Shown here: positions 1 to 64,000 of the stretch, in pieces
Layout of the letters: each line of letters opens with the position of its first letter
How positions within the stretch are numbered: the stretch's first letter is position 1
Assembly (NCBI GenBank): GCA_027451885.1
Contig: DAIDHX010000105.1
Location: 1-64,000, forward strand
DNA: 64,000 nucleotides
From: Planctomycetales bacterium
GTDB taxonomy: Bacteria > Planctomycetota > Planctomycetia > Isosphaerales > Isosphaeraceae
Direction of reading: 5' to 3'
Made by a program: the position numbers and the translations under genes
The notes under the pieces: model-generated
Databases searched by the model: none
What the model saw: only the letters and a program-made list of their open reading frames with translations
What the model was told of the DNA's origin: nothing

Positions 1-1133
1 TGCCGGCGGGCGAGGCCGACCGGTCCGCCTTCGCGTTCGAGCTGCGTAAGCGTGACCTGCGGAAGATGCTGCCTGCTGATGCCGACGCGGCCAGGGCGGT
101 CCTCCAAGCCATGATCACGCGTAAGCGTGCACGTCTGAACATGATCCTGGCCAGACGCCAGGAGGTGGACGAGGCGGACGCGGCCGATGCGGCCGACCGG
201 CTGGCGTTTGACGCGAGTCCCGAGGGCGAGAAGCGTAGGCGCTATTTGCTGGCCGCTGCGCGTTTGGCGAATCAGACGGTGAAAACGTTTTTATCGCTTG
301 TGCGGGCGCCTCGGCCGGCGGACGTCGAGGACGACGAGTTCGAGCCTGACGACGACGGGTCGCTGGGTTCGGGCGAGACCGCGGACGGCGAGGAGACCGA
401 CGCCGACCTGGAAGCTGACGCTGAGCTGGAGGCCGACGACGACGTGGAATCCGAGGACGTCGCGGCGCTGGAAAAAACCGAACCCACCGCGCTTTTGCGA
501 AGCGAACCCAACGCCCCTGAAAACCTGCCGCAGGATGATGCAGCGCAGGACGTTACGTCGAGTTCGAACAACACAAATCCCCCTAACCTGGACATGCAAA
601 GTCAGTATGGGGAGCGCGATCGGTTGGACCTCCAGACCGGCGACTCGTCGCTGGAAAAAGCCGAAGCCATTGCCTCTGTTCCGAGCGAAGCCACCGCGCT
701 TTTGCGAAGCGAACCCAACGGCCCTGAAAACCTGCCGCAGGATGATGCGCCGCAGGACGTTACGTCGAGTTCGAACAACACAAATCCCCCTAACCTGGAC
801 ATGCAAAGTCAGTATGGGGAGCGCGATCGGTTGGACCTCCAGGCCGGCGACGCGACGGTGGAAAGAACCGAAGCCACCGCGCCTGTTCGGAGCGAAGCCA
901 CCGCGGTTTTGCGAAGCGAACCCAACGGCCCGGAAATCGTGCCGCAGGCCGTTACTAAGAAAGAGCTTGCGTCGAGTGTGAGTGACACGAATCCGGCCGG
1001 TTCCAGGCGTGTTGAGAGCGCTGGGCGGGCGCAGGAGCGGCGGGACGACTCGGCGGAGGCCAGGGAGCGGAAGAAGCGGAAGGAAGAACGCCGGCGTCAG
1101 AAAGAGAGCAGGCGGAAGAACCGCAGGCGGTGA
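1..1133 (+). CDS. Low-complexity acidic protein with internal repeats (5' end outside window)
   Basis: The frame is open from the left edge of the window, so the start lies upstream; the ATG at 66 is internal. The N-terminal part is helical and charged, with a core reading FDASPEGEKRRRY near 215-255 that resembles, from memory, abundant uncharacterised Isosphaeraceae proteins. It is followed by a Glu/Asp-rich stretch, then about three units of a 69-residue repeat with the cores LRSEPN, QDVTSSSNNTN and MQSQYGERDRLDL, and ends in a very basic Arg/Lys tail. The repeat region is near identical at DNA level between the first two copies. No catalytic motif is visible and no function can be assigned. 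Low-complexity composition lowers confidence, but the conserved core and consistent frame favour a real gene. Confidence 0.6.
   Translation, partial: PAGEADRSAFAFELRKRDLRKMLPADADAARAVLQAMITRKRARLNMILARRQEVDEADAADAADRLAFDASPEGEKRRRYLLAAARLANQTVKTFLSLVRAPRPADVEDDEFEPDDDGSLGSGETADGEETDADLEADAELEADDDVESEDVAALEKTEPTALLRSEPNAPENLPQDDAAQDVTSSSNNTNPPNLDMQSQYGERDRLDLQTGDSSLEKAEAIASVPSEATALLRSEPNGPENLPQDDAPQDVTSSSNNTNPPNLDMQSQYGERDRLDLQAGDATVERTEATAPVRSEATAVLRSEPNGPEIVPQAVTKKELASSVSDTNPAGSRRVESAGRAQERRDDSAEARERKKRKEERRRQKESRRKNRRR
478..960 (+). repeat. Tandem 207-bp repeat, about 2.3 copies
   Basis: The string GCTTTTGCGAAGCG begins at 491 and 698, and a close variant begins at 905, giving a constant period of 207 bp (69 codons). 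Copies one and two are almost identical from about 548 to 650 and 755 to 857. The third copy is truncated and diverged. All copies stay in the reading frame of the host gene. Confidence 0.9.
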
Positions 1134-1569
1134 GTCGGCGAGACCGACGGCGGTGAGTCGGTGACCGGTCGCGAGTCTCAACCGTGCGGCTCGGCTGTCA
1201 GGGGCTCAACCGCGAGCCTCCGAGGTCAGAGACTCAGCGATCGGTGGTCGAGAGTCTGGTTGTGAGCGGGTGAATCCCGGGGTGTTCCTTGGCAATATGG
1301 CGGTTGGTGGCGGCGGCTCGCGGTTGGCGCCCGCGGGCCGAAGAGTGGATGGTGCGCCCGCGGTGCGCGTACGGGGGTAGGCATTTCACGCGTCGGTCGC
1401 TCGCATGAGTGCTCGACCCAGTCGTGCAAACCAGGAGTTTCTTCGCCGTTGTATGGCTGAACGTGGCTCCGACTCGCGCTGCGTTGTGGTGTTTTGCGAG
1501 CGGTTCGATCTACCCAGGCTTCAGGTTGGACGAGCAGCAGGGCCGAAATCGGCACTCATGCAGGGACTC
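1134..1569. other. Intergenic region, no gene recognised
   Basis: This gap lies between convergent genes. Short frames on both strands have no plausible start signal or recognisable motif. A few short GC-rich direct repeats occur, such as GCGCCCGCGG at 1327 and 1354. I see no convincing terminator or RNA gene. It is also the region where an operon controlled by the upstream antiterminator would be expected, and none is present. Confidence 0.5.
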
Positions 1570-2136
1570 TTACACCGCGATCTCCACTTGCCAGTCCTGC
1601 AGATCGACGCGTGCGCCTCGACCGAGGAAGTGGACCGTGGCGACGAACTCGTCGCGTTGGCCGCGTCTCAGGACCTGGCCGGTCATGCCCTGGAGCGGAC
1701 CGGTTGTGATCCGCACGAGGGCGCCGACGGGAACGGCTGGCTCGGGAGAGACCAGCAGCCCTGCGCTCAGCATGGTGTGGATCTGCCTCAGGTCGCGTTC
1801 GAACCCGAGCTGATCGTGGACCTCGAGCACGGACACGAGCCTGTCGCCGCGGAGGGCGAGCAGCCGGTCGTTCTCATCTCCGTGGAGGAAGACGTAGCCT
1901 GAGAACAACGGAACGATCGAGCGTGTTTTCCGGCCCTGGGGGGTGCGTCCTTCCTTGAACACCTGGGGCAGGTAGAAGGCCACGTCGTGGAGTCGCAGGT
2001 CGCGGGCGATGGCTTTTTCCTGCCGTGGCCTGGCGTGCAGGCACCACCAGCGCGCACCCTCCTTGAGGGAACCGGGATGATCGCCCTTCCAGAGGTCGGG
2101 GGGATGACAATCAGGTTCGGCCGGGAGAATCGGCAT
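1570..2136 (-). CDS. NusG/RfaH-like transcription antitermination protein
   Basis: A 188-residue protein. The N-terminal NGN-like domain carries the hallmark WWCLHARPRQEK at about residues 32-43 and continues through SGYVFL. The C-terminal KOW-like segment contains VPVGALVRITTGPLQGM. This order and length match specialised NusG paralogues (RfaH, UpxY and LoaP types), which travel with RNA polymerase and suppress termination in long operons, often those for surface polysaccharides. I place the start at the ATG at 2136 (MPILPAEP) because related planctomycete proteins begin this way; an upstream ATG at 2241 would add 35 unrelated residues. No polysaccharide operon follows it, so its target must be elsewhere. 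Housekeeping NusG normally sits beside rplK, which is absent here, so this is an accessory paralogue. Confidence 0.82.
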   Translation of the reverse strand: MPILPAEPDCHPPDLWKGDHPGSLKEGARWWCLHARPRQEKAIARDLRLHDVAFYLPQVFKEGRTPQGRKTRSIVPLFSGYVFLHGDENDRLLALRGDRLVSVLEVHDQLGFERDLRQIHTMLSAGLLVSPEPAVPVGALVRITTGPLQGMTGQVLRRGQRDEFVATVHFLGRGARVDLQDWQVEIAV

Positions 2137-2260
2137 CGAACATCCCGAAACAGGCCCAGAGAGATCCCGGCCGCGTCGTGGGCTGGGGGGAGATTGGAAC
2201 CCGGCGCGGGCGTTGCAGAGCGCCCAGCGTCCGGCACACATTTCTGATCATGCCAGGTTA

Positions 2261-3409
2261 TCAGACGGATTGCAGCGTGAACCAGCTTATTTCGGGAGGG
2301 CATCCCAGCCGGACTGGATGCTTGCCGCCAATCCCTCGGCTGACGTACATGAGGGTGCGTCCGGAGCGGAAGAATCCCTGGTCGAAGCGCCTGGAGTATC
2401 GGCTCGGCATGAAGATCGGCCCCACGAGGGGGAAGCGGATCTGGCCGCCGTGGTTGTGGCCCGCCAGCATGAAGTCGATGCCCCACCTGGTTGCCCTGGG
2501 GAAGAGGTCTGGGACATGCGAGAGCAGGATTCGAAAGTCGGCGGGGGGAATCTCCTCACGGTGAAAAAGCGGTCCCCAGGGTGCGCTTGTGCCGCCGATG
2601 GCGAGCGGAACGCCGTTGATCTCGATGGGCGCCCAGCGCCCCTCGATCACGTGATATCCGGCCTGTGAAAGGGCGACTTCAACGCGCGCTGGCTCGTGCA
2701 TATAATCATGGTTGCCAAGGATTGCGAACTTTCCGAAGCGTCCCTGGAGCCGGCCCAGAACGGGCTCGATCCAGGCAAGGGACGCGTCGTCCTCGACGAT
2801 GTCGCCGCTAACGAGCACGAGATCCGCGGGGTGTTCGAGGCAGCGTTCAACGACCCAGTCGAAATAGGCGCGGCGATACGCGTGCGAGAAGTGGAGGTCG
2901 GAGACCTGCAAGATGCGCAGGCCGTTGAGGGCGTGAGGAAGCCCCTGGAAGGGGATCACCCATTCAACGGACTGGAGCGAGAGCGACTCGTTGCCCCGGA
3001 TTTTGAAGAGCATGGCGTTTGAGCCTGTGCCCACGAAGTCCTGGCGAGGCGCCTGGTCGGTGGCGTGGGCCAGGACCGAGCGGCTGGCGATCCCGGGCGG
3101 GTTGCGCCTGAGTGCGATCCGCAAGGATCCCAGGGGGCCGAGAACGAGCCCATTGAACAGGCAGAGTGCCGCGTAGGAGAACGGCAGCCAGTGCCAGTTC
3201 CACCAGGGGGCGTGCAGGGTCTTCCAGCCGAACCACGCGGCCGATGCGCAGAGGACGGCGAGGGCGGCGAGGCGAATGCGATCGAGTGTCGATTCGCGGA
3301 GTCCGAACCCCGAGGTGACGTTCACCACCAGGACGAAGTGGTAGAGATGGCCGATGATCGGAAGCGCCGCGAGCGTCCATGCGAGCGCGGAGCGGGCAGG
3401 CTCGGTCAT
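2261..3409 (-). CDS. Membrane-anchored calcineurin-like metallophosphoesterase
   Basis: A 382-residue protein. The first 100 residues hold about three hydrophobic segments. The phosphoesterase domain follows with all the metal-binding motifs in order: DLH near 171, GDIVEDD near 202, GNHD near 232, SHVPD and GHNHGG near 325. This arrangement matches the YkuE/YaeI-type family, which hydrolyses phosphoester substrates such as lipid head groups at the membrane. The ATG overlaps the stop codon of the upstream PAS-GAF-receiver gene by 4 bp (ATGA at 3406-3409), so the two are probably translationally coupled and act together. The substrate is unknown. The longer frame to 3643 is only read-through inside the upstream gene. 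Confidence 0.88.
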   Translation of the reverse strand: MTEPARSALAWTLAALPIIGHLYHFVLVVNVTSGFGLRESTLDRIRLAALAVLCASAAWFGWKTLHAPWWNWHWLPFSYAALCLFNGLVLGPLGSLRIALRRNPPGIASRSVLAHATDQAPRQDFVGTGSNAMLFKIRGNESLSLQSVEWVIPFQGLPHALNGLRILQVSDLHFSHAYRRAYFDWVVERCLEHPADLVLVSGDIVEDDASLAWIEPVLGRLQGRFGKFAILGNHDYMHEPARVEVALSQAGYHVIEGRWAPIEINGVPLAIGGTSAPWGPLFHREEIPPADFRILLSHVPDLFPRATRWGIDFMLAGHNHGGQIRFPLVGPIFMPSRYSRRFDQGFFRSGRTLMYVSRGIGGKHPVRLGCPPEISWFTLQSV

Positions 3410-5208
3410 CCGCCGGGTTCCTGAACCGGGTCGGCGGCCGCTTCCTCGGGCGGCGGCTCGGGGGAAACAGGCTCTGACTGCATCCGCCCCGCCGGAGTGA
3501 CCGGGCGTGTGTCTACATTGCCGGTCGTGGCCCGAAGCGCCTGTTCCACGGCCTCCATCAGGCGGTCCGAACGGAACGGTTTGTAGAGCACCGTCTGCAA
3601 GCCTTCCTGCCTCGCCTTCACAATCGAATGGGCCGGATCCCAACCGAAACCGGTCATGAGGATGATGGTGAGCCCGGGTTGAACCTCGCGCAGCCGTTTG
3701 AAGATCTGGTAGCCGTCCATGTCGGGCAGGCGGATGTCGACGAGGGCCGCGGCGTACTGTGTTTGCCGGGCAAGCGCGATGGCCTCGTTGGCGTCGCGTG
3801 CGGTTTCGACCGCGGCCCCTTGCCCGCCGAGAAGGCTATGCGCGGAGCGGCGGATCGACTCGTCGGCGTCGGCCACCAGGATCCGCGCGCCCGCGAGCCG
3901 GGGGGCGACGGCCGGCTGCATGAGCCGGGGCGCGGGGGCAACCGCCGTGCCGGCCTTCTGGATCAGCGAACGGATCTCACGCGCCCGGTAGAGCAGATGC
4001 CGCAGCCGCGACACGATATCCTCATCGTGGCCGGCATAGCGGTCGAGCACGGTTGTGGCGTCGGTGATGATGTCGTCGATCGGCAGGGCGAGCTCGCGAT
4101 CGATGGCCTCCACGGCGGTCGTCGCGGTGCTGGCTTTCTCGGCCTGTAAGAGCTCGAGCGTGTTGAGCGCGGAGGCGATGTTGCGGCCGTAGATCTCGAT
4201 GAACTGGCGATCGCGGTCATCGAAGGCGTTCGGTTGCGGGCTCTCCACGTTCAGGGTGCCGATCACCATGCCGTGAAAGACGAGCGGGATCGTGAGCGAA
4301 CTGCGCGAGCCGCTGGCCCCTTCGAGGTAGAGCGGGTCCTTGGTTGTATCCGGGCAGACGTAGCTCTTGCCCGTCGCGGCCACGTGCCCGGTCACGCCGT
4401 GCCCTTCGGTTCTGGCGAAGAGCTCGCGATTGGCGGCCAGCGGCGTCATGCCCTCGGTCAGGAGCGGAATCAGCCGGTTCGACGCGCGGTCGAGCAGACG
4501 GATCTCGATGAAGTCGAGCCCGAGCAGGTCCTTCATGTGGCGGGCGATGTTGTATTTGAGCAGGTCGGTCCGCTCCTCAACGCCCATCTTCGAGAGCTCC
4601 TCGGGCGTGAGGTCGGCGAGTTCGTCACCCGCCTGGTGGATGGCGTTGACCTTGAGCTGCTGCTGCATCTCGTCGGTGGTCTCACGCGCAAGCGCGATCA
4701 GATGCGTGAGCGTGCCTGAGCCGTCGAAGACGGGCGTCACGGTGAGCTTGAGATAGCGCCCGTCGGCGGACTTGAGCGAGGTCCCGGCCGTGGTCTGGGT
4801 GGCAACCGCGGTGGTAAAGGGGCACGATTCAGGACCGAGGACTTCCGGATTCCCAAGCGACTCGTAGAACGGCCGGCCGACAAGCTCTTGCGCGAAGGCA
4901 AGCACCTGGAATTCGGAGTTGGCCCAGATGATCCTGAGGTCGAGATCGACCACGGCCACGCCGTCGGAGATGGCCTCGAGGATTTCCTCGGCCTGGATCA
5001 TCATTCCCAGCTTGCGAACGGTCGCGAGCTGGGACGAGTCGACGTAAACCCCCTGGAACGACTGCTCGCGCAAAAGCGCCAGCGCCTTTGAGACGGTGCG
5101 CGCGGTCGTGAGCTCGAAGGCGGCAGCCAGCCCGTCGAGCGCAGGCTTGCTCACCGCCCCGTCGCGATCCACGATCAGAAGTCGAGGCTTCTCGGCCACG
5201 ATCGACAC
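3406..5208 (-). CDS. PAS-GAF-receiver signalling protein without kinase domain
   Basis: A 600-residue multidomain regulator counted from the GTG at 5208 (GTG at 5199 is an alternative). Order: a degenerate receiver-like domain (LLIVDRD, residues 10-65), a PAS domain (EEILEAISDGVAVVD, 74-185), a GAF domain (215-355), a helical pair resembling a histidine-kinase dimerisation domain but with no phospho-accepting His in the expected motif (365-420), and a canonical receiver domain (440-560) with acceptor Asp about 491 in LVDIRLPDMDG and conserved Lys in YKPF. A Pro/Glu-rich tail ends the protein. There is no HATPase_c domain, so it cannot autophosphorylate and must receive phosphate from another kinase. 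It shares a 4-bp overlap with the metallophosphoesterase downstream, which may be its output. The open frame to 5433 adds residues unlike a domain and is not favoured. Confidence 0.85.
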   Translation of the reverse strand: MSIVAEKPRLLIVDRDGAVSKPALDGLAAAFELTTARTVSKALALLREQSFQGVYVDSSQLATVRKLGMMIQAEEILEAISDGVAVVDLDLRIIWANSEFQVLAFAQELVGRPFYESLGNPEVLGPESCPFTTAVATQTTAGTSLKSADGRYLKLTVTPVFDGSGTLTHLIALARETTDEMQQQLKVNAIHQAGDELADLTPEELSKMGVEERTDLLKYNIARHMKDLLGLDFIEIRLLDRASNRLIPLLTEGMTPLAANRELFARTEGHGVTGHVAATGKSYVCPDTTKDPLYLEGASGSRSSLTIPLVFHGMVIGTLNVESPQPNAFDDRDRQFIEIYGRNIASALNTLELLQAEKASTATTAVEAIDRELALPIDDIITDATTVLDRYAGHDEDIVSRLRHLLYRAREIRSLIQKAGTAVAPAPRLMQPAVAPRLAGARILVADADESIRRSAHSLLGGQGAAVETARDANEAIALARQTQYAAALVDIRLPDMDGYQIFKRLREVQPGLTIILMTGFGWDPAHSIVKARQEGLQTVLYKPFRSDRLMEAVEQALRATTGNVDTRPVTPAGRMQSEPVSPEPPPEEAAADPVQEPGG

Positions 5209-5627
5209 ACCCACGCGCAATAAGCGAACGCAGTCCGGCGGCCCTGAACCCCGGCCAAGCCCCGCGTCTGTCCAGCACTTGATCGTAACCCGACCTCCAG
5301 AACGGGACAAGCGCCCGAAAGATCCCGGCGGCTCGCGGGGGGGCTCGGCGGCGTGCGCAGTGAGACGGCGTCTCGCGGGATCAACGCGCGCGACCCGAGA
5401 GCCCAGACCCAGGAGACCCACGCAGGCCCGCATACCGGCTTGAAGAGACGCTCACGGGCCACGCGGAGGAGGGGCGGACCTCGGTCAAGAAAAGGGTGAA
5501 AACCCGCTTCAACTGGCCAGACGTGTGCTAAAGTCATTACGATTCTGAGCCCGCGCAGATCCCAATAGATTCGGCAACGGAGCCTCGACCAACGTTGTAA
5601 ACCTGGCCCCGCTCTGGAGGAACCTTG
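5209..5627. other. Divergent intergenic region
   Basis: Region between the divergent regulator gene and the acyltransferase gene, so it should hold both promoters. I see no clear -35/-10 pair, only AT-richer patches near 5520-5560. The GGAGG at 5616-5620 is the ribosome binding site of the acyltransferase. The upper part could encode an N-terminal extension of the regulator if it starts at the ATG at 5433. Confidence 0.4.
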
Positions 5628-6845
5628 ATGTCGATTGCCGAGCCGGACGGTGGTGGAGATGCGGATTCGTCTCAGACATACGGATATCCTCAGTTGCGCC
5701 TTGCCGAAAACCGACCGACGCTCGATCCGCAGACCGCACCGCGAATCGAAAAGTCCCAATCTTCTGCTTTATGGAGATTCTTTTTTCCCGACCTGCCGCC
5801 GATTGACCCAAATGCACGAGGTACGATCCCCTCGCTCGATGGAATCCGTGCGATATCCATCTTGATCGTGGCGATCTCGCACGCGGGGTTGGGATGGCTC
5901 GTTCCTGGCGGGTTCGGCGTAACGATCTTCTTCTTCCTGAGCGGATACCTGATCACAACGTTGATGCGCAAGGAGTCGACGAAGACCGGCACAGTCGCGC
6001 TTGGGAAGTTTTATATCCGCCGCAGTCTCAGAATCCTGCCGCCGTGTTATATTGTAGTAGGGGCCTTGCTTGTTGTAGATCTCGCGCTCGGGGTCGCGTT
6101 CTCCTGGTATGGCGTGCTCTCCCACGTTTTGTACTACACGAACTACTACAAAATGCTGGGATCTGGCCCATTATTGTCGGGCCTGGGAGTCCTCTGGAGC
6201 CTCGCGGTCGAGGAACACTTCTACCTCATCTTTCCGCTGCTCTACCTGGCCTCGCTGAGATTGCCAAGGCCAGCCCAGGGAACCTTGCTCGCCGGGATCT
6301 GCCTGCTGGTGCTGGCCTGGAGGTGTTTGCTTGTCCTTCAATTCCATGCCCCGGTCGAACGGGTTTTCGAGGCGACCGACACCCGACTCGACTCCATTCT
6401 CTGGGGCTGCTGCTTCGCGATTCTGGCCAATCCCGCTCTTGGCGATCGCCACTCTCGCTGGATTTCTCACTGGTCGCTGACCGTGGTCGCGATTGGGGTC
6501 ATCTTCTTCAGCCTACTTGCGTTCCGGCAACCATGGTTTCGAGAAACCTTCCGCTACAGCCTTCAGTCGATCGCGCTCATCCCCATTTTCGCGGGTGCCG
6601 TCCGCTGGTTCGACCGCGGCCCCTACCTACTCCTGAATACGTATTTCATGAGGTTGCTTGGCGCCTATTCCTACACGATCTATCTGACTCATTACTCGAT
6701 TTTCCTCGGCCTCAAGGCACTCCATCTGGACCGCTTTCCGATCGCATTTCCCGTGATGATGGTGCTATCCTTCGTGGCGGCGGCCATCATGTATCAAATC
6801 GTTGATCTACCCTGCGCCCGGCTCCGAAAGCGGTTTGGAGCCTGA
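5628..6845 (+). CDS. Acyltransferase 3 family (OafA/YrhL-like) membrane O-acyltransferase
   Basis: A 405-residue integral membrane protein with about ten hydrophobic segments after a 65-residue soluble N-terminus. Diagnostic motifs are SLDGIRAISILIVAISHAG with the conserved His, FFFLSGYLIT, FYIRRSLRILP and LWSLAVEEHFYL. The family transfers acetyl or other acyl groups to sugars of lipopolysaccharide, exopolysaccharide or peptidoglycan at the cytoplasmic membrane. The start is the ATG at 5628, seven bases after a clear GGAGG at 5616-5620; a TTG three bases earlier is less likely. It stands alone, with no glycosyltransferases nearby, so the acceptor cannot be inferred. Base composition is a little more AT-rich than neighbouring genes. 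Confidence 0.9.
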   Translation: MSIAEPDGGGDADSSQTYGYPQLRLAENRPTLDPQTAPRIEKSQSSALWRFFFPDLPPIDPNARGTIPSLDGIRAISILIVAISHAGLGWLVPGGFGVTIFFFLSGYLITTLMRKESTKTGTVALGKFYIRRSLRILPPCYIVVGALLVVDLALGVAFSWYGVLSHVLYYTNYYKMLGSGPLLSGLGVLWSLAVEEHFYLIFPLLYLASLRLPRPAQGTLLAGICLLVLAWRCLLVLQFHAPVERVFEATDTRLDSILWGCCFAILANPALGDRHSRWISHWSLTVVAIGVIFFSLLAFRQPWFRETFRYSLQSIALIPIFAGAVRWFDRGPYLLLNTYFMRLLGAYSYTIYLTHYSIFLGLKALHLDRFPIAFPVMMVLSFVAAAIMYQIVDLPCARLRKRFGA

Positions 6846-7085
6846 CGCGCACAGCGACGATCAGATCGACGAGTTGACGTTCGAGCGGCCGTTGTTTGGC
6901 TTGTGTCTCGAAGCCGCGATTGATCGGTGATCAAGCGGCGGTAGAGTGGGGGGTCCTCCGAGCCCAGGTGGAGATCGGCCCCCGCGCTTGACAGCGCCCG
7001 GAGACTCGCCTTAGCCTTGGGAAATGGGGTTGTTGCGGTCGAAATGTTCGAACCGCCCATGCTCGGGTCCGAGTTCGAGGAACGC

Positions 7086-7661
7086 ATGCGTCTCACGGAG
7101 CGCTTGACCAGCCGCCACGCCGGCCTGCTCGTCATCGACCTGCAAGACAAGCTGCTCCAGGCGATCGTCGATCGCGATCAGGTGGTGGCGCAGGCCGTGG
7201 GACTCATCAAGGGGGCCAGGCTGCTCGGCATCCCCACCTGGACCACCGAGCAATACCCCAAGGGACTCGGAGGGACGACCGCACCCGTTGCCGCATGCGT
7301 GGGCGAGCGCTTCGAGAAAACCAGCTTTCAGTGCCTGGCAGCACACAGAATTGTCGAGGAACTCCTGAGCCGGCCGATCCAGCATGTGACGCTTGTTGGG
7401 ATCGAGGCGCACGTCTGCGTGGCGCAGACAGCGCTCGAGCTCATGGATCGCGGCTACCGCGTCCAGGTTGCGGTGGATGCGGTCGGCTCGCGCAGATCCC
7501 TGGACAGGGACATTGCCCTGCGCAGGCTCGAGCAAGCCGGCGCGGTGATCTCCACGACCGACGCCATCCTGTTTGAATGGACCGAGACCGCGGATCGCCC
7601 TGAGTTCAAGGCCATCAGCGCACTTGTGAAAGAGCTCGATGCACGCGCCTCGGGCGCATGA
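7086..7661 (+). CDS. Isochorismatase-family cysteine hydrolase
   Basis: A 191-residue alpha/beta hydrolase of the isochorismatase-like fold. The catalytic triad is visible: Asp18 in VIDLQDK, Lys78 in FEKTSF and Cys111 in HVCVAQT. Length and motif spacing fit the YcaC/nicotinamidase-related group that hydrolyses amides or vinyl ethers; the true substrate cannot be told. I chose the ATG at 7086 because GAGGA lies just upstream at 7077-7081; a frame start at 7017 would add 23 residues not seen in the family. It precedes the aminotransferase gene by about 40 bp in the same orientation, so the two may be cotranscribed. Confidence 0.87.
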   Translation: MRLTERLTSRHAGLLVIDLQDKLLQAIVDRDQVVAQAVGLIKGARLLGIPTWTTEQYPKGLGGTTAPVAACVGERFEKTSFQCLAAHRIVEELLSRPIQHVTLVGIEAHVCVAQTALELMDRGYRVQVAVDAVGSRRSLDRDIALRRLEQAGAVISTTDAILFEWTETADRPEFKAISALVKELDARASGA

Positions 7662-7703
7662 TCCAATCACCTAGTCAGCGAACCCGACCCGGGAGCTCCA
7701 GCC

Positions 7704-8918
7704 GTGCCCAGCAAAGCCCGCCCTGCCTCGCCACCCCCCTTTGAGCCCCCTGCGCGCGTGCTGCTTGGCCCGGGGCCAAGCGATGTGCATCCCCGCGTGC
7801 GCGAGGCCATGGCCAAACCGCTCGTGGGCCATCTGGACCCGGTTTTCGTGGCGCTCATGGATGAGACGCAGGAGCTTCTGCGTTACGTCTTCCAGACCGA
7901 GAACCGGCTCACGCTGGCCATTTCGGGCACGGGTTCGGCGGGGATGGAGACGGCGGTTGTCAACTTGATCGAGCCTGGCGACAGGATGCTGGTGTGCGTC
8001 AACGGCGTCTTTGGCGGGCGCATGGTCGACGTGGCCGAGCGCGCGGGGGCGGACGTCGTTGCCATCGAGCGGCCCTATGGCGAGGCCTTCGATCCCGACG
8101 AGATTCGCCAGGCACTCAAGGCCCGGCCCGCGAAGGTTGTGGGCATTGTGCAGGCGGAGACGTCAACCGGAGTCTGGCAGCCGCTCGAGGAGATCGCCCA
8201 GATCGCACACGAGCATGGCGCCTTGATTCTGGCCGACGCCGTGACAGCGCTTGCCGGCGTGCCGCTGGAGGTCGATGAGTGGAGCATCGACGCGGTGTAC
8301 TCGGGCACCCAGAAATGCCTGAGCTGCCCGCCGGGCCTGGCACCCGTCACGTTTGGGCCGCGTGCGCTCGAGGCGCTCATGGCGCGGAAGACCAAGGTCC
8401 AGAGCTGGTACTTCGACCTGACGATGATTCAGCGCTACTGGGGCAGCGACCGTTTCTACCACCACACAGCACCCATCAGCATGAACTACGCGCTCCGCGA
8501 GGCGCTCGTGCTTGTGGCCAAGGAAGGGCTGGAGGCGCGGCACGCGCGGCACGCCCTCTGCGGCCGGGCGCTCCAGGCCGGGCTCTCCGCGCTCAATCTC
8601 GACCTGGCGACCCAGGAAGGCAGGCGCTTGCCGCAACTCACCTGCGCACGAATCCCCGACGGCATCGACGACCTGGCCGTCCGCAAACGGCTGCTGGCCG
8701 ACTGGGGCATCGAGATCGGCGGCGGCCTGGGACCCTGGAAAGGCAAGGTCTGGCGCGTGGGGCTCATGGGCCATGGCGCCCGGCAGCCCAATGTCACCCT
8801 GTTCCTCTCCGCGCTCGGCACCTGCCTGCGCGACCTGGGGCTCTCGATCGGAGTCGACCAGGCCGTCGCCGCCGCGAATGACGTCTTCGCTCAGGAGGCC
8901 GAGCCCGCCGTTGTGTAA
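7704..8918 (+). CDS. Serine/alanine-glyoxylate aminotransferase (class V, PLP)
   Basis: A 404-residue pyridoxal-phosphate enzyme. The N-terminal [32 protein letters not shown] with the cofactor-contacting Asp near 178, and Schiff-base Lys204 in [12 protein letters not shown] all match the AGXT/SGAT family. These enzymes convert glyoxylate to glycine using serine or alanine as amino donor; the serine version yields hydroxypyruvate, which the glycerate dehydrogenase encoded at 46881-47837 could reduce. The start is a GTG with GGGAG a short way upstream. Full length for the family. The serine-versus-alanine preference is not decided by what I can read. Confidence 0.9.
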
Positions 8919-9005
8919 CGCGCAGGCCGTCAAGACCCAGAAGCATTGATCGGAATCGCCGGGGAGACCATCTCGAAGCACCTTGAGCCTGACCAGAAGC
9001 GCGAA

Positions 9006-9030
9006 CCGCCCCGCGGAGATCCGGGGGCGG
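9006..9030. terminator. Possible hairpin terminator between convergent genes
   Basis: CCGCCCC at 9006-9012 pairs with GGGGCGG at 9024-9030. It lies between the aminotransferase and sigma-factor genes, which end toward each other. No T-run follows on either strand, so this is weak. Confidence 0.3.
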
Positions 9031-9061
9031 CTCAGCGCATCGTCCGTGGGCTTCTCAGGTA

Positions 9062-11119
9062 TCAGGGCTTCTCCGTCGCCGATCTCGAGGGGACGTCCGG
9101 CGGCGGCTCTGCCTGGGCTCCCGCTGGCTTCAGATCCTGGTCCGTCGTGGAGTTCCTGAGTGCAAGATCAACCACCGCCAACTTGCGCGAGACCCGCGCC
9201 TGGTGCTGCATCAATCCTTCAAGCTTTGCCTGTCCAGTCTCGTACTGCGCTTCTGACACACGCAGCAACGATTCGTCTTTCCTGAGCTGCTCTTCCGACA
9301 CGACACCCGGGTTTTGACCGTTCAGGCGTTTGTACCGGGCGACCCTGGATGACGCGAAGTCACGCTCCGCCTTCAGTCGTGCGAGCTCCGCCTTGCCCTG
9401 CTTGATCCGTCCGCTCGTCGCCTCGGATTCCTCGAGCAGGTCGTCCTTGATGCCGCACAGCGTCGCCACAGTAATCAAGAGTTTCCCATGTTCTTGATCA
9501 AGAACACCTTGAGAGATAGCCTTGCGCTTGAAGAGCTCGGCCAGGCGTGCGTCCTGTTCCCGTTCGAACTTGAGCCTGGCCTCGAGCGCGTAGATCTCCC
9601 GGTTCGAGACCACAGGGAAGCCGGCGCTGATCGAGGTCTCGCTCGCCGCGGGTCGAGGCGCCTGCCGAGGCCCGGAGGGGTTTTCCTCAACCCCGGCCGG
9701 CGAGATTGGTTTGCCGGGCTGGGCTGGCTGGGGCTGGTTGGCAGGCACGAACATGGCCGGCCGATTGGCGAAGGGATCTTCGGGATGTGGCCGCGGTGGC
9801 ACGACGGCGTCCGCGAGCGGCGGCTGCGCCTGAACGGGGACCGCGGCGGGGACGCCGAGCGGCGGAGCCTGGGCGGGTTCAGGTTCAACCGCGAGTCCGT
9901 TCGGCTGGGCCGGCTGGCCGGCGACTGGCACAAGCGCGGGAGCGGAAGGCGCCGGCAGTACGGATGGTTGAGCGAATGGCGGCTGTGCGGCCCTGAGCAG
10001 CCTGAGAAGCTCGTCGAGCTTGGTTTCAAGCGCATGCAAGCGTTGATCCGTAGTTACGATGTTATGTTCATCTGGCGCTGCGGGTGCAACGGGGGCCGCG
10101 GGCGCGAGTGGAGTCGCGGGCGTGGGCGGGGCCGCGGGCGCGAGTGGAGCCGCGGGCGTGGGCAGGGCCGGCTGCGCGGGCGCGACTGCGACGGGAGTCG
10201 CGGGGGCGGCGGCCGGTTTGCTGGGTTGTTGTTGCCCGTTTGCGTTCGATTGCGCCAGCCGGGAACCGGCGAATGCACCCGAAACGCCGATTCCCGCCGC
10301 GAGCGCGGAGAAGCCGATCAGCTTGAACGTGGCGACTTTCATGGTGGTCAAGACTCCCTGGGCGAGCACCACCGCGCCTGCGGCCGCGGGGGCGGTCTGG
10401 GTCGAGGCGTATTGAACCGCGGCCGTCACGGTTCGCGAAAGGAGCGAGGCAGCGACCGGCTCGATGAGCGGCAAGGGCGGAAGCGCATCGCCGGCGGGAA
10501 CGATCGCGGGCGCGACGCCGCGGGCTGTCAGCCTGCGCCTCAGGATCTCTCGGCCGCGGGCCAATCGGCTGCGGACCGTGCCCACGGGACAGTCAAGCTC
10601 GCGTGCGGCCTGGTCGTGCGTGCGCCCTTTCAGGTAGCAGAGCAGAAGCGGCTGGCGATAGCGCAGCGGCAGCCGGTTGAGCTCGAAATCGAGGATCGGC
10701 CCGACGTCGTCGACCACCGTTTCGCCTGGGTCGGCGAAGAGTGTCACATCCGCCGCCGCGCCCTCGCGCGACCTTCTGCGCACCGCTTGCGTTCGTGCCC
10801 TCGCGGAGACCTTGCATGCCACGCCGTAGAGCCAGCACGAGAGCCGGCGGCCGTCTCGAATCCCACGCGCCTTGCGAGCCAGGATCAGAAACACAGCCTG
10901 AAACGCGTCCTCAACATCCCGCGGATCGACCAGCACGCGCCTGCAAATCCCCAGGATCATTGGACCGTGACGGGCCACGAGCGCCTCGAAGGCGTCCTCG
11001 TCAGCGGCCTCGGCGTATCGCTCGAGCAGCGCGGTGTCGTCCAGTCCGACGAGCGTTCCCGCTCCCCAGAGCCGTTCGAAACCACCCGCCAACGATCGTC
11101 GCCGGCCGCGGTATTCCAT
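9062..11119 (-). CDS. ECF sigma factor with membrane helix and long coiled-coil C-terminal extension
   Basis: A 685-residue protein. Residues 27-110 form sigma region 2 (ALVARHGPMILGICRRVL, DVEDAFQAVFLILARK) and 145-200 form region 4 (LPLRYRQPLLLCYLKG, CPVGTVRSRLARGR). A single hydrophobic segment follows at about 262-285, then an Ala/Pro-rich linker with repeated PAAP units (300-350), another low-complexity stretch, and a charged helical region from about 505 to 655. That last region, with RYKRLNGQNPGVVSEEQL, looks like the alpha-hairpin of HlyD/RND membrane-fusion proteins. Planctomycetes are known for ECF factors with long C-terminal extensions. The start ATG has GAGGAG eight bases upstream. 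No separate anti-sigma gene is adjacent, so the extension may anchor and control the sigma domain itself. Confidence 0.88.
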   Translation of the reverse strand: MEYRGRRRSLAGGFERLWGAGTLVGLDDTALLERYAEAADEDAFEALVARHGPMILGICRRVLVDPRDVEDAFQAVFLILARKARGIRDGRRLSCWLYGVACKVSARARTQAVRRRSREGAAADVTLFADPGETVVDDVGPILDFELNRLPLRYRQPLLLCYLKGRTHDQAARELDCPVGTVRSRLARGREILRRRLTARGVAPAIVPAGDALPPLPLIEPVAASLLSRTVTAAVQYASTQTAPAAAGAVVLAQGVLTTMKVATFKLIGFSALAAGIGVSGAFAGSRLAQSNANGQQQPSKPAAAPATPVAVAPAQPALPTPAAPLAPAAPPTPATPLAPAAPVAPAAPDEHNIVTTDQRLHALETKLDELLRLLRAAQPPFAQPSVLPAPSAPALVPVAGQPAQPNGLAVEPEPAQAPPLGVPAAVPVQAQPPLADAVVPPRPHPEDPFANRPAMFVPANQPQPAQPGKPISPAGVEENPSGPRQAPRPAASETSISAGFPVVSNREIYALEARLKFEREQDARLAELFKRKAISQGVLDQEHGKLLITVATLCGIKDDLLEESEATSGRIKQGKAELARLKAERDFASSRVARYKRLNGQNPGVVSEEQLRKDESLLRVSEAQYETGQAKLEGLMQHQARVSRKLAVVDLALRNSTTDQDLKPAGAQAEPPPDVPSRSATEKP

Positions 11120-11248
11120 CCCCTGCTCCTCAAACCTCGGTCATCTTCCCCTCTCCAACAGGGAATACTGCATCCCAGGGCCAAATCAATCCGCCATTTT
11201 CCCAGAATGTCTCAAATGCCCTGTTGGCGAGGACTTCCGCGCGAAGGG

Positions 11249-13717
11249 TTATTGGAACCGCAGGATCGTGAACGACCGCGCGGGGAAGGTGTACCGGGCT
11301 TTTCCGCCGGCAAGCTTATGCCGCCAGGTTGTCTCGTGCGGGACGACTCGATCGGGCGCATCGGCGGTGTTCACGGCCTCGAGCGCTCCGGAAAGCGCTT
11401 CCACCTGGGCGATCGGGAGCGCGGGTTGATAGCCATTCAGACCAAGTTCGACCAGGCGTGCCTCGGATCCCCAGTTCACAACCTGGATGACCAGCGTCTT
11501 GCCGTCTTCACTCTGCTTGGCATTGGCGTCAAGGGTCTCACGTTTGCCCTGGAGCGTCGTGGGCAGAACCCGCGGTTGGTGGTTGCGCCTGATCATTCGC
11601 GTGACGTATCCCGGCGGTTGCAGCCAGACCCGCGACGGGTTCAGAAACAGCAATCCCTGGTCCCAGCCATTATCGTTCTGCCCATCGGGCTGGAGGCAAT
11701 TCGCGGAGCAGACGATCGCGAGCGGATCGCCGATTCGCTCGACCTCCAGATTCGCAAGCGCGTTCGAAAGGGCGCGTTTGACGGCGTGATTGCCCGAATT
11801 GTACTCGAAGATGACCACCTTGAACCGCGCCTGGGGCGCGAGCTTACCAAGTTGATCAATATAGCTATGTTCAGGCTTAAGACCATTGGGCTGCGGCGGG
11901 TGATCGGTGCCCACGTGGATATCGAACCAGACCTCGCGGTTGTGGGCCTTCGCGAGCTCGAGGATCTTCTGGTGCGCGGCGAGCGTGTTTGCCGCCACGC
12001 CCCCTTCGAAGTGGAACGGATCGGTGATCACGCGGCCGTAGGCGAAATCGCCCACCACGAGGATGATCTCGGGATCCTGAGCCCAGATGGCTTTCGCGAG
12101 CCGTTCGAATTTGCGGTAGTAGGCCTCGTTCACGGCCTCTTCGTTGCCGAGCTCGAGGTGCCTGAGGCGGTAAGGCGCGGGATGCCCGTCCTGGGCGCGC
12201 TTGCGACCCCAGGTGGTATCGGCCGCCCCGTTCGCGTACTGCACGAAGTCAGCCATGTCAGCCGGCGTCTCATCCATGTTAACGGCGGGAACGGCGAGAA
12301 AGCCGGCGGCCTCGCAGAATCTGAGGAAGTCGAAGATGCCCCAGCCGTTGGACGAGTAAGGATACCAGGTGCCCGCGGTGGGGGGCCGCCGGTCCCGGGG
12401 ACCGATCATGTTTTTCCAGCGATAGGCTGGGTGATTGATCATCGACCCGCCGTAGCGCAGGACGTTGATTCCTTGATCGATGAGCGCCTGGGCGACGTCC
12501 TTGCGATCGGGCAGATTGTGGAACCGGCCCCAGGGCCCGGGCTGAAGAAACGCATGGCCCAGTTCAATTGCGCCTGGGCTTTCGAGCATGATCGAGAACC
12601 GGCCCCGGTCGTCGCTGGCCTGGGGAGTGATGGAGAAGTCATGGCGTGTCCATTCTGTGCCGCGGACCTCGAAGCTGGTCTGGCCCAGGTTGCGTTGGCC
12701 ATCGCCGCCTTGGCATGCCAGCGAGATACGTGCAGGTTCGTCCGCTCGGGCCCAGACATGGCCCTCGTAGGGCTTGCCTGCCTGAAAGTTCATGCCCCAG
12801 CGGTTGAGCCCGGCATTCGCGATGCCGACCGCCCCTGCGCCCGCGGTGAACTCGAGGCGCTGGGATTGCCGGCCGACAAACGGGTGATTGGAGACGATCG
12901 CGGTGCGGCCCTGGGCGCTGCCGAGGCGGAACGCCGTCCACATGCCGCTTGTGCCCGAGCCGAGCTCGCTTCCCTGCGCGGTGAACGGCAGATTCCAGGA
13001 CTGATCACCCGCCTTCGCGTGGAGATTACGGAACCGCGCAGGCCGCTGCCAGACCCGCAGCCCCAGCCCCGCGCCCTTGAGAGGATGCGCGCGATCCTCA
13101 AAGGTCAGCCGCGGCTCGCCGTTCACGACGATCTCAAGCCGGTCGCCCTGCATGCGCACCACGAGCGGGATCCACGTTTTCACGGGCACGGGGCAGGAAA
13201 CGCGCTCGATCGGCTCCCAGTTCCGCCTGTGCCTGCCGAGCACAAGATGGTTGGAGGTTTCCAGCGAGACTTCATATCCGGTGAAGCTGTCCGCGCCCCG
13301 CTCTGGACGATCCACCTTGACGATCAGGCCCGCGTTGCCGCCTCGATCGGTCGGGAAATAGACCTCGACGCCGACCTCGCCGCTGGAGACGGCCGCGCCG
13401 CGCGCAACCAGCTTGGGGCCGTCGCCGCCGTCGCAGTACGCCTCGTCGCCGATCGCCCGCCAGCCTTCCTCAACGGGATCAAACGGGCCTGGAAACCGCG
13501 GCGGTTCCTGGAAGCTCTCGCCGAAGATCATCTGGCTGTAGAGTCCGCCGTAGATCTCGTGATTGACGTCCTCGATACACGCCCCGGCAAGATAGGGGCT
13601 GATCAAGCGCCCGGGACGCGTGGCGTCGACCTTGAGAATCGCCTCCTGCGCGGCTGCGTACCCCGCGTATCCGAACAACCCGCAGACCACGAGCAATAAC
13701 CACCATGCTCTTCGCAT
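11249..13717 (-). CDS. Secreted alpha-L-arabinofuranosidase, GH51-like
   Basis: An 822-residue protein. The ATG at 13717 begins a clear signal peptide (RRAWWLLLVVCGLFGYAGYAAA) ending near residue 24; a GTG at 13756 overlapping the upstream stop is the alternative. The mature N-terminus (SPYLAGACIEDVNHEIYGGLYSQMI split over the strand) is typical of GH51. An inserted beta-rich, lectin-like domain occupies about 100-260. The catalytic acid/base is probably Glu526 in ELGNEE and the nucleophile Glu638 in VIFEYNSG. GH51 enzymes release arabinose from arabinan and arabinoxylan. It is the last gene of a unit with two SDR dehydrogenases, which suggests oxidation of a released sugar. Confidence 0.87.
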   Translation of the reverse strand: MRRAWWLLLVVCGLFGYAGYAAAQEAILKVDATRPGRLISPYLAGACIEDVNHEIYGGLYSQMIFGESFQEPPRFPGPFDPVEEGWRAIGDEAYCDGGDGPKLVARGAAVSSGEVGVEVYFPTDRGGNAGLIVKVDRPERGADSFTGYEVSLETSNHLVLGRHRRNWEPIERVSCPVPVKTWIPLVVRMQGDRLEIVVNGEPRLTFEDRAHPLKGAGLGLRVWQRPARFRNLHAKAGDQSWNLPFTAQGSELGSGTSGMWTAFRLGSAQGRTAIVSNHPFVGRQSQRLEFTAGAGAVGIANAGLNRWGMNFQAGKPYEGHVWARADEPARISLACQGGDGQRNLGQTSFEVRGTEWTRHDFSITPQASDDRGRFSIMLESPGAIELGHAFLQPGPWGRFHNLPDRKDVAQALIDQGINVLRYGGSMINHPAYRWKNMIGPRDRRPPTAGTWYPYSSNGWGIFDFLRFCEAAGFLAVPAVNMDETPADMADFVQYANGAADTTWGRKRAQDGHPAPYRLRHLELGNEEAVNEAYYRKFERLAKAIWAQDPEIILVVGDFAYGRVITDPFHFEGGVAANTLAAHQKILELAKAHNREVWFDIHVGTDHPPQPNGLKPEHSYIDQLGKLAPQARFKVVIFEYNSGNHAVKRALSNALANLEVERIGDPLAIVCSANCLQPDGQNDNGWDQGLLFLNPSRVWLQPPGYVTRMIRRNHQPRVLPTTLQGKRETLDANAKQSEDGKTLVIQVVNWGSEARLVELGLNGYQPALPIAQVEALSGALEAVNTADAPDRVVPHETTWRHKLAGGKARYTFPARSFTILRFQ

Positions 13718-13752
13718 ACCCACAGGCTCCGTTCGTGTCTCCCTGGCGCGCT

Positions 13753-14562
13753 TCACCAGTGCATGACAAATCCGCCGTCGACGTTGATCGTCTGGCCCGT
13801 GACATGCGCTGCGCGATCAGAGGACAAAAAGACAATCATATCGGCAATCGATTCTGGAGTTTGCCATTTGCCGAGCGGCACAACCGCCCGGATCTTGCGC
13901 TCGGTCCATTCGTCGTAGCTCATGCGCTCGGGCTCGGGCGTCTGGTCGAACCAGGCTTGCCAGACGCCGCGGTTGAGTGGTGTCTGAACCATCCCCGGGC
14001 AGACGGTGTTCACACGCACGCCCGAGGGCGCCAGATCCCTGGCGAGGCACTGGGCGAAGTTGATGTTGGCGGCCTTGGAGGCGCTATAGGGCGGATCGGT
14101 CTGCGAACCGATCTGGCCGGCGACGGACGCCACAAAGACGAGCGTTCCGCGCGCCCGGTCGCGCATGCCGGGGGCGACGGCGTGGGCGACTTGCACCATG
14201 CCCATGATGTTGACCTCAAGCACCCCTGGCCAGTCGGCTGGAGTGAGGTTGGTGAACGGGAAGCCGAACCTGCCGGAGCCGATTGCGGCGGCGTGGACCA
14301 GGTGGTCGATGGGTCCGAGCCGGCGGGTTGTCTCCTCGAGCGCGGCGGCCACCGCCCCCGCGTCGACCACGTCGACCGCGCGGCCGATCGTTCGCACGGG
14401 ATAGCGCGCGGCGATCTCACTGGCCGTTTCGGCCGCGGTTTGCGCGCGATCCCAAACGGCGATATCCGCCCCCTCGGCCGCGAAGGCAAGGGCCGTGGCG
14501 TGGCCAATCCCGCTCGCGCCCCCAGTCACCACCGCGATGCGCCCGCTCAGATTCAGATCCAT
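13753..14562 (-). CDS. Short-chain dehydrogenase/reductase (SDR)
   Basis: A 269-residue classical SDR. It has the NAD(P)-binding TGGASGIG at residues 14-21, an Asp at the end of beta-2 (VWDRA) that favours NAD(H), an HAAAIG in place of the usual NNAG, catalytic Ser in VASVAG and YSASKAA with Tyr and Lys, and the C-terminal GQTINVDGGFVMHW typical of sugar or polyol dehydrogenases. It starts 66 bp after the preceding SDR gene and runs straight into the GH51 gene. The context suggests oxidation of a pentose or related sugar, but the substrate is inferred only from the neighbourhood. Confidence 0.88.
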   Translation of the reverse strand: MDLNLSGRIAVVTGGASGIGHATALAFAAEGADIAVWDRAQTAAETASEIAARYPVRTIGRAVDVVDAGAVAAALEETTRRLGPIDHLVHAAAIGSGRFGFPFTNLTPADWPGVLEVNIMGMVQVAHAVAPGMRDRARGTLVFVASVAGQIGSQTDPPYSASKAANINFAQCLARDLAPSGVRVNTVCPGMVQTPLNRGVWQAWFDQTPEPERMSYDEWTERKIRAVVPLGKWQTPESIADMIVFLSSDRAAHVTGQTINVDGGFVMHW

Positions 14563-14628
14563 ACGTTTACTTCTCGCGCACTTGTGTGTTCATTTTATAC
14601 TTATCATCACTTATGCATTCGGATTGTG

Positions 14629-15393
14629 TCAGCGCGCGGTATAGCCGCCGTCGATCATGAGAATGGCGCCTGTGAAGAAGCTCGCCCAGTCGCTCGCCAT
14701 GTAGGTGAAGAAGGCGGCGATTTCCTCGGGCGAGGCCACGCGCCCGATGGGGTGGTTGTCGCGCAGCATCGCCCAGAACCGGGCCGGATCGCCGGATGCC
14801 TCGGCCGAGGAGTGGACGAGCGGCGTGTCCACGGTGCCGCAGCCGATCGCGTTCACGCGGATTCCGTGCGGGGCGTACTCGATGGCCATTTGTTTCGTCA
14901 ACTGGTGAAGGGCGCCCTTGGACGGGCCGTAAACGCCCTGGGTTGGAATCCCCACCTCGCCTGAGATCGAGCCTGTGTTCAGAAACAGCCCGCTCTTCTG
15001 CCGCATCATGATCGGAATCGCATGCCGGGCAGCCCAGAGTATCGCCTTGACGTTCACCCCCATCACGCGATCCCATTCTTCCGAGGTGACCTCATGGATC
15101 GGCTTGACCACGCTGATGCCCGCGTTGTTCACCACGATATCGATGCGCCCGAACGCCTCCATGGCGACGCGGGTATATTCCCTCGCCGTCTCCTCGACCG
15201 AGACATCGCCCTGCACGTAGCGCAGGCGCCCTGTCGCCTGCCGCGCCTGGGCGAGAGACTCAGGCTCACAGGCGCGATCGACCGCGACCACCCCCGTCGC
15301 CCCGGCCCCAAGGTACCTGTGCACCGCCGCCAGGCCGATTCCGGACGCCGCGCCGGTGATGATCGCTGTTTTACCGCTCAAGCTGATGTTCAT
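14629..15393 (-). CDS. Short-chain dehydrogenase/reductase (SDR)
   Basis: A 254-residue classical SDR. Motifs are TGAASGIG near residue 14, VVAVDRA at the end of beta-2, NNAGISVVKP, Ser in NTGSISG, and YGPSKGA with catalytic Tyr and Lys. The end MIDGGYTAR is typical of the family. The ATG at 15393 is used because MNISLSGKTAIITG is a normal SDR start and AGGT lies just upstream; the longer frame to 15480 is unsupported. It is the first gene of the SDR-SDR-GH51 unit. The paralogue downstream is only distantly similar, so the two probably act on different steps or substrates. Confidence 0.87.
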   Translation of the reverse strand: MNISLSGKTAIITGAASGIGLAAVHRYLGAGATGVVAVDRACEPESLAQARQATGRLRYVQGDVSVEETAREYTRVAMEAFGRIDIVVNNAGISVVKPIHEVTSEEWDRVMGVNVKAILWAARHAIPIMMRQKSGLFLNTGSISGEVGIPTQGVYGPSKGALHQLTKQMAIEYAPHGIRVNAIGCGTVDTPLVHSSAEASGDPARFWAMLRDNHPIGRVASPEEIAAFFTYMASDWASFFTGAILMIDGGYTAR

Positions 15394-15626
15394 GTCTACC
15401 TGTGATCCCGGAAGCGCGGAACAAGAGGCGCCGCGGCCGCGTGCCAGGCGCAGGCGATAACCCTCATACCGGATGCGCACGATCGCCTTGAACCCCTAGA
15501 GCTTAGCCGCCCGCGGGGCTGTGAAACAGGGTGTCTCGCTTGCACGATCCGCCCCGCGCGGTTACGATCGATTCGATATGACGTTCGTCCGAGAGATCGA
15601 TGGGGTTCCGTTCTGGGGGCCTGGCG

Positions 15627-17261
15627 ATGCGTGAGCTGGAGCGGCCGGTGGCGCGGGTATTCAGGCGGATGCGGCTACAGCGGCTCCTGAACGCCTTTTT
15701 CTGGACTCAGGCGGTTGGGTTGCTGGTTCTGGCGGGCGTGTTCGGGCTCGAGAAGCTGGGGAGCTTCCATCTCCCCGCGCCCGCCTGGGCGCCCTATGCC
15801 GCCTCGGGATGCGTGGGCTTGCTGCTGGCGACGATCGTCGCGCTGTTCACGGGGCCGAGCCGGCTCGACGCGGCGACCGCGATCGATCGCGCGTATCAGC
15901 TCGACGAGCGCATCAGCTCCGCGCTTACGTTGCCGCTCGAGCTCCGCGACACACCCGCCGGGCGGGCGCTCGTGGCCGACGCGCGGAAGCGGATCGCCGA
16001 GATCGACGTGGTGGCTGAGTTCAGCTTCCGCGCACCCCGGCGGTCGTGGCTGATTCTCCTGCCTCTGACGGTGCTTGGCCTTGTGCTTGCCGCGCCTGCG
16101 CTCGCACCCAAAATGGGGCTCGTCAAGGCCGCGCCCGTGGTCGAATCCGAGCGCAAGGCCCTCGCGGAGAAGGCGCAGGAGCTTTCCCGCAAGGTCAACA
16201 GCCAGCGCGAGGCGATCGACAAGAAGACCTATCCCGAGGCCGCGAATCTGCTCGCCTCGGTGGAGAAGAAGATCAGCGAGCTGGCCAAGGCCCCTCCGGC
16301 CGCGAAGGACAAGCTCATGCTCGAGCTGAACAAGCTCACCGACTCGCTCAAGGAGCGGCAGAAGCAGCTTGCCTCGTCCGAGCAGATCCAGAAGCAGCTT
16401 CAGCGGATGAAGGAAATGTCCAATCAGGGGCCGGCCGAGCAGCTCGCGCGCCAGCTCGCGCGGGGCGACTTCAAGAAGGCCGCCGAGCAGATACAGCAAC
16501 TCCAGGACAAACTGGCCTCGGGCAAGCTTTCCGAGCAGGAAAAGAAGTCGCTTGAGAAGCAGCTTGGCGAGATGTCGCAAAAGCTTGCCAGGATGGCCAA
16601 TCTGGAGGATCGCAAGAAGCAGCTTGAGGAGGCGCGGAAGAATGGCGCCATCTCGCAGAAGCAGTTTGAAAAGGAGATGCAGAAGCTCGCCGAGCAGTCG
16701 AAGGGGATGCAGAAGCTCGGGCAGCTTGCCAAGCAGCTTGCCCAGGCCCAGAAGGAGCTTCAGAAGGGGGATTCCAGGAAGGCGGCGGAATCGCTGGGGA
16801 TGACGCAAAAGCAGCTCGAGAACCTGGCGAAGAACCTGCAGGAAATCGAGCAGCTTGATTCGACCATGGCCGACATCCAGAACACCAAGGAAGGGATGAG
16901 CGGCGACGACATGAACCAGCTTGGCGACGACATGAACAACCTGGGCCAGGGGCTGGGCAACCGCCGTGGCCGTGGGCCTGGCCTGGGTCGCGGCCGGGGT
17001 GCGGGGTACAGGCCCGAAGCAGAGAGCGAGACGTCGACCTACCAGACGCGTGTGGCCCAGCAGCTCAAGAAGGGCAAGGCCGTCGCCACTGGGTTTACCG
17101 AAGCAAGCAAGACCGTCAAGGGGCAGAGCACAATCAACATCCAGGCCGAAATCGACGCCGGTGTCGGCTCAAGCGCCGAGGCGCTTTCGAACCAGCGCAT
17201 CCCCAAGAGTCTCGAGAAGCACGTCCGCTCGTATTACGACCAGATCTCAAAGCCGCAGTGA
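15627..17261 (+). CDS. Membrane-anchored coiled-coil protein, unknown function
   Basis: A 544-residue protein. Two N-terminal hydrophobic segments (about 30-80) and a third near 140-160 anchor a very long Lys/Glu/Gln-rich coiled coil (about 175-420) with repeated LAKQLAQ and EKKSLEKQL-like heptads. A Gly/Arg-rich stretch (RGRGPGLGRGRG) and a conserved-looking C-terminal domain follow. The layout recalls DUF4175-like membrane proteins found with MoxR/VWA systems, but those partners are absent here. The ATG at 15627 is preferred (MRELERPVARVFRR); an ATG at 15600 with GAGAG upstream would add nine residues. A scaffold or envelope role is only inference. Confidence 0.75.
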   Translation: MRELERPVARVFRRMRLQRLLNAFFWTQAVGLLVLAGVFGLEKLGSFHLPAPAWAPYAASGCVGLLLATIVALFTGPSRLDAATAIDRAYQLDERISSALTLPLELRDTPAGRALVADARKRIAEIDVVAEFSFRAPRRSWLILLPLTVLGLVLAAPALAPKMGLVKAAPVVESERKALAEKAQELSRKVNSQREAIDKKTYPEAANLLASVEKKISELAKAPPAAKDKLMLELNKLTDSLKERQKQLASSEQIQKQLQRMKEMSNQGPAEQLARQLARGDFKKAAEQIQQLQDKLASGKLSEQEKKSLEKQLGEMSQKLARMANLEDRKKQLEEARKNGAISQKQFEKEMQKLAEQSKGMQKLGQLAKQLAQAQKELQKGDSRKAAESLGMTQKQLENLAKNLQEIEQLDSTMADIQNTKEGMSGDDMNQLGDDMNNLGQGLGNRRGRGPGLGRGRGAGYRPEAESETSTYQTRVAQQLKKGKAVATGFTEASKTVKGQSTINIQAEIDAGVGSSAEALSNQRIPKSLEKHVRSYYDQISKPQ

Positions 17262-17313
17262 TCGGCCGCAAGGGGAAGCTTGGTTCGGGTGGAGACTCCC
17301 TGTCCAGCCTGAC

Positions 17314-19137
17314 TCAGGGACCGGTCCGATTGGGCTTTCGTGTTGCCTTCGGCCTCAGCTCAACAGCAACCTGAAGCACGCCGAGATCGTCGAGCTCCTT
17401 GGCCCTGCGTGCCATGCCGGTGAGCTCGAGGGTGATGGTGTTTTTACCCGCGGTGAGCAGGCCCTCCGGAACAGGGATCGCGATCCGTTCGGGTGTTTCG
17501 TTGCGCGTCTTGATAAAGCGGTTGACGTAGTCGATGCGCTTGCCGTTGACGGCGAGCCAGGTTCGGAGCTCGCCTTCGCGGACGAAGCGTGAGAAGGTGG
17601 GGTCGTTGTCCTCGCCCACGACTCCGATCAGATCGAGAACCACGAAGGCGGGCATGGTGGGCTGTGCGGAGAGGAGGAGCTCGCGTGAGAGTGTTGCCCC
17701 TTCGGGCTGCGGCGGGTCGAGCACGGGTTCGGTGCTGGAGATTTCGTCGCCAAGGTGGTGGGCTGCTGGGTCGAGCACGATGCGTGTGCCCTGGGCTTGG
17801 ACCTGGATGCTGACCAGGCGATCGCGTGGGATCACGAGCGTGCCCGCATAGGGCGTGGCGATCGCGAGCGCGCGGGTGTCGAGGCTCTTGATCGCGCCCT
17901 CGGCAAAATCGAGCTCAGCAGGATCTGTGCTGGTTCCCGCGAACCAGGAGACGCGCGCGAGCAAGCCCTCGACGGGTTCGCCCTGGCGGGGCTCGCGGCG
18001 AAGGTAGAGGCCGGCGACCTCGCTCCAGAGCAAGGTGGCGGGCCCGCTGTCGATGGTCATGAGGATGGAGTCGAGATCAGCGCGTTCGATCGTGCCGAAA
18101 AGCTGGTCGCCGAGGATGAGACGCGCTTCATCCTGATCCGCGTCGAGCTCGAGGCCGGCGGGGGGCTGAGCGAAGCGGGAGATGCTGAGGTCGTCGAAGA
18201 TCACGCTGGGCGCCGGCGACTTCGCCTGTGCGGTTGCCGTGGTTGCAAGCTGGATTGCGGTGAGCGGGCCGGACGGCCCCTTGCCATGGGCGAGCTCCTT
18301 GCCATCAACCGCGATCTCCGTCGAACCGGCGTCGAACCGCAACATGAGCCGGTGCCAGCCGGCGACCCGCGGCAGCCGCTGCACGGCAAGCGCTGGCCCC
18401 TCGGGCGAGCGCACCGCCAGGGTCTCCTCGGCAAAACCCAGAATCACCTGAACCACAAGCGGACCGGACAGCCCCTGAAACGTCGCCTCGACCAGGGCTT
18501 GCCGCTCGGCCACGATCTCGCGTTTGTCGAAATAGGAGATCTCGATCTGGCCAGCCGCGATCGGCTGGGGCAGACGCGCGGCAACCGAGGCACCCGCCCC
18601 CGGTAGCGCAAGTGCGTGCGACCCCGATCGCACCGGGTCGGCCGCAAGCGCCGCCGCGCCGGTCGTCAACCAGCGGCCAGGGTCAAGCTGCTCGAAAGAA
18701 TCCACCAGAACCCGAATCTCTCCCGGGCGCTGATAGAGCGCTTGCACCCCTGGGCGGGGGAGCTCGACATCCCGGGCCAGGCCCACTGGTGCAAATACAA
18801 CCTGCTTGCGATCCAGGCCGCGAAGCTGGCCGGAAAGCCGCAGCACCTGGCCCATGGCCACGCGAAACGGCGGCTGTCCCGCCCCCCCGTCGGGCGCCAC
18901 GCTCGAAAACCGGGCAACCATCCCAGCCTCAAGCGCAACCGGAACACCCCCTGCCGCCGGCCGAAACACAAGCCCCGACCGGGCATTCCCCTCCAGCCGC
19001 CCCGCAACGGACTTGCCGTCGCCCAGCTCGAGCCGATCCTCGCCCCCGCGGGCGAACGCGGCCGCGGCCAAAACCACTACGCCAACCCAGCACGTTTGAC
19101 TCAGCCTTCGCGCGGCGGTGATCATGAAGTGACTCAT
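17314..19137 (-). CDS. Secreted protein of unknown function with lectin-like middle domain
   Basis: A 607-residue protein with an N-terminal signal peptide (CWVGVVVLAAAAFARG). The first third contains SH3- or LSM-like short beta motifs (LELGDGKSVAGRLEG); such domains are common in secreted planctomycete proteins. A beta-sandwich of concanavalin type is likely at about 195-330 (EISYFDKREI, WHRLMLRFDAGS, FDDLSISR). A further beta domain (TLVIPRDRLVSIQV) and a C-terminal domain (RIDYVNRFIKT, TLELTGMARRAKELD) complete it. No catalytic residues are evident. ATGs at 19137 and 19125 both precede the signal peptide; neither has a good ribosome binding site. It is divergent from the PIG-L deacetylase gene, with about 100 bp between starts. 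Confidence 0.75.
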   Translation of the reverse strand: MSHFMITAARRLSQTCWVGVVVLAAAAFARGGEDRLELGDGKSVAGRLEGNARSGLVFRPAAGGVPVALEAGMVARFSSVAPDGGAGQPPFRVAMGQVLRLSGQLRGLDRKQVVFAPVGLARDVELPRPGVQALYQRPGEIRVLVDSFEQLDPGRWLTTGAAALAADPVRSGSHALALPGAGASVAARLPQPIAAGQIEISYFDKREIVAERQALVEATFQGLSGPLVVQVILGFAEETLAVRSPEGPALAVQRLPRVAGWHRLMLRFDAGSTEIAVDGKELAHGKGPSGPLTAIQLATTATAQAKSPAPSVIFDDLSISRFAQPPAGLELDADQDEARLILGDQLFGTIERADLDSILMTIDSGPATLLWSEVAGLYLRREPRQGEPVEGLLARVSWFAGTSTDPAELDFAEGAIKSLDTRALAIATPYAGTLVIPRDRLVSIQVQAQGTRIVLDPAAHHLGDEISSTEPVLDPPQPEGATLSRELLLSAQPTMPAFVVLDLIGVVGEDNDPTFSRFVREGELRTWLAVNGKRIDYVNRFIKTRNETPERIAIPVPEGLLTAGKNTITLELTGMARRAKELDDLGVLQVAVELRPKATRKPNRTGP

Positions 19138-19240
19138 GTACGTGATTTTACGAATCCGTCTCCCTGGCCCACAAGCCAGGGCGCAAACACCCAGGCGAAG
19201 ATTGGTTTCGCCTCGGTTCCTCCAACTACTAAGGTGCGCC

Positions 19241-20164
19241 ATGATTTCACGGCAACGAAACCAGGCACGGCTGGCTCTCCGCGGACTGGCAACCGCGCTT
19301 GCCCTGCTCGCAAGCATCGAGGTTTGGGCGCAGGAGCCCGCGCGGCCCTTGCGTATCATCGTCTTTGGCGCACATCCCGACGACTGCGAGCTCGAAGCCG
19401 CTGGAACCGCCGCGCTCTGGGCCAAGGCCGGGCACAAGGTGAAGTTCGTCAGCGTCACCAACGGCGATATCGGCCACCACGAACAGGCAGGCGCAATCCT
19501 CGCCAGACGCAGGACCGCCGAAGTCAAGCGCTGCGCTCAAATCCTGGGGATTGAATCCAAGGTCCTCGACATCCACGACGGCGAGCTCTTGCCCACGCTC
19601 GAAAACCGGCGGCTGATCACCCGCGAGATCCGCGATTGGAAGGCCGACGTGGTGATCTCGCACCGCCCCAATGACTATCACCCCGACCATCGATATACCG
19701 GAATCCTGGTGCAGGACGCGGCCTTCATGGTCATCGTACCCAGCTTCTGCCCGGACACGCCTGCCCTGCGCAAGAACCCCGTGTTTCTCTATACCGAGGA
19801 TGATTTCAAGAAGCCCAACCCCTTCGAGCCTGACATCGTGGTGCCGGTCGACTCGGTCTTTGAGAAGAAGGTCGAGTGCATCGACGCACTGGAATCGCAG
19901 TTCTATGAATGGAACCCCTGGCTGTTCGGCACACTGGATCAGGTTCCCCACGATCGGGCGGGCCGGCTGGCCTACAGCCGGGCCTGGCTGGGCAAGCGCC
20001 AGGCCGGCATTACGGATCGGTTCCGGGGCAAGCTGATCGAGCTGATTGGCGAGCCGGCTGCGCGCAAGGTGAAGTACGCGGAGGCATTTGAGGTGTGCGA
20101 ATACGGCTCGAGGCCCAGCCGCGAGCAGCTTCTGGCGATCTTTCCGCTGGCGGCTGTGAAATAA
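19241..20164 (+). CDS. Secreted PIG-L (LmbE-like) deacetylase
   Basis: A 307-residue protein. The N-terminus is a signal peptide (LRGLATALALLASIEVWAQ). The LmbE/PIG-L zinc site is present: AHPDDCE near residue 43 (His, Asp, Asp) and the distal RPNDYHPDHR with the third ligand His. The family removes N-acetyl groups from amino sugars such as GlcNAc-inositol or chitin-like oligosaccharides. An exported member probably works on extracellular amino sugar. The start ATG at 19241 follows AAGGTG closely; the open frame to 19136 lacks support. Planctomycetes carry many such secreted paralogues. Confidence 0.88.
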   Translation: MISRQRNQARLALRGLATALALLASIEVWAQEPARPLRIIVFGAHPDDCELEAAGTAALWAKAGHKVKFVSVTNGDIGHHEQAGAILARRRTAEVKRCAQILGIESKVLDIHDGELLPTLENRRLITREIRDWKADVVISHRPNDYHPDHRYTGILVQDAAFMVIVPSFCPDTPALRKNPVFLYTEDDFKKPNPFEPDIVVPVDSVFEKKVECIDALESQFYEWNPWLFGTLDQVPHDRAGRLAYSRAWLGKRQAGITDRFRGKLIELIGEPAARKVKYAEAFEVCEYGSRPSREQLLAIFPLAAVK

Positions 20165-20193
20165 CCGTACCGACGAGCATGGCTGCCAAAACG

Positions 20194-20230
20194 CGAACGA
20201 CGCCCGCGGCGAGAACCGGGGCGTCGTTCG
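20194..20230. terminator. Hairpin terminator between convergent genes
   Basis: CGAACGACGCCC at 20194-20205 pairs perfectly with GGGCGTCGTTCG at 20219-20230, with a 13-base loop. It lies between the stop codons of the PIG-L and lipoprotein genes and can serve both. No T-run follows, so termination may rely on the strong stem or on Rho. Confidence 0.6.
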
Positions 20231-20255
20231 TGGTCTGTGTGGACTTCAGCCGGGA

Positions 20256-20867
20256 TCAAAGGGGAGGAGTCGCGGCCTGATCCGGGCCGCCGCAGCGCCT
20301 CAGGTGATCCTTATCGAGATACACCACTTCAACCTTGTGATCCACGTGGTTGAACGGGATCGGATAGTCCGACCAGTACAGCTCGTCATAGTAAACCGTG
20401 CACTTGTAGTGGCAGTGGACGAGCTGGCAGGGGCCGGCGAGCGGATAGACCTTGCAGGGGTCGATTTTCTCACCGATTTTCTCAATCAAGATGCGGACGT
20501 TGTTCCGCTGGGTTTCATAGAACGGCGGGCAGCCATTCTTGAACTTGGGAACCTTGTTCCACACTTCCTCTTCGCTGGGCGGGTCCAGGCAGACGGCAGG
20601 TGCGAACTCGGCCGGGATCGGGTCGAGAATGGGCACCTTGTTCCGCTCTTCGCGTTTGATATCCTCTTCGAGCCGTTGCGACTGCGACGGCAAGATTGGG
20701 AAAGCAAACGACCAACCCGTCACGTGTAGCGGCGAGACATTGCGGAATACATAGTCGAGTCCGCAACCACTATTGCTCACCGCAATAATCGCCAGGAATG
20801 CCCCCGCGAAGAGGCCGCGAGCCAGGCGCGGAGTCACTGAGTTCCGGTGCCGCGCGGTTTGAAACAT
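20256..20867 (-). CDS. Exported protein of unknown function, possible lipoprotein
   Basis: A 203-residue protein with a hydrophobic N-terminal segment (GLFAGAFLAIIAV) followed by SNSGCGLDY, a weak lipobox with Cys35. The rest is soluble and rich in Cys, Pro and aromatic residues, including VCLDPPSEEEVWNKVP, CPPFYETQRNN and CHYKCTVYYDELYWSDYP. Six or more cysteines in the mature part suggest disulfides or a metal site. The ATG at 20867 has a strong GGAGGGG upstream. I do not recognise the family. Confidence 0.75.
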   Translation of the reverse strand: MFQTARHRNSVTPRLARGLFAGAFLAIIAVSNSGCGLDYVFRNVSPLHVTGWSFAFPILPSQSQRLEEDIKREERNKVPILDPIPAEFAPAVCLDPPSEEEVWNKVPKFKNGCPPFYETQRNNVRILIEKIGEKIDPCKVYPLAGPCQLVHCHYKCTVYYDELYWSDYPIPFNHVDHKVEVVYLDKDHLRRCGGPDQAATPPL

Positions 20868-21186
20868 GGTCAACTCCCCTCCTTGGGATCGTGCGCGAAC
20901 TTGCCGCGAGGCCTCCTGCCCCGCCGGCTTCAGGCGCCGGGACCTCGTGGTTTCACCGTCCTCCGATGACCGCCGCCCGTCAGGCAGCACACCATCGGTT
21001 CACGACCTACTTATCGAACCACGAACGACGGACGTGTGAGGAATTTCCCGATTCCACCACCAGATTCCGGGAAACTGGTCTTCCCAAGAATCCGGCAGCC
21101 GTCCCTCGCCTCGACCGAGGCTACATCGACAGGACTTCCCCGCCCCTTGATGAAAACCGCGCGAGCGATCCCTTCGCTCCCTGACG
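20868..21186. other. Intergenic region upstream of the Cys-rich exported protein
   Basis: About 320 bp with no supported gene. It must hold the promoter of the gene at 20256-20867, but I see no clear consensus boxes. The frame at 21036-21821 on the plus strand lies antisense to the BON gene and has no start signal. Confidence 0.4.
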
Positions 21187-21231
21187 CAAAAAAACGAAAA
21201 CCGGCCGGAAGTCGTGTGCTTCCAGCCGGTT
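21187..21231 (-). terminator. Rho-independent terminator of the BON-domain gene
   Basis: Read on the minus strand, a 13-base stem with one mismatch (21219-21231 with 21199-21211, loop of 7) is followed at once by TTTTCGTTTTTTT. It lies about 60 bp past the stop codon of the BON-domain gene. Confidence 0.88.
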
Positions 21232-21293
21232 CCGTTTATCACGCCAGGTTTCTCAAACCTTGCCGCGGGATTCGCGGCAAGGTTCGGCCCCGA

Positions 21294-22034
21294 TCAGTAG
21301 GCAAAGAGGCCAAACGGATACGGGGTGAAGAATGGGCGGGTGTAGTGCTTCTTGAAGTCGAGCCACCAGATGCCGTCGTCCCAGCGGAGGGTGACCGCAC
21401 GCCAGTCGAGCGGCACTTCCGGATAGGGGTAGAACGGCCCGATGTTCGGCCAGGCCTGCCAGGGGTAGGCCGTGGGGTAGCCAACACCGGAGAAGTTGGG
21501 GTACGGGGCGTAGTTGGGCCACGCGTAGTTGGGGAGCCCAGGCTGAGAGGCCTGGGTTGCACCCGCCATGCCCGCGGGGCCTTCCGGCATCGGCCCGCCG
21601 TCGCTGCCAGGCGCAGCAGCGGGAGCACCAGCACCAGCACCCGCACCCATGCCCGGATAGATCACGTCGCCGCCCATCATGCCGTGCCGGCCGCCCATGG
21701 CGAGGTTCGGCTGATACTGGGCGGGCACAACCCCACCCTCATTGAGCAGGCTGATCCGATCGACAACACCGCGAACGCCCGCAACCCGCGTGGCGCGAGC
21801 GATGGCATCGGCCCGCTGTGAGGCATCGCTCACCGCCCCGGAGAGGGTCACGAGACCGCCCTGGGCACGAATCTCGATCCGGTAGCCCTGCAGCGCCCGG
21901 CTCGAACGAAGCGCGCCAGCCACGGCGTTCGCCGTTTGCTGATTCGCACTCGGGGCCACGTTCTGTGCAAACGCCGTGGTCCCCATCAGGGCCAGCAGCC
22001 CTAACGTCGCGGAAATCCCTTTCAATCCAACCAT
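21294..22034 (-). CDS. Exported BON-domain protein
   Basis: A 246-residue protein with a signal peptide (TLGLLALMGTTAFAQ). A BON domain fills about residues 33-98 (LQGYRIEIRAQGGLVTLSG, RATRVAGVRGVVDRI); BON domains bind phospholipid or act as envelope-stability modules, as in OsmY. The rest is Gly/Pro/Ala-rich, then a Tyr/Trp/Pro-rich tail (PNYAPYPNF, WPNIGPFYPYPEV) ending in WWLDFKKHYTRPFF. The ATG at 22034 has a strong GGAGGAGG site. A role at the cell surface is inferred. It has its own terminator downstream. Confidence 0.85.
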   Translation of the reverse strand: MVGLKGISATLGLLALMGTTAFAQNVAPSANQQTANAVAGALRSSRALQGYRIEIRAQGGLVTLSGAVSDASQRADAIARATRVAGVRGVVDRISLLNEGGVVPAQYQPNLAMGGRHGMMGGDVIYPGMGAGAGAGAPAAAPGSDGGPMPEGPAGMAGATQASQPGLPNYAWPNYAPYPNFSGVGYPTAYPWQAWPNIGPFYPYPEVPLDWRAVTLRWDDGIWWLDFKKHYTRPFFTPYPFGLFAY

Positions 22035-22343
22035 GATCGCCCTATCCTCCTCCCGCGTGGATCCGACTCGACCAGTGGCAGAACGGCGTGCGGGACGCGT
22101 CGTTCGGGTCGCAGAATCGTCCGTATTCACACAAGGTTCAATCTCAGGCGCGTCAGGCCTTGGAGCGATCGGGCTCTAACCCAGATCCGCCCCCTGGATT
22201 CGCGGCCAGGCGAGCCGACTCGCGAGCGGTCACGGATCGGATCCAGTGGATGTCAAGCGAGGTGAAGATACAGGGAGAGCCGGCCCGCGAAATCCATTCG
22301 TCGCCGCAACTATGGCGCGCGTTTTGGGGCCGGTCAAATCAAC
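22035..22343. other. Intergenic region upstream of the BON gene
   Basis: The ribosome binding site of the BON gene lies at 22046-22053 on the minus strand. The remainder has no recognised gene or consensus promoter. Confidence 0.4.
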
Positions 22344-22375
22344 GCAAAAAAAAATCGGGGCGTTTTTGCCCCGAT
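22344..22375 (-). terminator. Rho-independent terminator
   Basis: ATCGGGGC at 22354-22361 and GCCCCGAT at 22368-22375 form a perfect 8-bp stem with a 6-base loop. On the minus strand it is followed by nine T residues. It ends the small membrane-protein gene at 22408-22743. Confidence 0.9.
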
Positions 22376-22407
22376 CTGTCTAACTCATTTTTTATTAACA
22401 GGTTCGA

Positions 22408-22743
22408 TCAAGAGGCAGTTGCCATTTCAACCCCTGAAGGCACACTTTGCGGAACCGATTCAAGCGCTTCTGCCGCTCCACTTCCCACGGTCATTCCGAT
22501 GAGTAGGAGCGTCATGGTCACACCCGCGAAAAGTGCAAATTCGGAGTCATGCCGGCCGCAAAGCGCACCCGCGACCCCCAGACCAAACAGAGAAACGATC
22601 AGGCCGGTTCGGCCGTGAATTGCCAGCCGCGTGGAACGAGCGACAAGGCGACTGAAGCAAAGCCCCAACACGCCGCAGACCTGGAAGACCATCACGAAGA
22701 ATTCTGACGCATCACACGAGGTGAACATGGGATCGATCGGCAT
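22408..22743 (-). CDS. Small integral membrane protein, unknown function
   Basis: A 111-residue protein with about three hydrophobic segments (FFVMVFQVCGVLGLCF, GLIVSLFGLGVAGALC, FALFAGVTMTLLLIGM) and a short polar C-terminus. The ATG at 22743 follows GGAAGGAG by six bases. It is monocistronic, with a strong terminator right after the stop. I do not recognise a family. Confidence 0.75.
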   Translation of the reverse strand: MPIDPMFTSCDASEFFVMVFQVCGVLGLCFSRLVARSTRLAIHGRTGLIVSLFGLGVAGALCGRHDSEFALFAGVTMTLLLIGMTVGSGAAEALESVPQSVPSGVEMATAS

Positions 22744-23044
22744 ACAGGCTCCTTCCTTGGTTCCTGCGAGATGCTTGTGACGAAAGAACATTTGATGAGA
22801 AAACGAGTTAGGTCGCTTGGTCGGCGCCGTCCGAAGCGCTCGACAGGGAGTAATGCATTTCCCGGGCCAAACCCTGTTCCTGCCCCGCCGGATGCCCGCT
22901 TCCCGGTACTTCAAGGGGGAAACTTGAGGAAAAACTGACGAAATCCCGATTTTTTCTGGGCCTGTTATGGAAAAGTTACAGGGGTGCCTGAGTCAGATTT
23001 ACAGAAACGGCAAGCCGGGAGGATTGTGCGTTTTACAAACAGAA
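22744..23044. other. Intergenic region upstream of the small membrane protein
   Basis: About 300 bp without a supported gene. AT-richer patches occur at 22925-23005 and could include promoter elements, but no pair fits consensus well. The end abuts the terminator of the next gene. Confidence 0.35.
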
Positions 23045-23081
23045 GAACCCTCGACCCGGTGGGACCGGAGAGCGAGGGTTC
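23045..23081 (-). terminator. Likely terminator of the collagen-like lipoprotein gene
   Basis: GAACCCTCG at 23045-23053 pairs with CGAGGGTTC at 23073-23081. On the minus strand it is followed by a moderately T-rich run (TTCTGTTTGT). It lies 34 bp after the stop codon at 23115. Confidence 0.7.
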
Positions 23082-23114
23082 CTGACCACGGAGCAGTTGT
23101 TTGCCAGCGCCGGC

Positions 23115-24287
23115 TTATTTGGAGGTTTGCGTGGGTGCGGTTCGCCGAATCCGGCCGCCGAGGGCCTTGTACTCCGTGAGCGGGCCAATGTCGACCACGC
23201 CCCAGCCCTTCTTCTCATGGCGGACCACAACCTGGCGTTGATAGTAGGCGCCATTTTGCCCGTTCTTGCGCAAGACGACCTGGATGCGGCCTGTGCTGCG
23301 GGCCGGGTTCTCCATGGCAACACGAAAGCCATCGAGCTTGCTGGCAAGGTCATCCAGCTCGGCATCGCTCATGCTCATGTCCGAAATCTTTTGGAAGATT
23401 GGCTGGTTCTTGTGATTCGCCTCCAGGGGAGCACGCAGCGCGGTGGCTTCATTCAACTGATCGAGATTCTTGGCCTTCAGTGCGTTCAGGAAGGCCCGTG
23501 CCGCGCCTGACGGGGTATGAAAGTTGGCGGGACCGTTGTCGCCGCCATTTCCGCCCATCCCGCCTGGTCCACCGGGAGGTGCGCCGGGCACGCCAGGACC
23601 GCCGGGGCCGCCAGGGCCGCCGGGACCGCCAGGTCGGCCGCCCTGCGAGTTCATCATCTTGGCCATGTTTTTGGCCATTTCAGAGGCTGCGTTGTTTTGA
23701 TTCTGCTGGCCACCGCCCGGCCCCATCGGCCCCATGCCGCCGCCAGGCATCATCCCGGGGCCGCCGCCGCCAGGACGGCTCATTGGGGGACCACCCTGGC
23801 CACCGCCGGGCATCATTCCTGGACCACCACCGCCGGGCATCATCCCAGGGCCGCCGCCGCCAGGACGGCTCATCGGAGGACCACCCTGGCCGCCGCCAGG
23901 CATCATCCCAGGGCCGCCGCTCATTCCACCCCCGGGCATCGACCCGCCCTGACCGGGTGCTCCCCCCTGCGAATCATTGCCACCGCTGTTATTCGGACCG
24001 GTGGCCATGGCCAGCATCTCGGCTGTCGTGGAATCCCCCTTCTTCGCGGCGGGCGCAGGCGTAGGCTCCACGGGAGCAGCCTCAGCCGTCTTGGCCTCCT
24101 CCGCCGCGGGCGCGTTGGCCGCGGGACCAGCAGCGGGCGCAGGCGCAGGGCCGCCCCCTTCCGCTCCACCGTTATCGGTCACCGCCGAACTATCCGAACC
24201 AGGATCCGGAGTTCCGTCGCCGCCGCAGCCCGCGATCGCCAAACAGCCCAGCAGCAGCAAACCCGGCCAGTCTCTCCACGGCTTCAT
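23115..24287 (-). CDS. Collagen-like Gly/Pro/Met-rich lipoprotein
   Basis: A 390-residue protein. The signal peptide ends in the lipobox LAIAGC with Cys21, so it should be lipid-anchored. Then come an Ala/Pro/Glu linker, a long Gly/Pro/Met-rich region (about 100-255) with repeated GPGMMPGGG and GGPPMSRPGGG units and a GPGGPGG run, and a folded C-terminal domain (about 260-385: GAARAFLNALKAKNLDQL, RIQVVLRKNGQNGAYYQ) that looks like an NTF2/DUF4878-type alpha+beta module. The repeats recall flexible surface stalks; collagen-type Gly-X-Y order is only partial. The C-terminal domain would be displayed beyond the stalk. Confidence 0.8.
   Translation of the reverse strand: MKPWRDWPGLLLLGCLAIAGCGGDGTPDPGSDSSAVTDNGGAEGGGPAPAPAAGPAANAPAAEEAKTAEAAPVEPTPAPAAKKGDSTTAEMLAMATGPNNSGGNDSQGGAPGQGGSMPGGGMSGGPGMMPGGGQGGPPMSRPGGGGPGMMPGGGGPGMMPGGGQGGPPMSRPGGGGPGMMPGGGMGPMGPGGGQQNQNNAASEMAKNMAKMMNSQGGRPGGPGGPGGPGGPGVPGAPPGGPGGMGGNGGDNGPANFHTPSGAARAFLNALKAKNLDQLNEATALRAPLEANHKNQPIFQKISDMSMSDAELDDLASKLDGFRVAMENPARSTGRIQVVLRKNGQNGAYYQRQVVVRHEKKGWGVVDIGPLTEYKALGGRIRRTAPTQTSK
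23748..23927 (-). repeat. 90-bp repeat inside the lipoprotein gene
   Basis: CATCATCCC begins at 23748 and again at 23838, with the same following Gly/Pro/Met codons, giving a 90-bp (30-codon) period. A shorter 30-bp submotif (GPGMMPGGG) recurs inside. The copies differ at third codon positions only in places. Confidence 0.8.
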
Positions 24288-24508
24288 GGCTCGTTATTCC
24301 TTTCCCGGTCAAGTCCCTGAACGGTCGTGGCTCCCGAAGCGAAGAACTTGCACCTCGCCAAACATTGATCGATCCTTGATTATCACCGCGGGGCGCGTTC
24401 CTGAAAAGAGGGTGCGAAAACTCTGGCCTGCTCGAGATCTCCGCACGCGGGCTCGCCCCCCCGCATCACAACCCAGGTTTATATGAGAATCCCGATCGGC
24501 CACGACTC
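24288..24508. other. Divergent intergenic region
   Basis: Region between the divergent lipoprotein and response-regulator genes. The right-hand end carries the promoter described separately at 24509-24538. Nothing else is recognised. Confidence 0.4.
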
Positions 24509-24538
24509 TTGCCGCGCGATCGCCTGGTTTCTTATAAT
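24509..24538 (+). promoter_or_regulatory. Sigma-70-type promoter of the response regulator
   Basis: TTGCCG at 24509-24514 (four of six matches to the -35 consensus) and a perfect TATAAT at 24533-24538 are 18 bases apart. It lies about 60 bp upstream of the start codon at 24599. Such an AT-rich box is conspicuous in this GC-rich DNA. Confidence 0.65.
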
Positions 24539-24598
24539 CGCGAATTCGAAATTGTTTTGTCCCGCCCCAGCGCAGTGCCGTCCAGAGGATCAAGCGCC

Positions 24599-25015
24599 AT
24601 GCCGCCTCTCCCCCATCAACGCACCGTTCTCCTCGTCGACGACGATCACGAGATCCTCGAATCCATGCGCACCGTGCTCGAGAACAAGGGCTTTCGGATC
24701 CTGGCCGCGCGTGATGGCAACGCCGGACTCATGATCGCCGAACGCGAAAACCCAGACCTGATCATCCTGGACATGATGATGCCCAAGAAGAGCGGCTTTC
24801 TCGTGCTTGAGAAGCTCCGCAGCCGCCCGGGCGGGCTCATCCCCACGATCATGATCACGGGAAACGAGGGCAGCCGGCACCGGGCCTACGCCGAGATGCT
24901 GGGCGTGCGTGACTATATCCGCAAGCCATTCGCGATGGAAAAGCTGGTGCGTTCGGTCGAGCGCGTGATGGGCGTCAAAACGCCTCCGACGGGTTTCGCC
25001 GACGACGACGATTGA
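24599..25015 (+). CDS. Single-domain response regulator
   Basis: A 138-residue protein that is one receiver domain with short tails. It has the acidic pocket in LLVDDDHE, the phosphoacceptor Asp in LIILDMMMPKKSG, Thr in MITGNEG and the conserved Lys in YIRKPF. There is no output domain, so it resembles CheY- or Spo0F-like proteins that work by binding a partner or passing on phosphate. The ATG at 24599 is preferred; upstream codons to 24509 overlap the promoter. It stands alone with its own promoter and terminator, so the cognate kinase is elsewhere. Confidence 0.9.
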   Translation: MPPLPHQRTVLLVDDDHEILESMRTVLENKGFRILAARDGNAGLMIAERENPDLIILDMMMPKKSGFLVLEKLRSRPGGLIPTIMITGNEGSRHRAYAEMLGVRDYIRKPFAMEKLVRSVERVMGVKTPPTGFADDDD

Positions 25016-25050
25016 GCGGCTGAACACGCGGCAGAAAACGGGAAAACCAG

Positions 25051-25091
25051 GGGGGCAGGCCAACCACGGACGTGGCGGCTTGCCCCCTTTT
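25051..25091 (+). terminator. Terminator between response regulator and ABC operon
   Basis: An 11-base stem with one mismatch (25051-25061 with 25077-25087) is followed by TTTT at 25088-25091. It can end the response-regulator transcript, and the stem also lies just after the stop of the convergent gene at 25099. Confidence 0.75.
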
Positions 25092-25098
25092 GTTGGCG

Positions 25099-26562
25099 TT
25101 ACTTCTTGGCCGCGGGCTGCGCCGGGGCGGTGGAGGGTCGGGCCGCGGGCGCGGACTGCGCAGTGGGATCGTTGACCACGCCAAGCATTTCCAGTACGTC
25201 GAACGGGTCCGGCGTCTTGTCGTTTTGCACCAGGGCGGCCAGATCCTTGAAGGGGAAGTCCTGCGCGGAGTTGTCCCCAAGCTGCTTGAGAACCCGGAGG
25301 TAACGGCTGGCGATGAGCCCTGTGTCCTTCTTGTTGAGCTCGTCGTCTCGATACGCGGGGAATTCATCGAGCAGGTGCTTCCAGACCTGGAGGCCTTCCT
25401 TGAACTTGGCGGCCGCGGTCACGAAGTCGCCCGTCTTGTAGGCCACGGTGCCGTCGTAGAAAAGGCTCCGCGCCTTGACGCCCTGGTCGGTCATCTCGGC
25501 ACGGCAGCGATCCTTCCAGTAGCGATAATTCATCTGGTCCGCCCAGCGTGCGGTCCAGTACTTCTGGTTGTCATTGAGCTTGTTGTAGCGCTCGGGATCG
25601 GTCGAGTCGTCGATCCGGATCTCGTCGCGCTCGAGCTTGCCATTGCGGGGGATCTCGTTGTGCGACATGTAGGGATGTGAGCCGAGCTTGACCCACTCGC
25701 GGAGCGCGCCTGCCCATTCATTCTTGGCGAATTCGCCGAATCGAGCGGGGACGCCGTAGACGCTCATCTTCTCGACCGCCGCGGCGTAGCGCGTCTGGCC
25801 GTGCGCGGGCATCGAGCGGAAGGCAATGTCGTCCGGCCGGCCCTTCTTTTGCGGCGTGGCATCGACGTACTGGATCTCGTCGGACGTCCCCGAAAGCAGC
25901 CGGTTTTCGCCCCGGTCGACCATGCCCACCGCGCGGCTGAACCAGCCATATCCAAGCTTGAAGTTATCATCACCAACCACCGGCTGGGATGTCTCGGGGT
26001 CGAGATAGGTCTTGAATCCATACTCCTCGTCGTCGCGAAAGAGCCGCCGGAGGATGATCGCCTCGTCCGCGAAACCAAGCTTGTGGTAGTAGAACCACGC
26101 GCTATCCCACACGAGGTCGGGCGAGTGGCGGTTCTTCTCCACCCCCTCCTGCACGAACTTGATTCCTTGCTTGATCCATTCGTACTTATCCTCGGGGGCG
26201 TCCCATTCGACTGAGACGTTGTAGGCCAGATTCCAGCCCTGGAACGTCCAGATCGAGAGGAAGTGGGGCTGGAGCTTGGTGATCAGCTCGACGTTGGTCT
26301 TGAGCCGGTCCCAGTCGTGGTCGCGTTTGTTTTCCTCGGCGCGGAGCCAAAGAATGTCGGCCACGATGCCGCGGAAGCCGCCCAGGAGGAAGAGCTTCAT
26401 CATGAAGCTGCCGGCGTCGACCTGGCCAATTGCGGCTTCTCCGAGGTCCTTATCGCGCTTGAGCTTCGTCAGCCATGCGCTGTAGCGGAACATGCCGCCA
26501 AAGAGAATGACGATCGCCAGGGCGTAGATGATCTTCTTGCGTTGATTTGTGTTGGGATTCAT
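25099..26562 (-). CDS. Membrane-anchored protein linked to the ABC exporter, TPR-like
   Basis: A 487-residue protein with one N-terminal hydrophobic segment (IIYALAIVILFGGMFRYS) and a large soluble part rich in Trp, Tyr and charged residues. Motifs such as KLQPHFLSIWTFQGWNLAYN, DSAWFYYHKLGF and LFYDGTVAYKTGDFVTAAAKF suggest helical repeats of TPR type, and it ends in an Ala/Pro tail. It starts inside the end of the permease gene (ATGA overlap at 26559-26562), so it is the third member of the exporter unit. I recall similar proteins next to ABC transporters in planctomycetes but know no function. It may be a periplasm-facing assembly or substrate-binding partner. Confidence 0.8.
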   Translation of the reverse strand: MNPNTNQRKKIIYALAIVILFGGMFRYSAWLTKLKRDKDLGEAAIGQVDAGSFMMKLFLLGGFRGIVADILWLRAEENKRDHDWDRLKTNVELITKLQPHFLSIWTFQGWNLAYNVSVEWDAPEDKYEWIKQGIKFVQEGVEKNRHSPDLVWDSAWFYYHKLGFADEAIILRRLFRDDEEYGFKTYLDPETSQPVVGDDNFKLGYGWFSRAVGMVDRGENRLLSGTSDEIQYVDATPQKKGRPDDIAFRSMPAHGQTRYAAAVEKMSVYGVPARFGEFAKNEWAGALREWVKLGSHPYMSHNEIPRNGKLERDEIRIDDSTDPERYNKLNDNQKYWTARWADQMNYRYWKDRCRAEMTDQGVKARSLFYDGTVAYKTGDFVTAAAKFKEGLQVWKHLLDEFPAYRDDELNKKDTGLIASRYLRVLKQLGDNSAQDFPFKDLAALVQNDKTPDPFDVLEMLGVVNDPTAQSAPAARPSTAPAQPAAKK

Positions 26563-29072
26563 GCCGCGACCTCGCGATTCTTCAGGATGAGGTAGCCGAG
26601 GAGCGAAAAGGGCAAAGCGTAGGCCAGGGCGAGCAGGGAGTCGACTCCGAGAGTCTGCCAGCTCACCATGTAGCCGTCCGCGACCATGTTGCTCAGGTCG
26701 AGCGCCTGGAAGTTCGGCACCACATAAACCAGCATCGACATGAGGGGCATGACCAGCGAATCGAGCGTTTTGGCGAGCACCACGCCGGCCGTCGGCGTAA
26801 TGTCGGACATCTGGTTATCGTGCGTCAGCAGTCGTATCAGCGATTCGAACGGGCCGCCGCCCATGATGGCCTGGCGCGAGAAATCGACCAGGAAGGCGAA
26901 CGCAAGCTGGCCGGCCACGAAGAAGAAGATGGTGGTCAGGAGCGCCACGGGCCAGGAAAGGAAGGTCCCCGCGCAAACCCCGATGGCGGTGAGCACCATG
27001 GCCTGGAGCCAGATGCCGAAGAGACCCTTCATGTAGTTCCAGCCGAAGGTACCGGGCGGCAGGAGCAGATAGAGATCGCTTTCGGCCATGCCCAGGTACT
27101 GGGTGGGGCTCATGCAGCGGATCTCGACCCGGAGAGCGCCATTGGACCCGGCGAGCAGCCAGGGGGGCAGCTTGACCCGGTTGGTGTAGTACTCCTTGAT
27201 GGCGAAGACGTCGCCCAGGTATTCACGCCCGGTGCGGGGGTTCCTGGCGGTGATCTCCGCGAAGACCGGGTCGCCCACGCGTCCCTTCGTGGTGCGATAG
27301 ACGTTGAACGACATTTCGACCAGGATGTCGGGCGAGGAATGCAGGGCCGCTTCCTCGCGCAGCCGCTTGACCTCCGCGGTGTTCCCTTCCGCCTGAGCCT
27401 TGGCGGCCTGCGTGCGCAGGTCGTCGACCTTCTTGAGCAGGGTGTCGTACTCGGCCCGGGCGCGCTTGAGCTCGTCCTCGTTGCGGGCGATGCTGGCGTC
27501 GAGCTGGCTGACCCGGCTGGCCGGTAGATTGGGCTGATTCTTCGTCGCCTTGTCGGCATCGATCTGGGCTTGCAGGTTGTAAACCTTGTCCAGAGCGGAC
27601 TCGACTGTCCCTTCGTGCAAGAAGCTCGAAACCGGGATCCGGCGATCGAGCGGGATCGGCGGCCGGCCTGGCGGCGTGAATGGATCAGGCACAATGCCGA
27701 AGCTCCAGATCGCCGCCGACGGAGTTGCACCCTCGATGTGGCTGCGGGGCTCCTTCATCGACTGATCTTGCCCGACGTCGATGCCCATCGCGTGCGGCAC
27801 GCCCCGGGAATCGAGAAACGAGAGCGATCCCTTCACCGGCACCCGCGCCGACATGCGGGTCGAAAGCTGGTCGGCCTGCTCCATGAGCAGCTTGTACTCG
27901 GTGAGCCGGTTCTCTTTCTTGGCCTTCTCCGCGGCGGCATAGGTGTTGTCGATCGTGGTCCGGACCGTCCGCCAGAGATACGCCAGGCTGATGCCGCCGA
28001 AGACGACCACCAGAACCGTGACAAGCGTCATGTAGCCGATCATGCGGCCCCAGATGAGCTCGAGGCGCCGGGTTGGCTTCGAGACCACTGTGTAGATCGT
28101 TTGCTGCTGGATGTCGGTCGGCAGGCTAAGCGGCGTGAGGATCGTCACCATCACGGTGAGCAAGATCGAGCAGAGCAACGTCAGGGTGCCCACATAAAGC
28201 CGCCCCATTTCGGCCGCGCGGGGGGGCTGCAAAAACCAGTGGGTGAACGCCAGCACCAGCAAGAACACCGTGAGAACCACCCAGGGCGCCCACATCCGCC
28301 GATTCGCCTCATAAATGCTGAGGCGGGCGATCGAATAGAGTCTGCGCGCCCGAACGCCCACGATCTCCTTGAGGCAGATGGTCAAGACCCGCAGAAACAC
28401 GAAATAGCCCATGAACGTGCCGCTCAGGCGCACGCCATAGATCAGACCTTCGCGCCAGGTGAGCTTGAAATTGGGAGGAATTGGCAAGACCAGGGCCAGG
28501 AACCCAATCCGCTGCAGCACGATCCCCATGACGAGGCCGAAGACAAGCGCCACGTGGAGTGCGATGATGACGAGCCCATCGAGCTTCTTGCCGGATCGTC
28601 TGACGCTCCGCGCCAGGGCGATTTCGATCCAGATGATGTAACAGGCCACGCACAGGAAGAAGACGATGGCGGTGGTCCGCACGCCAGCGATGGAGAAGAT
28701 TGGGATCCGTTTCACCGACTCGAGCACGCGGAGCATCATCGAGATGGGCGTGAGGACGAGAGCGGCCACGCCGATGTAGTCGAACCACTTGCCCTGGCCG
28801 ACGACGCGTTCCTTGATTCCAATCACGAGCCAGGACACGATCCAGCCGATCAGGCAGAGCAGGCTCAGCGCCTTGAGCCAGGTGAGGACCGCACCCTGGA
28901 GATCAGGCGTGGTGAAGGTCGGATCGCCCGAGAGATACAGCCACTTGAGCGCGGGGATCCATTGCGGCGAGATATTGAGCGTGGGCGGTGCGGGCGCTGC
29001 CGCGGCCGCGTTCGGCGCGGTCGCGCCGCCAGCCTGTGCCCAGAGGAGCGGAATCGTCAAAAGACCGGACAT
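26559..29072 (-). CDS. ABC-2 type exporter permease with large extracytoplasmic insert
   Basis: An 837-residue membrane protein. The N-terminal half has about nine hydrophobic segments (WLKALSLLCLIGWIVSWLVI, TAIVFFLCVACYIIWIEIA and others) and a helix with SKPTRRLELIWGRMIGY typical of ABC-2 permeases. A soluble insert of about 300 residues follows, with a coiled coil (SQLDASIARNEDELKRARAEY) and a beta domain. The last 200 residues carry about six more membrane segments. The ATG at 29072 has GAGGT upstream; the frame to 29234 adds unsupported residues. It lies 170 bp after the ATPase gene and overlaps the next gene. The exported substrate is unknown. Confidence 0.87.
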   Translation of the reverse strand: MSGLLTIPLLWAQAGGATAPNAAAAAPAPPTLNISPQWIPALKWLYLSGDPTFTTPDLQGAVLTWLKALSLLCLIGWIVSWLVIGIKERVVGQGKWFDYIGVAALVLTPISMMLRVLESVKRIPIFSIAGVRTTAIVFFLCVACYIIWIEIALARSVRRSGKKLDGLVIIALHVALVFGLVMGIVLQRIGFLALVLPIPPNFKLTWREGLIYGVRLSGTFMGYFVFLRVLTICLKEIVGVRARRLYSIARLSIYEANRRMWAPWVVLTVFLLVLAFTHWFLQPPRAAEMGRLYVGTLTLLCSILLTVMVTILTPLSLPTDIQQQTIYTVVSKPTRRLELIWGRMIGYMTLVTVLVVVFGGISLAYLWRTVRTTIDNTYAAAEKAKKENRLTEYKLLMEQADQLSTRMSARVPVKGSLSFLDSRGVPHAMGIDVGQDQSMKEPRSHIEGATPSAAIWSFGIVPDPFTPPGRPPIPLDRRIPVSSFLHEGTVESALDKVYNLQAQIDADKATKNQPNLPASRVSQLDASIARNEDELKRARAEYDTLLKKVDDLRTQAAKAQAEGNTAEVKRLREEAALHSSPDILVEMSFNVYRTTKGRVGDPVFAEITARNPRTGREYLGDVFAIKEYYTNRVKLPPWLLAGSNGALRVEIRCMSPTQYLGMAESDLYLLLPPGTFGWNYMKGLFGIWLQAMVLTAIGVCAGTFLSWPVALLTTIFFFVAGQLAFAFLVDFSRQAIMGGGPFESLIRLLTHDNQMSDITPTAGVVLAKTLDSLVMPLMSMLVYVVPNFQALDLSNMVADGYMVSWQTLGVDSLLALAYALPFSLLGYLILKNREVAA

Positions 29073-29242
29073 TCGCGGTTGACCTCGATTCGAAACCGTC
29101 GCGTTCGGGGATGCGGTTGTAAGACCTGGGTGCCGGGTCGATCGACCCGCCGTCTTCCCTCGATCCGCCCCCCGGTCCAAAAAGGCGCCTGGGAGCAGGA
29201 TCAGGGTCGATGGGGGTGATCCGCTTGCGAGCAAGCGGCTGT

Positions 29243-30169
29243 TTACTTGGACGCGGGCGCGGCCGAGAGCTCCTTGGCGCGGCCGGCGTCCTGCGCCACC
29301 TTGCGGCGGCCGGGATGCAGCTCGCTCTCCTGCACGATCCGCAGGAACAGCTCCTCGAGTGTGGTGGTCGGATGATCGACCGTCACATCGTCGCCGCCGT
29401 GGCGGCGAATCACGTCGCGAATCTCATCGATGGCGGCGGGGTTCAGGTTCCGCGCCTTGATCTGGGTGACGTCCTGCACCGTCAGCAGGTCGGAGACGCG
29501 GCCGAGCTCCTTGAGCTCGCCCCGGTGCACGATCGCGATGCGATCGCAAATGTCTTGCATGTCGGCGAGCAGGTGGCCGGAAAGCACGATCGTCTTGCCC
29601 TGCTCGCGCAGCTCGCGAATCAGGTTCTTGATCTCGGCGGTACCGATCGGGTCCAGGCCCGAGGTCGGCTCATCGAGCAGGATCAGCTCGGGATTGTTGA
29701 TCAGCGCCTGGGCCAACCCAATCCGGCGCTGCATGCCCTTGGAATACTCCCGAAGCTGGCGATGCTTGGCCCCCGAAAGGCCGACCATGTCGATGAGCTG
29801 GCCAACCCGCTTCTTGCGCTCCGACGCCCCGATCTTGAACAGCCGACCGTAAAAATTCAGCGTTTCTTCCGCGTTCAAAAACTTGTACAGGTACGACTCT
29901 TCCGGCAAGTAGCCGATTCGTTCGTTCTTCGCAACGTTCGTCGTCGGCTCATTGAAAATCAGAGCCTCCCCCTCGGTCGGAAACACAAGGCCCAGAAGCA
30001 GCTTGATCGTCGTCGTCTTGCCCGAGCCGTTCGGACCAAGAAGACCGAAAATCTCGCCGCGATGCACCTGAAGGTCGAGTGCCTTGAGCGCCTGTACCTT
30101 CGGCCGGCCCCAGAAGTCCCGATAGACCTTTGTCAGGTTCCGGGTCTCGATGATGACTTCGTGACTCAT
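29243..30169 (-). CDS. ABC transporter ATP-binding protein
   Basis: A 308-residue ATPase. It has Walker [10 protein letters not shown] near residue 46, a Q-loop-region motif, the signature EYSKGMQRR, Walker [14 protein letters not shown] and the H-loop His in SGHLLADM. Sequence type and the C-terminal ELFLRIVQE segment fit the CcmA/NatA/DrrA group that serves ABC-2 exporters. It is the first gene of the exporter unit, followed by permease and the TPR-like partner. The C-terminal 30 residues are low complexity. Confidence 0.93.
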
Positions 30170-30288
30170 TTCGCGGACGCCTTTTCAGTCGATGATGAGT
30201 GCAAGATGCTCGGCCGCCCCGGACCGCAAATGCCAGGGCGCCTGATCCAACTTCCCAACACGCACGAGAGCGATGCTAAGGATACTCG

Positions 30289-30429
30289 ATGAGAGCGAAT
30301 CGTGCTCAAGCAGAATTCAACCAGGCGTTCCTCCAGGGCGACGTCCCGGGCCTAATCCGCGAGATCGCCAGGGCTTATCAGGAACGCTCCGCGCCGCCTT
30401 CGCCTCCAGGCCGGAATGATACTGCCTAG
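30289..30429 (+). CDS. Possible 46-residue small protein
   Basis: ATG at 30289 follows AAGGA by six bases and opens a 46-codon frame ending in TAG at 30429. The product begins MRANRAQAEFNQAFLQGD and is predicted helical over the first 32 residues, with a Ser/Pro-rich tail. It is read divergently from the ABC operon. Length alone cannot prove it codes; the ribosome binding site and plausible amphipathic helix are the only support. Confidence 0.4.
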   Translation: MRANRAQAEFNQAFLQGDVPGLIREIARAYQERSAPPSPPGRNDTA

Positions 30430-30687
30430 ATTCATGATCGCGAGCATGGAGGTGCGATTCTGCCTGATGCAAATCGTCTCTGCTACGAACCGCGCTGAGA
30501 TTTGGTTCGCTTCACCGCCAGGATCTTTCGGCTTGCGCCCGGTCGCGAGATTCTCCCGGCTCTGAAATCAGCCCGGGAACGGTGTTTCGGTCTCGCGGCC
30601 GAACGCCCAATCCCGTTTCTCCAGAGGAGTTTGCGCGGTGACAAGGGAGGGTACGGGTGGTTGCGTGGTTGTCGTGGCGCGGATTGA

Positions 30688-30726
30688 ACGACCTCGCGCT
30701 TTGCGGCTGCTGGGGCGCGAGGTCGT
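30688..30726. terminator. Strong hairpin after the exported protein gene
   Basis: ACGACCTCGCGC at 30688-30699 pairs perfectly with GCGCGAGGTCGT at 30715-30726 around a 15-base loop. It lies 32 bp beyond the stop codon at 30759 of the minus-strand gene. There is no T-run on that strand, so it could be a terminator-like or mRNA-stabilising stem. Confidence 0.5.
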
Positions 30727-30758
30727 GGGATTGCTTTTGTTACTCGATCGGTGTGCGA

Positions 30759-31283
30759 TCAGGGAGTGAGACCGGAACCGCCGGAAGTGATCGGGGCTGC
30801 CTCGACCCGGCCGCGCAGGCGTGGCACAGGAACGATGGGCCCGGTATCGGGCAAGGCTTGATAGGGCGAGACGGGGAGATCGGCGGTTGCCAACGGCTCG
30901 TGCCCCGCGGGGTGGTCGCCACCGGCGCCACAGTAGGGCAGGTAGCGCTGACCAGCCGTGGTGAAGGGATTCCAGTAGGTCTCGAGAAAAAGCTGGTCGG
31001 GAGGCGCGGAGAAGTAGCGAGGGAAGTAGTACTCAGGCGTCCGGTCCGCACCCAGAGGCAAGAAGGTGCCCTCGTCAATCCAGCCAAACAGGTCGGGGTC
31101 ATCGTTGGGGAAGCCGACGCCATCGCCGGGGTACGGCGGCAGGAAATGACTCTGTCCCCGCGCCTGGCGCGCCAGGTATTTGGCGGTGGGTTGGTAATCG
31201 CCTCGCCAGTGGTGATGGCCGTCGGCGACGCCGAACGAGCCCATCGCAATGCCGATCCCGAAAGTAATGACGGCCGCCGTCAT
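30759..31283 (-). CDS. Exported protein of unknown function
   Basis: A 174-residue protein with a short hydrophobic N-terminus (TAAVITFGIGIAMGSFGVA) followed by a His-rich GHHHWRGDYQ and a Pro/Tyr/Phe-rich mature part (PEYYFPRYFSAPPDQLF). No domain is recognised. The ATG at 31283 has GGGAGG six bases upstream; GTG at 31289 is the alternative. The composition suggests an extended surface protein rather than an enzyme. Confidence 0.65.
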   Translation of the reverse strand: MTAAVITFGIGIAMGSFGVADGHHHWRGDYQPTAKYLARQARGQSHFLPPYPGDGVGFPNDDPDLFGWIDEGTFLPLGADRTPEYYFPRYFSAPPDQLFLETYWNPFTTAGQRYLPYCGAGGDHPAGHEPLATADLPVSPYQALPDTGPIVPVPRLRGRVEAAPITSGGSGLTP

Positions 31284-31513
31284 GATCACCCTCCCTGCAC
31301 GTTGGAGCGGATTTCAGACCCGCGAAGCGCTTGGTCCCCGGGCGCGCGAAGACACCCCAGATTAGGCAAAATCTAGCATGCGGCAACCGCGTGCGCGGAA
31401 ACCTCGGCCAGGAATCCCTTCCGGTTACGAGGGTCGAACGCTACGATCCGAAAGGGACGTTCGCCGGTGCGCGAACGGCCGCGGCTGTGACCCGTCCAGG
31501 CGGTGAAATCGGC

Positions 31514-32083
31514 ATGATTTTGCTCATCGACAATTACGACTCCTTCACATACAACCTGGTTCAGCGCCTGGGTGAGATCGATCCCGAGATCGACCTTTGC
31601 GTGGTGCGTAACGACATGACCACGCTTGAGCAGATTGAGGATCAGAAGCCGAGCCGCCTGATCATCTCTCCCGGACCCTGCACGCCCAACGAGGCGGGGA
31701 TCTCCACGGCCGTGGTGGAGCGTTTCGGCGGCCGGATTCCGCTCCTGGGGGTTTGCCTGGGGCACCAGTGCATCGGCCAGGCGCACGGAGCGAAGGTTGT
31801 GCGTGCCGGTCGGATCATGCACGGCAAGACCTCGTGGATCCACCACGACTCCAGGGGCATTTACCGCGGGCTGGAGAATCCCTTCGAGGCCACGCGCTAT
31901 CATTCACTCGTGATCGAGCCGGGAACGCTGCCGGCGGATCTTGAGGTTGTGGCCTGGACCGATCAGAACGAGATCATGGGCGTTCGGCACAAGCACAAGC
32001 CGATCGAAGGTGTTCAGTATCATCCGGAGAGCTTCTTGACCCAGGAAGGAATCAAGCTGCTCAGGAATTTCCTGGAAGCATGA
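31514..32083 (+). CDS. Anthranilate/aminodeoxychorismate synthase glutamine amidotransferase (TrpG/PabA)
   Basis: A 189-residue class I glutamine amidotransferase. It begins with the family signature [15 protein letters not shown], has SPGPCTP, the nucleophile Cys in [11 protein letters not shown] and the His-Glu pair in YHPESFLT. It releases ammonia from glutamine for anthranilate (tryptophan) or aminodeoxychorismate (folate) synthesis with a TrpE or PabB partner. No such partner is adjacent, so which pathway it serves is undecided and a dual role is possible. The ATG at 31514 matches the universal family start; the frame to 31331 is noise. The stop overlaps the moeA start by 4 bp. Confidence 0.93.
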
Positions 32084-33333
32084 GTGGAGGCTGGGGCAAA
32101 TCGACGGCGGCCGCGGAGCTTCCCTCAGTCGCGGAGGCTCTTGCGCTTGTGCACGCGCGCGTTGCCGCGTTGCCGCCGGAGTCGATTGCGCTCGCGGCCG
32201 CCCTGGGTCTCGTGCTGGGCGAGGACGTCCAGGCGGACATCGACGCGCCCCCTTTCGCCAAGTCGCTCGTTGACGGCTACGCGGTGCGGTCGCGGGACGT
32301 GGCCGATTCAGGCCAGGTGCTTCGCGTGGGCGAGTCGATCGCGGCCGGCCAGGTGCCGAGCCGGGCGCTCGCGGCGGGTGAAGCGGCGGTGATCATGACC
32401 GGCGCGGCCGTGCCGGACCAGGCGGATGCGATTGTGATGCATGAGCGCACCCGGGTCGTCGCGGGGGGGATTGAGATCAACGACGCGAAGCTCAAACCCG
32501 GCCAGAACATACTACCGCGTGGGCGGGAGGCGCATGCCGGCGACGTGGTTCTCGCACGCGGATGCGTGTTAACGCCGGCCCGGCTGGGCGTGGCGGCGTC
32601 GTTTGGCCGAACGGAGCTGCGCGCGATCCGCCGGCCGAAGGTCGCGATCGCCCCCACCGGCGACGAGCTCGTACCCCCCACGCAGATCCCCGGCCCGGGA
32701 CAGATCCGCGACTCGAGCTCGACAACACTCGCCGCGCTGGCCGCCCAGGCAGGCGCTGTGGCGGAAACGCTGGGAATCGTGGCGGACGACCCAGGCGCGC
32801 TCCGCGCGGCCTTCGCAAAAGGGCTGGAATCAGACCTGCTGGTGATCTCCGGCGGGGTCTCGGCCGGCAAGCACGACCTGGTCCCGGAAACGCTCGAAGC
32901 GCTGGGCGTGGCCTGCGTGTTTCACAAGGTGCGAATCAAGCCGGGCAAGCCGATCTGGTTCGGCGTGAAACCGCGGACCGACGGCCGCACCCCGGCCCTG
33001 GTTTTTGGTCTGCCCGGCAACCCGGTCGGAAGCCTGGTTGGATTCCTGGTCTTCGTGCGCGCGGCGATCGACGGGCTTTTGGGTCGCGGCCGGGATCGTG
33101 GACGCCCGCTGCCCGTGCGGCTGGCGCGTGACTTTGCGCACAAGGGGGACAGGCCGACCTACCACCCCGCGACGCTCCAGGAAGACGCTCTCGAACCGGT
33201 CGCCGCGGCGGTCGACTGGGCCGGCTCGGCCGACCTGAGCCGGGCCGCGGCAGCGGACGGATTCCTGCTCTTCGAAGCGGGCGACCGTTTGTACAAGGCG
33301 GGTGAAATTGTCGGTTTTCTCCCCATGCGATAG
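32080..33333 (+). CDS. moeA: Molybdopterin molybdenumtransferase MoeA
   Basis: A 417-residue protein with the full MoeA layout: [15 protein letters not shown] in the N-terminal region, the MoCF-like domain with PTGDELV, the [11 protein letters not shown] loop and [14 protein letters not shown], and the C-terminal beta domain. It inserts molybdate into adenylylated molybdopterin to give molybdenum cofactor. ATG overlaps the previous stop (ATGA at 32080-32083), so it is translationally coupled to the amidotransferase, an unusual pairing. No other molybdenum-cofactor gene is in the window. Confidence 0.93.
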
Positions 33334-33441
33334 TATGACGGCCGTCCGGGGCCAGATCGATCGCGGTTGCGCCTGGTGGGCGAAAGACCTTGCTTCCGCT
33401 GGGTGCCGTTGCCCGAGCGAACTTCCGTGCGAGGATCCACG

Positions 33442-35148
33442 ATGAGCACGACCCTCGAGGTCGAACAGAGACCGCCGCGCTCGCTCGTACGCCGGCTCGA
33501 CGCCGCGCTTGCCAGCCGGCCCCTCGCCGCGGGCGCTGTCTCGGGGCTGCTGCTCTGGACGGCGTTTCCGCCGGTCGCATGGAACTGGCTGGCCTGGATC
33601 GCGCTTGTGCCGCTCTTCCGGCTCGTCACGCTCGAAGCACGGCGCTGGAAGATTTACACCGCCGCCTGGCTCCATGGCGCCTGCTTCTGGCTGCTCGCCG
33701 TGGAGTGGATCCGCTCGATCGACCCCTCGGCCTGGCTGGGCTGGGTTGCACTCGCCGGGTTCTTCTCGTTCTGGCCTCCCCTGTTCGTCGCGTTCGCAAG
33801 GCTCTCGGTGCGGCAGTTGCAAATCCCGCTTCTCATGGCCGTGCCCATCCTTTGGGTCGGCCTGGAGTATTCCCGCGCGCACATCTTGAGCGGATTCCCC
33901 TGGTACTACCTGGCGCACTCGCAATACCTGATCCGGCCCTTGATCCAGATCGCGGACGTGACAGGCGCGCTCGGCGTGAGCTTCCTGATCGCGATCACCA
34001 ATGCGCTTGCCGTCGACCTGATCGCGTTACCGTTGTTCCGCCGCACGCCGACCAACTCCGTCCGGTTCTGCCGCCGGCAGTACATCCGGCTCTGGATCGT
34101 GACCTTCCTCATCGCCGGGTCGCTGGGATATGGGGCCTATCGACTGGCGACCGCTCACTTTAGCAACGGGCCCACGCTCGCCCTTTTGCAGTCAAACATC
34201 GAGCAGCGCAGGAAGATGAAAGGCGACCCGCGGCAGATCATCGCGCAGCTCGAGGCGCTGGTGACAAGGGCCATCGCCCGCAGACAGCACGACCTGATCG
34301 TCTGGCCCGAGACGTCCTATCCCTACGGCTATATCAAAATCGAGCCCGGCCTGCCCTTTGACACGCTGGCGAAACAGGTCGCGGCGATCGCGCCCAAGTT
34401 CCCCCCGCGCGACTGGTCCGCCAATGCGCCCTTGATCGACGCCGAACTCCACGCGCTCGCCGACCAGGCGCGTTCGCCGCTGCTCATCGGCACGCTCTAT
34501 TACTTGCACCAGGCGGAATCCCTTGGCCGATACAACTCCGCCGTGCTCTTCGAGCCCGGCAAGAGCGAGGTGCAAATCTACAACAAAATGCACCTGGTTC
34601 CGTTTGGCGAGTATGTGCCGTTTGTGCGGACCTTGCCGTGGCTGACCGCGCTGACGCCCTACAACGGCGATCACATCCCCAGCCTGAGCTTCGGCGCCCA
34701 GGCCAATTCGCTCAAACTGGGGCGTTACCTGCTCGCCGTGAGCATCTGCTTCGAGGACACCGTCCCGCATGTGATCCGGCAGTTCTTCACCTCCGATCAA
34801 CAACCAGACGTGCTCGTGAACCTCTCGAACGACGGCTGGTTCCACGGCACCGCCGAGCTCGACATGCATCTGGCCATCGGAGTCTTCCGCGCCATCGAAC
34901 ATCGCGTCCCGCTGGCGCGCTCGGTCAACACCGGTCTCTCCGCCCTCATCGACGGCAACGGTGACATCCGCGATGCACTCCCCAAGGAAACCGACGGCAT
35001 CCTCTCCGTCACCGTGCCGCTAGATCCGCGCACGACCCTGTTTTCCCGCTACGGAGACTGGCTCGGCCTGGGAACACTCGCGATCACCCTCGGCCTGCCG
35101 TTTGTGTACGGAATCCGCACCTTAAGAGCCGCTAAATCTCCATCTTGA
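33442..35148 (+). CDS. lnt: Apolipoprotein N-acyltransferase Lnt
   Basis: A 568-residue membrane enzyme. About six hydrophobic segments fill residues 20-245, followed by a nitrilase-like periplasmic domain and a last membrane segment. The catalytic triad is visible as Glu in VWPETSYPY, Lys in YNKMHLVPFGEYVPF and Cys in SICFEDTVPH. It adds the third acyl chain to the N-terminal cysteine of lipoproteins, in keeping with several lipoproteins in this window. The ATG at 33442 follows GAGG by eight bases; the frame to 33367 is unsupported. It follows moeA by 108 bp and may share its transcript. Confidence 0.93.
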   Translation: MSTTLEVEQRPPRSLVRRLDAALASRPLAAGAVSGLLLWTAFPPVAWNWLAWIALVPLFRLVTLEARRWKIYTAAWLHGACFWLLAVEWIRSIDPSAWLGWVALAGFFSFWPPLFVAFARLSVRQLQIPLLMAVPILWVGLEYSRAHILSGFPWYYLAHSQYLIRPLIQIADVTGALGVSFLIAITNALAVDLIALPLFRRTPTNSVRFCRRQYIRLWIVTFLIAGSLGYGAYRLATAHFSNGPTLALLQSNIEQRRKMKGDPRQIIAQLEALVTRAIARRQHDLIVWPETSYPYGYIKIEPGLPFDTLAKQVAAIAPKFPPRDWSANAPLIDAELHALADQARSPLLIGTLYYLHQAESLGRYNSAVLFEPGKSEVQIYNKMHLVPFGEYVPFVRTLPWLTALTPYNGDHIPSLSFGAQANSLKLGRYLLAVSICFEDTVPHVIRQFFTSDQQPDVLVNLSNDGWFHGTAELDMHLAIGVFRAIEHRVPLARSVNTGLSALIDGNGDIRDALPKETDGILSVTVPLDPRTTLFSRYGDWLGLGTLAITLGLPFVYGIRTLRAAKSPS

Positions 35149-35473
35149 CTGAATCTCGTCATTTCCCCACATTCGGCTCCTTGCCAGACCCGCCAGCGTG
35201 GGGTAGATTTATGACCGATCGACGGAGCGCGAAGACGTAACCCGGTTCGACTCGCGTCACGCGAGGCGAATTCGACGGAGCGTCTTGTCGAGTCGGATCG
35301 CGCGCCTCTACCATTTAGAAGAACTTCGATATCTGAGTGAGGACGCGAGAACCGCGACCTGCCCCTTCATCCGTGGGATATGTACGGTCCAAGCCCCATC
35401 CGCGCATTCGACTCGCGAATCTTTCGCGAGGGTGGTTGGCCGGCCGTCTTACTTTGATTGGTAGGATGGGACC
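35149..35473. promoter_or_regulatory. Intergenic region with two related inverted repeats
   Basis: The 11-mer TTCGACTCGCG occurs at 35246-35256 and 35407-35417, and each copy opens a short-loop hairpin. The first is TTCG-CTCGCG paired with CGCGAG-CGAA over 35246-35270 with one mismatch; the second is CTCGCGAA/TTCGCGAG at 35412-35430. A direct repeat CGACGGAGCG also occurs at 35220 and 35273. They lie upstream of the coiled-coil gene at 35474 and may be operators or RNA structures. No T-runs follow, so they are not typical terminators. Confidence 0.45.
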
Positions 35474-36331
35474 ATGACCTTAGTTGGCAAGATCCTCGTC
35501 ATCGTGATCATGATCTTCTCCGTGGTGTTCCTGGGGATCTCCACGGTGGTCTTTTCGACCGCCAAGAACTGGAGAGTCGCCACTGGGGCCGAGCGGAAGA
35601 AGGTTGACGAGCTCAAGAAAAAACTGTCTGACGCGCAGGCGTCGAAGGATGCGGCGTCGAAGTCGCTTGACGACGCCAAGACGAGCTTTGACGCGCTTTC
35701 GAAGCAGTTGAACGAGCGGATTTCCCAGCTTGAGGCGGAAAACAAGCGGGATCAGGAGCAGATTACCGACGTTCGCGGCCAGCTTGAGAAGGCTCAAACG
35801 AACGCCCGTGCGACGCTTGATGAGATCAAATTCCGCCGTGACGAGACGGTTTTGCTCCGCGATCAGAAGTCGGCGGTGGAGAAGCAGGCGAACGAGTTCA
35901 AGCTGCACCAGGCCGACTTGAATGACAAGATCCGCGAGCTGGAGCGGCAGCTCGAGACGGCCACGAAGAACAATTCCGACCTCCGCGAGCGGGTTGCCAA
36001 GTTCTCGACCCTGCTGCGGCAGAATGGGCTTTCGGACGACATCAGCCAGATCAAGGGTCTGGAGAGTCCGCCTCCGGTCGTGGGCGAGGTGAAGCGAATC
36101 GACCCCACGAATCGCCGGCTGGAGATGACCATCGGCTCGGATGACGGCCTGGTTTTGGGGCACGAGCTGTTCGTGTTTCGCACCTCGCCGCGGCCCGAGT
36201 ATCTGGGCAAGATCTCCGTCGTCGCGGTTGAACCTGATCAGGCGGTCGGCAAGGTCATCGGCAACACGTATCAGGGTAAGAAGATTAAGGAGGGCGACAT
36301 TGTCTCGTCTACCATCAAGCCGCGGTTCTAG
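35474..36331 (+). CDS. Membrane-anchored coiled-coil protein with C-terminal beta domain
   Basis: A 285-residue protein. One N-terminal transmembrane segment (ILVIVIMIFSVVFLGIS) is followed by a long coiled coil (about 40-185) and a beta-rich C-terminal domain (GEVKRIDPTNRRLEMTIGSDDGLVLGHEL, YLGKISVVAVEPDQAVGKV). The order of membrane helix, coiled coil and small beta barrel is reminiscent of MreC, but the similarity is only architectural. The ATG has AGGA upstream. Its last 32 bases overlap the next gene. It may form an envelope scaffold with that small membrane protein. Confidence 0.8.
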   Translation: MTLVGKILVIVIMIFSVVFLGISTVVFSTAKNWRVATGAERKKVDELKKKLSDAQASKDAASKSLDDAKTSFDALSKQLNERISQLEAENKRDQEQITDVRGQLEKAQTNARATLDEIKFRRDETVLLRDQKSAVEKQANEFKLHQADLNDKIRELERQLETATKNNSDLRERVAKFSTLLRQNGLSDDISQIKGLESPPPVVGEVKRIDPTNRRLEMTIGSDDGLVLGHELFVFRTSPRPEYLGKISVVAVEPDQAVGKVIGNTYQGKKIKEGDIVSSTIKPRF

Positions 36332-36539
36332 TGCTGGGAAGAGCGCAGCCCCGGCCCGCCGTCCTGGCGGCGTCCTGGTGCAAGCGCCCAAGAGCGATAT
36401 CTATGTGACTCTGCTCGGTATTTCTCTGGGCGCGATCATCGTCAGTTGCATCTTGCTGGCGATCCTGTTCTCGGGATACGGCTTTAGCACCAAGGTTTCC
36501 GCAGTGACAGGCCCTGCGTCCGCCAGCCGTCTGGCGTGA
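36300..36539 (+). CDS. Small single-pass membrane protein with TTG start
   Basis: A 79-residue protein that starts at a TTG inside the end of the preceding coiled-coil gene. A near-perfect AAGGAGGG at 36287-36294 is five bases upstream, which decides the start; no ATG or GTG fits as well. The N-terminal 30 residues are Ser/Arg/Pro-rich and probably cytoplasmic, then comes one strong hydrophobic segment (VTLLGISLGAIIVSCILLAI) and a short tail. A clear terminator follows. The tight overlap suggests coupled translation and a shared complex with the coiled-coil protein. Confidence 0.72.
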   Translation: MSRLPSSRGSSAGKSAAPARRPGGVLVQAPKSDIYVTLLGISLGAIIVSCILLAILFSGYGFSTKVSAVTGPASASRLA

Positions 36540-36567
36540 TCTGAAACCAGGGCCGAACGCTCCACAC

Positions 36568-36615
36568 AGCCGCGCCGCGGGGAGATGCGAATCTCGCTCG
36601 CGGCGCGGCTTTTTT
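36568..36615 (+). terminator. Rho-independent terminator
   Basis: AGCCGCGCCGCG at 36568-36579 pairs perfectly with CGCGGCGCGGCT at 36599-36610, followed by a T-run to 36615. It ends the two-gene unit at 35474-36539 and separates it from glgA. Confidence 0.92.
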
Positions 36616-36756
36616 GGGGCGACTGAGCACCAATTGTGGGCTCCGGCTCGATCGATTAGAGTACCCGCGTCGCGCCTCGAGGGTCGCGTCGGCTCGGGCG
36701 CAGGGGGCGTTTCCCCTCGGGCTCGCGGCGGACGCCCGGTGGGAGCCTGGCCAACC

Positions 36757-38241
36757 ATGAAGGTGGCTCTTGTCGCGTCCGAAGCAGTCCCTTTTTCCAA
36801 GACGGGCGGGCTCGCTGACATCGCGGGCGCTTTGCCCCGTGCACTCGAACGCCACGGCCACAAGGTCGCTCTCTTTATCCCAGCCCACCACACCCTCACC
36901 AGCTCCAAACAACCCATCACAGACACCGGGGTCAAGCTCTCAATCCCCGTCGGTGCACGCTTCGTCGAGGCGCACGTTCTCGAAAGCAAATTGCCCAACT
37001 CCCAGGTGACGGTTTATTTGATCAGCCAGCCCGCCTACTTTGACCGCCCAGGGCTTTATGGCGCCAAGGGGGTCGATTACGAAGATAACTGCGAGCGGTT
37101 TGTGTTTTTCAGCCGTGCGGTGCTGGCGGCGGCGAGTGCGCTTGAGCTAACGCCGGACATCATTCACTGCAACGACTGGCAAACCGGGCTGATTCCGGCC
37201 TATTTGAAGACACAGCCCCAGCGCACACCGGGGCTCGGTGGGGCGGGCACGCTCTTCACGATTCACAACATGGCGTACCTGGGGCTGTTCAAGCACTGGG
37301 AGATGGCCCTGACGGGGCTCGAGTGGCGGCTCTTCAACTGGCGGCAGCTTGAGTTCCATGGGATGCTCTGCTTCCTCAAGGCGGGCCTGGTCTTCAGCGA
37401 CATGATCTCGACCGTGAGCCCCACCTATGCGCAGGAGATCCAGACACCTCGGTTCGGTTCAGGGCTCGACGAGCTTCTGCGGCTGCGTCAGAACGACCTG
37501 CGCGGAATCGTAAATGGGATCGATCTGGACGCCTGGAGCCCTGCGCGGGAGCCGATGCTCGCCGCGAACTACGATATGACAACGGCCGTCTCGGGGAAGG
37601 CCGCGTGCAAGGCGTGGCTTCAGCGTGCGGTGGGGCTTCCTGAGCGCGCGGATGTTCCGCTGCTTGCCCAGATCGGCCGGCTCGATCCCCAGAAGGGATG
37701 GGATCTCGTCGCGGGGATCGCCGATCGCCTGCTCGCCTGCGACGTTCAGTTTGTGGTGCTTGGCGAGGGCCATCCCCGCTACCATGAACTGTTGCTCGGG
37801 CTGGTCGAGCGGTATCCCCAGAAAGTCGCCGCGCATCTGGGCTTTTTTGATGCGCTCGCGCATCAAATCGAGGCGGGTGCGGATCTTTTCCTGATGCCCA
37901 GCCTTTTCGAGCCCTGCGGCTTGAATCAGTTATACAGCCTTGCGCATGGAACCGTGCCGATCGTGCGCGCCACGGGAGGACTGGCAGACACGGTCGTCGA
38001 CGCCACACCGCAGACGGTTGCAGACGGTTCAGCCACGGGCTTTGTGTTTCACGAGCCCACATCCGACGCGCTCTGGGATGCCATTGCACGCGCGCTTGAG
38101 CATTATCGCGATCATGAGCGCTGGCGTGCGCTTGTGCACTCGGGAATGCGGGGGGACTGGTCGTGGGACCGGGGCGCCCGGCAATACGAGCTGCTCTATC
38201 AGGAAATCTTGCGGAGGACGGCGGCTCGAGCCTCCTCCTAG
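36757..38241 (+). CDS. glgA: Glycogen synthase (GT5)
   Basis: A 494-residue GT5 enzyme. The N-terminal ASEAVPFSKTGGLADIAG with Lys15 binds the sugar nucleotide, and the C-terminal half carries IGRLDPQKGWDL, and SLFEPCGLNQLYSLAHGTVPIVRATGGLADTV. It elongates alpha-1,4-glucan from ADP-glucose, or UDP-glucose in some lineages. ATG at 36757 matches the family start MKVALVASEA. It leads a four-gene run with two GH57 enzymes and a GalT-type enzyme, which points to alpha-glucan synthesis and remodelling. No glgC, which normally makes ADP-glucose, is in the cluster. Confidence 0.95.
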   Translation: MKVALVASEAVPFSKTGGLADIAGALPRALERHGHKVALFIPAHHTLTSSKQPITDTGVKLSIPVGARFVEAHVLESKLPNSQVTVYLISQPAYFDRPGLYGAKGVDYEDNCERFVFFSRAVLAAASALELTPDIIHCNDWQTGLIPAYLKTQPQRTPGLGGAGTLFTIHNMAYLGLFKHWEMALTGLEWRLFNWRQLEFHGMLCFLKAGLVFSDMISTVSPTYAQEIQTPRFGSGLDELLRLRQNDLRGIVNGIDLDAWSPAREPMLAANYDMTTAVSGKAACKAWLQRAVGLPERADVPLLAQIGRLDPQKGWDLVAGIADRLLACDVQFVVLGEGHPRYHELLLGLVERYPQKVAAHLGFFDALAHQIEAGADLFLMPSLFEPCGLNQLYSLAHGTVPIVRATGGLADTVVDATPQTVADGSATGFVFHEPTSDALWDAIARALEHYRDHERWRALVHSGMRGDWSWDRGARQYELLYQEILRRTAARASS

Positions 38242-38474
38242 AATCAGGCGCACCCGTCCTGCCCGCTGCGCCCTTGCCACCGGCCGACTCGAGTCGTGCC
38301 TGGCAACGACCGAGCTTAAGAAAAGCGAACTATCTTCATACTGGGGCCGGAAAGGCGCGTTATCCCTTTAGTGTGGGAATCAGCGCGGGCCGGCCTGGAA
38401 CCACGCGCCATCGTGCGGGCGCAACTCGGGCTCGGTTCCCGTCAACCCGCGAAATCCCAGTTCAAGGATTCCTG

Positions 38475-40661
38475 ATGAACTCGGTCTCGCTCGCGCTTTT
38501 CTGGCACCAGCACCAGCCCTACTACCCGGACGACGTCGCCGGCGCGAACCCCATGCCCTGGGTGCGCCTGCACGCGACCAAGGACTACCTCGGCATGGCC
38601 CTCCATCTGGCCGAGGTTCCCGAGTTCCAGTGCACCGTCAATCTGGTTCCCAGCCTGATCGAGCAGCTCGAGGCTTACACCCAGGGCGCATCCGACGTCC
38701 ATCTCGACCTCTCGCGGAAGCCGGCTGACGGGCTCAACGAGGCCGATGCGCTTGCCGTGCTCGACTCGTTTTTCATGGCCTTCGCCGACACCATGATCAA
38801 GCCCCACGCGCGCTATCACGAGCTGTACATCATGCGCTCGTCGTGGAGCGAGAGTGCGCAGCACGCCATCAAGCGATTCCGCCCAGGCGATCTGCGCGAT
38901 CTCCAGGTCTGGTCGAATCTCGCCTGGGTCCATCCCCTGCTCTTCGAAAAGGATCCCGAGCTGGACGAGTTCAGGCGCAAGGGACGCAATTACAGCGAGG
39001 ACGACAAGTGCTGGTTCCTGAACCGTCAGCTTGAGCTGCTTGCGCAGGTTGTGCCGCTGCATCGAGCGCTCGCAGAAGGGGGACAGATCGAGCTGACGAC
39101 CACGCCCTATTTCCACCCCATCTTGCCGCTCTTGCTCGACAGGTCGTGTGCGCGTGAGGCGATGCCCGATGCGCCTTTGCCGCCGTTCCGCGGGGGCCGA
39201 GAGGAAGACGTTGACTGGCATCTGCGCGCAGCGGTCTCGAGCCATGAGCGGAGGTTTGGCGCGCGGCCGCGGGGCATGTGGCCGTCGGAAGGCTCGGTGT
39301 CGCAGGCGCTCATCCCCAGGCTGGCGCAGAACGGGATCGAGTGGATTGCGACCGACGAGGAGATCCTGAGCTGCTCGACCGGCGGGATGATTTCACGGGA
39401 CGGGCGCGGCCATGTGCGCAGGCCTGAGCTGCTTTATCGCCCCTGGCGTCTGGGCGAGTCGGGCGCGGAGCTTTCCGTCATCTTCCGCGATCATGCGCTT
39501 TCCGATCAGGTGGGCTTCCACTATCAGCGCAGCCCTGGCCACGCCGCGGCCGCCGATTTTCTCGACAAGCTGCACAGAATCGGCGACGCCTGCCCCCACG
39601 ATGCGCCCCTGGTGCCGGTGATCCTCGACGGCGAGAACTGCTGGGAATACTATCCCGACGGCGGTGTGTCGTTCCTGCGCTCGCTCTACCAGTCCGCCGC
39701 GCGCGATCCCCGGATCCGTCCCACACGCGTCGATCGTTATCTCGATCAGCATCCTCCAACCGACCGCCTGAACCGGCTCTTCGCCGGAAGCTGGATCAGC
39801 CACAACTTCGCGATCTGGATCGGTCATCCCGAGGATAATCGCGCCTGGGAAGCCCTCGACCTCGCGCGGGACTTCCTGGAGCGTGAATCGTGCACGGGGC
39901 GCCACGACCACAAGCCGCTCGAGCGCGCCTGGCGCGAAATTCATATCGCCCAGGGATCGGACTGGTTCTGGTGGTACGGCGACGATCATTCCTCCGCGCT
40001 CGATGCGCTCTTTGACGACCTGTTTCGCCGCCATCTCCGCAACGTTTACACGCTGCTCGGCTGCGACCCTCCGGGCGCGCTCTACACGCCGATTTCACGG
40101 GCGGCCGCGGGCAAGCGCGAGCGTCTCGCCCCCAGGAGCTTCCTGAATGTGCGCGTCGACGGCCGGGCAGGGTATCTCGAATGGGCCGACTCCGCTCGCT
40201 ACGTCTGCGGCGACGATCGCGGCACCATGGCGATGACTGCGCAGGGGCTTTTTTCAAGCGTTTCTTTCGGCTTCGACGCCGAGCGCCTCTTGATCCGCGT
40301 CGACGCCCAGGGCGGTCCCGCCAGTGACCGGCTCCGCGCGGTGGATCGTTTGCGGATCGGGTTTGTCGATCCGGCCGAGCACGAGCTGGTGGTGCTCGAT
40401 CCGTCCTCACCGCGCCCGACCGCGTATCTCAATCACGCGGGAGCATCCATCGCCAACGGCGATACCGTGGCCGCCGCGGCCGACGCCGTGGTTGAGCTGG
40501 CGCTGCCGTTCCGCAGGCTCGACCTGTCACCGGGGGATCCCGTGCGGTTCTACGTGGAGGCGATCGCGGGCGAATCGAGCCTCGACCGCGCTCCGCGCGA
40601 GGGCATCCTCGAAATCGAAACCCCCTCCGCTGACTTCGAGCGAATCCACTGGCAAGTCTAG
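38475..40661 (+). CDS. GH57 family alpha-glucan enzyme (amylase or branching type)
   Basis: A 728-residue GH57 protein. Conserved region 1 is LFWHQHQPYY at residues 7-16. The likely region 3 is RGMWPSEGSVS with the catalytic nucleophile Glu, then EWIATDEEIL, and region 4 is VILDGENCWEYYPDGG with the acid/base Asp. The N-terminal barrel is followed by helical and beta-rich C-terminal domains. Assignment to amylase, pullulanase or transferase cannot be made from motifs alone. The ATG at 38475 has AAGGA six bases upstream. It lies between glgA (233 bp) and galT (13 bp). Only distantly like the second GH57 enzyme, so they are unlikely to be redundant. Confidence 0.88.
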   Translation: MNSVSLALFWHQHQPYYPDDVAGANPMPWVRLHATKDYLGMALHLAEVPEFQCTVNLVPSLIEQLEAYTQGASDVHLDLSRKPADGLNEADALAVLDSFFMAFADTMIKPHARYHELYIMRSSWSESAQHAIKRFRPGDLRDLQVWSNLAWVHPLLFEKDPELDEFRRKGRNYSEDDKCWFLNRQLELLAQVVPLHRALAEGGQIELTTTPYFHPILPLLLDRSCAREAMPDAPLPPFRGGREEDVDWHLRAAVSSHERRFGARPRGMWPSEGSVSQALIPRLAQNGIEWIATDEEILSCSTGGMISRDGRGHVRRPELLYRPWRLGESGAELSVIFRDHALSDQVGFHYQRSPGHAAAADFLDKLHRIGDACPHDAPLVPVILDGENCWEYYPDGGVSFLRSLYQSAARDPRIRPTRVDRYLDQHPPTDRLNRLFAGSWISHNFAIWIGHPEDNRAWEALDLARDFLERESCTGRHDHKPLERAWREIHIAQGSDWFWWYGDDHSSALDALFDDLFRRHLRNVYTLLGCDPPGALYTPISRAAAGKRERLAPRSFLNVRVDGRAGYLEWADSARYVCGDDRGTMAMTAQGLFSSVSFGFDAERLLIRVDAQGGPASDRLRAVDRLRIGFVDPAEHELVVLDPSSPRPTAYLNHAGASIANGDTVAAAADAVVELALPFRRLDLSPGDPVRFYVEAIAGESSLDRAPREGILEIETPSADFERIHWQV

Positions 40662-40674
40662 GGAGTCCAGCACC

Positions 40675-41739
40675 ATGCCCGAATTCCGCAAAGATCCCAT
40701 TGTCGGCCGCTGGACGATCATCGCCGAGGAACGCGCCAAGCGTCCCATGCCCTTGCGGCAACCTTCCTACCTGGGATCGGAAGGGTTATGCCCTTTTTGC
40801 GAGGGGAACGAGCGGTTCACGCCCCCTGAAATCGCTGCGTTTCGCGGCCACGGCGCCGGCCCAAACGGAACCGGCTGGCGCGTGCGGGCCGTGCCCAATC
40901 GCCACCCCGCGCTCGCAATCGAGGAGCGGCTCGACAAACGCGGTGAAGGCGTTTACGACCGCATCGGCGGCGTGGGCGCGCACGAGGTGATCATCGAAGG
41001 CCCCGAACACCACGACTCGCTGTCGTGCCTCACGCCCGAGCGCGTGCGCGAGATCCTCTGGATGTATCGCGACCGCTTGCTCGACCTCAAGAACGACACC
41101 CGCTTCGTCCACGGCCTGATCTTCAAGAACCGGGGCGCAGCCGCGGGCGCAACCCTCGAGCACGGCCACAGCCAGCTTCTCATGTCGCCTGTCACCCCGC
41201 CGATCATCGAGCAGGAGATCAACGGCGCAAGGCGGTTCTTCGACTACCGCGGGCGCTGTATCTATTGCGACATCATCGAGCAGGAGCTTGGCGACGAACG
41301 CCGCATCGTCATGGATTCGAGCCAGTTCGTCGTCTATTGCCCCTACGCCAGCCGGTTCCCCTTCGAAATGGCCATCGCGCCCAAACGGCACGCCAGCCGG
41401 TTCGACCAGCTTACGAAAGGCGAAATCGACGAGCTTGGCAGCGTGCTCCGCGAAGCCGTCTGGCGGCTGGAGCTCGCCCTCGATGACCCCGCATACAACT
41501 CGGTGATCCACTCAGCGGCGTTTGACCCGCACGATTTGCCGCATTACCATTGGCACTTCGAGATCGTCCCCCGGCTGGCGCCGATCGGTGGTCTCGAATG
41601 GGGCGCGGGCTACTTCGTGAACCCCGTCGCGCCCGAAACCGCGGCTCGGTGCCTGCGCGACGTCGAGCTCCGACCACACGCGCCCTCGAACCGGATCGAA
41701 TGGCGCATGACGTCGCGCCAAAGTGGTCTTCTCGTCTAA
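40675..41739 (+). CDS. galT: Galactose-1-phosphate uridylyltransferase-like (GalT) enzyme
   Basis: A 354-residue HIT-superfamily nucleotidyltransferase. Zinc-type cysteines appear in LCPFCEGNE and CIYCDIIEQE. The active-site segment reads LEHGHSQLL, with the two His and Gln of the family; the usual Pro or Gly between the histidines is Gly here, and the residue after the second His is Ser, as in many bacterial GalT. A second HYHWHFEIVPR closes the site. Classic GalT swaps UMP between UDP-glucose and galactose-1-phosphate; relatives act as ADP-glucose phosphorylases. Its position between two GH57 genes in a glycogen cluster makes a role in nucleotide-glucose supply or recovery plausible. GGGAG lies upstream. 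Confidence 0.85.
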   Translation: MPEFRKDPIVGRWTIIAEERAKRPMPLRQPSYLGSEGLCPFCEGNERFTPPEIAAFRGHGAGPNGTGWRVRAVPNRHPALAIEERLDKRGEGVYDRIGGVGAHEVIIEGPEHHDSLSCLTPERVREILWMYRDRLLDLKNDTRFVHGLIFKNRGAAAGATLEHGHSQLLMSPVTPPIIEQEINGARRFFDYRGRCIYCDIIEQELGDERRIVMDSSQFVVYCPYASRFPFEMAIAPKRHASRFDQLTKGEIDELGSVLREAVWRLELALDDPAYNSVIHSAAFDPHDLPHYHWHFEIVPRLAPIGGLEWGAGYFVNPVAPETAARCLRDVELRPHAPSNRIEWRMTSRQSGLLV

Positions 41740-41764
41740 TCCAGCGGGCTTTCCAGGATTGGCC

Positions 41765-43933
41765 ATGCCCCACGTCCGACTCATCCTCGCGCTCCACAAT
41801 CATCAACCGGTCGGCAACTTCGGCAGCGTCTTCGAGGAAGCGTATCGCACCAGCTATCTCCCGTTCCTGGAGACAATCGAGCGCTATCCGAAAATCCCAA
41901 TCGCCATTCACACCTCCGGCCCCTTGCTCGAATGGCTGGCGGACGAGCGCCCGGAATACATTGAGCGCCTCAAGGCACGGGCGGCCTCGGGCGCGCTTGA
42001 GATCATCGGAGGCGCGTTCTACGAGCCGATCCTGCCGATGATCCCGCCGCGCGACCGCCTGGGCCAGATCAGAACCTACCGCACCCACCTTGAGGAACTG
42101 TTCGAAACTTCGGTGCGCGGACTCTGGCTGGCCGAGCGCGTCTGGGAGCAATCGCTGGCAAGCGCCATTGTTGACGCCGGCGCGGCCTATACCATTCTCG
42201 ACGATGTCCACTTCGAACGCGCGGGCGTCGCCGGCGACCGCCTCACCGGCTACTATCTCACCGAGGACGACGGCCGGCTGCTCCGCGTTTTCCCCGCGTC
42301 CGAAACACTCCGCTACACCATGCCCTTTCAGGAGCCGCACCAGACCTACCTCTTCCTGCGGTCGATCGCCGAGCGCCGTGACGGAGCGACCGTGGTCTTC
42401 GCCGACGACGGCGAGAAATTCGGCGCCTGGCCAAACACATATAATCACGTCTATACGAATGGATGGTTAACGCATTTTTGTGACATGCTGGAGGCCAATC
42501 GCGACTGGATCGAGCCTGTCACGCCGGCGCGGGTGCTCGAGGAAACGCTCCCCGAGGGCAAGATCTACTTGCCTGACGGCTCGTACCGCGAGATGACGGA
42601 ATGGGCGCTCGATCTTGAACCCGCGCGGATGTATCGCACGGGCAAGGGCCGGCTCGAGCATCAGGACAATCCCGCCGCGATCAAGCGATTTTTCCGCCCT
42701 GGGGGGTTCTGGCGCAACTTCAAGATCCGGTACCCCGAAACCGACGAGATGTACGCGCGGATGATGCTCGTCTCGCGCCGGCTCGAGACAGCGCTTGGCG
42801 ATGCGAACGCCGATCCCGACTATCTCGAAGTCGCCCGCCGGGAGTTGCACCGGGGGCAATGCAATTGCCCATACTGGCACGGCTCCTTTGGGGGAATCTA
42901 CTTGCCCCACCTGCGGGGCGCAATCTATCGCGCGCTCATCAGCGCCGACGTCGCCATCGACGACGCGCTGGGCGGGCGCGGCGATTCCCCCACGGCCGAG
43001 GCCGGGGACTTCAATCTCGACGGCCGGCAGGAAGTCCGCCTCGACAGCCAGGCGATCTCGGTCTTCATCCGCCCCGCCCAGGGCGGTCACGTCTACGAGC
43101 TCGACGATCGACGCGTCCTCACGAACCTGCTCGCCACCCTCGAGCGCAGGCCCGAGATCGGGCACGACGCCGTTCGCAATCCCAACGGCGAGGGACTGCC
43201 CACCTCCTCGCAGCCGGTCGTGCTCAAGCAGGAGGGGCTCGAGCGGCTGCTCTGCTACGACAGGCTGCCGCGCAAGGCGTTTGTGGACCATTTTCTCAGG
43301 CCGGACGCCAGTCTCGAGCAACTTGTCGACGGCTCCGATTACGACCAGGGGGACTTCGCCGCGGGCGCGTATCTCTCGCGCATCCGCCGCGAGCCGGGCC
43401 GTAGCTCCGTCGTCATGGAACGCAAGGGACGCGCAGCGGGCGCGATGATTCGCATTCGCAAGACCCTCAGCATCGCCGCCGGCTCAACCACCCTACTGGC
43501 GCATTACGAGCTCGAGGATCTCCCCGCTGGAACGCCCCTGCACTTCGCCGTGGAAATCAACCTCGCGGGCATGGCCGGCCACGCTCCCGATCGGCTCTAC
43601 GAAGATCCCAAGGGAACTGCGCTCGGCATGCTCGACACGCGGATCACGCTTGCCGAAACGTCCGGCATCACCCTCCGCGACCAGTGGCTCGACCTCGCCG
43701 CCACGCTGGAGTGGACCACCCCGGCCGCGCTTTGGTGCTTCCCCATCGAGAGCGTCAGCCTCAGCGAAGGGGGTTTCGAACGCGTCTACCAATCCTCGGC
43801 CGTCGTTCCCCACTGGACCGTTCTGGGCGACGAACTCGGCAAGTGGTCAACCACAATCAGCCTGACGCTCAATCCCGCGCACGCCTCAACCAACCGCGAA
43901 ACACGCCTCGTGGGGCAAATCGCCGCGACTTAA
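41765..43933 (+). CDS. GH57 4-alpha-glucanotransferase/alpha-amylase-like enzyme
   Basis: A 722-residue GH57 protein of the Thermococcus litoralis glucanotransferase type. Region 1 is LALHNHQPVGNF, region 3 is LWLAERVWE with the nucleophile Glu, and region 4 is FADDGEKFGAWP with the acid/base Asp. A C-terminal beta-sandwich (about 420-720), with DUF1925/DUF1926-like architecture, follows. It would shorten or rearrange alpha-1,4-glucan chains. The ATG at 41765 is 25 bp after galT and has AGGA nearby. It completes the glgA-GH57-galT-GH57 run. Confidence 0.92.
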   Translation: MPHVRLILALHNHQPVGNFGSVFEEAYRTSYLPFLETIERYPKIPIAIHTSGPLLEWLADERPEYIERLKARAASGALEIIGGAFYEPILPMIPPRDRLGQIRTYRTHLEELFETSVRGLWLAERVWEQSLASAIVDAGAAYTILDDVHFERAGVAGDRLTGYYLTEDDGRLLRVFPASETLRYTMPFQEPHQTYLFLRSIAERRDGATVVFADDGEKFGAWPNTYNHVYTNGWLTHFCDMLEANRDWIEPVTPARVLEETLPEGKIYLPDGSYREMTEWALDLEPARMYRTGKGRLEHQDNPAAIKRFFRPGGFWRNFKIRYPETDEMYARMMLVSRRLETALGDANADPDYLEVARRELHRGQCNCPYWHGSFGGIYLPHLRGAIYRALISADVAIDDALGGRGDSPTAEAGDFNLDGRQEVRLDSQAISVFIRPAQGGHVYELDDRRVLTNLLATLERRPEIGHDAVRNPNGEGLPTSSQPVVLKQEGLERLLCYDRLPRKAFVDHFLRPDASLEQLVDGSDYDQGDFAAGAYLSRIRREPGRSSVVMERKGRAAGAMIRIRKTLSIAAGSTTLLAHYELEDLPAGTPLHFAVEINLAGMAGHAPDRLYEDPKGTALGMLDTRITLAETSGITLRDQWLDLAATLEWTTPAALWCFPIESVSLSEGGFERVYQSSAVVPHWTVLGDELGKWSTTISLTLNPAHASTNRETRLVGQIAAT

Positions 43934-44010
43934 CGTTTCGTAACAATTTCTTGCGACTGCGTTCAAGTTTCATACAAGGTTTGCACAAGCTTCATGCGCC
44001 TTTGGGCCTG

Positions 44011-44077
44011 AATCCTTACGATTTGGCACCGAGCGACCGTGTGGTCGCGCCAAAGCAACACGTAAGGATTGCTAGAA
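44011..44077 (+). promoter_or_regulatory. Structured 5' leader that pairs the ribosome binding site
   Basis: AATCCTTACG at 44011-44020 is the exact reverse complement of CGTAAGGATT at 44061-44070. Inside, TTTGGC (44022-44027) pairs with GCCAAA (44049-44054), and GCGACC (44033-44038) pairs with GGTCGC (44043-44048) around GTGT. The AAGGA ribosome binding site at 44064-44068 lies wholly in the outer right arm, so folding would block translation of the DUF1559 gene whose ATG is at 44078. It could be a thermosensor, ligand- or protein-controlled switch. I do not recognise a known RNA family. Confidence 0.7.
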
Positions 44078-45214
44078 ATGTTAAATACTGGCAGACGGCG
44101 CTCCGGCGGATTCACGCTGATCGAGCTGCTCGTCGTGATTGCGATCATTGCAGTACTGATCGCGCTTTTGTTACCCGCGGTCCAGTCGGCACGCGAGGCT
44201 GCAAGGCGCATCCAGTGCACGAACAATTTGAAGCAAATTGGTCTGGCTTTCATGAATTACGAGAGCTCGGTGGGCGCGTTCCCGCCGACGACGATTTTGG
44301 TTCCGATGCCGGTCGGCGCGCCTGCGACATGGTATTTCGAGTCGTCCTGGAGCGCCTTTGCCCGCTCGCTTGCGTTCCTGGAACAGACGGCGATGTACAA
44401 CGCCATCAACTGGGACTTCACATATAGCAAGCCGCCCAACACCACGATGGAGTATGTAACGCTTTCGGTGCTTTACTGCCCGAGCGACCCGGGTGATCAT
44501 TACGACGATCCTTCGATGGGCGGGACGGGCGACGCAACGACCAGTTACGGCACCTGCGACGGCGACTGGTACGTCTGGTCGGTGAACTGGGGCTCGACGA
44601 ACAGCGTTGGTCCCATGAACCGATCGTTGTTCGGCCCAACTTACTCGCGGCGAATTGCCATGGTGACGGACGGGCTGAGCAACACGCTGATGGCGGCCGA
44701 GGGCTACATCGGCCATCCCCAGATGCGAAGCTGCATGAGCACGCCGTCGGTTCCATCCGACCCGATCACGGGGACCTGGTCCCCCATGAACGTGCCGGCC
44801 CCTGGGCCGAATTCGGCCGCGGCCCTGGCTTCGCTCCTCAGCTCCTGCGGCGCCAAGACAGGCAAGGTCAAGGCAGGCGGCCCCATCGGCCACACCCGCT
44901 GGTGCAACGGCGGAGTCTATTACTCCGGTTTCACCACCGCCATGCCCCCCAATCAGAAGGTCTCCGCCATCAGCCGCGCCACGGGAACCGCCGATGGTGG
45001 CGAGAACGTCCCCATGGACTGGGACTCCGTCGACGAAAACGACGGCGGACCGACTTACATGTCGCTGGCCGCGAGCAGCTACCATCCGGGCGGAGTCAAT
45101 GCCGTGTTCGCGGACGGCAGCGTTCACTTCATCAAGGACACGATCAGTCCCATCACCTGGCGGGCGCTTGGCACCATGGCCGGCGGCGAGGTGATCAGCT
45201 CGGATCAGTATTGA
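44078..45214 (+). CDS. DUF1559 prepilin-like protein
   Basis: A 378-residue protein with a type IV prepilin/pseudopilin N-terminus: a short basic leader, Gly then [24 protein letters not shown], the cleavage site being Gly-Phe near residue 12, with the Glu5 of the mature form. The C-terminus carries the DUF1559 hallmark [17 protein letters not shown] (H-X9-DG). The family is hugely expanded in planctomycetes; members are thought to be surface or pilus-related, but the role is unproven. ATG at 44078 is nine bases after AAGGA; a TTG at 44069 lies inside the leader stem. It is followed 80 bp on by a lipoprotein gene. Confidence 0.93.
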
Positions 45215-45294
45215 TCAACCACGTCAAAACCTTCGATCCGCAACGCAGGGATCGGCGACGACCTCGCCGATCCCGTTGAAATCCGGAGCCAGCC

Positions 45295-45696
45295 ATGCGA
45301 ATCGGTGCTCGATTCCTCCTGGGATCGACCATTCTCCTGTGGGGTCTTGCGAGCGGCTGCGGATCGGCCGGCGGAGTGACCCAGACCGTGCTCATTCCGG
45401 TCAAGGGCAAGGTCGTTTACAAGGGAATGCCCATGACCAGGGGCGTCGTCACCTTCGAGCCGGACGACTACGGCCGGCCCGCTTCAGGGCGGATCGAGCC
45501 CGATGGGTCGTTCACGCTCAGCACGCATCAAGCGGGCGACGGCGTCGTTCCCGGCCACCATCGCGTCACGGTGACCGAGACGGGCGTCAAGAGCCCCCGC
45601 GATCAACTCGCCAAGAAATGGGCCAGCGCGGCGGCTTCAGGATTGACCGCTGACGTCGACGCAGATCATAACGAGTTCACACTTGAACTGCGGTGA
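45295..45696 (+). CDS. Transthyretin-like lipoprotein
   Basis: A 133-residue protein with a signal peptide ending in GLASGC, a plausible lipobox with Cys22. The rest is a small beta-sandwich (PVKGKVVYKGMPMTRGVVTFEPD, GRIEPDGSFTLST, GHHRVTVTE) of the carboxypeptidase regulatory/transthyretin-like type. Such small lipoproteins commonly accompany DUF1559 genes in planctomycetes. GGAG lies upstream of the ATG. A structural or binding role is likely, not an enzymatic one. Confidence 0.85.
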   Translation: MRIGARFLLGSTILLWGLASGCGSAGGVTQTVLIPVKGKVVYKGMPMTRGVVTFEPDDYGRPASGRIEPDGSFTLSTHQAGDGVVPGHHRVTVTETGVKSPRDQLAKKWASAAASGLTADVDADHNEFTLELR

Positions 45697-45767
45697 ATGA
45701 CCGCTCGTGCAACCGATTCCGTTTCTGTCCCAGACGATCGACACCCGAAGGATAGAGAACCATTGTC

Positions 45768-46805
45768 ATGATCGCGCTTTGTATTCGGCCGATTCGCCTT
45801 GCCGCGCTTGCAGCGCTTTTCGCTCTTGGCCCCGCCCTGGCGGCGATCGCCGGCGATCTCGAGCTCACGCAGATCACGCTGCCGCAGCCGTTCCTCGAGG
45901 ACGGCAAGGTCAATAACGTCATCGAGGCCTCGGGCGTTGAGCCGATCGGCAATGGCCGCTTCCTGCTCGCGCACGACAAGGCCCCCGCGCTCTATGTGGT
46001 CGAGCTCGAAACCGGCCGGATTCTGGGCGCCCCGATCACCTCGTCACGCCTCCCCGTGCAGAATGGTGCAGGGCCCAAGTGGGAAGGCATGGCGCGGGAT
46101 TCCGATGGCAATTTCTACATCATCGGCGCGCACAACGGCAAGACCGACGACGAGCGCGCTACCAAAAGCCATCTCTATCGCTTCCGTCTCAAGGACACCG
46201 ATCCCCCCGCGATCGACGACAGCTCGGTTGTTGCCTTCCACGCGGCGAAGGGGATCGAGCAGGCGCTCAAGAGCCTGGGCGTTGAGCCCAGTCTGATCAA
46301 CAAGCGCAAGGTTGAAGGGCTCACAATCCGCGAGCACAGTGACGCCTCGGGCGCGAAGCTCAAGGAGCTCGTCATCGGTCTGCGCGCCCCCACCGACAAG
46401 GTTCGCTTGCTCAAGGCCGACATCACCAACGTCTCACCCGATTCCGAGCTCGAGCTAAAGCCACTCGCCGTATTCCAGGCTGAGCCCCGCGAGGGCGTCG
46501 TGTCGGAGCTCACAGCGATGGAGTACTGCCCCGCGCTCGAGGGCACGCTCGTGATGACCGCCTCCGAGGACGATGACAACGCCTTCCACGGCAACACCCT
46601 CTGGTTCGTGCCGGACTCCTCCAACGATCGCGCGGAGAAGATCGCCGTGCTCTCGCCCGCAATGAAGGCCGAGGGGCTTACCGTGGTCTCGGCGGAGAAA
46701 AAGGACGGCACAACGTCCGCCAGGCTGCTCATCACCTATGACAACGATTTTCACGCGACGCACATTCCAAGCCGGTTCCAGACGGCCGTGCTAATCAAGC
46801 ATTGA
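45768..46805 (+). CDS. Exported DUF3616-like beta-propeller protein
   Basis: A 345-residue protein with a signal peptide (LAALAALFALGPALAAIA). The repeating beta pattern and the motifs KWEGMARDSDGNFYIIGAHN, KVEGLTIRE, ELVIGLRAP and AEGLTVVSAEK match, from memory, the DUF3616 group of propeller-like proteins. The spaced Glu-Gly-Leu motifs suggest calcium or phosphate binding as in phytase-like folds, but no activity is known. It is downstream of the lipoprotein gene by 71 bp. Confidence 0.72.
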   Translation: MIALCIRPIRLAALAALFALGPALAAIAGDLELTQITLPQPFLEDGKVNNVIEASGVEPIGNGRFLLAHDKAPALYVVELETGRILGAPITSSRLPVQNGAGPKWEGMARDSDGNFYIIGAHNGKTDDERATKSHLYRFRLKDTDPPAIDDSSVVAFHAAKGIEQALKSLGVEPSLINKRKVEGLTIREHSDASGAKLKELVIGLRAPTDKVRLLKADITNVSPDSELELKPLAVFQAEPREGVVSELTAMEYCPALEGTLVMTASEDDDNAFHGNTLWFVPDSSNDRAEKIAVLSPAMKAEGLTVVSAEKKDGTTSARLLITYDNDFHATHIPSRFQTAVLIKH

Positions 46806-46845
46806 GCATTCTTAGCTTTGATGATGCACAATCAAGAAATGGCGG

Positions 46846-46873
46846 AGGGTCGCCGTGGCATAACGGCGGCCCT
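46846..46873. terminator. Hairpin between convergent genes
   Basis: AGGGTCGCCGT at 46846-46856 pairs with ACGGCGGCCCT at 46863-46873 with one mismatch (loop 6). It lies between the stops of the DUF3616-like gene and the glycerate dehydrogenase gene, so it may end both transcripts. No T-run follows. Confidence 0.5.
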
Positions 46874-46880
46874 CGTGCGT

Positions 46881-47837
46881 TCAGGGGTTGACCACGTTGA
46901 TCGGCCGGCCCGCCAGAAAGGCGGCGATGTTGGCCGCGGTGGCTTCCAGCAGCCGTCTCCGCGCATCCTGTGACGCCCAGGCGATGTGTGGGGTGATCAG
47001 GCATCGAGGGGCGGATAGCAAGGGATTCTCGGGGCGAATCGGTTCGATCGAGGTCACATCGACGGCAGCACCCGCGAGCTCGCCGCGCGCAAGCGCATCC
47101 GCGAGATCCTGTTCGATCACAAGCCCGCCCCGCGCTGTGTTGATCAGATAGGCCGTGGGCTTCATCCGCTTGAGCCGGTCCCCATGCACAAGCCCGGCAG
47201 TTTGCGGCGTGAGCGGGCAATGCAGGCTGACGACGTCGGACTCGGCGAAAAGTTCGTCGAGCGTGCGCCAGGATGCCCCGTCCACGCCTGAGGACCGTGT
47301 CCGGCAGTGGTGGATCACTTTCATCCCAAAGCCGCGCGCGATCTGGGCGACTCTGCCGCCAATGCGCCCCTGGCCGACAAGGCCCATCGTCTTGCCCTCG
47401 AGATCCACCAGCGGCGTCTTGCGGAGCGAGAAATGGGGCTGGGCGGTCCACTCCCCCGCGCGCACGGCCGCGTCATGCACACCGACGTGATGGCATAGCT
47501 CGAGCAGCAATGCAAAGACAAACTGGGCAACGGACCCGGCCGCGTATTCGGGAACGTTCGAGACAGGTACCCCGTTCCGACTGGCGGCGATCACATCCAC
47601 GCAGTCGAAACCGGTCGCGGTGACGGCGACGAAGCGCGGGGCAGCGGGAGAGTCGAACAGATCCGCCCCGATCCGTGCCTTGTTGGTAACCACGATCTCC
47701 GCACCCGCGGCCCGAGCCGCGAGCAGTTCCGGCGGAGTATGCTCGTGGAGTTCAAGCGCGCCAAGCCGCTCCACCGCAGCCCAGTCCGACCGATCCGAGC
47801 CCAGCGGACGCCCGTCCAGAACCACGATCCTCGCCAT
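46881..47837 (-). CDS. D-2-hydroxyacid dehydrogenase, glycerate dehydrogenase/hydroxypyruvate reductase type
   Basis: A 318-residue NAD-dependent enzyme. The N-terminal MARIVVLDGRPLGSDRSDW matches HprA-type glycerate dehydrogenases. The cofactor motif is GLVGQGRIGGRVAQIA, and the catalytic Arg, Glu and His occur in NTARGGLV, VTSIEP and TPHIAWAS. It would interconvert hydroxypyruvate and D-glycerate, which links with the aminotransferase at 7704-8918. The ATG at 47837 has a GGGGGA site; the open frame continues upstream to 49790 on the antisense of uvrC but that part is not real. It faces uvrC divergently with 78 bp between starts. Confidence 0.92.
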   Translation of the reverse strand: MARIVVLDGRPLGSDRSDWAAVERLGALELHEHTPPELLAARAAGAEIVVTNKARIGADLFDSPAAPRFVAVTATGFDCVDVIAASRNGVPVSNVPEYAAGSVAQFVFALLLELCHHVGVHDAAVRAGEWTAQPHFSLRKTPLVDLEGKTMGLVGQGRIGGRVAQIARGFGMKVIHHCRTRSSGVDGASWRTLDELFAESDVVSLHCPLTPQTAGLVHGDRLKRMKPTAYLINTARGGLVIEQDLADALARGELAGAAVDVTSIEPIRPENPLLSAPRCLITPHIAWASQDARRRLLEATAANIAAFLAGRPINVVNP

Positions 47838-47915
47838 CGCGTTTCCCCCGCGCCTGTGTGCCGGCCTCGAATCGACTTGACCCTTCCCCCTGCCCAACCA
47901 AACAATACGAACAGG

Positions 47916-49352
47916 ATGGCTGACAAACCACGACGCGCCAATCCGGCCAGGAAAGGATCGACGGCCCGACCGGCCGCCGAGCGCACTGAATCCCCGCCCG
48001 TCGAGCCCGCGCAGGAATCCCCTGCCGCGGAGGCCCCAGCTCCCATCACGCCAGGCGACAAGGTCAAGCAATTCCCCACGTCGCCCGGCGTTTATCTCAT
48101 GAAGGACACACGCGGACGGGTGATCTACATCGGCAAGGCCAAGAACCTGCGCAGCCGCGCATCCTCGTATTTTCTCAAGGCCGCGGCCGAGGATCTGCGC
48201 ATCCGCGACTGGATCGGCGAGGTCGCGGACGTCGACTTCGTCGCCTCCGACAGCGAGGTCGACGCCCTGCTGATGGAAGCCCGCCTGATCAAGGACATTC
48301 AGCCGCGCTACAACCACGATCTCAAGGACGACAAGACGTTCCCGTATCTTCAGATTACCACGGGCGAGGACTTCCCCCGCGTGAATTTCACGCGCGAGCC
48401 GCTCGACCGGGGCGTGAAGCTCTATGGACCGTTTCCACGCGCCAAGAGCCTGCGGGGTGCGATCCAGGTGCTCCAGCGCATCTTCAAGTTCCGCACTTGC
48501 TCGCTTGATATCGAGGCCGATGATCCCCGCTGGCGCTGGTTTCGCCCCTGCTTGCTGGCCTCGATCGACCAGTGCACCGCCCCGTGCAATTTGCGGATCG
48601 ATCGCGAGACGTATCGCAACGACGTGCGCAGACTCCAGCTTTTCCTCGACGGCAAGAAAGACGCACTTCTGCGCGAGCTCGAGGCCGAGATGAAGCAGGC
48701 AGCCAGGGATCTGCTCTTCGAGAAGGCAGCGCGGCTGCGGGACGAGATCAAGGCCCTCAGCACACTGAACTTGCGGGGAAATCTGGCCGATCATGCCCAG
48801 CCCGAGGTCTTTTACGTTGACCCCAGGCGCGGGCTCAAGGGGCTCAAGCAAGTCCTCAAACTCGACTCCACGCCCCGCACGATCGACGGCGTGGACATCG
48901 CGCACCTCAGCGGCAATGAGACCGTGGGCTCGCTCGTGACGTTCGTTGATGGTCTGCCCTTCAAGCCCGGTTACCGCCGCTACCGGATCCAGGGGGTCGA
49001 GGGAATCAACGACTTTGCCTCGATTCAGGAAGTCGTCACGCGTAGAATCAAGGGGCTCCGCGAGCGCGACGAGCCGTTCCCTGATCTCTGGCTCATCGAT
49101 GGTGGCAAGGGGCAATTGAACGCCGCATTGAAGGCCTTTGAGAAACTCGGCGTGGTACCCCCGACGCTGGTTTCGCTCGCCAAGCGCGAGGAGGAAATCT
49201 TCGTCGAAGGGCGGTCCGAACCGATCGTCCTCAGGCGCAGGTCGTTCGCGCTCAGGCTCCTGCAATGTGTGCGCGACGAGGCGCACCGCTTCGCCCAGCA
49301 TTACCATCATCTCTTGCGAGAAAAGCGGCTGGTCGACGACGATGCTACGTAA
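47916..49352 (+). CDS. uvrC: UvrC-like excinuclease subunit lacking the C-terminal HhH domain
   Basis: A 478-residue protein. After a 45-residue low-complexity leader comes the GIY-YIG nuclease (SPGVYLMKD, VIYIGKAKNLRSRASSYF, residues 55-130) with the 3' incision site, then a Cys-containing middle region, the UVR helix pair (about 248-285) and the RNase H-like domain (DGVDIAHLSGNETVGSLV) responsible for 5' incision, ending at RDEAHRFAQHYHHLLREKR. Usual UvrC is about 600 residues and ends in tandem helix-hairpin-helix motifs; here the frame stops just after the nuclease domain, and the downstream 54 bp do not encode one. It is thus a short UvrC. The ATG at 47916 is used. Confidence 0.9.
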   Translation: MADKPRRANPARKGSTARPAAERTESPPVEPAQESPAAEAPAPITPGDKVKQFPTSPGVYLMKDTRGRVIYIGKAKNLRSRASSYFLKAAAEDLRIRDWIGEVADVDFVASDSEVDALLMEARLIKDIQPRYNHDLKDDKTFPYLQITTGEDFPRVNFTREPLDRGVKLYGPFPRAKSLRGAIQVLQRIFKFRTCSLDIEADDPRWRWFRPCLLASIDQCTAPCNLRIDRETYRNDVRRLQLFLDGKKDALLRELEAEMKQAARDLLFEKAARLRDEIKALSTLNLRGNLADHAQPEVFYVDPRRGLKGLKQVLKLDSTPRTIDGVDIAHLSGNETVGSLVTFVDGLPFKPGYRRYRIQGVEGINDFASIQEVVTRRIKGLRERDEPFPDLWLIDGGKGQLNAALKAFEKLGVVPPTLVSLAKREEEIFVEGRSEPIVLRRRSFALRLLQCVRDEAHRFAQHYHHLLREKRLVDDDAT

Positions 49353-49406
49353 CATGCACAGGTACGATTCCCGCGCTCGAGCGCGTTTTCCGGCTCTGGG
49401 CTCTTC

Positions 49407-51326
49407 ATGATCCTGATCCAGGCGCACGGCCTCGGCCGGCAATATAGCGGCGACCCCATCTTTCTCAACCTCGACCTCGAGATCCGGCCGGGGCAGCGGA
49501 TCGGGCTTGTTGGTCCCAATGGCGCGGGCAAGACCACGCTCATGCGCATCCTGGCGGGCCTCGATCAGCCGGATTACGGCTCGGTCTCCATCCGGCCAGG
49601 CGTCCGCATCAGCCTGCTCCGCCAGGAACATTCCTTCCAGCCGGGCGAAACCCTGCTCGACGTCGCCAAATCCGGCCTTGCTTCGCTTCTCGAGCTCCAG
49701 GTTGAGCTCGAAGAAGCCGCGGCCGAAATGGCCGAGGCCGAAACCGACGCCGAACGCGAACGCGCCCACAAACGCTACGACGACCTTCACGACCGCATCT
49801 CACACCAGGATGCCTACTCGGTCGACCACCGCGTCGAGGAGATCCTGACGGGGCTCGGCTTCAAGGAAGACGAATTTCAACGCCCGGCGACCACGTTTTC
49901 GGGCGGCCAGCAATCGCGCATGATGCTCGCCAAGCTCCTGCTCGAAAGCCCGGACCTGATGCTCCTCGACGAGCCCTCGAACCACCTCGACATCGCCACC
50001 ACCGAATGGCTCGAGTCGTACCTGGCGCGGCAGCCGGTGGCCATGCTCATCGTGAGCCACGATCGCTACTTCCTGGACAAGGTTGCGAGCACGATCTGGG
50101 AGCTCCACTTCGGCAATCTCACCGAATACCCCGGCAACTACAGCCAGTACTGGCGCTTGCGGGGCGAAAAGGCCAAGGTGCTCGAGCGCCAGGCCGAGCG
50201 GCAGGAAGAGAAGGCAGCCCAGCTTGAGGCTTACATCCGCAAGTACGGCGCGGGCCAGCGTGCCAAGCAGGCGCACGATCGCGAGCGAAAACTGGAGCGA
50301 CTCGAACGCGAACGGGTCGATACGATGCGCGACATCGTGGGGCCTGTCATGCGGTTCGACGAGGTCGAACGCACGGGCGATATCGTGCTCGAGGCGAATC
50401 ACCTGGCGAAGGCGTACGACAAGCCCTTGTTCCGCGATTTTTCGGTCGCGGTTGAGCGGGGACAGTGCGTGGGCGTGATCGGTCCCAACGGCGCGGGGAA
50501 GACGACGCTCATCAAGACGCTCATCGGCCACGAGAAGGCGGACGCGGGCTCGGTGCGGCTGGGGCACAAGGTGAAGGTTGGCTACCATGACCAGGGGCTT
50601 GCCACCCTGAGCCCCACCACGACCGTCGTCCGCGCTGTCTGGCCCGAGGACGATCCGGAATGGGTCGAAGGAGACGTGCGCGACCTGCTCGCGCGCTATG
50701 GCCTCTCGGGCGAGATCGTCTTTCAAACCGTGGGCCAGCTCTCCGGCGGCGAGAAAGCCAAGGCCGCGCTCGCAAGGCTGTGCGCAACCGCGGCCAACCT
50801 GCTCGTCATGGACGAGCCCACCAACCACCTCGATCTTTGGTCGTGCGCGTCGCTCGAGCGTTCGATCAATGAGTTCGAAGGAACGGTGCTTGTGGTCAGC
50901 CACGACCGCTATTTCCTCAACCAGGTGGCCGATCGGCTGATCGAGGTCAAGGATGGCCGCGTGCGGGTGATCGAAGGGGACTACGACGCGTATCTCCACT
51001 TCCAGCGGCTGGAGCAAGAACGCGCCCGCCCCACCCAGGCCAAACCCGCCCGGGCGCCCGAGCCTCGGCCCGATACTCAGAGCCCACCGCCCGCCAGAAA
51101 CACAAAATCCACACGCAAGTTCGCCTATCGCAAGGCCGTCGACATCGAGGCCGAAATCGCTCGGCTTGAGCCCGAGCTCCGCGCGCTCGAGGATCTCCTG
51201 GGACAGCCCGCCACCTGGCGCGAGCCGCTCAAGGCCATGCGCAGCCAGGAACGACATCGCGATCTCAAAACCAAGCTCGAAGACCTCTACGAATACTGGG
51301 CCTTCGCCAGTGAGGCCGAATGGTAG
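49407..51326 (+). CDS. ABC-F family ATPase
   Basis: A 639-residue protein with two ATP-binding cassettes and no membrane segments. Walker A motifs are VGPNGAGKTT near residue 36 and IGPNGAGKTT near 357; signatures are FSGGQQSR and LSGGEKAK; Walker B motifs are LMLLDEPSNHLD and LLVMDEPTNHLD. The linker is long and charged, and a basic coiled-coil C-terminus (ERLEPELRALEDLL-like) resembles Uup. ABC-F proteins act on ribosomes or DNA branch structures. It follows uvrC by 54 bp, so a link with DNA metabolism (Uup-like) is attractive but unproven. Confidence 0.92.
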   Translation: MILIQAHGLGRQYSGDPIFLNLDLEIRPGQRIGLVGPNGAGKTTLMRILAGLDQPDYGSVSIRPGVRISLLRQEHSFQPGETLLDVAKSGLASLLELQVELEEAAAEMAEAETDAERERAHKRYDDLHDRISHQDAYSVDHRVEEILTGLGFKEDEFQRPATTFSGGQQSRMMLAKLLLESPDLMLLDEPSNHLDIATTEWLESYLARQPVAMLIVSHDRYFLDKVASTIWELHFGNLTEYPGNYSQYWRLRGEKAKVLERQAERQEEKAAQLEAYIRKYGAGQRAKQAHDRERKLERLERERVDTMRDIVGPVMRFDEVERTGDIVLEANHLAKAYDKPLFRDFSVAVERGQCVGVIGPNGAGKTTLIKTLIGHEKADAGSVRLGHKVKVGYHDQGLATLSPTTTVVRAVWPEDDPEWVEGDVRDLLARYGLSGEIVFQTVGQLSGGEKAKAALARLCATAANLLVMDEPTNHLDLWSCASLERSINEFEGTVLVVSHDRYFLNQVADRLIEVKDGRVRVIEGDYDAYLHFQRLEQERARPTQAKPARAPEPRPDTQSPPPARNTKSTRKFAYRKAVDIEAEIARLEPELRALEDLLGQPATWREPLKAMRSQERHRDLKTKLEDLYEYWAFASEAEW

Positions 51327-51364
51327 CCGCTCGTTTCTCCGAACGTCTGCTAGACTGGTAGAAA

Positions 51365-51386
51365 CAGGCGCGTACGAGCGCGCCTG
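51365..51386. repeat. Short perfect hairpin
   Basis: CAGGCGCG at 51365-51372 pairs with CGCGCCTG at 51379-51386 around a 6-base loop, 30 bp upstream of the phosphatase ATG and just after the ABC-F gene. It may end one transcript or lie in the leader of the next. Confidence 0.4.
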
Positions 51387-51415
51387 ACCACCCAAGCTCG
51401 CCCGCGTGACCCTCC

Positions 51416-52279
51416 ATGCCCGACCCTCGCAAAATCCTCTTCACTCTGCGCAAGGCCACCGAGCTCATGAGACAAACGCCCGGGCGATCCGGCGGCGTTG
51501 TCAAACTCGATTCCGCTGAGGACGTTCTTGTCGTCGGCGACCTGCACGGAAACCTGCCGGCGTTCCGACGCGCCCTCGACCTGGCTGCGCTTGATCGCTT
51601 CCCCGCGCGGCACCTCGTGCTCCAGGAGCTTATTCACGGCCCCCAGCAGTATCCCGGTGAGGCGGGCGATCGCTCGCACCAGCTTGTCGACCTCACCGCC
51701 GCACTCAAATGCCAGTATCCCGACCGCGTGCACATCATCCTGGGAAATCACGAACTCTCCGAGATCACTGACCGCATCATCGGCAAGGATGGCGAGGCCC
51801 TGAACGCCAAGTTCCGCAAAGGGATCATCACAGCCTACGGAACCGCGGCGAATGAGATCGTCACCGCCTACAAGACGCTCTTCAGGGCCCTCCCCCTGGC
51901 CGTCCGCACGCCCAACCGCGTCTTCATTTGCCATACCCTCCCCGAGGCCCGCGATCTCGATACCCTCGATCTCGAAATCCTCAAGGCCAACGTCTGGCCC
52001 GATGAGGCCATGAAACGCAGAGGCTCCATCTACGCCATGACCTGGGGCCGCGACGAATCCCCCGAAACCGCCGATCGCTTCGCCACGATGGTCGACGCCG
52101 ACCTCTTCGTCACCGGCCACCAACCCTGCGACGAGGGCTTCCGCCAGGCCAACCATCGCCAGATCATCATCGACGCCACCCCCCCCGCACCCACTTGCTG
52201 CCTGTTCTCTTGCACACGCCCACTCACCGTCGAAGACCTCCTCGGCGGCGTACGCATGCTCATTAATATGAATGAATGA
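51416..52279 (+). CDS. Calcineurin-like phosphatase (PPP-type) with altered metal motif
   Basis: A 287-residue protein. Metallophosphatase motifs are GDLHGN near residue 42 and GNHE near 110, with later His residues in FICHTLPEA and GHQPCDEG. The usual GDxxDRG, which supplies the bridging metal ligand, is replaced in the expected place by LQELIHG, so the site either uses Glu or His or is impaired. The last third has no clear family feature. A loose relation to ApaH/PrpE phosphatases is likely. No obvious partner sits next to it, and the neighbours are ABC-F and an esterase. Confidence 0.78.
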   Translation: MPDPRKILFTLRKATELMRQTPGRSGGVVKLDSAEDVLVVGDLHGNLPAFRRALDLAALDRFPARHLVLQELIHGPQQYPGEAGDRSHQLVDLTAALKCQYPDRVHIILGNHELSEITDRIIGKDGEALNAKFRKGIITAYGTAANEIVTAYKTLFRALPLAVRTPNRVFICHTLPEARDLDTLDLEILKANVWPDEAMKRRGSIYAMTWGRDESPETADRFATMVDADLFVTGHQPCDEGFRQANHRQIIIDATPPAPTCCLFSCTRPLTVEDLLGGVRMLINMNE

Positions 52280-52399
52280 ATGCTGTTCCTTACGGCTTGC
52301 CTTCGGTCGCTGCCCTGGGACTCCCTGGCTTCGCGCAAGGTCACGGTGTAGCCTGGGCAGGGCAGCCGTCGAGGTTGCGCTACTGGCTGGGGGTGGATC

Positions 52400-54862
52400 A
52401 TGAAACGCGTGGTGCTTGTGATTGCGGCGGGATTCGGGATGGCGGGCCCAGGCGCCTGGACGCGAGTCCACGGGGCGGAGGAATCGCGGCCGATTCGTCT
52501 TGTCCAGGCGAGCGACCTGGCTGCGATCGAACGCGCAGGGGGGCTTGAAGGCATCGGCTCGGCGGTGGTGCGTGTCTGGGCACGCGCCGGCGACGAATGG
52601 TCACTGGCCATCAAGGGAGACACGCTGACGCTCAGGCGGCGGAGCCGCTCGGACGATCCCGATGCGCGGTGGACGACCGTGGGCAAGATCAACCCCGAGG
52701 CCAGCAAGCGGCTCAAGATCGCGATTGAGGATGAACCCGTCAAGGCGGCGGAGAATCAGGCAAAAGACGGCAAATCCAGGAGCAAGAAAAGGGTTGAGCC
52801 GCCGCCCAGTCCCGTGCCGGCATTGATCGCATTTGTTGCGCCTGGCGCAGAGTCCACGGAGCCTGTGCTTGACATCCTCCGTGGTCGGGTTGAGACGACT
52901 TCTCCTCTGCTCGACCTGCGGCGGGAGCGAATTCGTACCAATAACGAAGGCGTGAACTTCCAGGCGCCCTCGAGCGCGCAGGCGTGGCACAAACGCGCGG
53001 CGCAGGTGCGCGACCAGCTCATGGTCACGCTCGGTCTCCTACCCGGTTTCGAACGCACCAATCTTGAAGCCAGAGTTTACGGCAAGCTCGATCGCGGTGA
53101 TTACACCATCGAGAAGGTTGTGCTCGAGACATTCCCAGGCTTCACCCTTTCGGGCAATCTCTATCGCCCCGCGCACGCGAGCGGGAAACTGCCGGCGGTG
53201 CTCTGCCCGCACGGCCACTGGGAAATCGGCCGTATGCAGCCCGACGTCCAGATGCGCTGCGTGCGCCTGGCCAAGCTCGGTTTTGTGGTCTTCATGTACG
53301 ACATGGTCGGCTACAACGATAGCAAGCCGTTCCCGCATGAATTCCTGAACACGCGGTTACGGCAATACGGGCTCAGCCTGCCGACTCTGCAAACCTGGAA
53401 CAGCATGCGTGCGCTCGACTGGATTTCCAACCTGCCCGACGTGGACGCGGCCCGGATCGGCTGCACGGGCGAATCCGGCGGCGGCACGCAAACCTTCCTG
53501 CTCACCGCGCTCGATCCGCGCGTGGCCGTGGCCGCACCCGTCGTCATGGTTTCCGACAGCTTCCAGGGGGGCTGCGTTTGCGAGAACGCGGCCGGGTTAC
53601 GAATCGGCACCGACAACGTTGAGATCGCGGCACTGACGGCGCCTCGACCGCTCATGATGGTGGGCGCAAGTGGCGACTGGACCAAGCTCACAATGACGCG
53701 TGCTTACCCCGCGATTCGTGGCGTCTACGCACTGGTCGGCAAGCTCGACCGCGTCTCCGCCCGGGTCTTCGACTTCCCTCACAACTACAACGAGACAAGC
53801 CGAAACGCGGTGTATCCCTTCCTGGCGCGCTGGCTGGCCGGGCTCGAGGACGAATCCGCAACGCGGGAAGGCAAGCAGACGCCCGAGACCGCGGACGTGC
53901 TCTCCACCTGGGATTCGGACCATCCGCGCCCCAGTGATCGAAAGAGCCCCGAGCAGCTCGAGGCATATCTTGTCGACGAGCTTGAAAAGCGGCTCTCAGC
54001 CTGCTCTCCGCTTCATCCTCTGGCCTGGCCGGCCGGGCAGCGAATGCTGAGGACGATCCACGCGGTTCGGGTGGGGCTCAGCATGCCTGCGCCCGAGCGA
54101 CTGGTGGAGGAATCGCTCAGACGGGTGCCGCGCGTGGGGTTCACGATCGAGCATTTCACGCTCGGGCGGATTCATCAGGGGGACGCGATTCCCACAGTGC
54201 GCCTCACACCCAGGAAGGCCTCCGGCCGGGCCACCGTGCTGGCCAGCGATCGCGGCAAGGCCGCGCTTGTGGACGCCCGCGGCGAACCGTCGCCTCTGGT
54301 CCGAGCCTTGCTCGCGGAGGGGGAAACGGTGATTGGCTTCGACCCGCTCTTTGTGGGCGAATCGCTCGATCCCGCCGCGCCCAGGCCCGCGCGCCCCACC
54401 ACGGTGCACTTTGATACATATAACCCCACGCGCGCAGCCGACCAGATGCAAGATCTGGCGACCGTGATTTCCTGGACCTCGAGCCGGCCCTCGGTTCGCG
54501 CGACCAGCCTCGCGGCGATTGGAAACGCAGGGCCGCAGGCGCTGCTGGCCTTGCCAGCGCTCGCTGGGTTGGCACGAGTCTATCTCGATCTTGACGCACT
54601 TCCCAACCTGGACGCCGAATCCGCGATCGATCCCGGGCTCGACCTGCCCGGCTTGCGGCAATTTGGAGGCTTCCGAGTCGCCGCCGCGCTCGCCGCCCCC
54701 GTGCCGCTCTGGCTCGATCCGGGGCAGAACAGCTTCGAGGTCGACTGGGCGCGAGAGTCATATGAACAGGCAGGCGCGGAGGGAGCGTTCCTGTTCCAGG
54801 AAGCTCGGTCGCCGGTGGAGATCGCGCGCTATCTCACGCGCGGCGAATCGCCGGCTAAATGA
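52400..54862 (+). CDS. Secreted acetylxylan esterase-like protein with second degenerate hydrolase domain
   Basis: An 820-residue protein with a signal peptide (VVLVIAAGFGMAGPGAW). An N-terminal leader of about 140 residues precedes an alpha/beta-hydrolase domain (about 215-500) with LPAVLCPHGHWE, and the nucleophile elbow GCTGESGGGTQ. This fits acetylxylan esterase or glucuronoyl esterase-like enzymes. The C-terminal 300 residues repeat the fold in outline (ETVIGFDPLFVGES, ATVISWTSSRP) but the expected nucleophile motif reads IGNAGPQ, so Ser is lost. ATG at 52400 follows GGTGGATC. The stop overlaps the convergent SdpI-like gene by 8 bp. Confidence 0.8.
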   Translation: MKRVVLVIAAGFGMAGPGAWTRVHGAEESRPIRLVQASDLAAIERAGGLEGIGSAVVRVWARAGDEWSLAIKGDTLTLRRRSRSDDPDARWTTVGKINPEASKRLKIAIEDEPVKAAENQAKDGKSRSKKRVEPPPSPVPALIAFVAPGAESTEPVLDILRGRVETTSPLLDLRRERIRTNNEGVNFQAPSSAQAWHKRAAQVRDQLMVTLGLLPGFERTNLEARVYGKLDRGDYTIEKVVLETFPGFTLSGNLYRPAHASGKLPAVLCPHGHWEIGRMQPDVQMRCVRLAKLGFVVFMYDMVGYNDSKPFPHEFLNTRLRQYGLSLPTLQTWNSMRALDWISNLPDVDAARIGCTGESGGGTQTFLLTALDPRVAVAAPVVMVSDSFQGGCVCENAAGLRIGTDNVEIAALTAPRPLMMVGASGDWTKLTMTRAYPAIRGVYALVGKLDRVSARVFDFPHNYNETSRNAVYPFLARWLAGLEDESATREGKQTPETADVLSTWDSDHPRPSDRKSPEQLEAYLVDELEKRLSACSPLHPLAWPAGQRMLRTIHAVRVGLSMPAPERLVEESLRRVPRVGFTIEHFTLGRIHQGDAIPTVRLTPRKASGRATVLASDRGKAALVDARGEPSPLVRALLAEGETVIGFDPLFVGESLDPAAPRPARPTTVHFDTYNPTRAADQMQDLATVISWTSSRPSVRATSLAAIGNAGPQALLALPALAGLARVYLDLDALPNLDAESAIDPGLDLPGLRQFGGFRVAAALAAPVPLWLDPGQNSFEVDWARESYEQAGAEGAFLFQEARSPVEIARYLTRGESPAK

Positions 54863-55517
54863 GCCCCTTGCGCTCGAGTTGCTTGTAGTCGATAAACGCG
54901 TAAACGATCGGCGCGAGGGCTCCCGCGAAGAAGAGGATGATGGGATAGAGGATTGGGGCGCCAAGCGCGATCAGTGCAATGCCCGGCACGGCCATGCCGG
55001 CCCAGAGCCAACCCGTGAAGCGGTGCGTCTCGTTCCAGACCCGCTCGCTCGCCAGCGTCCAGGGAACTCGCACTCCGATGTAGAAGTTGCGCCCGATCTT
55101 CCTCAAGAAGAAGCCCATCAAACCCAGGAAGCCGTACATTCCACCGAACAGCCAGCGCCCGATATCGAAACCCGTGCGCCCTTCGACGCCCAGCCAGGTC
55201 GCCCGCAGGATCACGGCATGAAGATAGGCAAACAGCGCAAGCGCGACAACAAGAATCACCAGTGTCGCTCCCCTGAACGTGTCGACCTGGAATCCTCTGG
55301 GGGAGAGTGCGGGTAGGACCGCGAAGAGCCCCATCAAAAGGAGCATGAAAACGGGTGAGAACCAGAGCGAAAAGTGCTTGCTGCCATGGCCGTCGATCTC
55401 GCCCCGGATATTCCAGTGCGTGGGCACGACGTCTGGAAAAAAGGTGAAACACCAGGCTGAAAGCAAGAAGGAGGCAGCCACAAGCGCAGCAGAACCGACC
55501 CAGCATGCCCGGCTCAT
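54855..55517 (-). CDS. SdpI/DUF1648-type membrane protein
   Basis: A 220-residue integral membrane protein with about six hydrophobic segments. The N-terminal domain has DUF1648-type PTHWNIRGEIDGHGSK and the C-terminal part has the SdpI motif NFYIGVRVPWTLASERVWNETH. In Bacillus, SdpI gives immunity to the SDP toxin and acts as a signal receptor; elsewhere the family is widespread without a toxin. ATG at 55517 is preferred; the frame to 55595 adds unrelated residues. It converges on the esterase gene with an 8-bp overlap. Confidence 0.88.
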   Translation of the reverse strand: MSRACWVGSAALVAASFLLSAWCFTFFPDVVPTHWNIRGEIDGHGSKHFSLWFSPVFMLLLMGLFAVLPALSPRGFQVDTFRGATLVILVVALALFAYLHAVILRATWLGVEGRTGFDIGRWLFGGMYGFLGLMGFFLRKIGRNFYIGVRVPWTLASERVWNETHRFTGWLWAGMAVPGIALIALGAPILYPIILFFAGALAPIVYAFIDYKQLERKGLI

Positions 55518-55641
55518 CAAGGAACCCCCGGCAACGGCGTGAACCTGCGAGTGCGTGCAGATACGCACCCGGCGAGCGAAGGACTCAGGGAACATTCGCT
55601 CGCTGCTGCCAAAGATTGTATCGAATCATGAGCGAGCGGGG

Positions 55642-56208
55642 TCAGGCCCGGGACCGCGCGGGCGCCCGAATGCAGGCAGTTGCAATGGCATCAAGGACCT
55701 GTTCGACGCGGCTCGAGATGATCAGATGATCAAGCACGTCCCTGCGCATGAATCCCTGCTCAGCGGTATTTTCAAGCAGCTCGATCAGTGCGGTGAAGCT
55801 GTCATGCACGTTCAGGAGCGCCATTGGCTTGGTGTGCAGTCCAAGGACGGCCCAGCTTAGCACTTCGAAGAATTCCTCGAAGGTGCCAACGCCGCCCGGC
55901 AAGGTGAGAAAGGCGTCGGAGAGCTGGGCCATCATGGCCTTGCGCTCGTGCATTCCTGGGACGACATGGAGCTCAGTGAGGCCGTCGTGAGCGATCTCGC
56001 TTGAGGCAAGGGCACTGGGGATGATGCCGATCACGCGCCCGCCTGCCGCGAGCGCGGCGTCTGCCGCCACGCCCATGAGGCCCACGCGTCCGCCGCCGTA
56101 GACGAGCTCGATTCCGCGTTCGGCGAGCGCCCGTCCGCAGGCGCGGGCGGACTCGGCATAAACTGGCGACACCCCTGGCCTCGAGCCGCAAAACACACAG
56201 ATTCTCAC
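55642..56208 (-). CDS. LOG-family (TIGR00730) nucleoside-monophosphate phosphoribohydrolase
   Basis: A 188-residue protein of the LOG/YvdD family, with the Rossmann-like GGGRVGLMG, MHERKAMM, and the signature LPGGVGTFEEFFEVL (PGGxGTxxE). Such enzymes release adenine-type bases from nucleoside 5'-monophosphates and were once called lysine decarboxylases. The GTG at 56208 begins VRICVFCGS, the family start; an ATG at 56280 would add 24 residues. It is divergent from the quinone-reductase-like gene. Confidence 0.9.
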   Translation of the reverse strand: MRICVFCGSRPGVSPVYAESARACGRALAERGIELVYGGGRVGLMGVAADAALAAGGRVIGIIPSALASSEIAHDGLTELHVVPGMHERKAMMAQLSDAFLTLPGGVGTFEEFFEVLSWAVLGLHTKPMALLNVHDSFTALIELLENTAEQGFMRRDVLDHLIISSRVEQVLDAIATACIRAPARSRA

Positions 56209-56353
56209 CGGCTCATATCCTCGTTCAGGAAGCGGCCAGGCGCACGCCACGCGCTTGCGTCCGGAGGGGCAATGTAGCACACTCGAAGGCGTGGCGGCGA
56301 CTCACGCCTGAACCCATCGGGCGCTCGACTCCCTCACGATCCAGGAGCAGACC

Positions 56354-57355
56354 GTGCGCGCGGCATTCATCGAACAAACGGGCGGCATTGAGGTCATCAA
56401 GGTCGGCGATCTTCCCACGCCCGAGCTGGCGCCCGGAAAGCTACTCGTGAGGATTCGATCCGTCGCCCTGAATCCCATCGATCTCTACGTTCGCTCGGGT
56501 GCAGTGGCGATGCCGCTTGTGTTTCCCTATGTGGTTGGCTGCGATTTCGCGGGGGTGGTTGAAAAGGTTGGCCCGGGCGTGACCTCCTGCAAACCCGGCG
56601 ACCGCGTGTGGGGATCGAACCAGGGACTGCTCGGACGGCAGGGGGTCGCGAGCGAGCACGCCGTCATCGACGAATGCTGGGCTTACCCGATCCCGACTCT
56701 ACTGGGCGACGACGAGGCCGCGGCCATGGCTCTCGTGGGCATCACAGCGCACCTGGGATTGTTTGAGCACGGCCGGCTCGAAAAGGGTCAAACCGTCCAT
56801 GTCCCCGGCGGTTCGGGGGGCGTGGGGATGATGGTCATCCAGCTCGCGAAGGCCAAGGGGGCACGCGTGGCCACAAGCGCGGGCAGCCCTGAACGCATTG
56901 CTCTCTGCACCCGGCTTGGCGCTGACCTGGCTCTCAACTACAAAACCGACGACATTCCCGCGAAGCTCCGCGAGTTCTCACCCGAAGGTTACGACGTCTG
57001 GTATGAAACCCAGCGCGAGCCGAATCTCGAGGTCTCCATCCCGCTCTTGCGCAAGCGCGGGCGGATGATTCTGATGGCCGGCCGGGCGGCGAAGCCCACG
57101 CTTCCGCTGGGTGCGTTTTATCCTCGAGACTGCTCGATCCACGGCTTCGCCATGTTCAACGCCGCGCCCGAGACCCAGCGCAAGGCCGCGCTCGAGATCA
57201 ACGCCTGGGTTGAGGAGGGCCTGATCAAACCGGTTGTCGGCAAGCGTTTCCCGCTCGATCAGGCGGCCGCGGCCGAGCAATTCCTTGAAGACAATACGGT
57301 CAAGGGCGCGGGCACCCTCACCGGCAAGGTCGTCATCCAGATCGAACAGAAATGA
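56354..57355 (+). CDS. Medium-chain NADPH:quinone-reductase-like oxidoreductase
   Basis: A 333-residue MDR enzyme without the zinc-binding cysteines, so of the quinone oxidoreductase type. It has the catalytic-domain [10 protein letters not shown] and GDRVWG, and the nucleotide motif [20 protein letters not shown]. It would reduce quinones or enals with NAD(P)H. The start is a GTG with AGGAG upstream. It is followed after 10 bp by the NagB-like gene, so the two are surely cotranscribed. Confidence 0.9.
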
Positions 57356-57365
57356 GCGACGCGGC

Positions 57366-58316
57366 ATGAACCTCATCACAACCTTGGCCGGATCGATGAT
57401 GGAAGGCTTCTTACCGCGCGGCTGGGACCTGGCCCGGATCGACGCCTGCTGCGCCCATCCGCCGCAGGCCATTGCCGAGCGCCAGCCGTGGTGGCACACG
57501 GGCTTCGAACTGGCCGCGTGCGAATCCATCGCCGATTTCGACGTCATGATGGGGCACGAAATCGCCACTGTGATCCAGCGCACGGGCGCGGAGGGCCGCA
57601 AACTCGCACTCATCCTGCCCGTTGGTCCCATGGGCATGTATCGCTGGGCGGTCTACTTCCTCAAGGAATGGGGCGTTGCGTGCGAACATGTTTATGGCTT
57701 TAACATGGACGAGTGGAGCGATCACGCCGGGCAAACACTGCCGGCGAACAACCCAGGCGCCTTTCAGAACGCAATGGAAGCCGCGTTTTACGGGCCCCTC
57801 GGCAAGGGAACGGTGCCGCAAAACCAGCGCTGGTTCGCCACGCCCGACCGCCTGCCCCACTACGCCGAGCGGATCGCGGAGCTCAAACAGCAAGGCGCGC
57901 ACCTTGTTGTGATCTTCGGCATCGGCCGGGTGTGCCATATCGCCTTCTGGGAGCCGCACTTCGCCGCGGAGTACCCCACGGTGGACGCCTGGAAAGCCGC
58001 CACCCACAGGTTAGGCGCGCGGCTGCACCCGCTGACCATCGAGCAAAATGCAATCACCAGCTTCAAGAGCCGCACCACGCTCGTCCCCGCTTTCGCCAAC
58101 ACGATCGGACCCGGGCTCTTTCTGGCCGCTGATCAGATCATCGGAGGCGCGGAGGGGGTGTTCGATCGCGGTATGCAGTGGCAGGGCGCAAGTCTCTGGA
58201 TGACCTTGCGCTATGGACCCGATCCCTGGGTCCCAAGCTCGTTCATGCCCACGCTGCCGGGCCGGCTCTTTTATCACAAGGGACTCGCCGGCCCGCTCAC
58301 GCCCGATCTCAATTAA
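57366..58316 (+). CDS. Glucosamine-6-phosphate deaminase (NagB)-like protein with changed active site
   Basis: A 316-residue protein related to NagB/SugarP isomerases. The helix with [11 protein letters not shown] matches the NMDEY segment that carries a catalytic Asp in NagB. The loop that reads GNDGHIAFNEP in Escherichia coli NagB here reads [11 protein letters not shown]: His and Glu remain, but the Asp of DGH is Val and the Gly is Cys. So the normal deaminase chemistry is doubtful and another sugar-phosphate reaction is likely. The ATG at 57366 lies 10 bp after the MDR gene; the ribosome binding site is weak. The 3' end overlaps the convergent gene by 4 bp. Confidence 0.75.
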
Positions 58317-60199
58317 CGCCGCTTGCGTTTGGCGCGATATTCCTCGATTTGCTTTTGCATGGCCTTCTCGCAAATCTCGACCAGGTCGTCGCGCTCGCCG
58401 GGCTTCGTGAGATCTTGCCCCTTCTTGGTGAGCCCGATGAAGCCGATGCACATCTCGTCGGTCGTGGCTTCGCCCCAGCGTACTTCCCTGGGCGGATGGT
58501 TCGGATTCCTGGGGTTGGAGGCCGAGTTGTCAAAGTGTGCAACGACGTGCAGGACTGTCCCTTTTGGCAGGTCGATGGGTTTCTCAAAGGAATACATCTG
58601 CTGCCAGTTGAAATCCCAGTCGTCGATCTTGAGCAGGTCCTGCACGCGCCCGTCGGGGAAAGTCACGGACATTGTCATGTCGCGCCCGAGCAAGTGCATA
58701 TGAGGCGCAACGCCGTGGGCCTCGACGTCGACAGGCAGCTTCCAGTCGGCCTTGATTTCGATGTTGGACTTCCCCGGCGGCAAGACCATCTCTGGATTGA
58801 GCGCAGCCCGCCAGTGGAGCGTTTGCTTGATCGGCTTTCTGGCGAAGTAGAGCGCGATCTGGGTGCGATCGGTTTCCGGCTTGCCGCTGGGGTGGTAATG
58901 CAACTGTACGATCAGGTCTGCGCCTTTTGGCATCGAGCGGCCAATCCCCTCGGTCAGTCGATACGGCCGTGCGCCCGGCGCCCAGCCGGTGAGATCGGCA
59001 TGGATCGGCTCACCAGGTCCGGCAAAGCAGCGATAGCCCGGCCCAGGATCGGCCGCGTCGCGCTCGCGCGCCTTGCCCGAGACATCCACATAGGCGAGCA
59101 CGTGGTGGACCACGCGGCGGTTTCCGGGGCGGAAGTCGACGGCCTCGATCGCCACGTCACGCGGCAGGCTCGTGGGGATCACGAAGCAGCGATAGATGTC
59201 GTCACCGGACGGGGGAATCGGAAAATCATGACCGATGTCGAGCACGAGATCCGGCTTACCCAGCTCCCAGTCGTTCGAATACCGCGGCGGAGCGGGTGTT
59301 TGCGCGGGGTCGCCTTCGGGAGCGTCGGATTCGGCCCAGGCGACCAGCGCCGCGATATCAGCCGCGCTCAACGCGCGTGAATCCTTGAGCGGCAAACCGA
59401 ACCCGGGCGCAGGTTTCCAGGGCGGCATCTGCCGGCTTTCGACCACACTCGCGATATCGCTCGCCCGCTTCCTGGCCTGCGCGTAATTCTCGAGCGCAAA
59501 CGGGCCGACCTGCCCCTTGCGATGGCACTCGCGGCAGTGGCTGTTGAGAATCTCCGCGACATTTCCCGAATACGTGGGCCGCTCGGCCGGCGCTGAGACT
59601 TCCGGGAGCGGGCAGCCGATCGCCTCGGCTCGAGGCACCGCGACCTCCTTGCCCGCAAGCACCGCGGCCAGTGCGTCCTTGAGCTCGTTGCCCGAAGGAT
59701 TCGCTCTGCGCACGCCGCGTGAGGCAAACTGGTCGTCAATCCGGCCGCGATAACGAATCTTCCCGGCGGAATCGAGCACAACCGCCTCGGGTGTCACTTT
59801 CACACCCAGTCTGCGAGCGATCGTACCGGTGCGGTCGCGTGCAATCTCCACCTTGAGATCAAAGTCACGGGCGTGCTGGGCCACATCAGCGTCGCTCAGA
59901 TCAGGATCGACGCAAATCCCCACAAAGCGAGCAGGCTTGCCCTTGAACTCGTCCATGAGCTGAGTAAGGGTGGGGCTGTACGCATTCGAGATCGGGCATT
60001 CGCTCGAGTAGAACACGATTGCCGTTGCGCCCTTTTCCGCCGCCTGGAGTGATACGCGTCCCTGGGGTACGCCGGCGGCTGTGAGATTCTTGAAAGAGTC
60101 GTCGTCGCCTCCGCGCACCCGGGGCTCGAACACGACCAAACACAGGAAAATCGCCGCCGTACACCAGCCCGGTCCACCGGCCCTTATTCGCTGCTTCAT
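58313..60199 (-). CDS. Secreted redoxin, cytochrome c-type and copper-monooxygenase-like fusion protein
   Basis: A 628-residue protein with a signal peptide. A thioredoxin-like AhpC/TSA domain (about 40-180) has Cys in SSECPIS. A single haem-binding CRECH sits at about 222, with MPPWKP as a possible distal segment. The C-terminal 300 residues hold a copper type II monooxygenase-like fold with [16 protein letters not shown] and [10 protein letters not shown] as candidate copper ligands. Planctomycetes commonly carry this fusion. The ATG at 60199 has GAGGGGAG upstream. The oxidised substrate is unknown. Its stop overlaps the NagB-like gene by 4 bp. Confidence 0.87.
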
Positions 60200-60339
60200 G
60201 GCTCCCCTCGGCGTCTTGTTGCGATTCGACTACAACCCGCGGCGCATCTCCCTGAGCCTGAAATGTCTTCCTGATGACCCCTCGTTGCTCGAAGGATAGA
60301 TTCTAATCAAGCTTCCACGCCCGCCGCGAACGCGAATTG

Positions 60340-61161
60340 CTACAGATGCGGTTCGAGCGCCACCACCCCCGCCATCAGCAGAAGCCCCGCGAGCAAACCG
60401 AGCGACAGCTTGACCCGGTCATGGGAATGAAAGTGAAGCTCAGGCAGAATGTCCGAAAGCGCAACGCACAGAAAGGTTCCGGCTGAAAACGCCAGCGCGG
60501 AGGCCGTGCCAAGCTGGCGCTCGCGATCGCCGATCTCGCCAATTCCCAGCACAAAGAGCATGGCTCCCAGCGGAATCATGAGCGCGAAGATCAGGTTCAC
60601 CAGGTGGCCGGCTTTGCGCGATGCTCCACCCTTCACCAGAAGTGAAGTCACGGTGAGCGCATCGGCCGGCTTGTGCGCCAGCGTGGCCAGAAAAACTCCC
60701 AGCGAGACTGGTCCCAGTCGTTTGCCAAGCGCGTAGTCAGCCCCGACCGCGCTCGCAAGCGCAATTCCGCCAATCAGCGAATGGAAGCCAAGGCCAAGCG
60801 CAGCCGCACCCCAGCCCATGGGATTGCCCGCTTCGTGACCGTGCGCTCCCTCCTCGCCGCAGGCGTGTGCGGCCGCAACCGGCTCCTCAGGCTCCGTCTC
60901 GTGATGGTGATACGAGAAAAATCGCTCCACCAGAAACAGGATCACAAGCCCGACCGCCGTCCACGAGATCACCGCCGGTGAGCCGAGCCGTACGGATTCT
61001 GGGAGCATGTGAAAGAAGACAGCCCCCAGCATCACCCCCGCCGAAAAGCTCAGGTAAAGCTGCAGACGGGTGTGGTCGAGCGCCCTCGCCAAAGGAAGCA
61101 GCCCGCCCAGCACGCTTACCATCACGATCGCCAAACAAAGCACCGCAAGTGCGGCAATCAT
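60340..61161 (-). CDS. ZIP family divalent metal transporter
   Basis: A 273-residue protein with about eight transmembrane segments. Between segments three and four is a His/Glu-rich loop (FSYHHHETEPEEPV, CGEEGAHGHEAG) typical of zinc-sensing loops. The conserved metal-path helices read LGFHSLIGGIALAS and LATLAHKPADALTVTS. It imports zinc or another divalent cation, or moves it between compartments. ATG at 61161 is suitable, with AAAGGT upstream. Confidence 0.93.
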   Translation of the reverse strand: MIAALAVLCLAIVMVSVLGGLLPLARALDHTRLQLYLSFSAGVMLGAVFFHMLPESVRLGSPAVISWTAVGLVILFLVERFFSYHHHETEPEEPVAAAHACGEEGAHGHEAGNPMGWGAAALGLGFHSLIGGIALASAVGADYALGKRLGPVSLGVFLATLAHKPADALTVTSLLVKGGASRKAGHLVNLIFALMIPLGAMLFVLGIGEIGDRERQLGTASALAFSAGTFLCVALSDILPELHFHSHDRVKLSLGLLAGLLLMAGVVALEPHL

Positions 61162-61317
61162 GAGGCCGACCTTTCACTCGCCATGGTGATCGACTCTTGT
61201 CTCGAGTGCCTCAAAGCCGAGATAATGAGTTAGTTGAACCCAGGGAATGATCGATCCTGGCGCGGATGGACTGCAAGATCCCCTCAGGCTGGGGCGACCA
61301 AGGGTCAAGGTGGCGCG

Positions 61318-61605
61318 ATGTCGAAATTGAGCGAGGCCGAAATCCTGGAGCGGCTGCCGCTGGCCAAAGGCTGGGAACGCCATGGCGACATGCTCGTGCG
61401 GACCTGGAATTTCTCCTCGTTCCGCCGGGCGATGGAATTCGTGAACGAGGTCGCCGTTCTGATCGAGAAGCTGGAGCACCATCCCGACCTGATCGTGAGC
61501 TTCCGCACGGTTCGCATCGAAATGTCGACCCATGACGTGGGCGGACTGACCACGCTGGACTTCGACCTGATTGGCGAGATTAACGCGCTTCGGACCGATC
61601 GCTAA
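61318..61605 (+). CDS. Pterin-4a-carbinolamine dehydratase (PhhB/DCoH)
   Basis: A 95-residue protein of usual family length. The signature EKLEHHPDLIVSF and STHDVGGLTTLDFDL contain the catalytic His residues. It recycles tetrahydropterin by dehydrating 4a-hydroxy-tetrahydrobiopterin, usually in support of an aromatic hydroxylase, or works with molybdopterin enzymes. The ATG at 61318 follows AAGGTGG closely; the frame to 61234 is unsupported. Confidence 0.93.
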   Translation: MSKLSEAEILERLPLAKGWERHGDMLVRTWNFSSFRRAMEFVNEVAVLIEKLEHHPDLIVSFRTVRIEMSTHDVGGLTTLDFDLIGEINALRTDR

Positions 61606-61616
61606 ATGCTCGGTCC

Positions 61617-61654
61617 AAAAAAACCGAACGCCGAGGGGACAAAGCCCCTCGGCG
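61617..61654 (-). terminator. Rho-independent terminator of the small basic protein gene
   Basis: CGCCGAGGGG at 61629-61638 pairs perfectly with CCCCTCGGCG at 61645-61654. On the minus strand the stem is followed by GTTCGG and seven T residues (61617-61623). The stem may also serve the convergent pterin dehydratase gene. Confidence 0.88.
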
Positions 61655-61681
61655 GCGGGAACGCGAAAGAATCCAGGTGAT

Positions 61682-61891
61682 TCACTTGGATTCGCCGGAC
61701 TCGCCCGGGCGGGAAGGCCCCGATACACCGGGAGGCAAACGGCGGAATTTGGTCTTGGGGATGTTGTAGACACCCTTTTCCGGCGTCCACCTGTCGTCGG
61801 CTTGCAGGGCCGCGAGACGTTCGGGGCGCGTGAGCACGCTCCGCACCCGCGTCAAACCACCCCCCTTTTTCAAGCTCTTATCAAGCGACAT
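61682..61891 (-). CDS. Small basic protein of the Planctomycetes-Verrucomicrobia family (TIGR04137-like)
   Basis: A 69-residue protein beginning MSLDKSLKKGGGLTRVRSVLTRPERLAAL followed by DDRW, which matches, from memory, a short basic protein restricted to the Planctomycetes and Verrucomicrobia. It is rich in Lys and Arg, with a Pro/Gly/Ser tail. The ATG has GAGG six bases upstream and a strong terminator follows. Function is unknown; because it is basic, short and conserved in the group, a nucleic-acid or ribosome-related role is a guess. Confidence 0.9.
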   Translation of the reverse strand: MSLDKSLKKGGGLTRVRSVLTRPERLAALQADDRWTPEKGVYNIPKTKFRRLPPGVSGPSRPGESGESK

Positions 61892-61985
61892 CTAACCCTC
61901 GTCAAGCGGCAAACGGCGGGCGCCAGGTCACCTCGCCCGGTCCCGAGCTCGCGCATGCGACCTCGACATCGACCCGGTTTCAGGA

Positions 61986-63407
61986 TCATTCATCGTACTC
62001 CGAGATTGGCTCGATCGCAAGCGAACTCGGCGCGGGCCCGGCCGCAAATCTCCCACGATCGCGCCGAGTCCAGCCCAGGAAGACCAGCGCCCCCAGCGCG
62101 ATGGCGGCTGCTCCGAAGACGATGATCTCGAGCTCCATGGTCCCAAGTGCGAACAGCCAGCCCGCGAGGGCGATGAGCGACGCGATGGGGTAAAGCGGGG
62201 CTCGAAACCTGAGCCGTCCGGGATCGAGCTTGTGCACACGATGCAGGGTTGCAATCTGCCCCACGAACTGGACGATGATCCGCGTCGCCAGCAGAGCCGT
62301 GATGATGGTCCCCAGGCTGGCGAGACATGCAATCGCGGCGAGCCCGCCAATGCAAAACAGTGAACGCGCTGGGTAACCTCGTCCCGAATTGGACTCGGCA
62401 AAGAATGCGGGAAAATCCCCAGCCCGCGCCGCCGCTTGTGGCACTCGGCTGGCACCAATCAAGAACGCGTAGAGGCACGCGAACGCCGTCCAGATAATCA
62501 GCGCTGTGGCAAGTCCGGCCGCTTGCGGGCCGTGTACGCGTTCCATCAGGTCACTGACGATATGCCGGGAGGCTGCCACCTGTTCCCAGGGAATCACTCC
62601 CAGAATCCCCAGATTCATGACCACGTAAAAGCTTCCGACGACGAGGATCGAGATCAGAATTGAGCGCGGAATGGCCCGCGCTGGCTGTTCGACCTCGTCA
62701 GCCAGGTAGCAGACGTGGTAGTAGCCCAGGAAGTCGTAGAGCGCGATGGCAAGCGCAAGCCCCAGGCCGCGGGCGTTCTGGATGTCCAGCCGCCAGGCAT
62801 TTGCGGGGATGTCGAATGCCAGGCGCGGGTCGAAGTGGAGCAGACCGGTTACCGCGACCCAGATGAGAGTCACGACCACGCCAACCCAGAAAACGACGAG
62901 CAGCCGGCCGACCCAGACGATACGCCCGGCCGCGGCGACGGTCGCGCCGATCATCACCAGGGCGGCTGCGAGTTGATCCCAGCTCACGACCCCGCGTGCG
63001 GGAACGCCGAAATCGGCAACCCGCCAGGCCGTCTGCGAAATGCCAGGCAGCCAGTAACCAAGGTAACGCGCCAGCCCGATGGCTCCCGTGGCCGCTTCCA
63101 ACGGCCCGCTCACCAGAAACTGCCATACGAACAGGAACTTGAGCAGGCGGCCGATCCGAAGCGTGCCAAACGCCTGATCGAAATAGTGGTAGGTGCCGCC
63201 CGAGCCTGGGTATGCACCCGCTAGCTCACTCCAGACCATGCCGTCGGCAAGCGCGACGAGCGCACCCAGAAACCAGCCCACCATGGCCTGTGGGCCTCCC
63301 ATCGCCCCAATCAGGGTCGGGATGGTGATGAACGGACCGATCCCCACCATCATCGACATGTTCAGGCAGACCGCCTGGAACAGCGACAGTCCTCGCTCTC
63401 GCATCAT
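61986..63407 (-). CDS. APC superfamily amino-acid permease
   Basis: A 473-residue integral membrane protein with about twelve hydrophobic segments. The N-terminus is that of the amino acid-polyamine-organocation superfamily: NMSMMVGIGPFITIPTLIGAMGGP, with the Gly-rich break of helix 1, and GSGGTYHYFDQAFG. The substrate is unclear. GGGGAG precedes the two adjacent ATG codons; 63407 is the first. It is read from between the PilZ gene and the small basic protein gene, likely on its own. Confidence 0.9.
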   Translation of the reverse strand: MMRERGLSLFQAVCLNMSMMVGIGPFITIPTLIGAMGGPQAMVGWFLGALVALADGMVWSELAGAYPGSGGTYHYFDQAFGTLRIGRLLKFLFVWQFLVSGPLEAATGAIGLARYLGYWLPGISQTAWRVADFGVPARGVVSWDQLAAALVMIGATVAAAGRIVWVGRLLVVFWVGVVVTLIWVAVTGLLHFDPRLAFDIPANAWRLDIQNARGLGLALAIALYDFLGYYHVCYLADEVEQPARAIPRSILISILVVGSFYVVMNLGILGVIPWEQVAASRHIVSDLMERVHGPQAAGLATALIIWTAFACLYAFLIGASRVPQAAARAGDFPAFFAESNSGRGYPARSLFCIGGLAAIACLASLGTIITALLATRIIVQFVGQIATLHRVHKLDPGRLRFRAPLYPIASLIALAGWLFALGTMELEIIVFGAAAIALGALVFLGWTRRDRGRFAAGPAPSSLAIEPISEYDE

Positions 63408-63499
63408 CCCTGTCTCCCCGACCGAGCGCCCCGCGCCGATCGGGGAGCTGCGTCCATCCTGGCGAGCGATTCCTCCTGATCAGACGAGGCTGTGACCCC

Positions 63500-63919
63500 T
63501 TACTTCCAGAACAGGTCGCGCTCGTGCTCGGGGGTGTTGTCGCCCGTGGTTTCAACAAAGTGCCCGCCGCCATACACGATCTCGTTGAAGAGATCGTAAG
63601 ACAACTGTTCGTCGAATCGAATGCCCAGCTTGGCCGCGCCGAACCACGGCTTCTGAACCGCAACAAACTGGCCTTCCAATCCCTGACCGCCAGCAGCGAA
63701 CTTGATACAAACGTGCGATCCCAAAGGCGGTGGCGAAATGCCCGCGGCCTCAATGCGGCATCCCTTCAGCGAAACGTCGAGCACCACGCAATTCACGGTC
63801 GAAGACGATGATCCCTTCTGCCAACTGATCTGCGCGGCCGACAATTTCACCGGATAACGGCAAAACGCTCGCCGCTCAACACCTGCACGCATCGCTCCTA
63901 CCGCATGTGAAAAGCTCAT
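63500..63919 (-). CDS. PilZ domain protein
   Basis: A 139-residue single-domain protein. The c-di-GMP-binding signatures are an Arg-rich ERRAFCRYP (RxxxR) near residue 15 and DVSLKGC (D/NxSxxG) near 49, and the rest fits the six-stranded barrel. It probably senses cyclic di-GMP. An in-frame ATG nine codons on (63892) is possible. Its last 20 residues are acidic and aromatic. It lies upstream of, and in the same orientation as, the permease, 92 bp away. Confidence 0.85.
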   Translation of the reverse strand: MSFSHAVGAMRAGVERRAFCRYPVKLSAAQISWQKGSSSSTVNCVVLDVSLKGCRIEAAGISPPPLGSHVCIKFAAGGQGLEGQFVAVQKPWFGAAKLGIRFDEQLSYDLFNEIVYGGGHFVETTGDNTPEHERDLFWK

Positions 63920-64000
63920 GGTCTCGCTCGCGCCCTGTTGACAACAGACTCATGAAAGGACGCGGGAGCCTGCGTCCCTGGTGAGCGGCGTCCGACACTT

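Follow-up and report, generated by a model that had tools for sequence, protein, structure and literature searches.

Extended and tethered ECF sigma factors

Planctomycetes have numerous ECF sigma factors whose C-terminal extensions are unexplained and which often lack an obvious anti-sigma partner; tethered as well as extended ECF sigma factors are already known. The relevant passages of PMC8999054 describe for ECF57 a conserved cysteine in each of sigma2 and sigma4, without giving their positions, and a WD40-like C-terminal extension that is prevalent in some ECF57 members. The same source lists IutY (ECF243) and ECF48/52/53 (SCO4117) as membrane-fused ECFs that are thought to be released by proteolysis (PMC8999054, in part).

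The open reading frame analysed here lies at 9062..11119 on the reverse strand of a 64,000-nt stretch of DNA (the window) from a 6.18-Mb planctomycete draft genome, and encodes a 685-aa protein in which a sigma factor is followed by a probable membrane segment, a linker and an adaptor-type hairpin tail. It resembles ECF57 in its planctomycete origin, the lack of an adjacent anti-sigma gene, cysteines in sigma2 and sigma4, and a WD40-like relative (L125), but it carries a HlyD-type hairpin and not WD40 repeats, and its family has a conserved internal Shine-Dalgarno (SD)-like motif with an ATG that the ECF57 passages of PMC8999054 do not mention. With IutY and ECF48/52/53 it probably shares the combination of sigma, transmembrane segment and outer domain in one chain, while differing from them in that no zinc-finger anti-sigma domain was found by Pfam, in the adaptor hairpin on the predicted outer side and in the putative in-frame internal start.

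The periplasmic adaptors of HlyD/RND systems (MacA, AcrA, HlyD) have an alpha-hairpin with an RLS-like tip in common with the window protein, and some of its paralogs share further domains with them, whereas the window protein itself has a sigma N-terminus and neither a barrel-sandwich nor a beta-barrel domain, and none of the seven scanned neighbours is a transporter. The small HlyD whose hairpin is most like the window tail belongs to a GAF-HlyD / HlyD / Peptidase_M50 module of Planctomycetes, which in contrast to the window gene is a separate operon without a sigma factor. In-frame internal starts are found in cheA, infB and clpB, where, as proposed here for the window gene, one frame with two starts gives a shorter product without the N-terminal domain; unlike in these genes, the short product would switch compartment, and the site recurs across paralogs with unrelated outer domains. 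A literature search at the level of titles and abstract openings, with incomplete coverage of ECF classification and planctomycete genomics, returned no sigma-HlyD fusions, and a narrower query at the same level, likewise incomplete in coverage, returned no internal starts in ECF genes.

Sigma domains, membrane segment and linker

All features of the ORF are on the reverse strand. The sequence has a Shine-Dalgarno-like GAGGAG (11126..11131) 6 nt upstream of the full-length ATG. Sigma region 2 (residues 47-105; 10805..10981) scored 35 bits against Sigma70_r2 (cut-off 24) and matched region 2 of sigmaE with a VIA-align Z of 12.2, while sigma region 4 (residues 146-194; 10538..10684), also recovered by fold comparison, scored 54 bits against Sigma70_r4_2 (cut-off 25.7). 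TIGR02937 matched with 57.6 bits (cut-off 42.9), and the presence of sigma2 and sigma4 without sigma3 is that of an ECF (sigma70 group 4) protein. An AlphaFold model built from 42 sequences had a mean pLDDT of 84.8 over residues 21-300 and a fold resembling ECF sigma factors. Past residue 200 there were no Pfam matches, including HlyD, WD40-like and zinc-finger anti-sigma families. The two ECF57-type cysteines, C59 in sigma2 (41/42) and C161 in sigma4 (31/41), occurred together in 31 of the 42 sequences, and the ORF belongs to a large planctomycete ECF family with C-terminal extensions, probably of the ECF57 type.

Behind the sigma domains follows a conserved juxtamembrane element (residues 222-260; 10340..10456), with L226 conserved in 35, T230 in 38, L252 in 37 and M260 in 38 of 42 sequences, and with AlphaFold helices of mean pLDDT 81-93 per ten-residue block. 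The hydrophobic segment (residues 264-286; 10262..10330), delimited by hydropathy and family comparison, peaks at about residues 267-285 with a modest Kyte-Doolittle 19-mer score of 1.67, belongs to a long helix in the model, and is flanked by one K/R per side within the 20-21 residues counted. From hydropathy and the model, the likeliest reading is an inner-membrane anchor of the long form; in a short form the same segment would be signal-peptide-like. The linker (residues 293-504; 9608..10243) was defined by composition, with 52 Pro and 47 Ala among 212 residues. The combination in one protein of sigma domains, a hydrophobic helix, an Ala/Pro-rich linker and a helical tail, as proposed in the original prediction, was thus recovered by Pfam, hydropathy, composition and AlphaFold.

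Whole-sigma fold matches included several sigmas in complex with anti-sigma factors, namely SigW and CnrH, with an rmsd of 6.7-8.7 Å over 152-157 residues, and BldN, with 13.7 over 135, compared with 22-28 Å for RNAP-bound sigmas fitted over both domains. The aligned ranges end before the juxtamembrane helices, so that the idea of a fused anti-sigma domain in these helices is only a hint from the model. On the opposite strand, a 1403-aa open frame (9488-13699(+)) overlaps both the sigma gene and the arabinofuranosidase gene and is probably a mere high-GC effect.

The tail carries an adaptor-type hairpin

Residues 506-657 (9149..9604) form a three-helix adaptor-type tail, identified by profile and fold searches and modelled with pLDDT 87.3 as helices 506-531, 537-602 and 609-657 without strands. 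Within the tail, residues 574-630 (9230..9400) share homology with the alpha-hairpin found in free HlyD adaptors of planctomycetes, both by hmmsearch (domain E 3.3e-12) and by hhalign, where the profile of ten tails aligned to that of 15 free HlyD proteins with a probability of 98% and a score of 92.2. Control scores were far lower, with a maximum of 18.8 for 60 heptad-preserving column shuffles, 11.0 for the reversed tail and 15.2 for an unrelated coiled coil of the window. The stretch RYKRLNGQNPGVVSEEQL (residues 595-612) lies inside this hairpin, and the tip RYKRLNGQNPGVVS (residues 595-608; 9296..9337) reads R-x3-L-x8-S, with R595, L599 and S608 in a spacing identical to that of the free HlyDs. 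The name RLS motif for the adaptor tip is taken from a figure legend.

Searching the genomes with the tail alone retrieved tails fused to sigma as well as free proteins, about 310-375 aa long, and the three free relatives put through Pfam (L047, L039 and the own-genome copy) were all HlyD adaptors. A profile search of the PDB ranked eight adaptor sequences (MexJ, MacA, AcrA) ahead of all others among 26, with marginal E values of 0.01-0.1, Foldseek ranked HlyD first (E 0.013) with unrelated helical proteins just behind, and VIA-align superposed the tail on MacA at 1.3 Å over 87 residues. Adaptors and unrelated F-BAR proteins had about the same Z (11.7 vs 11.4), the F-BAR proteins in longer, looser fits; fold comparison alone was not decisive for adaptor identity. 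The HlyD-like hairpin of the original prediction is borne out by the profile homology with its controls, a tail model of pLDDT 87, and paralogs with HlyD domains at the same place.

Structure prediction and profile searches of the C-terminus returned the adaptor hairpin and neither the barrel-sandwich (lipoyl) nor the beta-barrel domain, with no HlyD Pfam match to the ORF and no strands in the tail model. A membrane-fusion protein is therefore ruled out as the product of the ORF, and the tail is a hairpin borrowed from adaptors and no part of a pump: the earlier reading holds for the hairpin and fails for the membrane-fusion protein, of which the hairpin alone is present. At the first tail tip (window 9512-9547), R525, L529 and S536 are arranged as R-x3-L-x6-S, the classical adaptor-tip spacing, so that adaptor-like tips may be present at both ends of the tail.

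Of 298 ORFs taken from HlyD loci of its own genome, one HlyD (E 1.5e-15) was the nearest relative of the tail, with the next at E 9.9e-6. This HlyD sits between GAF-HlyD and M50-HlyD genes (L161:2032-7434, own genome C145), and the order GAF-HlyD / HlyD / M50-HlyD was found in 11 of 11 fetched regions, as judged by length, protein-start similarity and the HExxH motif, with Pfam run on one region only. A section of PMC4452313 describes a related module. Intramembrane protease activity is possible for the M50 protein, which contains HEFGH and, in S. acidiphila, NANPLLRYDG as well.

One chassis with many outer modules

A query of sigma plus membrane segment was matched at E 1e-20 in at least 37 of the 45 genomes of the family. 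On this common chassis, the genome itself has HlyD domains in L056 (HlyD_D23, 71.7 bits, cut-off 30) and, above the HlyD_3 cut-off, in L059 and one of two L060 copies; other modules are Poly_export/SLBB (L057), a di-haem oxidoreductase (L061) and an STN-like domain below the Pfam cut-off (L055). Other genomes combine the chassis with HlyD_D23 above cut-off (L070 and L132), carboxypeptidase-regulatory repeats (L121, L115), an OEP segment (L095), DUF1559 (L134) and WD40-like repeats (L125, PD40 with 48.2 bits), and many chassis tails have no Pfam name. A further four were called HlyD by eye without a match above cut-off, namely L067 (to which the Pfam scan was not applied), L071, one L060 copy and L124.

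The hairpin tail was in frame with sigma in at least 22 places, in at least 17 of 45 genomes and at least seven genus codes; this tally was made by hand and comprises 21 places with a listed sigma match, one of them with a stop inside sigma, plus L041, whose sigma domains were identified separately. In a quick tree bearing on a single gain of HlyD-type modules, one clade of HlyD and hairpin members was only weakly disfavoured (AU p 0.072) and a clade of HlyD alone gave p 0.32.

A conserved putative internal start site at the membrane segment

At the end of the juxtamembrane element, the SD-like motif AGGGAG (10354..10359) stands 11 nt upstream of an in-frame ATG (M260; 10340..10342), which is proposed, from comparisons across the family and the phylum, as the start of a 426-aa sigma-less product. 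The original prediction had omitted this site at 10340-10359, as well as the large known class of C-terminally extended planctomycete ECFs. For comparison at the DNA level, 95 family ORFs were reduced by eight duplicates or fragments to 87, of which 75 have a Met in the M260 column. The consensus upstream of this Met is AAGGAG-like and ends 11 nt before the ATG, and a motif agreeing with AAGGAGGT over 4 nt or more was present at 69 of the 75 juxtamembrane Mets vs 187 of 789 other internal Mets, and at 14 of 23 HlyD operon starts. A cruder SD count gave 59/81 for the juxtamembrane Met, 30/69 for the first ORF starts and 112/741 for other Mets. The window motif itself is a 4-nt match, and 11 nt, the typical distance to the ATG, is long.

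Amino acids and codon usage explain part of this signal. After removal of near-duplicates, the SD was found in 57 of 63 sequences; synonymous shuffling, repeated 20 times, left it in 33.5 on average and never in more than 38, so that about half (33.5/63) are expected to have a 4-nt match through amino acids and codon usage alone. Local folding at the M260 site was weaker in the real sequences (-8.96 kcal/mol) than in synonymous shuffles (-11.68), while at six control offsets the real sequences were as structured as the shuffled ones, or more. Gly255 was encoded in 58 members by GGA (47), GGG (9), GGC (1) or GGT (1), whereas seven other conserved glycines mostly used GGC or GGG, and the purine-rich motif was still kept where KE, RR or EE replaced QG. 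The nucleotide profile of the family had no conserved slippery sequence for programmed frameshifting at the SD-like motif.

Within a 21-codon window at the junction, an in-frame SD with ATG was present in 69 of 87 family members, including L057, L139 and L133 at a shifted position, vs 123 of 2392 control windows (5%). By the rule used, 18 of 87 members lacked it; most of these are long-tailed, among them the HlyD fusion L070 and the di-haem protein L061, and in three (L062, L063, L073) the tail, at 55-73 aa, leaves no room for an outer domain. A second, phylum-wide set from other families, with at most 48% identity to the first set and one extra row left out for its short tail, had SD and ATG in 24 of 44 vs 69 of 1217 controls (6%), and 20 of 44 were without; some of the 44 are remote and do not necessarily share the chassis.

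The predicted short product begins with MKVATFKLIGFSALAAGIGVSGAFAGSRLAQ, which is signal-peptide-like, and the first ten residues were net positive in 72 of the 75 juxtamembrane-Met starts. At the level of these nucleotide comparisons, the internal start site is under selection, with SD and ATG kept beyond the needs of the protein sequence. The conserved SD and ATG, the codon bias at Gly255, the weak structure and the shuffle controls make it probable that the gene gives two products, a sigma factor tethered to the membrane and an outer protein that lacks sigma. A close relative (L065:12042-13715, the same as L104) has a stop codon within sigma; its membrane segment and tail are still open, so a sigma-less product could still be made there.

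Gene neighbourhood

Pfam identified the seven neighbours as an aminotransferase, an isochorismatase, an acyltransferase, an arabinofuranosidase, two SDRs and a DUF4175-like protein. There was neither an anti-sigma gene among these seven, in agreement with what had been read from the sequence at the outset, nor a partner transporter. The genome has 57 places with Sigma70_r2 and 4 with zf-HC2, so few of its ECFs can have an anti-sigma factor of the zf-HC2 kind, the one kind sought. Among seven regions inspected by eye, five of them with sigma-HlyD paralogs, no transporter directly adjoined such a paralog; an RND-like gene lies about 6 kb from the sigma-HlyD paralog in L059.

BLAST of the loci of six relatives (L104-L109) found DUF4175-like and isochorismatase genes in L104, L106, L107 and L108, and additionally a class-V aminotransferase in L104, L107 and L108, with the sigma locus between the aminotransferase and the DUF4175-like gene; L105 (near a contig end) and L109 had no window neighbour genes. 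In the window, arabinofuranosidase and the two SDR genes separate the DUF4175-like gene from sigma. The DUF4175-like membrane protein of the window (15600-17261; 21.4 bits, cut-off 27.3) has a long coiled coil, its relative adjoins the sigma gene in the four loci L104, L106, L107 and L108, and it is a candidate partner or target of the sigma protein.

A probable receptor gene with two products

The best explanation of ORF 9062-11119, which I consider reasonably probable, is a receptor gene with two products. It draws on what sequence comparison establishes, namely the fusion itself, the homology of the hairpin, a chassis common to paralogs with envelope modules, and a conserved SD and ATG at the start of the membrane segment. 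From the GAGGAG-6 nt-ATG start, the first product would be an ECF sigma factor anchored in the inner membrane by one helix, with the long linker and the adaptor-type coiled-coil hairpin as its outer part. The second, from the in-frame start at M260, would be the outer part without sigma and with a signal-peptide-like N-terminus. The sigma-less form may be the bulk outer component, which a few sigma-bearing copies would join via the hairpin and whose state they would report; with a sigma-less majority and a sigma-bearing minority, the oligomer could report its state without every subunit bearing sigma. At the membrane sigma would be kept inactive, with a possible role for the juxtamembrane helices, and it would be freed through intramembrane proteolysis, as for IutY, or a conformational change; by homology, the M50 protease encoded beside the HlyD with the nearest hairpin is one candidate for the release step. 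Release by an envelope signal, as originally envisaged, is plausible.

Other explanations account for parts of the same evidence. The gene could have one product, a tethered ECF whose periplasmic hairpin senses the envelope, with the SD-like motif acting as a ribosome pause for helix insertion and the Met kept for protein reasons. The conservation of L226, T230 and L252, which an SD does not explain, speaks for this, and proteolysis-activated tethered ECFs are known or proposed (IutY, SCO4117; in passages of PMC8999054). ECFs of Tuwongella, another planctomycete, were recovered in Triton and SDS fractions according to part of PMC8567305, which is favourable too, although this suits membrane tethering across the class and is not evidence on the window protein. 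A pause requires no ATG, yet the ATG joins the SD in 69 of 87 members, a few of them at the shifted position, and the dip in mRNA structure is centred on the ATG as starts would show. I regard a single product as rather unlikely.

That the long form is a polyprotein without a signalling role, always cut at the membrane segment so that sigma is constitutively free and the outer protein secreted, appears improbable given that sigma and hairpin tail stay in one frame in members from at least seven genus codes and that the juxtamembrane residues are conserved beyond the needs of a spacer; the segment is, on the other hand, signal-peptide-like, with AxA-like sites in 75 of 75 by a loose pattern. 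A tail that is a generic oligomerisation coiled coil unrelated to HlyD adaptors would agree with the similar Z of unrelated helical bundles in the structure matches, but shuffles, reversal and the unrelated coiled coil all scored below 19 vs 92.2, and the tip motif and its spacing are common to free HlyDs, which leaves this reading very improbable.

The proposed two-product gene suggests, from its sequence, a wiring of the cell envelope to transcription within one gene, and sigma-HlyD adaptor fusions would tie export machinery directly to transcription. If the internal start is true, annotations of the extended ECF class miss a second protein per gene, there is one reason for the extensions being envelope modules, and the regulation can be tested through a single synonymous change. 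A wider and speculative picture, which I think unlikely as a whole, is that the envelope devices of planctomycetes, among them adaptor rings and export pores, consist mostly of sigma-less subunits from internal starts, laced with a few tethered-sigma subunits from the same gene. Each device would then be a sensor whose assembly or failure frees sigma, perhaps via an M50 complex that shares the hairpin, and the larger genomes of the group would hold dozens of such one-gene links between envelope and transcription.

Unusual family members

Several chassis proteins stood out in the course of this analysis. L055:7406-11002, in the same genome, is a tandem pair of sigma, membrane helix and STN-like domain, with one STN match below cut-off and the second assigned by likeness. 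L060:6857-12350 is a tandem sigma pair whose outer parts resemble HlyD, in one case with a score above the HlyD_3 cut-off and in the other by eye, adjoined by a third, partial HlyD-like ORF and with no transporter seen beside it. In a Gemmataceae genome, L122:3481-6036 joins sigma and the membrane helix to a caspase-like (Peptidase_C14) domain. A single protein, L061:8550-10919, links sigma and the membrane helix to a di-haem oxidoreductase (DHOR, 88.8 bits); it lacks the internal ATG and is possibly a haem- or redox-linked tethered sigma factor.
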